Below are positions 1 through 29,024 of a stretch of DNA of 29,024 nucleotides, piece by piece. Positions within the stretch are counted from its first letter, which is position 1. The number at the start of each line of letters is the position of its first letter. The notes under the pieces were generated by a model. The model saw only the letters and a program-made list of their open reading frames with translations. It did not search any database and was not told the DNA's origin. Position numbers and translations under genes: made by a program. Source of the DNA: a virus; IMG/VR virus record IMGVR_UViG_3300021964_000361, positions 1 through 29,024 of that record, one strand, 5' to 3'.

Positions 1-116
1 CAGATCACATGAATGAAGTGATTGAAAAACAAATTAGCGATAAAATAACACCAAAAAACGAAGAGGTAGAAATGCCATGGGCTCCAGTTGAAGAAACAAC
101 TGAAGATCCAGCTTAA
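1..116 (+). CDS. 3' end of an unidentified gene (partial)
   Basis: An open frame runs from base 3 to a TAA at 114-116 and gives about 37 residues ending in a proline/glutamate/threonine-rich tail (EETTEDPA). The start lies outside the window. An internal ATG at 9 could begin a 35-residue protein, but the frame is open to the window edge, so a longer gene is more likely. The acidic disordered-looking C-terminus gives no clue to function. It lies on the same strand as the late genes and 36 bases before the next start, so it is probably in the same transcript. Confidence 0.6.
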   Translation, partial: DHMNEVIEKQISDKITPKNEEVEMPWAPVEETTEDPA

Positions 117-152
117 TTTAATTTAATTTAATAACATTTTAATTTTAAAACC
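117..152 (+). promoter_or_regulatory. A/T-only leader with period-5 repeat
   Basis: The gap between the first two genes is almost entirely A and T and, with the preceding stop codon, contains three copies of an AATTT unit. No Shine-Dalgarno sequence precedes the next ATG. A/T-rich unstructured leaders replace Shine-Dalgarno pairing in many Bacteroidota, so this is probably a translation leader. No clear Bacteroidota -33/-7 promoter pair was found. Confidence 0.3.
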
Positions 153-422
153 ATGAGTGAAAACAAAATTACCCAAGAACAATTAGAAGAATTGCAAGGT
201 TATGTTGGAAAACTAAATAACGCTGCAACGCAAATTGGAAACCTTGAATTACAAAAGCATCAAATTAACCATGCTGCTGCTGAAGTTCAATCTGATTTAA
301 ACAAGTTCCAAGCTAAACTTGAAGAAAAGTACGGTAAAGTTCAAATCAATATCCAAGATGGAACCTATAAGCCAATCGAAGAAGAAGAAGTTGTAGGACC
401 AGAAGTATTAAAGGCAGAATAA
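153..422 (+). CDS. Small coiled-coil protein, possibly prefoldin-like
   Basis: This is an 89-residue acidic protein. Residues about 8-60 form a long predicted helical hairpin with heptad-like Leu/Ile spacing. A short beta-type segment (KVQINIQDGTY) follows, then a Glu-rich tail. A coiled coil with a short beta stretch recalls prefoldin-type small phage proteins, but no motif proves it. It opens a run of four small genes before the terminase, so a role in virion assembly or DNA packaging is plausible from position only. The start is the first ATG after an A/T leader without a Shine-Dalgarno sequence. It could equally be an unrelated regulatory or structural protein. Confidence 0.65.
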   Translation: MSENKITQEQLEELQGYVGKLNNAATQIGNLELQKHQINHAAAEVQSDLNKFQAKLEEKYGKVQINIQDGTYKPIEEEEVVGPEVLKAE

Positions 423-426
423 AATC

Positions 427-645
427 ATGTCACTGGTAAGAAAAATTAGTATAGGTAGAGATTATAAGAATGACGCTATGCATTATGCTGTAGGCCAAGA
501 AGTATATGGCGGGCATACAATATGTGACATAGTAGAAAGTGACGATAAGTTTTCTATTTATATTAAAAAAAAGAACGAAGTATTACCGTGGAAAGACTTT
601 AACAAAAACATGGCAATAGCCGTTGAATATAACTTAGAATATTAA
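427..645 (+). CDS. Conserved-looking small phage protein, unknown function
   Basis: This is a 72-residue protein with no recognised domain. Its middle (YGGHTICDIVESDDKFSIYI) alternates hydrophobic and polar residues as in a small beta barrel or sheet, and a helix-like stretch ending in VEYNLEY follows. It begins four bases after the previous stop, and its own TAA overlaps the next ATG by one base, so the three genes are probably translationally linked. There is no signal peptide, membrane segment or cysteine cluster. The only functional hint is its place among small genes just before the packaging genes. Confidence 0.65.
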   Translation: MSLVRKISIGRDYKNDAMHYAVGQEVYGGHTICDIVESDDKFSIYIKKKNEVLPWKDFNKNMAIAVEYNLEY

Positions 646-1235
646 TGCAAAGTTTATTTAACTTTATAATTAAACCTAAAAACGAAAGATACGATAATAA
701 AAAATATATTGATGGTCAAGAACTTCTACTAAATACAGAAATTTCTGATCATCAATATGTTAGTCGTGTTGGAATAGTGACAGCAACACCTAAATCAGAA
801 AAAACTGAAATACAAGTTAATGACGAGGTTATATTGCATCACAATGTTTTTAGAAGATGGTATGATGTAAGAGGTAAAGAAAGAAATAGCAGAAGCTATT
901 ATAAAGAAGATGAATACTTTGTAACCTCTGATCAAATATTTTTATACAAACAAAACGGTAAATGGCAAGCGCCTAAAGGTTTTTGTTTTGTTAAACCAAT
1001 TTTATCAAATAATATATTATTAAATGAAAAAGAAGTTCCGCTACGTGGAATCATAAAATACGTTGATAAAGAACTTAATGATATAAAAAAAGAAGATTTA
1101 GTTGGTTTTACGCCAAGCAGTGAATACGAATTTATTGTTGATGGCGAAAGATTATATAGAGTACCAACTAATTCAATATCGATTAAGTATGAACGTCAAG
1201 GAACAGAAACAGAATATAATCCAAGCTGGTTATGA
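645..1235 (+). CDS. Putative double GroES-like (co-chaperonin fold) protein
   Basis: This is a 196-residue protein. Residues about 40-100 read like a GroES barrel: RVGIVTAT, then VNDEVILHHNVF, then a Tyr/charge-rich loop, then YFVTSDQIFLYK. The same order recurs in residues about 117-185 (KGFCFVKPI, LRGIIKYVD, KEDLVGF, GERLYRVPTNSISIKYE). GroES subunits form rings that cap GroEL. Phages such as T4 carry their own version (gp31) to fold the capsid protein. Here the gene sits just upstream of the packaging and capsid genes, which fits. A typical GroES mobile loop (GGIVL type) is not evident, so binding to host GroEL is unproven. The ATG overlaps the previous stop by one base. Another small-barrel fold is possible. 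Confidence 0.5.
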   Translation: MQSLFNFIIKPKNERYDNKKYIDGQELLLNTEISDHQYVSRVGIVTATPKSEKTEIQVNDEVILHHNVFRRWYDVRGKERNSRSYYKEDEYFVTSDQIFLYKQNGKWQAPKGFCFVKPILSNNILLNEKEVPLRGIIKYVDKELNDIKKEDLVGFTPSSEYEFIVDGERLYRVPTNSISIKYERQGTETEYNPSWL

Positions 1236-1461
1236 AGCAGTCAAAGAACTCATTAAAGTTGCAAAAGAACCGATTGTTGAAACTGATGATGATGTTTCAG
1301 CCGATCGACTCAAGAACGCTGCAGCCACTAAAAAGCTCGCAATATTCGATGCATTTGAGATATTAAATAGAATCGAAATTGAAAAAGCATTATTAGAAGG
1401 CAAGAATATAGAAGAAAGAGCAGAGTCATTTAAAGGCTTTGCAGAAAGAAGATCTAAGTAA
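1189..1461 (+). CDS. Candidate small terminase subunit (by position) or terminase partner
   Basis: This frame encodes a 90-residue, almost entirely helical, charged protein. The middle (DDVSADRLKNAAATKKLAIFDA) looks like a helix-turn-helix-sized unit, and a helical C-terminus ends in FAERRSK. Gene order puts the small terminase, which binds phage DNA and guides the large subunit, directly before the large terminase gene. No specific TerS motif was recognised. The start is uncertain: the ATG at 1189 overlaps the upstream gene by 47 bases, and in-frame ATGs at 1141 and 1102 overlap it even more. Its stop shares one base with the terminase ATG (TAATG), implying coupled translation. Confidence 0.6.
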   Translation: MNVKEQKQNIIQAGYEAVKELIKVAKEPIVETDDDVSADRLKNAAATKKLAIFDAFEILNRIEIEKALLEGKNIEERAESFKGFAERRSK

Positions 1462-3680
1462 TGTACGAGCAATCATTATATCGCATTATAGAGCCTATAA
1501 AAATCAATACGATTAAAAGGCTTAATAAAGCAAAAAAGTGGAAATACGGATACGATAAGGGCCATGATGTGGTTGTTATCAGCAAGACTGGACAGATTGG
1601 TGATGTGTATAGCATACAAAATTTAAAAATAGCATTGCCTCCTACGCCGAAGAACTTAGATAAAGGAAATAATAAATGGAGTAAAATAGAATATCCAAAA
1701 GAACTTGCAAAGTTAAAAACGATATTCGATTGGAAAGATTTACCGAATGAATTTAAAAATAAGTGGAATGCATATATTGATACAGAATTTACCAAACGCG
1801 ATGAAGGTTATTGGTTCTATAACAAGGATGTTCCTACTTATATTACTGGGTCTCATTACATGTACCTGCAGTGGACTAAAATCGACGTGGGTGCTCCAGA
1901 CTTCAGGGAAGCAAACAGATTATTCTTTTTATTCTGGGAAGCTTGCAAAGCAGACGTTCGATGTTATGGAATGTGCTACCTCAAGAATAGACGGAGTGGG
2001 TTTTCATTCATGGCATCAGCAGAGACTGTTAACCAAGCTACCATCTCTTCAGACTCTAGGTTTGGGATATTATCCAAATCTGGTTCTGACGCCAAGAAAA
2101 TGTTTACAGATAAGGTCGTTCCAATATCCGTTAATTACCCATTCTTTTTTAAACCCATACAGGATGGAATGGATAGGCCTAAGACAGAACTGGCTTATCG
2201 TGTACCCGCAAGTAAGTTTACAAAGAAAAGTATACTCACGAATCAAAGGAACGAGGAACTCGCGGGATTGGACACTACCATCGACTGGAAGAACACGGGG
2301 GACAACTCCTATGATGGTGAAAAGCTTTCGCTCTTGGTCCACGATGAAGCAGGAAAATGGGAGAGGCCCGAGAACATCCTCAACAACTGGCGTGTCACGA
2401 AAACCACGTTAAGATTAGGAAGTAGAGTTATTGGTAAATGTATGATGGGTTCAACAAGTAACTCATTAGACAAAGGTGGTGAGAACTTTAAAAAATTATA
2501 CAATGACTCAGATGTTACAAAAAGAAACCGTAATGGACAGACTCGCTCAGGATTATATAGTTTGTTCATACCTATGGAATGGAACTTCGAAGGATTCATT
2601 GATACTTATGGAATACCTGTATTCAATACTCCCGAAGAGCCAATTGAAGACAACTATGGGGAATACATTGATGTCGGGGTTATCGATCACTGGGAAAACG
2701 AAGTTGAAGGTTTAAAAGGAGATCAAGACGGTTTAAATGAATTTTATCGTCAATTTCCAAGGACTGAAGAACATGCTTTCAGAGATGAAACTAAAAATAG
2801 CATATTTAATCTTGCTAAGATTTACGAACAGATCGATTTTAATGACGACGCTACAGCGGAAGTTAATATTACCACTGGATCTTTTTCGTGGCAGAACGGT
2901 GTTAAAGATACAACAGTACAATTTACACCAAATCCTAATGGAAGATTTAAAGTAAGCTGGGTGCCAAGTTTAAATTTACAAAATAATATTTTAATTAAAA
3001 ATGGATTTAAATACCCTGGTAACGAACATATGGGTGCATTTGGCTGCGATAGCTACGATATATCCGGAACTACCGACGGTAAAGGTTCTAAAGGATCTTT
3101 GCACGGACTTACTAAGTTTAGTATGGAAGATGCACCACCGAACCGGTTTTTTCTAGAGTATATAGCTAGACCACAAACCGCTGAAATGTTTTTTGAAGAT
3201 GTGTTAATGGCATTAGTGTTTTATGGAATGCCAATACTTGCGGAAAATAACAAACCTAGATTATTATATTATTTAAAGCGAAGAGGTTATAGAGGTTACT
3301 CAATGAACCGACCAGATAGAACTTGGAACAAGCTATCGACCGCTGAAAAAGAAATAGGTGGCATACCAAACTCAAGTGAGGATATAAGGCAAGCGCATGC
3401 TGCCGCAATAGAAACATATATAAATTCGCATGTTGGAATTAAATCCGATGGAACTTATGGTGATATATATTTTAATACCACATTAAATGATTGGGCTAAG
3501 TTTGATATAAACAAAAGAACAAAGTTTGATGCCGCTATAAGTTCAGGTTTAGCAATTATGGCATGTAATAGACATTTATATAGGCCACATGGCGAAAGAG
3601 AAAAATCAAAAGTTAATATTAGCTTTGCACGATACGAAAATAAAGGAACTTTATCAAAAATAATAAAAAACTATGGCTGA
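1461..3680 (+). CDS. terL: Terminase large subunit (packaging ATPase/nuclease)
   Basis: This 739-residue protein pumps DNA into the prohead and cuts concatemers. The Walker A site is deviant: K175-NRRSGFS has Phe181 where the usual lysine stands. Its lysine at the start of the loop and R178 match the arrangement known in lambda gpA (KSARVGYSK). Walker B is LLVHDE (residues 291-296) with D295/E296. The C-terminal RNase H-like nuclease has plausible acids D530 (GCDSYD), E595 (LAENN) and D690 (KFDAA). Length is at the long end for TerL. The segment around 1850-2410, coding for the ATPase core, is about 50% GC against about 30% on both sides. The next gene starts 8 bases before this stop. Confidence 0.93.
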   Translation: MYEQSLYRIIEPIKINTIKRLNKAKKWKYGYDKGHDVVVISKTGQIGDVYSIQNLKIALPPTPKNLDKGNNKWSKIEYPKELAKLKTIFDWKDLPNEFKNKWNAYIDTEFTKRDEGYWFYNKDVPTYITGSHYMYLQWTKIDVGAPDFREANRLFFLFWEACKADVRCYGMCYLKNRRSGFSFMASAETVNQATISSDSRFGILSKSGSDAKKMFTDKVVPISVNYPFFFKPIQDGMDRPKTELAYRVPASKFTKKSILTNQRNEELAGLDTTIDWKNTGDNSYDGEKLSLLVHDEAGKWERPENILNNWRVTKTTLRLGSRVIGKCMMGSTSNSLDKGGENFKKLYNDSDVTKRNRNGQTRSGLYSLFIPMEWNFEGFIDTYGIPVFNTPEEPIEDNYGEYIDVGVIDHWENEVEGLKGDQDGLNEFYRQFPRTEEHAFRDETKNSIFNLAKIYEQIDFNDDATAEVNITTGSFSWQNGVKDTTVQFTPNPNGRFKVSWVPSLNLQNNILIKNGFKYPGNEHMGAFGCDSYDISGTTDGKGSKGSLHGLTKFSMEDAPPNRFFLEYIARPQTAEMFFEDVLMALVFYGMPILAENNKPRLLYYLKRRGYRGYSMNRPDRTWNKLSTAEKEIGGIPNSSEDIRQAHAAAIETYINSHVGIKSDGTYGDIYFNTTLNDWAKFDINKRTKFDAAISSGLAIMACNRHLYRPHGEREKSKVNISFARYENKGTLSKIIKNYG

Positions 3681-6045
3681 GTCCGTTTTAAAAAGTTACT
3701 TCCCAAGCCAAACAGCTAGCGACGACGAAAAACTATCACAAGATTATGGTTTGAAAGTAGCTAGAGCTATAGAAAATGAATGGTTTAAGAAAGACAGAGG
3801 GGTCAATAGATTCTTCGTAAATCAAAACCAATATCATAAATTAAGACTATATGCGAGGGGAGAACAAAGCATACAAAAATATAAAGATGAATTATCAATT
3901 AACGGTGATTTATCATATTTAAATTTAGATTGGAAACCAGTTCCTATTATACCTAAGTTTGTAGATATAGTTGTAAATGGTATTGCAGAAAGAACATACG
4001 ATATAAAAGCATTTTCACAAGATCCTTTTGGTGTAAGTAAAAGAACGTCATATATGCAAAATATACTTGCAGACATGCGTACAAAAGAATTTACACAAGA
4101 AATAAAAGATTCGTTTGGTTTTGATTTAGGCAGTATGCCAACTGAAGAATTACCAGATAATGAAGAAGAATTGCAATTACATATGCAATTAAATTATAAA
4201 CAAGCTGTTGAAATTGCTGAAGAACAAGCAATACAAACTGTATTTAATCAAAATAGTTACGAAAATATAAAGAAAAGATTATTTTATGATTTAACGGTAT
4301 TAGGTGTTGGATGCGTTAAAAATAATTTTACACAATCAGAAGGTATTAAGATTGAATACGTAGATCCTGCGAACATAGTACATTCATATTCTGAATCACC
4401 ATACTATGACGACATATATTATATTGGTGAAATAAAAAATATAAATGTTAACGATCTTAAAATGCAATTTCCAAATCTTACAGATGAGGATTTAAAAAAG
4501 ATTACACAACAAGGGAGCCAAGATTATAACACATATAATAAATACAATACACAAGTAAACAATAAAGATAATAATTCAGTTCAGATTATGTACTTTAATT
4601 ATAAAACGTACATGAATGAAGTTTACAAAGTAAAACAAACTTCTACGGGTGCTGAAAAAATTATCAAAAAATCTGATGCGTTTATGGCTACACCTATTGA
4701 TGGTGAGTTAAGATTTGAACGTATTGCTAAAAATATTGAAGTATTATATGAAGGTGTATTTATACCGGGATCAAATATATTATTAGAATGGAAACTTGCT
4801 GATAATATGTTAAGAGAAAAAAGTGATGTTAATAAAGTTAAATTAAATTACTCATTAGTATCACCAAGAGTGTATAACGGTAGAATTGAATCATTAGTGA
4901 GCAGAGTTACAGGCTTTGCAGATATGATACAATTAACACATTTAAAAATACAACAAGTGCTTTCAAGAATGGTACCGGATGGTGTATATTTAGACGCGGA
5001 TGGATTAGCTGAAATTGATTTGGGTAATGGAACAAATTATAATCCCCAAGAAGCATTAAATATGTTTTTTCAAACAGGTTCTGTTATTGGTAGATCATTT
5101 ACAGCTGAAGGTGATATGAATCCAGGTAAAGTACCTATTCAAGAAATAAGTAATAATGCAGGTGCAAATAAATTAGCGCAATTAATTAGTACATATAACT
5201 ATTATATGCAAATGATTAGAGATGCTACTGGTTTAAATGAAGCAAGAGATGGAAGTACTCCTGATAAAAACGCGTTGGTTGGTGTACAAAAACTTGCAGC
5301 AGCAAATAGTAATACAGCAACAAGACACATATTACAAGCTGGATTATTCTTAACTGCTGAAACTGCAGAGAAAATATCTTTAAGAATATCTGATGTATTA
5401 GAATACTCACCAACAAGAGATGCATTTATTCAAAGTATTGGTGCACATAACGTTGCAACATTACAAGAATTAACTGAATTACATCTTTATGATTTTGGTA
5501 TATTTTTAGAATTAGCGCCAGACGAAGAAGAAAAACAAATATTAGAAAATAATATTCAAGTTGCAATTGGTCAACAAAACATTGATCTAGATGATGCAAT
5601 TGATATTAGGCAAATTAAAAATGTTAAACTTGCTAATCAACTTTTAAAATTAAGAAGAAAAAAGAAATTAGAAAGAGATCAAAGAATACAACAGCAAAAT
5701 ATTCAAGCGCAAGCGCAGGCAAACGCTCAAGCGCAACAAGTTGCAGCACAGGCTGAAGTGCAAAAACAACAAGCATTAACTCAAAGCAAAATTGAATTAG
5801 AGTCAGTAAAAAGTCAAATGGAAATGTCTAAACTTCAAGCTGAAAAAGAAATGAAAAAAGAATTAATGCAATTAGAATTTCAAATAAATATGCAATTACA
5901 GGGCATGGCACAACAAGCATCCACTCAGCAATTGCAAATAAAAGAAGACGCGAAAGCGCAAAAACAAACCGCTAAGCCCTTTGAATCATCGGGTAATGAT
6001 ATATTAAGTGGCGGATTTGGCTTAGGTGCATTTGAACCTAAGTAA
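3673..6045 (+). CDS. Portal protein
   Basis: This 790-residue protein should form the ring at the capsid vertex through which DNA enters and leaves. The call rests on its place between TerL and scaffold/capsid, its size (crAss-like portals are similarly long) and typical portal features. These are a conserved helical body, a stem/wing-like central part (residues about 400-560, with RDATGLNEARDGS) and a long C-terminal crown/barrel extension. From about residue 657 to 775 the sequence is Gln/Ala/Lys-rich coiled coil, with alternating CAAGCGCA-like repeats in the DNA near 5705-5745. It ends in a glycine-rich tail (SGGFGLGAFEPK). The start overlaps TerL by 8 bases. Confidence 0.88.
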   Translation: MAESVLKSYFPSQTASDDEKLSQDYGLKVARAIENEWFKKDRGVNRFFVNQNQYHKLRLYARGEQSIQKYKDELSINGDLSYLNLDWKPVPIIPKFVDIVVNGIAERTYDIKAFSQDPFGVSKRTSYMQNILADMRTKEFTQEIKDSFGFDLGSMPTEELPDNEEELQLHMQLNYKQAVEIAEEQAIQTVFNQNSYENIKKRLFYDLTVLGVGCVKNNFTQSEGIKIEYVDPANIVHSYSESPYYDDIYYIGEIKNINVNDLKMQFPNLTDEDLKKITQQGSQDYNTYNKYNTQVNNKDNNSVQIMYFNYKTYMNEVYKVKQTSTGAEKIIKKSDAFMATPIDGELRFERIAKNIEVLYEGVFIPGSNILLEWKLADNMLREKSDVNKVKLNYSLVSPRVYNGRIESLVSRVTGFADMIQLTHLKIQQVLSRMVPDGVYLDADGLAEIDLGNGTNYNPQEALNMFFQTGSVIGRSFTAEGDMNPGKVPIQEISNNAGANKLAQLISTYNYYMQMIRDATGLNEARDGSTPDKNALVGVQKLAAANSNTATRHILQAGLFLTAETAEKISLRISDVLEYSPTRDAFIQSIGAHNVATLQELTELHLYDFGIFLELAPDEEEKQILENNIQVAIGQQNIDLDDAIDIRQIKNVKLANQLLKLRRKKKLERDQRIQQQNIQAQAQANAQAQQVAAQAEVQKQQALTQSKIELESVKSQMEMSKLQAEKEMKKELMQLEFQINMQLQGMAQQASTQQLQIKEDAKAQKQTAKPFESSGNDILSGGFGLGAFEPK

Positions 6046-6076
6046 TATATAATGTATAATCATATAATATTTTATC

Positions 6077-7324
6077 ATGTCAGAAAAAGTCGAAGCAAAA
6101 GTTATAGATGCTGAAGAACCATCTATACAAGAAAAAGAAGAAATTGTACAAAAAAACGCCGGGTTTGATGAAGAATCAGGTGTGTACAAGGTGGATCTTT
6201 CAAAACCACCAGTAACTGAAGAACAACCTAAAGAAGAAACAGATGCCGTTCAAGAGCAAAGCACAGATGAGGTTCCTGTACAAGACGAACCCGAAACTAG
6301 CGAAAAAGTGGTCGAAGAAATACGGGACGAAGAACCTGCCGGAGAAAGTGATGCAGATGTGCGGGATACACAAGAAGAAATAGTATTAGAAGAGGTAACG
6401 GACGAACAAACCAACAATGACGAAACTCCAGTGATTGCAGAGCAAGAAGAGGAGCAAGTTGAGCAGGTTGAAAAAACAGAAGTTAAAGAAGAAATAGAGT
6501 ATCCTGAAAATATTCAAGACTTAGTTAAGTTTATGAATGAAACAGGTGGAACTTTAGAAGATTATGTGGCGTTAAATAAAGATTATGAGCAATTCGAGGA
6601 CATGTCTTTATTACACGAATATTACACTAAATCTAAGCCTCATTTATCAGTAGATGAAATTAACTTTTTAATAGAAGATAAATTTTCATATGACGAAGAA
6701 ATAGATGAGCCTAAAGATATAAAAAGAAAAAAATTAGCTTTTAAAGAAGAGGTTGCGCAAGCAAAAAATCATCTTGAATCACAAAAGTCTAGTTATTATA
6801 AAGAAATTAAAGCTGGATCAAGGTTAACACCTGAACAGCAAAAAGCAATGGACTTTTTCAATAGATATAATGAAGAAAGTGCAGAGCAAGAAAAAATAAC
6901 ACAATCTCAAAGAGAAGTGTTCGACAACAAAACTAAATCTTTTTTCAATAACCAATTCAAAGGTTTTGAATATAATGTTGGAGATAAAAGATATAGATTT
7001 AATGTCAAAAATGTGAACGAGGTTAAAAATACTCAAAGCGACATCAATAATTTTGTCAAGAGGTTCTTGAATGAAAAAAATGAAATGAACGACGCTGCCG
7101 GTTATCATAAGTCTTTGTTTACTGCGATGAATTCCGACGCTATCGCAAATCACTTTTATGAGCAAGGTAAAGCAGATGCTATTAAAGAGTCTGTTAAGTC
7201 TGCAAAAAACATCAAAATGGACCCTAGATCCAATCATCAAGAAATTGAAGTTGGTGGAATGAAAGCGAGAATAGTTAGTGGAGACAATTCGTCTGGTCTA
7301 AAATTAAAACTTAAAAATTATTAA
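6077..7324 (+). CDS. Capsid scaffolding protein
   Basis: This is a 415-residue, very acidic protein. Residues about 10-150 are nearly all Glu, Asp, Val, Thr, Gln and Pro and look disordered. The rest is helical (residues about 150-370), with a short C-terminal part containing a conserved-looking IEVGGMKARIVSGD and a basic end (GLKLKLKNY). A helical, charged protein between portal and major capsid protein is the normal place and composition of the scaffold. Scaffolds organise capsid subunits, often through a basic C-terminal end, and then leave the head. No protease motif is visible in it. It ends two bases before the capsid gene, so the two are co-translated. An A/T-only 31-base leader precedes it. 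Confidence 0.75.
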   Translation: MSEKVEAKVIDAEEPSIQEKEEIVQKNAGFDEESGVYKVDLSKPPVTEEQPKEETDAVQEQSTDEVPVQDEPETSEKVVEEIRDEEPAGESDADVRDTQEEIVLEEVTDEQTNNDETPVIAEQEEEQVEQVEKTEVKEEIEYPENIQDLVKFMNETGGTLEDYVALNKDYEQFEDMSLLHEYYTKSKPHLSVDEINFLIEDKFSYDEEIDEPKDIKRKKLAFKEEVAQAKNHLESQKSSYYKEIKAGSRLTPEQQKAMDFFNRYNEESAEQEKITQSQREVFDNKTKSFFNNQFKGFEYNVGDKRYRFNVKNVNEVKNTQSDINNFVKRFLNEKNEMNDAAGYHKSLFTAMNSDAIANHFYEQGKADAIKESVKSAKNIKMDPRSNHQEIEVGGMKARIVSGDNSSGLKLKLKNY

Positions 7325-7326
7325 AA

Positions 7327-8781
7327 ATGGCAAACAACAATGTAGCGTTTAGCGGCCCAGCGGCTGCTAGCATAATTAGCCCAAGTGCTGTAAAAGCAAC
7401 ACTTGCGTCTAATTACTTAAATTTCCATGGCGCAGGTGGTGCTAACTGGTCACAACAGTACTTACCTGAGCTATATGAGCAAGAAGTTGAAAGATACGGA
7501 AATAGAACTGTATCTTCCTTCTTAAGAATGGTAGGTGCTGAAATGCCTATGGCTTCTGATCAAGTTATTTGGTCTGAGCAAGGTAGATTACACTTAGCAT
7601 ACAATGGTGTTGTAGACTGTACAGATGGTTCTGTAGGTACAATCACTGGTATTGATTCAGGTGCGGCTGAGGCACACGCTGTAAGAAAAGGAGCAACTAT
7701 CGTAGCTTCTGTTACAGGTAACTCAAGTGCAGCAACTGAAGTTGTAAAATGTTATGTAACAGCTGGTATTGAAGCTTCTACATCTGCGTTAACTATCAAA
7801 CCTTACGGTGGAGCTAACTTAGAAGATATAGGATCTTTAACATCTGCAGATACAGCAGCAGTAATTAAATTCTTTGTTTATGGTTCTGAATTTAACAAAG
7901 GTACAGCTAGTATGACTGACGCTGTAGAGCCAAGCTTCAAATCTTTCACTAATAAGCCACTTATTATTAAAGATCACTATGAAGTAAATGGTTCTGACAC
8001 AGCTCAAATCGGTTGGGTAGAAGTATCAGGAGAATCTGGACAAAATGGTTACTTATGGTATTTAAAAGCTGAAGGTGACACAAGAGTAAGATATGAAGAT
8101 TATTTAGAAATGGTAATGATCGAAGCTGAAAAGAAAGACGGCGGCGATGCAGCTGTTCCTGAAGGATCTGAAGGGTTATTCTCAGCAATTGAGTCTAGAG
8201 GTATTGTGGCAACAAATCAATTTGATTCAACAACTACAGCTCCAGACAAATTACCAGAATTTGACGCATTATTAAAGGAATTAGATAAGCAAGGATCTAT
8301 CGAAGAAAACATGTTATTCTTAGACAGAGATGCTAATCTATACTTTGATGATTTACTAGCAGGGTTAAACCCAAATATTACAGGTGGTTTATCTTTCGGA
8401 GTTTTTGAAAACTCACAAGATATGGCACTTAATTTAGGTTTCTCTGGATTCAGAAGAGGTTCTTATGACTTCTACAAAACTGACTGGAAATATCTTAACG
8501 ATAAATCTACAAGAGGTTTAGTAGGTGGATTAAGCGGACTTATGATTCCAGCTGGTACATCTTCAGTGTATGACCAACAATTAGGTAAAAACGTCAGAAG
8601 ACCTTTCTTACACGTAAGATATAGAGCTTCTGAAACTGATGACAGAAGAATGAAATCTTGGATCACTGGTTCAGTAGGTGGAGCATCTACAAGTGGAGAT
8701 GACAAGATGGAAGTTCACTATCTATCAGAAAGATGTTTAGTAGTACAAGCAGCTAATAACTTTGTATTATTTAACTCTTAA
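7327..8781 (+). CDS. Major capsid protein
   Basis: This 484-residue protein probably has the HK97 fold and builds the head shell. Evidence: it follows portal and scaffold, has a size close to crAss-like capsid proteins, and has a well-mixed alpha/beta composition. The N-terminal part (residues about 35-85, with YLPELYEQEVERYGNRTV and GAEMPMASDQVIW) resembles capsid proteins of Bacteroidota phages. Residues about 97-215 are Ala/Thr/Ser/Gly-rich and may be an inserted surface domain. Its codons are the most regular and C-ending of the nearby structural genes, as expected for a highly expressed gene. The ATG is preceded by ATTAAAA rather than a Shine-Dalgarno sequence. A strong hairpin lies 15 bases after its stop. 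Confidence 0.88.
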   Translation: MANNNVAFSGPAAASIISPSAVKATLASNYLNFHGAGGANWSQQYLPELYEQEVERYGNRTVSSFLRMVGAEMPMASDQVIWSEQGRLHLAYNGVVDCTDGSVGTITGIDSGAAEAHAVRKGATIVASVTGNSSAATEVVKCYVTAGIEASTSALTIKPYGGANLEDIGSLTSADTAAVIKFFVYGSEFNKGTASMTDAVEPSFKSFTNKPLIIKDHYEVNGSDTAQIGWVEVSGESGQNGYLWYLKAEGDTRVRYEDYLEMVMIEAEKKDGGDAAVPEGSEGLFSAIESRGIVATNQFDSTTTAPDKLPEFDALLKELDKQGSIEENMLFLDRDANLYFDDLLAGLNPNITGGLSFGVFENSQDMALNLGFSGFRRGSYDFYKTDWKYLNDKSTRGLVGGLSGLMIPAGTSSVYDQQLGKNVRRPFLHVRYRASETDDRRMKSWITGSVGGASTSGDDKMEVHYLSERCLVVQAANNFVLFNS

Positions 8782-8796
8782 TATTTAAAGTAAATT

Positions 8797-8823
8797 TTAC
8801 CCTCGTTGTAACTACGGGGGTAA
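8797..8823 (+). terminator. Stem-loop after the capsid gene
   Basis: TTACCCTCGT (8797-8806) pairs with ACGGGGGTAA (8814-8823) in a 10-bp stem with one T/G wobble and a 7-base loop. The sequence after it is T-rich (TCTTTACCTTTATT) but not a clean T run. It is likely a partial terminator or an mRNA 3'-end stabiliser that raises capsid protein output relative to the downstream genes. Confidence 0.65.
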
Positions 8824-8859
8824 TCTTTACCTTTATTAACATTTTTATTATATTATATC

Positions 8860-9660
8860 ATGGCAAAAAAGAAAATAGCAGAGGTGGCTGTTGAGGAACC
8901 CGTAGCGGTTGCACCACCAAAAAAAGAAGATAAAACCCCTAAATGGGAGATTAAAGATAGGGTTTATGAATTAAAATTAAATAAAACCCCTATCGTATAC
9001 ATATTAAAAAGTAGAGGATTAATGTGGTTTGATGATGAAATGGGTTATGAAAGAGAAATCAAATATTGTGAAAATCAAAAAACAGTATTTCAAGATGAAA
9101 TGAAAGGACCAGAAAGACTGAGTCATATTATTTTTAGAGATGGCCAGTTATATGTTCCAAAAGAAAAACAAACATTACAAAAATTTCTTACATTATATCA
9201 CCCTTGGAATGGTTCTAAATTTACAGAATACAATCCAGTACAAATAGCTGAAAACGATATTGATTATCTTGAAGCTGAAATTGAAGCATTAAACGCAGCT
9301 CAAGGCATTGAAATTGATCACGCAGAGGCAATAATGAGGACAGAATTAGGATCTAAGGTATCTAAGATGACTTCTAAGGAGCTTAAAAGAGATTTATTAC
9401 TATTTGCTCGAAGTAATCCAAAATTGTTCTTAGAATTAGCAAATGACGACAATATTAATATTAGGAATATTGGTATTAAAGCTACTGAAATGAAGATTAT
9501 TAAATTATCAAATGACCAAAGAACATTTACTTGGGGATCAACTGGTAGAAAATTAATCACAGTTCCATTTGATGAAAATCCATATTCAGCTTTAGCAGCA
9601 TACTTTAAAACTGATGAAGGTATTGAAGTATATCAAACTATTGAAAAGAAATTAAAGTAA
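8860..9660 (+). CDS. Unknown protein, probably virion-associated
   Basis: This 266-residue protein is not recognised. The N-terminus (residues 1-30) is a low-complexity Ala/Val/Pro/Lys linker. Residues about 30-110 look beta-rich (VYELKLNKTPIVYILKSRG, then GQLYVPKEKQTLQKFL). Residues about 125-215 are helical, with an Asn/Ile-rich stretch (NDDNINIRNIGIKA). The end may be a small winged-helix-sized unit. It is the only gene between two hairpins, directly after the major capsid gene, where phages often keep head decoration, head-completion or head-tail genes. A head-associated role is therefore a reasonable guess from position only. Its leader is a 36-base A/T-rich stretch without a Shine-Dalgarno sequence. 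Confidence 0.65.
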   Translation: MAKKKIAEVAVEEPVAVAPPKKEDKTPKWEIKDRVYELKLNKTPIVYILKSRGLMWFDDEMGYEREIKYCENQKTVFQDEMKGPERLSHIIFRDGQLYVPKEKQTLQKFLTLYHPWNGSKFTEYNPVQIAENDIDYLEAEIEALNAAQGIEIDHAEAIMRTELGSKVSKMTSKELKRDLLLFARSNPKLFLELANDDNINIRNIGIKATEMKIIKLSNDQRTFTWGSTGRKLITVPFDENPYSALAAYFKTDEGIEVYQTIEKKLK

Positions 9661-9667
9661 GCAATTG

Positions 9668-9703
9668 TAGGTAAGAGGCCTGCGATTGTGGGCCTTTAAC
9701 CTA
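9668..9703 (+). terminator. Imperfect stem-loop, likely terminator
   Basis: Bases 9668-9680 (TAGGTAAGAGGCC) pair with 9691-9703 (GGCCTTTAACCTA) in a 13-bp stem with one mismatch and one G/T wobble around a 10-base loop. It starts seven bases after the stop of the 266-residue gene and ends 13 bases before the next ATG. No long T run follows, so read-through is likely. It may instead be an RNA-processing or stabilising hairpin. Confidence 0.55.
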
Positions 9704-9716
9704 TAATAAACATATA

Positions 9717-10409
9717 ATGAGTGTAAACGTAAATACAGTATACCAAAGAGTATTAGCTATAACAAACAAAGAGCAACGAGGTTATATTACGCCTCAGGAA
9801 TTTAATTATCTTGCAAATCAAGCTCAGATGGATATATTTGAGCAATATTTTTATGATATTAATCAGTTTAGTAGAATACCAGGTAACGACACTGAATATT
9901 CTGATATGCTTGATATATTAGAAAAAAAATTAAGTTTATTTGAAAAAACAAATCAAACTGTAACAAACGGAACAACATTACCTAGCGATTTATATAGACT
10001 AGGTAGCGTTATCTTCAATAATGCTGTGGCCGAATTAATTAGCCAAAAAGATTGGTTATATGTAAAATCTTCACCATTAGCACAGCCAACAAATGATTTT
10101 CCTGTATATATAAAAGACGTAGACGGCGTGGAAGTGTACGGAAAAGATAGCAGTGGGAACATTGAACAAAAAACATCAAACGTTACTTGTAATTATACAA
10201 AGGTGCCTAATGAAGTTTCATGGGCTTATAATTCTGTAACGGGTACTTACGATGCAAGTAATTCTGTTAATTTTGAACTGCATGCTTCTGAAGAAACCGA
10301 CTTGGTTATAAAAATATTAGCATTAGCCGGTATAATACTTAAAGATAATTCTTTATACGGCATTGGCAGCGGCGAAGATGTTAGAAATGAACAACAAGAA
10401 AAATCATAA
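9717..10409 (+). CDS. Putative head-tail connector (adaptor/ring) protein
   Basis: This is a 230-residue protein. The N-terminal helical part (VYQRVLAITNKEQRGYITP, then FNYLANQAQMDIFEQYF) is a pattern I associate with conserved virion proteins of Bacteroidota podophages. A Tyr/Asn/Thr-rich beta part (residues about 85-200) and a short helical C-terminus follow. It sits just before the tubular-type connector gene, so it is probably one of the ring proteins that join the portal to the tail. It could be the equivalent of one of the crAss-like ring proteins. The exact assignment rests on synteny. It ends three bases before the next start. Confidence 0.6.
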   Translation: MSVNVNTVYQRVLAITNKEQRGYITPQEFNYLANQAQMDIFEQYFYDINQFSRIPGNDTEYSDMLDILEKKLSLFEKTNQTVTNGTTLPSDLYRLGSVIFNNAVAELISQKDWLYVKSSPLAQPTNDFPVYIKDVDGVEVYGKDSSGNIEQKTSNVTCNYTKVPNEVSWAYNSVTGTYDASNSVNFELHASEETDLVIKILALAGIILKDNSLYGIGSGEDVRNEQQEKS

Positions 10410-10412
10410 TAA

Positions 10413-11294
10413 ATGGGATTAATTAATCAAACGCAACAAGCATATTACGAAGGCAACGATTTTGGAGGCTATCAGTTTATATCACTAAAAGATATTGTAA
10501 ATAATTTTATGCTATCTTATGTTGGTGAAGAAAAAATAATCCCTAAAATTAAAAGAAATAACGTGAGTTTTTATGCTCAAAGAGCACTACAGGAATTAAG
10601 TTATGATACTTTTAGAATTGAAAAATCACAAGAAATTGAAATTCCTCCAACATTAGTAATGAGTTTGCCGCAAGATTATGTAAATTATGTTAAAATAAGT
10701 TGGACGGATACAAGCGGAGTTGAACACCCTGTATATCCTACAACAAATACTAGTAATCCAGAAGCATTATTACAAGATGATCAGTATAATTATACATTTG
10801 ATGCGGATGGTAATTTATTAAAAGCTAATGAATCCGAAACATGGTCAAAATACAAAGACCAAAATACGGATACAGATGTTGTAAATGACTTTTATTTAGA
10901 AGATAATAGAAGTTTTCAAACATTAAATGGCCAAAGATACGGTTCAGATCCACAACATATGAATTCAAATGGATCATTCTATATTGATCCTATTAAATCA
11001 AGAATACATTTTTCTGGTAATTTAACAGATAAAATCGTAACATTAAAATACATAAGTGATGGCTTAGGAACAGATGCTGAAATGAAAGTACATAAATTAG
11101 CGGAAGAAGCAATGTACAAGTGTATAGCATATTATGTATTAGAATCAAGAGCAAATACTCCAGAGTATTTAGTTATGAGATACAGAAAAGATAAGTTTGC
11201 TTCAGTTAGAAAAGCAAAACTTAGGTTATCAAATATAAAACTTTCCGAGCTTACACAAACATTAAGAGGTAAATCAAAACATCTAAAACACTAG
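10413..11294 (+). CDS. Head-tail connector, P22 gp4/T7 gp11-type tail tubular protein
   Basis: This 293-residue protein has an N-terminal helical segment (RNNVSFYAQRALQELSYDTF, residues about 49-68). A beta strand pair follows (SQEIEIPPTLVMSLPQDYVN, residues about 72-91), a pattern characteristic of crAss-like connector proteins related to P22 gp4. A long Asn/Asp/Ser-rich insert (residues about 105-200) and a helical C-terminus rich in Arg/Lys (AEEAMYKCIAYYVLE, then FASVRKAKLRLS) complete it. Such proteins bind under the portal as a 12-subunit ring and receive the tail. It is flanked closely (3-base gaps) by another connector candidate and the muzzle gene, and is probably co-translated with them. 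Confidence 0.75.
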   Translation: MGLINQTQQAYYEGNDFGGYQFISLKDIVNNFMLSYVGEEKIIPKIKRNNVSFYAQRALQELSYDTFRIEKSQEIEIPPTLVMSLPQDYVNYVKISWTDTSGVEHPVYPTTNTSNPEALLQDDQYNYTFDADGNLLKANESETWSKYKDQNTDTDVVNDFYLEDNRSFQTLNGQRYGSDPQHMNSNGSFYIDPIKSRIHFSGNLTDKIVTLKYISDGLGTDAEMKVHKLAEEAMYKCIAYYVLESRANTPEYLVMRYRKDKFASVRKAKLRLSNIKLSELTQTLRGKSKHLKH

Positions 11295-11297
11295 AAT

Positions 11298-14200
11298 ATG
11301 CCTGAAATCAAAAACGCTTTCATAAAAGGTAAAATGAATAAAGACCTTGATGAAAGATTAGTTCCTAATGGTGAATATAGAGATGCATTAAACATTGACG
11401 TTGATTATTCAGAGGGCAGTGATGCAGGTGCTTTAAAAAATGTTTTAGGTAATATTGCCGTGGGTCCAATTCCAGGAAGTGGTGATGATATTATTTCTAC
11501 AGGGTATTGTATTGGAAATGTTAAGGATACTAAAGAAAATAAAATATATTGGTTAATACAAGATAATTTTTTCACACACCCTATAAATGGAACATATCAA
11601 AACAGGGATATAATAGCTGAATACGATATTGAAACAAACACTTTATCGCCTGTGTTAATAGATTTTGAGGCTAATGCATTAAACTTTAATAGATCTTATC
11701 TAGTTACGGGTATAAATATATTAGACGGTATATTGTACTTTACAGATGGTTTAAATGAGCCTAAACAAATTGATGTCGAATACTGGAAGACTCAAACTTC
11801 AAATTTTTATACTGACACAACGGGACTAACAGAAGAAAGAATTACTGTTATTAAAAAATCACCACTACAAGCACCAACTTTAGATATGGACAGCTCTACT
11901 AGGGGCGGGAATGGAACACAGGGAAATACAAATGTTTATGTTAATTTAAATTTATCTGACGGCGGCGGCCAAATCACTGCACTTGATAATTCTTTAGATT
12001 CTGGTGATGATATTGTAGGCACATTTACCTTAGCACCAAATTATAAACCAGGTGACATAATTATATTAACACATACTTTTACAGATTCTTCTAGCAACGA
12101 GGAAACTAAACTTGAAGCTAGAATATTGTTAAAATCTGCATATGTAGCTCAAGCTACGTTTTTTGATTCAGAATTATTAACCATAAGTGAAACAGTGCCA
12201 GGTGGTATTGTTCAATGGCAAGCAATATTAGAAGAAGACGAGCCTTTATTTGAATTAAAGTTTCCATTATTTTCATATAGATATAAATATACTAATGGAC
12301 AATATAGTTGTTTTGCACCATTTTCAAAAGCTGCATTTTTGCCAGATTCAAATAAAATAGGTGAAAATTTTGAATACGATTCAAAAAATGGTTATAATGT
12401 AGGAATGACAAATACATTAAGGCAGTTAGAATTACAAAATTTAAATCATAATATTAGTACTGATGTTGAAGAAGTTGATGTGTTATATAAGGACTCTTTA
12501 AGTAGTAATGTATATATTGTAGATACAATTAAAAAAATAAACGGCACTTTAGCCAGTACGTTTGAAATAAAAGACGAACAAATATTTAAAACAATTGAAG
12601 CTAATCAATTGTTAAGGTTGTTTGATAGTGTGCCTAAAAAAGCCAAATCACAAGAAATATCTGCAAATAGAATTATATATGGTAATTATACACATCAGTT
12701 TAATTTGCCAAATGAAAACCCACTATTTAATGTAAAATTAAAAAACAGATATAATCCTACAGACACTAATTATACTGAAGATAAAAAACAAATGTTGTCT
12801 ATTAAATCTAATAGAACATATCAATTAGGTGTTGTATATATAGATAAATACGGTAGACAAACGCCAGTATTAACTGATAAATCAGGTATTATAAAAGTAC
12901 CTTTTAATCAAGCAAAAAATAAAACACAATTCCAAGTTAGTGTTACTAATGGAGGAGCTAGTGGCTTTGAAAATTATAAATACTTTATAAAAGAAATATC
13001 TTCAACAACATATAATTTATGTGCTGATAGTTTTTATCAAGATGACGAAGGTGCAATATACATATCATTTCCTTCATCTGAAATTAATAAAGTTAAAGAG
13101 GAAGATATATTATTATTAAAGAAAAAAGCAGGGAATAACTTAAGCGAAGATGGGGGTAAATTTAAAGTATTAGATAAGCTTTCAACAGTGCCCGATTTCT
13201 TAGCTAAACCGTTAAGGCCAGATTATGTTCCCGAGTATTTTAATTTTGGAAGACAGTTTAATAGAGATAGTGGATACGAAGAGCAACCAACTGTAGCAGA
13301 AAGAGATAGTGGATATATGGGGACTAATAATGCCGGTAGAGGAGGAAGGGCTTGGTTTTTAGAGCCTGGGTCAACGCCGGTTCCAAATCACAACTCTATT
13401 ATAATAAGAGACATGTTTAATGTTGGCGACGTACAAATTGCTGACGCAAGCTCCCAATATACCGCAGAATTCAATGGCATTTCATCTGAAGCCAGAAGTG
13501 CAATGAAGCCAGGATCAAAAATAAGATGGAATGTTGGTGGTGCACAAACAAAAGTTTATACTGTAAAATCATTCCAAATTGGTACCGGACCAACCAGTAC
13601 TTCTCACGATGATGCTGAAGTAACTTTTGAAGAAGAATTTGGCGAAGATGTTTTAGTATTATATGATGAACAAGATTATGAGGATAATCCAAGAATAGCA
13701 GTTTTAGCGCAGGGTATAACTATAGAAACTTTAAATACTAAAGATGAAAGCGGTAAAGCTGAATACGCTGGTAAGTTTTTTATAAAATTACAAGCACAAA
13801 CAAATTTATTAAATGAATTAGTTGATACAACAAATACAGATCAATTGGTTGCTAGATCAACAATTAAATTTGATGGATATGATGATGGCGATTTTGTTTT
13901 TGCAGAAAATAGAAACTACAGACAATTTTTTATTAGATATGGTGGAAAAGCAGGAACAGATACTTCTCAATCGTCTTCATTATCAAGGCCTGCTTCTCAA
14001 GGGGGTTGGGCAAATGTTATTGACGTAAGCCTGCCGGTTAATTGGGAAGCTGATGGTTATCATTTTTGTTTAGAAACCGAGCTGCCCTTAAATGATAATA
14101 ATAGTAATTATGGAAGTCATCCTTTTATAAAAAATTTAAAAGAAGACAATTATATACGCTTTAGTGGATTTAAATACAGTGGAACCACAAGATGGTTTGA

Positions 14201-15932
14201 TGAAAAATATTATAAAATAAAAAAGGTATTAAAAAGAGACAATCTTTCATCATACAGTAAAGACGACGGGGCTAGATTATACTTTATAAAGCTAGATCAA
14301 CCATTGGATTATGATTTAACATTTCATGATCAATCTAGTCAGCAAAGCACTATTGGTAGGGGGTGGACATATGCCACGTTATTTGATTTTGATAAAAACA
14401 AATCAATAAATATAATTAACCCACCTATATTTGAAGTTGAACCACAGGATGATGTGGACATCGATATATATTATGAAACCCAAGAGGTATTCCCTATGAG
14501 TGGATTATCTACTGCAAGAGATTTAGAATACCATAACTGTTATAGTTTTGGAAATGGTGTTGAATCTTTTGTTATAAGAGACGATTACAACGCCCCTGTG
14601 TTAGGAAAAGGCGTTCGTGTTTCTACTGTATTTGAAGATAATTATCAAGAAGAAAATTTAAAATCCGGGCTAATATACTCACAAGTATACAATGGTAAAA
14701 CAGGTATTAATAGGTTAAATCAATTTATTATAGCTGATAAAATTACAAAAGATTTAAATCCAGAATATGGAAGTATACAGAAACTACACGGCAGAGATAC
14801 CGATTTGTTAGCATTATGTGAAGATAAAATTGTAAAAATATTAGCAAATAAAGATGCTGTATTTAATGCAGATGGTAATCCTCAATTAATTGCAAGCAAT
14901 AGAGTACTTGGGCAGGCTATTATACCCGCAACATTTGGATCATACGGTTGCCAAAACCCTGAAAGCTTTGTGGAGTTTACATATAGATCCTACTTTGTAG
15001 ATAAAGTAAGAGGATGTGTATTAAGGTTGTCAGCAGATGGAATTACTGAAGTTTCAAACTACGGAATGAAAGATTATTTTAAAGATAATTTAAGAACGCA
15101 GGTTTTAAATTCCAATTATGGTAGAATATTTGGAACATACGATGAAGTCAAAAATCAATATAATATTTCATTACCTACAGGTGTTGCAACTACCGTTTCA
15201 TATTCTGAATCAATAAACGGGTGGGTAAGTAGAAAATCATTTTTACCAGAAGGTGGATTAAGTATAAATAACAAGTATTACACATTTAAAAATGGTAGTT
15301 TATACGAGCATCACAGTGAATCAGGGGTAAGAAATACTTTTTACGGTGTAAAAACAAATCCTGAAGTCACATTTTTATTTAATGAAGCACCTGCAAATGT
15401 TAAAAACTTTAGAACATTAAATTATGAAGGTAGCCCAGATTGGACATGTGCTAGCATCATTACTGACAAGCAAGATGGCTCAGTTCCTTCATTTGTTGAA
15501 AAAGAAGGTAAATATTACAACTACATATCTGGTGTTACTGAGAATGAAAACACTATAGATACAAAAGCTCTGAATGTACAAGGCTTAGGTAATCTAACTT
15601 CACAAACAACAGATAGCGGAAACAGAATATTTACATTTAATTTTAATTTAAATAATGACTTACAAATTGGCGATAATTTATATTATGTAGATTCATCAAG
15701 CAATAAGCAAGATTTAGGTAAAATAACAGCAATAAACAAAACTAATAAAACAATTACTATTGTAGATGGTTCAGAAGTACCGCAAGCGTCCGCGTATATG
15801 TTTTATAGTAAAGATGCTAAATTCAATACATCGGGTATTTTAGGATATTATGCAGAAACAAAAATGACGAATACGTCTACAGATTTTAAAGAATTGTACT
15901 CAGTTGGTGCTGAGGTTAGTATAAGTAGTTAA
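11298..15932 (+). CDS. Tail stabilization/muzzle protein of crAss-like type
   Basis: This 1544-residue protein is a large, beta-rich tail component. The N-terminus KGKMNKDLDERLVPNGEY (residues 10-27), followed by RDALNI, is a signature I recall from crAss-like 'stabilization' proteins. In the crAss001 virion this is the muzzle at the tail end. Near residues 1211-1265 a second family pattern occurs: NPESF, then SYFVDKVRGCVLRLSADGI, then a GMKDYFKDN-type stretch, probably part of a beta-propeller-like body. The C-terminal 200 residues are Ser/Asn/Thr-rich and may carry the variable tip. No enzymatic motif was seen. It follows the connector genes and precedes the cargo-like genes, as in crAss-like order. 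A separate receptor-binding fibre gene is not visible in the window, so this protein may provide host contact. Confidence 0.82.
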   Translation: MPEIKNAFIKGKMNKDLDERLVPNGEYRDALNIDVDYSEGSDAGALKNVLGNIAVGPIPGSGDDIISTGYCIGNVKDTKENKIYWLIQDNFFTHPINGTYQNRDIIAEYDIETNTLSPVLIDFEANALNFNRSYLVTGINILDGILYFTDGLNEPKQIDVEYWKTQTSNFYTDTTGLTEERITVIKKSPLQAPTLDMDSSTRGGNGTQGNTNVYVNLNLSDGGGQITALDNSLDSGDDIVGTFTLAPNYKPGDIIILTHTFTDSSSNEETKLEARILLKSAYVAQATFFDSELLTISETVPGGIVQWQAILEEDEPLFELKFPLFSYRYKYTNGQYSCFAPFSKAAFLPDSNKIGENFEYDSKNGYNVGMTNTLRQLELQNLNHNISTDVEEVDVLYKDSLSSNVYIVDTIKKINGTLASTFEIKDEQIFKTIEANQLLRLFDSVPKKAKSQEISANRIIYGNYTHQFNLPNENPLFNVKLKNRYNPTDTNYTEDKKQMLSIKSNRTYQLGVVYIDKYGRQTPVLTDKSGIIKVPFNQAKNKTQFQVSVTNGGASGFENYKYFIKEISSTTYNLCADSFYQDDEGAIYISFPSSEINKVKEEDILLLKKKAGNNLSEDGGKFKVLDKLSTVPDFLAKPLRPDYVPEYFNFGRQFNRDSGYEEQPTVAERDSGYMGTNNAGRGGRAWFLEPGSTPVPNHNSIIIRDMFNVGDVQIADASSQYTAEFNGISSEARSAMKPGSKIRWNVGGAQTKVYTVKSFQIGTGPTSTSHDDAEVTFEEEFGEDVLVLYDEQDYEDNPRIAVLAQGITIETLNTKDESGKAEYAGKFFIKLQAQTNLLNELVDTTNTDQLVARSTIKFDGYDDGDFVFAENRNYRQFFIRYGGKAGTDTSQSSSLSRPASQGGWANVIDVSLPVNWEADGYHFCLETELPLNDNNSNYGSHPFIKNLKEDNYIRFSGFKYSGTTRWFDEKYYKIKKVLKRDNLSSYSKDDGARLYFIKLDQPLDYDLTFHDQSSQQSTIGRGWTYATLFDFDKNKSINIINPPIFEVEPQDDVDIDIYYETQEVFPMSGLSTARDLEYHNCYSFGNGVESFVIRDDYNAPVLGKGVRVSTVFEDNYQEENLKSGLIYSQVYNGKTGINRLNQFIIADKITKDLNPEYGSIQKLHGRDTDLLALCEDKIVKILANKDAVFNADGNPQLIASNRVLGQAIIPATFGSYGCQNPESFVEFTYRSYFVDKVRGCVLRLSADGITEVSNYGMKDYFKDNLRTQVLNSNYGRIFGTYDEVKNQYNISLPTGVATTVSYSESINGWVSRKSFLPEGGLSINNKYYTFKNGSLYEHHSESGVRNTFYGVKTNPEVTFLFNEAPANVKNFRTLNYEGSPDWTCASIITDKQDGSVPSFVEKEGKYYNYISGVTENENTIDTKALNVQGLGNLTSQTTDSGNRIFTFNFNLNNDLQIGDNLYYVDSSSNKQDLGKITAINKTNKTITIVDGSEVPQASAYMFYSKDAKFNTSGILGYYAETKMTNTSTDFKELYSVGAEVSISS

Positions 15933-15961
15933 CATGTAATTATAATAAAAAAGAATAAATT

Positions 15962-16636
15962 ATGGCAATAGGTGCAATAGTACAGGGCGTCGGTCAAGTG
16001 GCAGGTTTAGTTAGTGCGTTTAGTGGTGGTAGAAAAAGAAGAAGAGAACAAAGAGCGGCTGAGGCTGAAATGGGCAGATATAAAGAAAAATATGAGCAAT
16101 TGGATACTTCTAATCCTTATGCAAATATGACAAACCCTTTTGAAAATTTAACTGTTAATACACAAGCGGCTGATTTTGCAGCACAACAAAATTCACAAAA
16201 TTCCGCAAATATTATGAGTGGTTTAGCGGCGGCGGCCGGCGGCGGTGGCATAGCGGCATTAGCACAATCTATGGCTAATTCACAAGCTCAAGCAACACAG
16301 CAAGCATCTGCAAGTCTTGCACAGCAAGAATCACAAAATCAACAATTAGCTGCACAAGGTGAATTTAAAAGACAATCAATGATTGCTGCAGGTGAGCAAG
16401 AAGCGCAATCAAGAGAAGCTTCTAAAACAGCAACGTTGTTAGGTATGTCGCAGCAAAGAGTTGCAGCAGCTAAACAAGCTAGAGAAAAAGCTACACAACA
16501 ACAACTAGGCGCTTTATCTGGTGCTGCTGGAGATCTTGCTAGTGAAGAAAGTGGATTAAAAGCCTTGGGTGGATTAGCTGCAAAAGGTGGCCAAGCAATA
16601 GGTGGCCTTGTAAAAGGTTTAGGCGTAGGATTATAA
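15962..16636 (+). CDS. Ala/Gln-rich internal virion (ejection/cargo-type) protein
   Basis: This is a 224-residue protein. A hydrophobic, glycine-containing N-terminal helix (AIGAIVQGVGQVAGLVSAFSGG, in parts) is followed by a basic stretch (RKRRREQR, residues about 24-31). Then comes a long Ala/Gln/Ser-rich region with a glycine tract (AAAAGGGG) and a hydrophobic Gly/Leu-rich C-terminus (GGLVKGLGVGL). Short internal proteins with this composition occur in podophages such as P22 (gp7-like) and T7 (gp14-like), where they leave the head with the DNA and help build a channel through the cell envelope. The role is inferred from composition and position. It lies 29 bases after the muzzle gene and 10 bases before the next. 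Confidence 0.6.
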   Translation: MAIGAIVQGVGQVAGLVSAFSGGRKRRREQRAAEAEMGRYKEKYEQLDTSNPYANMTNPFENLTVNTQAADFAAQQNSQNSANIMSGLAAAAGGGGIAALAQSMANSQAQATQQASASLAQQESQNQQLAAQGEFKRQSMIAAGEQEAQSREASKTATLLGMSQQRVAAAKQAREKATQQQLGALSGAAGDLASEESGLKALGGLAAKGGQAIGGLVKGLGVGL

Positions 16637-16646
16637 TAATAAAGAT

Positions 16647-17834
16647 ATGGCAAAAACAACAACATTTGGAGCGGTAAATACAGCATTAGTGCAGGGCGCA
16701 GGAGCGGCTTATAAAGATTATAGCACTGATAGTTTTAATAAAGCTAATCAAGCTATAACTAAATTATTTGAAGCTAAGCAATCAAAAGAAAAAGCAGAAA
16801 AAGAAAAAATACAAAATAGTATACAGGCTTCTGTTGCTGAAATTGGAGATGTTGATATTTCTAAAACACCACCTGAACAAAGAGATGCGCAATTTGCAGC
16901 ATTGAATGATATACGTGGAAATGTAGCAAATCTTGAAAATCAAAAACACGAATTGATTAATAAATATGGACTTCCGCCAAATTCAAAAGAAGTTTTAGAT
17001 ATTGTTAATCAAATAAGTCAATCAAAACAGCAATTTGGCATGATTTCAAAAGATGCAGAAACTTTTCAAGCAATGCGTCAAGAATTTATAAATAACGGTG
17101 GACAATATTCTAAAGGCGTGCCTATTGAAGTCCAAGATAAATTAGATAAACTATTTGCTAAAAATGGCCAATACACTACTGAAATAGTAAACGGCAGGCA
17201 AGTATACAAAACAGAAGACGGCACCGTAATTACAAATGAAGATTTACAAAAAGGTTATTTTTTAAAAGATTCTAAAATGGCTACATATGTAATGGACGGG
17301 GTTGATAAAATTTATTCAAAGGGTAGCTCAGGAAAAGGTTTTACTAATACGGATGAAATGGTATTAGGACAAAGCATTAAAAATGAAATTTTAGCAGGTG
17401 GGGCAGAAAGGGTGGCATCAATGTTACATGATGACATTTTTGGAATGAATATTGATTTATTTAACGACGCCGAAACTGCGGCAATAGAAGCATTACCGTT
17501 TGAAGATCAAGTTAACCAAATAACTACTAAATTAATTGGTCATTATAAAAACGTATATAATGACGCCAAAAAAGAATATACCGCAAAGCAACAAGCAACA
17601 TCAACAGAAACAACAACACCATGGGGACAAGGAGTATTTAGAACAGATGCTGGAACAAGAATTCAATGGAATGAAAATGGATCTAAAGGGCCAGGTTACT
17701 ACGAAATGGGCAAAAGATCAGGGGGTTCTAAATTTAATAATGAAGTTTCTGGGCCTTTTACTAACCCAAATGACATATACAACTTATCGGTTGGCAATAA
17801 TATAAAATTAGGAAACCCACCATCTCAATCATAA
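16647..17834 (+). CDS. Putative internal virion protein, unknown family
   Basis: This is a 395-residue protein. Residues about 20-140 are helical and charged, with a possible coiled coil (KAEKEKIQNSIQASVAEI). The centre is mixed. Residues about 315-395 are Gly/Thr/Asn-rich and end abruptly in NPPSQS. It has no cysteine-rich or catalytic motif that I recognise. It sits between the Ala/Gln-rich protein and the giant protein with no gap to the latter (TAA then ATG directly). The three probably form one ejection/cargo set. It may be a partner or assembly factor for the giant protein. Confidence 0.6.
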   Translation: MAKTTTFGAVNTALVQGAGAAYKDYSTDSFNKANQAITKLFEAKQSKEKAEKEKIQNSIQASVAEIGDVDISKTPPEQRDAQFAALNDIRGNVANLENQKHELINKYGLPPNSKEVLDIVNQISQSKQQFGMISKDAETFQAMRQEFINNGGQYSKGVPIEVQDKLDKLFAKNGQYTTEIVNGRQVYKTEDGTVITNEDLQKGYFLKDSKMATYVMDGVDKIYSKGSSGKGFTNTDEMVLGQSIKNEILAGGAERVASMLHDDIFGMNIDLFNDAETAAIEALPFEDQVNQITTKLIGHYKNVYNDAKKEYTAKQQATSTETTTPWGQGVFRTDAGTRIQWNENGSKGPGYYEMGKRSGGSKFNNEVSGPFTNPNDIYNLSVGNNIKLGNPPSQS

Positions 17835-20800
17835 ATGGAAGATCAAATTTACTACACCCCTGATGGTGTTGAAATTCCTTTGTCTACAATAGAACAAGAG
17901 GCTAAGGCTAACAATATTACTATTGACGAAGTTATTAGTAAAAATAACTATACCACAGAAAAACTTGCATTTGAGCCAAAAATAAATAAAGATTTTAAAC
18001 CTTCCTTTAATATTCCAAAAAATTTAGGTAAAACTATTAGAAAAGAAGATGGCACTAGAATAGAAGAAAAACCTATTATTGAGCCAAATAAAAAAACAAT
18101 AGTTAAAAGTGATGGTAATTCAATTAAAGTTAATGAAGATATTAATCTTAAAAATGCTTCTTTTGAAAGCCAAATGGTTTCAAGAATTGTTAAACACGAG
18201 CCCAATGTAAATTACCAACATGAAAATAAGGCTGACGATACAAGTAATACTTTTATTGCGGACTATTACGACCCTATTAAACTAGCATCAGCTGGTGTTA
18301 ATAAAGATGATTTTGCTGGCTGGCTTAACACTTCAAATAGGTATAAACAATTATCTGAAGATATAAATAAAGGTATATATAAACCTAAAGCAAATGTATA
18401 TAGTGATTTAAAAGAAAAAGCTTTGTTCGAAAGTAACTTATCAGCATTGTTAGATGATTATGCAAGTTACAGAGATGAAAGAAGAAATGACATAAATGCA
18501 ATAAATGCACTTATGTCCAAAAAACAAAAAAAATTTAGTAAAGAAAATAAATCTATAAATAGTGAAATAAAAGATTTAAATTTAACAAAAGTAACAGAAT
18601 TTGGTGAAGATTTTTTTAACTATAAAAAAGAACAATTTTCTAATTTAACTGAATTTGAACTTCAGCAACAAGAAAAACTAATTAAAAAAATTAATCAATT
18701 AGAAAAAAGAACAGATTTAGATGATGCTATAGCTGCTCCGGCTAATGCAATAGGCAGTGTTCCAATTGGGGCTTTTGAACAAGGTAGAAATTTATTAGTT
18801 GAATTGGGTGGTTTATTTAGTGATGATTGGGCAAAAAAACAAAGATTATTAATAGATTTTTCTGATAAAAATAGAATAGGAAATAAATTAGATTATACAT
18901 ATTTTGATGGTAAATCTACAGTTATAGACGGTGTAGAATATGGGTTGGAAAAGGATGGTAGTATATATAATTTAACGCATGGGTATAGGGCTAACGAAGT
19001 TTTAAATCCGCTAAGATATAAATATTTAGTTGGAAAAATAAAAGAAGAAGGAAAGGAAAAAAGTGATTGGAATGGAAGAGGGGGAAGCAAACAATTAGGT
19101 AATGTTATTGGAGGAGTATTATTTCAATTAGCGGGAGCATATACTACAGGTGGTGCTACCACATTATTAGGCAGAGGCGCTCAAGCTTTAGGCGCAAGTA
19201 AAGCTATAAAACTAACTAGAAATACAAAAGGTATTATAGATAATACTTTATTCCAAAGTTTTTATGGCGCAATGAATGGCCAAGAATCTACATTAAAAGC
19301 AGCTTATGATGCCGGATTATCTGACGAAGAAGCAGAAAATTTAGCTGGAATTGCTGCAAAAAACATGGGCGTATTGTATGCTGTTACAGGACCTCTAGCT
19401 CCAAGATTACCCGCCTTGAAAGCTATGGATGACGCTTTAACAAAAGGTGGTGCATGGAAAAGAATAATTAACGCTTATAATGGTACTAAAAGTTACAAGG
19501 CCGCTGATGCTGAGGTAAAAAGTATTATTAATAATTTTATACCAAGTAAACAAAGTGTTGTTACATTTGCTAAAGAAGGTGGAAAAGAAACTGTTCAAGA
19601 AAATATACAACAAGCGGGTGAATACCTGTGGGTCAACAAGCGTACTAATGAATTGGCCCAACAAGATATAATAAAAGATGAATATACAGAAAAAGATATA
19701 AAAGTAACCTCTGCTTTATCCTTTGCTACGGGTGGTTTGGTTTCAAGACTGGGTAATATAAATAATAAGCCTTATAACAAAAATAAAATATTTGATTTAT
19801 ATACAGTTGGAGATAATTTAAATGGGGCAGAAACAAGATTAAATGATGCTGTAAGTGCAGGAAAAATAAATAAACGCCAAGCCAATAAAATATTAAATGA
19901 CGCTAAAAATGTAAAAGAAGCGTATGATAATAATTCTATTCCTCCTTATATATCAAGTGTTGACCCTGAAGCATATGTTAAAATTGCAGGGCTACAATCT
20001 AAACTAAATGGTTTAAAACAAAAAAAGAAAGGTTTTGGTAAACTATCTGACCCTAGATTAGATCAAGAAATAGAAAAAATTGAAAACCAAATTCAAAAAG
20101 CAGCAGAGCCCGCGGCTAAAAAAATAATTGAAGAAGATATTGAGGTTGCTAGTAAATATGCAACTGTAAAGAAATTTAAAAATGCTAAAGAAGCTCAAGC
20201 AGCTGGTATAAAAGATTTAGATGCTAATACAGATGGTATAATTGAAAAAGATGGCACTATATATATTAATGAAGAAATTGCTGCTAAAAATAATATTGCA
20301 GTTACCTCGCACGAATTACTACATAAAATATTAAAGAAACAATTTAATGTAGAAGGATTGCCTACGGAAGAGCAAGCTAATATATTAAAAGATTTTAAAA
20401 GCTTATTAGATGAAGCTGGATTACTAGCTAGCGTGGAAGAAAGAATGAAGCTTTATAAAGAACAAGGTATTGATGTTGAAGGAAAGGCTATGGACGAATA
20501 CTTTACAGCTTTTTCAGATATATTAGGGGTTGCTGGAAAACAAGGATTAGATATACAAGCATTAAGAAAAAACAAATCATTAGGCCAAAAAATTGCAAAT
20601 TTTGTAGAAAATATATTAGCACAATTTGGTGTAGCAAAAAAGTTTAAAAAAGCAGAAGATGTTTGGGATTTTATTATAGATTATCAAAAGAATTTTCAAC
20701 AAGGTAAATTAACTAAACAAGCTAAAGCACAATTAAAAGCTGGCGAAAAAATTAAAGGCGACACCAAAAAATCTTTATCAAAAGTTAAATCTGAATTAAG

Positions 20801-23800
20801 CAATATTAAAATAGAGGATTTACAAAGTTTACCTGCTCAAAATACTATAGGTAAAAACTTACCAAGTATGGCACTTGCCCAAATAATAAATAGAAATAAA
20901 ATATGGCAATTGCCACCTTCTTTAACTGAAGAGATGCAGGCTGATTTAACAGCTAGAACATTAATAGATTTAAACAATAACCCTTGGGATGGCAGAGGTG
21001 ATTTATATGGTTATATAAATGGTAGAATTAAATTTAGATTAAAAGATTTAGTTGACAAAGAATTAAAAACACCAGTAAGTGAAAGAGTATATTTTAAGCA
21101 AGAAGGCATAGACCCTGCTGATTTAAAAATAGCCGAAGAAACACCAGTGCCTGTAGCGGAGGAAACACAAAGAATATATAATATTGAAAAAGCTTTTACT
21201 CCTACACAAATACAGGACATTGATGCGGAGCTTTTAACAATAGCTAGAATATTTACTACAGGTATTAGCGAAGTAGAATTAAATAGAAAAAGCTCAGATT
21301 TTATTAGAGATTTTAAAAAGAGAGCAAAAAAATCACAAGCAATACCTTTAATTAAAGAATCTCTTAAAGTAAAAGGCAAAGTAAACCCTAATAAATTTTT
21401 AAAATTAAAAAGACCTATATTAGAAGGTACAACAACAACTTATTTATCTAGAGCATACCCTGAGGTTATTGAAAAATCTGTTGATGGTAAATATGAAGGT
21501 AAAATTTTTAACCCAAATTTTGTTAAATTTCCTGAATGGCAAGGTAAAAAAATTGATAGAGAAAAAACAAGTACAGATAGCGCGGGTAGAACAGCTGGGC
21601 ATGATTTAGTAAGAAGAAGGAAAAAAGCTGCAGATGTTTTAAGTAATATAGAATTTTTACAAAAAAGCTTTACCAATATAAAAATTGAAGAAGATAAAGT
21701 TTTGCCAATTGATCCAAAAAAACCAATGAACCCTGTTTCACAAAATTCAATTGATTCTCCTATAACACAAGTTGCTACTGAAGCATTGTTAAGCAGGTTT
21801 GTTACAAAATTAACAGAAGGTAACAATGAAATATCAAATGCTTTTGAAAAAGCACAAGCAATAAGAGGGCAGATTCTTGCAGAAAATTATGTGGCTAATG
21901 TTACAATGCAAGCTGAAGAAGGTGGCGTTAAAAAATCTATATCTTTTCCTAGAGCTGCAAATATATTGGTAAATCAAATAACATTAAGGGGTCTTGATAA
22001 TGTATTAGATGCAGAAAATAATGTAATTTTAGGAGGTAAAATAGCTGGAGAAGTATTTGGGCCAAATGAATTTAATAAAATAACAGGATATTCATCTGAT
22101 GGAAATATATTACCACCATTAGGTACTTTTGTAAAAAATGTATTTGATTTAGGATTTATAACTGATGAACCTACAATGAGGTTTATGCAAAGTGTTAAAA
22201 AATCTGAAATTATACAAAAAGTTTTAAAAGATTCAGGATTAACTTTTGATAATGCAATAACAAGGGGAAGTACAACAGAAACATTAAATGGGTTGGCTAC
22301 TGATATGTCAAAAACTATGAAAGCCTTGGGCTCTCAAGTAATAAATACATTTTCAGATAAAGGACAAAAAATGTTTGGATTTTACAATAGAGTATTAGAC
22401 CCTGCCTCTAGAAAACAAGATGAAATTGCGACTACAACAGCAAAACTAAATAATCCTAATGCAAAAACAATTTATTTAACAAATCCTGACGGTAGTTTTG
22501 TTGAAGGTAAATATTATCAAAAATTTAAAAACACTCAAGAATCTTTAAAAAGCATAGATGTACCTGATTTAGATTTAAATGATATTAAGCTCATGAATTC
22601 TCAAAAGGGAATTATGAAAAAAATAAGCAATATAACTAATTCTGATGCAAGTGTTCAAGAAAAATTAAAAGCTATAGAAAAGTTATCTCCTGAAATACAA
22701 GCGGCTAATGTAGCTAATAAAGAATTAGCAAAATATATAGTAAAAATAATTAGAGCACAATATAAAGCGGGAAATATAAAACCAACATCTGTGTTGGCAT
22801 TTTTCCAACAACAAACAAGTGCTGATGAGGGATTAAGAGCTTTAAGTGGATGGTTATATGTAACTGTACTCCCTGGTAAACAAGGCGTAATGAAAGGTGA
22901 GCATTTAGAGCCAAATGCAAATACTATGTTTAAGTTAGCCGAGTTAATATTCGATGAAAACATAGGAGATATACAATTTGATAATTTAGTTGACGAAGCA
23001 TTAATGTTCCACGATCAATGGTTAGAAAATAAAGAAGACTTAAAAATTATTGATGCACCTGGCAGCACTATTGATGCGGCTGATAGTAGAATATTAATAA
23101 ATCCTAATAGATTAAAAAATATATATACGACAAATGGTGTACCAACCTTAGAGTTTATAGAAGCAAGAAATCAAGCATTTAAACTTAGGAAAGCATCAAA
23201 TGAAAGTTTAAAAAATGGTCAATTAAAAGATCCTTCTGTAAAGAAAAGTATTTCTGTAGATTTAAATAAAGAAATAAACGAAATGATTTTTAGGCAAAAA
23301 GGAGTGAGACCCGAAACAACTTATTCTTCGGTTGTTGCCAGAAAAAAAGGTGCAAGTAAAGGAAGATTTAAATTCTTTTTACCAGCTACAGCAGAAGATT
23401 TTAGAGGTTTAACATCATATACATTTGCAGGCAAAGGAAAACAAGGAGAAGCTGATCAAAAGTTTTTTGAAGATAATATTCTAAAGCCATACATGAAAGG
23501 TATTTCAGCTATGGAAATGGCTAGACAAGCATTTAAAAATGATTATAATACTTTATTAAAAACTTTACCTAGCGTAAAGAAAAAACTTAATAAAACAATA
23601 AGTGATACTGATTTTACAAATGATCAAGCTATAAGAGTTTACTTATATAATAAATCTGGATTTGAAGTTCCCGGTATTTCTAAAAGAGATTTAAAATTAT
23701 TAAATAATTTAGTTAATAATGATCCGGAGTTGAAATCATTTGCAGATACATTATTAGATATAAGTAAAAGAGAAGTATGGGTTGAACCTGACCAATTTTG

Positions 23801-25454
23801 GGATGCGGGAAGTATATTAAAAGATATTAACAGTATAGACCAAACTATATCAAGAAAAGAGTATTTAGCAGATTTTATTGAAAACGTAGACATAATGTTT
23901 AGTGATGCTAATTTAAACAAAATAGAAGCGCTATACGGCCCAAAACATGTGGAAGCGTTGAGAGATATTATAAGAAGAATGAAATCTGGTAGTAATAGAC
24001 CGCCAGGTACGGGAGATAGATTGACTACAGCATGGTTAAACTGGGTAAACAATTCAGTTGGTACCATAATGTTTTTTAACAGAAGATCAGCATTGTTACA
24101 GATGATTTCATTTGCTAACTTTACAAACTGGTCAGATAATAATCCATTAATGGCTGCAACTGCATTTGCAAATCAGCCGGCGTTTTGGAAAGCATGGACA
24201 GAAATATTCAATTCAGACAAATTAAAGCAAAGAAGAGGAGGATTAAAATCTGACGTACAAGAACAAGAAATTGCTAATCAAGCTAAGAATTCGCCTAATA
24301 AAATTCAAGCAACTATATCTTATTTATTAAAAATAGGTTTTACACCAACGCAAATAGCGGATAGTGTTGCTATTGCAACTGGTGGTGCTACATTTTTAAT
24401 TAATAGAACAAAAACATACGAAAAGCAAGGCATGACTTATGAAGATGCAAGAAAAAAAGCTTTTGAAGATTTTAGTGCTATATCTGATGAAACGCAGCAG
24501 TCAGGTGATCCAATGCTTATTTCTAAGCAGCAATCTGGACATTTAGGTAGATTTATACTGTCATTTCAAAATACACCAATGCAGTATACTAGGTTAATGA
24601 AGAAAGCTGCACAAGATTTAATAAACGGTAGAGGTGATTGGAAAACAAATGTAAGTAAAATAATTTATTACGGGTTTGTTCAAAACTTGATATTTGCTAC
24701 ATTGCAAAACGCTTTATTTGCATTGTTGCCTGGGTTTGACCCTGATGATGACGAAGAAGGTTACGAAAGATTGATTGATAGTAAGCAGCAAAGAATAATA
24801 AATGGTATGGGTGATACTATTTTAAGAGGTAGTGGATTGGCTGGAGCGGTTGTTTCAACTCTTAAAAATGCAATATTGAGGTACATGAAAGAGGAAGAAA
24901 AAGGATTTACTGCTGATCATGCTTACACCATATTAGAGCTTGCTAATGCGTCCCCACCTCTTGGCTCAAAGCTTAGAAAAGTTTATGGGGCAATACAAAC
25001 TAAAAGATTTGATCAAGACATTATTGACGCTAGAAAATGGGAAGCTACTAAAGATGGTAGATTAAATTTATCACCTAGTTACAAAATATTAGGTAATTTA
25101 GTTTCCGCAGGTGCAAATATACCGCTAGATAGAGCAATAGCTGAAACAGAAGCGATAGCAGAAGCTTTAAATTCAAGAAATACAGCAATGCAAAGAATGG
25201 CATTAGCCTTAGGTTGGAGAACTTGGGATGTTAATATTAGAAATGAAGACCACGAATTAATCAAAACAGAGGCTAAAGCTAAAAGAAAAGCAGAAGGTAT
25301 TAAAAAAGCAAAACAAACTCGAAAAAGAAATGCCGAATTAAAAAGTCAAATTATTGACGGTATGACTCAAAAACAATATGATGCATATGAAAATTTAAAT
25401 AAAGAAGATAAAAAAGAATTTATTAAAAAAGAAATAGAGAAACTAAATAAATAA
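17835..25454 (+). CDS. Giant 2539-residue virion protein with zinc-protease motif
   Basis: This very long multidomain protein is probably packed in the head and ejected with the DNA. The N-terminus is disordered and carries two similar units, KTIRKEDGTRI (residues 66-76) and KTIVKSDGNSI (87-97). Residues about 420-450 are a hydrophobic Gly/Ala stretch that could insert in membranes. HELLH at 826-830, preceded by a strand (TIYIN) and followed by E888 in MDEYF, fits a zincin peptidase. Residues about 1049-1075 (NPWDGRGDLYGYINGRIKF) match a pattern recalled from other giant phage proteins. Residues about 2276-2302 are hydrophobic. The end is Lys/Arg-rich. crAss-like cargo and 'polyvalent' phage proteins are the nearest concepts. 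No DFDGD motif of the crAss-like RNA polymerase was seen. Confidence 0.8.
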   Translation: MEDQIYYTPDGVEIPLSTIEQEAKANNITIDEVISKNNYTTEKLAFEPKINKDFKPSFNIPKNLGKTIRKEDGTRIEEKPIIEPNKKTIVKSDGNSIKVNEDINLKNASFESQMVSRIVKHEPNVNYQHENKADDTSNTFIADYYDPIKLASAGVNKDDFAGWLNTSNRYKQLSEDINKGIYKPKANVYSDLKEKALFESNLSALLDDYASYRDERRNDINAINALMSKKQKKFSKENKSINSEIKDLNLTKVTEFGEDFFNYKKEQFSNLTEFELQQQEKLIKKINQLEKRTDLDDAIAAPANAIGSVPIGAFEQGRNLLVELGGLFSDDWAKKQRLLIDFSDKNRIGNKLDYTYFDGKSTVIDGVEYGLEKDGSIYNLTHGYRANEVLNPLRYKYLVGKIKEEGKEKSDWNGRGGSKQLGNVIGGVLFQLAGAYTTGGATTLLGRGAQALGASKAIKLTRNTKGIIDNTLFQSFYGAMNGQESTLKAAYDAGLSDEEAENLAGIAAKNMGVLYAVTGPLAPRLPALKAMDDALTKGGAWKRIINAYNGTKSYKAADAEVKSIINNFIPSKQSVVTFAKEGGKETVQENIQQAGEYLWVNKRTNELAQQDIIKDEYTEKDIKVTSALSFATGGLVSRLGNINNKPYNKNKIFDLYTVGDNLNGAETRLNDAVSAGKINKRQANKILNDAKNVKEAYDNNSIPPYISSVDPEAYVKIAGLQSKLNGLKQKKKGFGKLSDPRLDQEIEKIENQIQKAAEPAAKKIIEEDIEVASKYATVKKFKNAKEAQAAGIKDLDANTDGIIEKDGTIYINEEIAAKNNIAVTSHELLHKILKKQFNVEGLPTEEQANILKDFKSLLDEAGLLASVEERMKLYKEQGIDVEGKAMDEYFTAFSDILGVAGKQGLDIQALRKNKSLGQKIANFVENILAQFGVAKKFKKAEDVWDFIIDYQKNFQQGKLTKQAKAQLKAGEKIKGDTKKSLSKVKSELSNIKIEDLQSLPAQNTIGKNLPSMALAQIINRNKIWQLPPSLTEEMQADLTARTLIDLNNNPWDGRGDLYGYINGRIKFRLKDLVDKELKTPVSERVYFKQEGIDPADLKIAEETPVPVAEETQRIYNIEKAFTPTQIQDIDAELLTIARIFTTGISEVELNRKSSDFIRDFKKRAKKSQAIPLIKESLKVKGKVNPNKFLKLKRPILEGTTTTYLSRAYPEVIEKSVDGKYEGKIFNPNFVKFPEWQGKKIDREKTSTDSAGRTAGHDLVRRRKKAADVLSNIEFLQKSFTNIKIEEDKVLPIDPKKPMNPVSQNSIDSPITQVATEALLSRFVTKLTEGNNEISNAFEKAQAIRGQILAENYVANVTMQAEEGGVKKSISFPRAANILVNQITLRGLDNVLDAENNVILGGKIAGEVFGPNEFNKITGYSSDGNILPPLGTFVKNVFDLGFITDEPTMRFMQSVKKSEIIQKVLKDSGLTFDNAITRGSTTETLNGLATDMSKTMKALGSQVINTFSDKGQKMFGFYNRVLDPASRKQDEIATTTAKLNNPNAKTIYLTNPDGSFVEGKYYQKFKNTQESLKSIDVPDLDLNDIKLMNSQKGIMKKISNITNSDASVQEKLKAIEKLSPEIQAANVANKELAKYIVKIIRAQYKAGNIKPTSVLAFFQQQTSADEGLRALSGWLYVTVLPGKQGVMKGEHLEPNANTMFKLAELIFDENIGDIQFDNLVDEALMFHDQWLENKEDLKIIDAPGSTIDAADSRILINPNRLKNIYTTNGVPTLEFIEARNQAFKLRKASNESLKNGQLKDPSVKKSISVDLNKEINEMIFRQKGVRPETTYSSVVARKKGASKGRFKFFLPATAEDFRGLTSYTFAGKGKQGEADQKFFEDNILKPYMKGISAMEMARQAFKNDYNTLLKTLPSVKKKLNKTISDTDFTNDQAIRVYLYNKSGFEVPGISKRDLKLLNNLVNNDPELKSFADTLLDISKREVWVEPDQFWDAGSILKDINSIDQTISRKEYLADFIENVDIMFSDANLNKIEALYGPKHVEALRDIIRRMKSGSNRPPGTGDRLTTAWLNWVNNSVGTIMFFNRRSALLQMISFANFTNWSDNNPLMAATAFANQPAFWKAWTEIFNSDKLKQRRGGLKSDVQEQEIANQAKNSPNKIQATISYLLKIGFTPTQIADSVAIATGGATFLINRTKTYEKQGMTYEDARKKAFEDFSAISDETQQSGDPMLISKQQSGHLGRFILSFQNTPMQYTRLMKKAAQDLINGRGDWKTNVSKIIYYGFVQNLIFATLQNALFALLPGFDPDDDEEGYERLIDSKQQRIINGMGDTILRGSGLAGAVVSTLKNAILRYMKEEEKGFTADHAYTILELANASPPLGSKLRKVYGAIQTKRFDQDIIDARKWEATKDGRLNLSPSYKILGNLVSAGANIPLDRAIAETEAIAEALNSRNTAMQRMALALGWRTWDVNIRNEDHELIKTEAKAKRKAEGIKKAKQTRKRNAELKSQIIDGMTQKQYDAYENLNKEDKKEFIKKEIEKLNK

Positions 25455-25456
25455 TT

Positions 25457-25585
25457 ATGGCAAAAGATGCATGTTATAAAAAAGTAAAGGCAAGGTACAA
25501 AGTATTTCCATCCGCGTATGCTAGCGGAGCTATTGCAAAATGTAGAAAAGTGGGTGCCAAAAATTGGGGTAATAAATCTAAATAA
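25457..25585 (+). CDS. Tiny basic two-Cys protein
   Basis: This 42-residue protein starts at the ATG two bases after the giant gene. The sequence DACYKKVKARYKVFPSAY, then ASGAIAKCRK, has about a quarter Lys/Arg and two cysteines. I recall very similar short proteins in marine phages and some large algal viruses, of unknown function. The composition suggests nucleic-acid binding, perhaps within the virion. It is the first of three such genes in tandem, separated by a single base from the next. A/T leader, no Shine-Dalgarno sequence. Confidence 0.7.
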   Translation: MAKDACYKKVKARYKVFPSAYASGAIAKCRKVGAKNWGNKSK

Positions 25586-25586
25586 A

Positions 25587-25706
25587 ATGGCTGAAAAATT
25601 TAAACCACATAAAATGTATTGCAAAGGCAAAACATTTATGGCAAAAACATATAAAGAACACATGGCTTTAAAAAAGAAAGGTTGTGGCCATAAAAAACCT
25701 AAATAA
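25587..25706 (+). CDS. Tiny basic Lys/His/Cys protein
   Basis: This 39-residue protein is MAEKFKPHKMYCKGKTFMAK and a second half with the pattern ALKKKGCGHKKPK. A longer in-frame reading starts at 25518 inside the preceding gene, but the ATG at 25587 fits the one-base spacing seen for its neighbours. It has two Cys and several His/Lys, so metal or nucleic-acid binding is possible. Its stop shares one base with the next ATG, so the trio is probably translationally coupled. The function is unknown. Confidence 0.65.
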   Translation: MAEKFKPHKMYCKGKTFMAKTYKEHMALKKKGCGHKKPK

Positions 25707-25984
25707 TGGCGGTAAGAAAAACTAAAAAAGGAGCTTCACTTAAACGTTGGTTTAAAGAAAAGTGGGTTGACGTTAGAACCGGTAAGCCTTGCGGCAGAAC
25801 AAAAGGTGATGGCAGAGGCGTGCCATATTGTAGACCAAGTAAAAGAGTATCTAGTAAAACCCCAAAAACATCTGGTGAAATGTCATCTTCTGAAAAAGCA
25901 AAAAAGATTAGAGAGAAGAAATCATTAGGACAACCAGCTGGTAAACCAAGAAGAGTAAAAAATCTTAAAAGACGTAAAAAATAG
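25706..25984 (+). CDS. Small basic protein with WVDVRTGKPCGR-type domain
   Basis: This is a 92-residue, strongly basic protein. Residues about 11-46 read LKRWFKEKWVDVRTGKPCGR, then GVPYCRPSKRVS. This is a recognisable unit with two conserved Cys that I recall from phages and large algal viruses (I believe a Pfam domain of unknown function, DUF5872, unverified). A KTPKTSGEMSSSEKAKK linker and a Lys/Arg-rich tail ending RRVKNLKRRKK follow. It lies in tandem with two smaller basic proteins after the virion genes, so a DNA-binding virion or late regulatory role is possible. No enzymatic motif is present. Confidence 0.7.
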   Translation: MAVRKTKKGASLKRWFKEKWVDVRTGKPCGRTKGDGRGVPYCRPSKRVSSKTPKTSGEMSSSEKAKKIREKKSLGQPAGKPRRVKNLKRRKK

Positions 25985-26015
25985 GTAATTACATATATCA
26001 TACAAACTTAACATC

Positions 26016-26297
26016 ATGGCTCAACAAATATCAGAAAATACACAAGTACAACTTGATTTGAAAACGATTGGAATAATTGTTGGTGGAGCAATATCACTTG
26101 CGGCAATGTACTTTGCATTACAGGCTGATATAGAGCTTGCTAAGCAATTACCGGAACCACCTGTATCAAGAACTGAATTTGATTTAAAAGATGAATTAAT
26201 TCGTTCAACAATTTTAGATATAGATGAAAAGGTAGATAAAAATTCCAAAAAACTTGACCGAATAGACGAAAAACTATTTGAGATAATAAATAAATAA
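26016..26297 (+). CDS. Single-span membrane protein, holin candidate
   Basis: This is a 93-residue protein with one membrane segment at residues about 17-36 (IGIIVGGAISLAAMYFALQA). The C-terminal 50 residues are charged and helical, with heptad-like Leu/Ile spacing (DLKDELIRSTILDIDEK, then RIDEKLFEII). A small membrane protein two genes before a signal-less peptidoglycan peptidase is a natural holin or lysis-timing candidate. It could also be an inner-membrane spanin-like or anchoring protein. It starts after a 31-base A/T gap, the longest between genes in this part, and ends two bases before the next ATG. Confidence 0.6.
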   Translation: MAQQISENTQVQLDLKTIGIIVGGAISLAAMYFALQADIELAKQLPEPPVSRTEFDLKDELIRSTILDIDEKVDKNSKKLDRIDEKLFEIINK

Positions 26298-26299
26298 TT

Positions 26300-26641
26300 A
26301 TGAAAAATATTTTAATTTTAATATTACTTTTCCTATCTACTCACGCATTTTCACAAAAAATTGAAGTATTGTATATGAATTCTCATTGGAATACAAGAAA
26401 CGATTACGAACATTTAAATAAATTACAAGGAGCTAAAATCATTAAAGTTGATTACGAAGACCAGTCTCCAAATGTAAAACAGGCAATACGATCTGTACCT
26501 GCTATTATTGTATTAAAAGACGGTAGGCCTATAGCTACATGGCAAGCGGATATTTCAATGAAATTAAAAGTACGTTATGAAGCTGTACAAGAAATAATTG
26601 ATAATGCTAAAGCCTCAGCTAGAAGAGCATCAACAAATTAA
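26300..26641 (+). CDS. Secreted thioredoxin-fold protein lacking cysteines
   Basis: This is a 113-residue protein. Residues 1-18 form a clear type I signal peptide (KN, then ILILILLFLSTHAFS, cleavage before Q19), so it is exported to the periplasm. The mature part resembles the thioredoxin fold: strand IEVLYMNS, a helix, IIKVDYED, then SVPAIIVLKDGRPIATW with Pro67 at the place of the thioredoxin cis-proline. The position of the CxxC active site holds HWNTRN, and the protein has no cysteine at all, so it cannot be a redox enzyme. It lies between the holin candidate and the endolysin, which suggests a role at the cell envelope during lysis or host takeover. Confidence 0.65.
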   Translation: MKNILILILLFLSTHAFSQKIEVLYMNSHWNTRNDYEHLNKLQGAKIIKVDYEDQSPNVKQAIRSVPAIIVLKDGRPIATWQADISMKLKVRYEAVQEIIDNAKASARRASTN

Positions 26642-26648
26642 ATAATAT

Positions 26649-27110
26649 ATGAATAAAATAAGTGAACACATTAGTTACAAGGAGGGTGTGTATAGCAAAA
26701 CAGCGGAAAGATTAGGTATTGAAAATACACCTACCGCGTATCATTTGCAAAATATGGAATTGATTGCTGAAAAAGTATTTGAGCCACTAAGGAAAGCAGC
26801 TAATGGCCCTATAGCTATAAACTCATTTTATCGCTGTGATAAATTAAATACTGCAATCGGTGGGTCAAGTAAATCACAACATTGTGAAGGCCGTGCGATT
26901 GATATTGATGACACGTATGGTTACATGTCAAATAAAGATATGTACGAATACATTAAAAATAATCTTGATTTTGATCAGCTCATATGGGAATTTGGAAATG
27001 ATAATAACCCTAATTGGGTTCATGTTAGCTATGTTGATCACGATTCCAACAGACAAAGATGTCTGAAAGCATATAAAGAAAACGGTAAAACTAAATATAA
27101 ATTAATATAA
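26649..27110 (+). CDS. M15-family peptidase endolysin
   Basis: This 153-residue protein is a zinc D-Ala-D-Ala-type carboxypeptidase/endopeptidase. The M15 signature is clear: SQHCEGRAID gives H78 and D85, and NWVHVS gives H125, as the three zinc ligands, with INSFYRC upstream and an acidic residue near E114 as possible general base. Such enzymes cut the peptide part of peptidoglycan to release phage. There is no signal peptide, so it needs a membrane hole, for which the protein two genes upstream is the candidate. Length is normal for a single-domain M15 phage enzyme. A role in virion entry is less likely given its place beside lysis-type genes. Confidence 0.88.
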   Translation: MNKISEHISYKEGVYSKTAERLGIENTPTAYHLQNMELIAEKVFEPLRKAANGPIAINSFYRCDKLNTAIGGSSKSQHCEGRAIDIDDTYGYMSNKDMYEYIKNNLDFDQLIWEFGNDNNPNWVHVSYVDHDSNRQRCLKAYKENGKTKYKLI

Positions 27111-27111
27111 T

Positions 27112-27150
27112 ATGGAAAATTGTAATTGTCCTTTTTGCATTTGTGAATAA
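27112..27150 (+). CDS. Possible 12-codon Cys-rich micropeptide
   Basis: One base after the peptidase stop an ATG opens MENCNCPFCICE followed by TAA. Four of twelve residues are Cys in a CxCxxCxC array. The spacing to the upstream gene matches the tight packing of real genes here, and nothing else fills the space before the terminator. It is too short to judge by coding statistics and may be chance. Confidence 0.3.
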   Translation: MENCNCPFCICE

Positions 27151-27166
27151 CAAATAGAATAGAAAA

Positions 27167-27188
27167 AAGGGGCCTTAAAAAGCCCCTT
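27167..27188. terminator. Bidirectional terminator between convergent modules
   Basis: AAGGGGC (27167-27173) pairs perfectly with GCCCCTT (27182-27188) around an 8-base loop. A-rich sequence lies to the left and T/A-rich sequence to the right, so the hairpin could stop transcription from both sides. It lies between the late + strand genes and the convergent reductase gene, whose stop is six bases away. Confidence 0.85.
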
Positions 27189-27193
27189 AATTA

Positions 27194-28915
27194 TTAACCA
27201 TCACACGCTAAACAATTTTCATCCATTGCCTGATCAGCAATATCCCCTCTCAAAACAGATTCCGTTCGCACATAATATAAGGTTTTAATACCTTTTTTCC
27301 ATGCTTCATAATGTACTTTATTAATCCACTTCGGCGTAGCCACAGAAGGAAAAGCTAAATTTAAAGAAACAGATTGGTCAATATATTGTTGACGTATACC
27401 TGCTTGATTAACTAATTCTAGTTGATTAATTTCTTTAAATGTTTTAAACACTTCTTTTGCTGGCGTATCCCATTTGCCTATAGTTATATCATCAAGTTCT
27501 TTAATACCTTGTACAGAACCTCCATCTTTTAAAATTTTGTTCCAAACTTTTTCATTATTAATTTTATATTTTTTTAATAATTTTAATAATGTAGGGTTCT
27601 TGCGAATGAAAGTACCTTTAGCGCTTTGTTCCGTAAATACATTAGCGGCCCAGGGTTCGATACCGGGACTAACATTGCCACTAAGTTTACTATTGCTAAC
27701 AGTAGGAGCAATGGCGCGGAGATGAGTATTCCTAAAACCTGAGCCCCTACACCATAGAGGTTCACCAAAGTCTTCTGCAAGTGCCATGGAAGCTCTCTCA
27801 CTTTCAATTTTAATTTGTGAAAATATTTTTCTTGTTTCATATTGTGCTAATAGCCCTTCAAACGGTAAGCCTTGATCTTGCAAATAAGTATGCCAGCCAA
27901 GCACCCCTAACCCTAAAGCTCTACCCTTTTCAGCAGATCTTACAGAATTATGAAAACCAACTTTACCTTTGGACTTTTGTATAAATTCTTCTAACACGCC
28001 ATCTAAAAACCATATACTATCGTATATAAGATTCGTGTTTTTCCATTCATCGTACTTGGCTAAGTTTAACGATGATAAACAACAAACAAACGAATGAGAT
28101 TCATCAGTATGTAATGTAATCTCACTGCATATGTTTGTCATATGTACTTTTAATCCGTGCTTTCTGTATTGCTCTGGATTATTTTTGTTTGTATTCCCCT
28201 TAAATAAGATATAAGGTTCTCCAGTTGCTTTACGTTTTTGAAGTAGCTTACCCCATAACCTCCTCGCATCTTTATCGCCAGCATCAAGTTTTCGCATAAA
28301 CTTGTCGCCGACCACAGCGCACTGGTGTAAGTTGAGCGATTGACGATTAACGTCTCCTTTAGGCTCTCGTATTTCCAACCACTCTTCAAAGTCGGGGTGA
28401 TCAATATTAATATTAACGCTTGCAGCTCCTCTTCGGACAGATCCTTGATTCGTGGCAAGTATAGTTGAATCGTATATCTTAGCAAAAGGCACAACTCCGT
28501 CAGATGTTCCATTTCCAGTTATATTAGCTCCGGCGGGTCTAATCATATTTATTCCGATACCCACTCCGCCGCCGTGTTTTGCGAGTAGCATCATCTCTAA
28601 GTTTTTCATTCCAATCTCATATATCGAGTCTCCAACATCAATACCAAAGCATGATATAGGCAAACCTCGATCTGTGCCAGTATTAGACAGCACAGGAGAC
28701 GCTAAACATAGCCAACCCTTCCATATATATTGAAAAAAAGTTTCGGCTAGTTCTGGACGATTTAAACGTTTCGCTACAGTTGTAGCAACACGTGTATAAG
28801 CATCTTTTGGGGTTTCATTTCCTATAAGGTAACCACCTCCAATTGTTTTTTTATACACGTCCGTATCACCCCACGAGGGGTAATCTTCATTTTTTTTCCA
28901 GTTTGGGTTCCACAT
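27194..28915 (-). CDS. nrdA: Ribonucleoside-diphosphate reductase, class I alpha subunit
   Basis: This 573-residue enzyme reduces ribonucleotides to deoxyribonucleotides and needs a radical-generating beta subunit, not seen here. Expected residues are present: redox Cys C89 (ISCF) and C278 (CCLSSLNL), active-site N261, C263 and E265 (NICSE), the radical-transfer pair Y547-Y548 (LYYVR), and C-terminal thiols C568/C571 (NCLAC). The N-terminus is about 136 residues shorter before the first redox Cys than in E. coli NrdA, so the ATP-cone that senses dATP is absent, as in several phage and NrdE-type enzymes. GC is about 40-47% over most of the gene but falls steeply near 27481-27600. The upstream gene overlaps its start by 29 bases. 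Confidence 0.93.
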   Translation of the reverse strand: MWNPNWKKNEDYPSWGDTDVYKKTIGGGYLIGNETPKDAYTRVATTVAKRLNRPELAETFFQYIWKGWLCLASPVLSNTGTDRGLPISCFGIDVGDSIYEIGMKNLEMMLLAKHGGGVGIGINMIRPAGANITGNGTSDGVVPFAKIYDSTILATNQGSVRRGAASVNINIDHPDFEEWLEIREPKGDVNRQSLNLHQCAVVGDKFMRKLDAGDKDARRLWGKLLQKRKATGEPYILFKGNTNKNNPEQYRKHGLKVHMTNICSEITLHTDESHSFVCCLSSLNLAKYDEWKNTNLIYDSIWFLDGVLEEFIQKSKGKVGFHNSVRSAEKGRALGLGVLGWHTYLQDQGLPFEGLLAQYETRKIFSQIKIESERASMALAEDFGEPLWCRGSGFRNTHLRAIAPTVSNSKLSGNVSPGIEPWAANVFTEQSAKGTFIRKNPTLLKLLKKYKINNEKVWNKILKDGGSVQGIKELDDITIGKWDTPAKEVFKTFKEINQLELVNQAGIRQQYIDQSVSLNLAFPSVATPKWINKVHYEAWKKGIKTLYYVRTESVLRGDIADQAMDENCLACDG

Positions 28916-29024
28916 TTCTATTTTCTAAGTTTTTTAATTCGTCTACTAATTTACTCCACTCATCTTCTCCAATGTGTAATTGAAAGGCAGTGAGCGTTCC
29001 TTGCGATAAAGTTTTTAAAGCATC
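28887..29024 (-). CDS. 3' end of an unidentified minus-strand gene (partial)
   Basis: Reading leftwards from the window edge, an open frame gives 45 residues ending at TGA (28889-28887). It includes LSQGTLTAFQLHIGEDEW and a helical, Lys/Glu-rich end (KLVDELKNLENRN). Its last 29 bases overlap the reductase start, so the two genes are probably co-translated. The fragment is too short to identify. A nucleotide-metabolism role is suggested by the neighbour only. Confidence 0.55.
   Translation of the reverse strand, partial: DALKTLSQGTLTAFQLHIGEDEWSKLVDELKNLENRNVEPKLEKK

Follow-up and report, generated by a model that had tools for sequence, protein, structure and literature searches.

Background

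We begin by considering the described phage proteins that carry an embedded zincin. In 2017 Iyer et al. (PMC5512222) reported such zincins for polyvalent proteins that are injected; there, HExxH marks the first conserved C-terminal helix of the metallopeptidase (MPTase) and a Glu the second, and 12 MPTase clades are published. In the virion RNA polymerase (vRNAP) of phage N4, too, there is an embedded zincin, and it precedes a C-terminal domain that is large, helical and of unknown fold (PMC12633501); Iyer et al. linked this zincin to the lethal-factor superfamily (PMC5512222).

With these systems we compare one giant gene in a linear virus record of 29 kb, analysed over its whole length of 29,024 nucleotides (the window). 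The giant resembles the polyvalent proteins of Iyer et al. in being a multidomain giant encoded among the virion genes of a portal-terminase phage, in having its zincin inside the chain, where HExxH is followed by a Glu of the next conserved helix, and in its predicted delivery together with the DNA. It differs in that its zincin is detected by no library model searched, in a domain that looks like region 2 of sigma-70 (the word "sigma" is absent from PMC5512222), and in a conserved helical C-terminus of ~700 aa with no family or fold match.

N4 gp50 (Schitoviridae) is likewise a giant ejected protein (3,500 aa) with an internal zincin (HELVH at 2228), and likewise the last of a small-medium-giant trio, gp52-gp51-gp50. 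In N4, however, a T7-like RNAP lies upstream of the zincin, whereas none is found by Pfam in the window giant, and no HMM of the giant gives a reliable match to gp50. PF00940 is absent from 26 records, in a search where the control is likewise silent.

PhiCrAss001 has a similar layout with a muzzle-type tail upstream and giant virion-carried cargo proteins downstream (PMC10172136). The giant HMMs give no reliable match to its gp45, gp46, gp47, gp49 or gp50. By annotation gp47 (2,341 aa, L208:16120-23145) is a putative RNA-polymerase subunit; it has HEAFH at 2157 with EENMAEGF downstream, probably an unannotated zincin, and differs from the window giant in that the motif lies near the C-terminus. 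The passages searched in the structural paper (PMC10172136) make no mention of a protease.

Of the same-slot giants in cultured phages, two come closest. The giant of Elemovirus elemoA (3,694 aa) has a homologous zincin at residues 1477-1666 (E 2e-9 with 6 sequences, 5e-9 with 14 sequences), and Gundel_74 of Tenacibaculum phage Gundel (2,482 aa) has an HEFGH motif and a C-terminal match at E 7e-13. Beyond that, both can hardly be aligned with the window giant, from which they differ in length and in where the zincin lies.

Genome neighbourhood and likely host

The genes that place the giant in its context are as follows.

1461..3680, + strand: terminase large subunit (phrog_6681, E 3e-165)
3673..6045, + strand: P22-like portal protein (family matches, cultured-phage relatives)
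11298..15932, + strand: muzzle-type tail protein with a crAss_MUZ_C domain (family match)
15962..16636, + strand: Ala/Gly-rich protein of 224 aa with an N-terminal hydrophobic segment, probably a small ejection protein
16647..17834, + strand: protein of 395 aa, by position the middle member of a small-medium-giant trio ordered like that of N4
17835..25454, + strand: giant polyvalent/ejection protein, a single open frame with ATG start (2,539 aa, ~284 kDa)

The coding-phase GC is uniform along the frame of the giant. The gene order is terminase, portal, capsid/virion structural genes, muzzle, 224-aa protein, 395-aa protein and giant, with the giant as the last gene of this morphogenesis cluster, which runs from terminase, portal and capsid to muzzle and ejection genes. 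Downstream, the window has a Peptidase_M15 endolysin-like gene (26649-27110, + strand) and, on the strand opposite to the giant, the large subunit of ribonucleotide reductase (27194-28915, - strand).

The relatives of the portal and the muzzle among cultured phages are all flavobacterial podoviruses: Cellulophaga phages (Pervagoviridae, Pachyviridae), Tenacibaculum phage Gundel, Elemovirus and Maribacter phage Panino. One environmental genome (Manatee Spring) is added to them. In every such relative, the Manatee Spring genome included, a giant gene (1,691-3,859 aa) follows the muzzle cluster, and the records of phi38:1, Gundel and elemoA label their same-slot giants as structural. The phage of the window is a marine podovirus whose kin are Pervagoviridae, Pachyviridae and Elemovirus, and it probably infects flavobacteria. 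The sequence-only reading had taken the giant for a cargo protein that is probably ejected, and the gene order and the structural annotation of the same-slot giants lend support to this. By this analogy the giant is very probably carried in the virion and ejected.

Search for relatives of the giant

The whole giant has no relative at E 1e-3 in the annotated phage collection and none among the PDB sequences, and it gives no usable family match in Pfam, PHROGs or NCBIfam. Direct homology searches, whether the query is the entire giant or just the zincin of the window, retrieve no homologue from phages, the PDB or IMG/VR. Because these direct searches came up empty, the portal is used as a bridge. 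The portal alignment leads to 599 IMG/VR relatives, and 13 of the 37 portal-kin records searched contain a related giant. A zincin alignment was built from those 13 records and a subset of it served as the search pattern; the muzzle alignment and the all-giant zincin alignment are too diverse for a pattern search. The pattern leads to 80 further loci, each with a large open frame, and the muzzle gene lies just upstream (at most 6 kb from the giant) in 75 of the 80. The conservation of HELLH in loci L117-L196 is left out as evidence, because the search pattern itself contained the motif. The C-terminal domain of the giant has at least 576 relatives in IMG/VR, of which 80 were kept. Overall, relatives of the giant are found on more than 80 IMG/VR contigs.

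The zincin domain and its active site

The features of the predicted metallopeptidase are listed below.

20160..20714, + strand: zincin (gluzincin-type) metallopeptidase domain, residues ~776-960, from conservation, AlphaFold2 model and structural matches
20310..20324, + strand: HELLH (residues 826-830), with predicted zinc ligands H826 and H830 and general base E827; H, E and H are invariant in relatives
20454..20456, + strand: Y874, Tyr in 79/79 of the motif-selected set; in the C-terminus-selected set Tyr in 56/71 and Phe in 3
20496..20498, + strand: E888, predicted third zinc ligand, which starts the next long helix in the model (Glu in 79/79 and 71/71)

HELLH is the sole HExxH in all six frames of the window, and E888 follows 58 residues past H830. 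These positions, on which the idea of an embedded protease had been built, are exact, and they are conserved in relatives. HExxH is present in 11 of the 13 giants selected by the portal; of the other two, one carries HEVLGH and the other lacks a motif. The selection by the C-terminal domain is blind to the motif and gives HExxH in 61 of the 62 non-redundant complete proteins, with 50 of the 61 falling within a match to the zincin HMM. The loss of the motif in homologues, which the sequence-only reading had named as the sign that would count against it, is not what this set shows.

The conservation is concentrated on the catalytic positions. While the middle two letters vary among the giants (HELLH, HEFLH, HEVLH, HEVGH and others) and the spacing between H830 and E888 ranges from 48 to 104 residues in the 79-domain motif-selected set, the 79 unique domains, with a mean identity of ~31%, are invariant only at H826, E827, H830, Y874 and E888. 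In the first zincin alignment, from the portal-derived giants, the only invariant columns are N812, H826, E827, H830 and E888. The column of E888 is Glu in 79/79 unique motif-selected domains and in 71/71 C-terminus-selected sequences, counts to be read with the caveat that aligners favour Glu-to-Glu pairing; the neighbouring EEYxTxFSD context is common to the relatives. The column of D895 is D or E in most.

HELLH might also have arisen by chance, in an ordinary helix that belongs to no enzyme. Such a reading would agree with the lack of a match in Pfam, PHROGs or NCBIfam, and HExxH does arise by chance in 0.36% of the shuffled copies of the giant (a single-sequence control). It is contradicted by two sets totalling ~150 sequences, in which H, E, H and E888 stay invariant while middle letters and spacing vary, and by the topology of the AlphaFold2 model. 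We regard the chance motif as ruled out by this invariance and assign it hardly any probability.

The model was made with AlphaFold2 on residues 746-1400 using 67 sequences, and it has a mean pLDDT of 80, with the zincin blocks mostly at 84-96. Its predicted topology comprises an N-terminal helix (model residues 2-27), strands at 33-36, 56-58 and 64-67, the HELLH helix at 78-92 and, two helices later, a helix from E888 at 142-157. This core agrees with that of the polyvalent-protein MPTase, in which three strands are flanked by an N-terminal helix. The earlier reading would have been refuted by a HELLH in an ordinary helix with no third ligand nearby; the model instead has E888 opening a helix and, judged by topology, a zincin layout.

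Comparison with known structures and families gives weaker signals. Foldseek finds no significant match of the zincin model in the PDB or BFVD, and N4 vRNAP is absent among the structural matches. In VIA-align, the longest matches to the zincin region are to anthrax lethal factor and Certhrax, in both cases to the N-terminal (PA-binding) domain, which has a zincin fold; they are weak by themselves (Z 4.5-4.7 over 156-164 residues) but agree in kind. Peptidase_M78 (ImmA/IrrE) scores 12.6 bits in the window and up to 16.1 in relatives, below the curated cut-off of 22 bits, and in two relatives these sub-threshold matches sit on HExxH.

Domain I of anthrax lethal factor and the N-terminal domain of Certhrax are inactive zincin-fold copies. 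That the longest structural matches are to these copies would suit a degenerate zincin, kept in the giant for structure or binding only and non-catalytic. In contrast to the lethal-factor and Certhrax copies, however, the giants keep E827 as the base and the full set of three ligands without variation, and we consider degeneration highly improbable. The gluzincin-like metalloprotease proposed for the giant is supported by the conserved HExxH and Glu together with the zincin layout of the model. On these grounds we hold with great confidence that the giant has a zincin fold with an intact active site, in which H826, H830 and E888 would bind zinc and E827 would act as the base.

Several giants depart from this pattern. 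The giant of locus L115 has HEVLGH at residue 978, with EFFAYMF downstream, at an equivalent place, an HExxxH form, as if one clade replaced another; this form of the polyvalent-protein zincin was described by Iyer et al. (PMC5512222). The Manatee Spring giant (L004, 3,859 aa) has HEFGH twice, at residues 1615 and 2500, which suggests two zincin domains. HExxH is not found in the same-slot giants of phi38:1, phi13:2 and Panino, and it is missing from the giants of L107 (1,924 aa) and L249 (2,210 aa), which are natural zincin losses. The zincin activity would therefore be dispensable in some lineages. The L249 giant keeps its match to the sigma2-like domain although it has no HExxH.

The flanking regions of the giant

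On either side of the zincin lie regions that differ strongly in conservation.

17835..20144, + strand: N-terminal part, residues 1-770, of no known family; moderately conserved among the closest giants (0.30-0.47 at residues 361-720)
23232..25334, + strand: all-helical C-terminal domain, residues 1800-2500 (~700 aa), the best-conserved part of the giant

HMM comparison of the N-terminal part with N4 and crAss ejection proteins gives no match. An N-terminal membrane channel was considered and rejected; the Kyte-Doolittle mean reaches at most 1.39 anywhere in the giant (residues 2280-2298). Residues 1420-1790 are nearly without conservation. In the C-terminal domain, the identity per 60-residue block is 55-84% in the close group, with 41% at the end, and the near-invariant motifs include NSVGxIMFFN, ADSFAIAxGGATF and NTPMQY. 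Its model is all-helical (pLDDT 78) with one mildly hydrophobic segment. Foldseek against the PDB gives no significant match for this model, and structural comparison yields nothing but low-Z matches to long helices and transporters, among which no known fold is found. LPD38 (PF18857) does not match the C-terminal domain, in a search where the control is also silent.

A sigma2-like domain next to the zincin

We turn our attention to the domain that follows the zincin.

20787..21170, + strand: helical domain like sigma-70 region 2, residues ~985-1112, directly downstream of the zincin (structure and sub-threshold sequence matches)

In VIA-align on the giant model (746-1400), the nine best rows are all sigma factors, matched to residues ~982-1091 with Z 5.7-8.0 over 76-93 residues and rmsd 2.4-3.7, while the rest are below 5; values up to Z 8 can arise by chance when folds are helical. 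The PF04542 HMM matches the giants of six relatives (E 2.8e-5, 3.2e-5, 1.5e-4, 9.6e-4, 1.3e-3 and 4.5e-3), and all six matches map to this domain at 12-20 bits, below the curated cut-off of 24 bits; the window's own giant has no PF04542 match. In a Pfam scan of 26 domain members, Sigma70_r2 is the commonest family (6/26, best E 0.0025). The top match of the domain profile in the PDB is the T4 sigma gp55 (E 0.17). From model and sequence the domain looks like region 2 of sigma-70, the promoter-opening part of a sigma factor. The label is kept to "sigma2-like", and not sigma factor, because the scores lie below the cut-off, the window copy has no match, hhalign gives no similarity to the phages' stand-alone sigma and a Z of 8 can occur by chance.

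A stand-alone sigma factor of ~250 aa is also encoded in relatives: of the 66 record searches, 10 give PF04542 above the cut-off. Apart from the six matches in giants, the PF04542 matches of these searches lie in ~250-aa frames, and the frames that were read (L197-L205) are genes for a stand-alone sigma. The idea that the sigma2-like domain was copied from this stand-alone sigma was rejected, as hhalign of the two found no similarity.

Proposed role of the protease

Combining these observations, we propose for the window's phage a scheme of packaging, zinc binding and proteolysis, with its timing and substrate. The giant would be packaged intact together with the two smaller proteins from the genes just upstream, extruded via the muzzle tail at infection, and refolded in or behind the host envelope, where the zincin would cut the giant or a host protein close by. 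We find it fairly likely that the giant is the largest ejection protein, an effector of polyprotein-like build, and that its intact zincin makes such a cut after entry. The most economical substrate would be the giant itself, cut between an envelope-associated C-terminal part and a soluble sigma2-like part; the order of zincin, sigma2-like domain, variable region and conserved helical C-terminus suggests that such a cut would free the soluble part from the envelope-bound C-terminus. N4 vRNAP, by analogy the best-studied relative, is packaged unprocessed at full length (PMC5512222), so self-cleavage is not guaranteed. That the proteolysis after ejection acts on the giant has in our view nearly an even chance; that it acts on a host target is a lesser possibility.

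The timing of the cut could also be earlier. DdrB of phage P1, whose zincin is C-terminal, is cut to 76 kDa before packaging (PMC5512222). As proposed for DdrB, the zincin may act in assembly and, before packaging or in the course of it, trim the giant or virion proteins nearby. The internal position of the domain would fit the splitting of an N-terminal from a C-terminal piece. Yet the same kind of domain in N4 vRNAP is packaged at full length (PMC5512222), and the position of the giant gene after the tail genes suggests no role in head maturation. We consider cleavage in assembly unlikely.

A different reading concerns the target. Conflict systems commonly use zincin domains as effectors (PMC5512222), and the N-terminal and middle regions of the giant vary strongly while the C-terminus is conserved, as expected of delivered payloads. 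The zincin could then act as an effector against the host and degrade one particular protein there, for anti-defence or takeover, with the rest of the giant serving delivery and envelope passage. Against this, HExxH is kept in 61 of the 62 giants, whereas typical arms-race payloads come and go, and we judge a dedicated effector somewhat unlikely.

Returning to the cut after entry, a more specific extension is that the ejected polyprotein carries a sigma-like domain which the embedded zincin frees in the host, so that host RNAP would be turned to the phage promoters before any phage expression. Compared with the RNA polymerase ejected by N4, such delivery would bring a promoter-recognition subunit in place of a polymerase. 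We offer this as a speculative proposal and think it improbable.

Conclusions

The protease had been described from the sequence as a hidden enzyme. This holds for the libraries searched (Pfam, PHROGs and NCBIfam), but the phenomenon in general has been in the literature since 2017 (PMC5512222), and embedded zincins are already known both in injected phage proteins (PMC5512222) and in N4 vRNAP (PMC12633501). What is new is a large family without library models and the evidence for conservation of its active site. The sigma2-like partner, unmentioned in the survey of Iyer et al. (PMC5512222), may be new as well. Environmental phages thus have a large family of giants, probably carried in the virion, with a conserved predicted protease that the searched libraries do not name. 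With Elemovirus as a cultured system, the substrates of embedded zincins in ejected phage proteins become testable. If the sigma2-like domain is real, it would represent a new way of starting phage transcription from within the virion.
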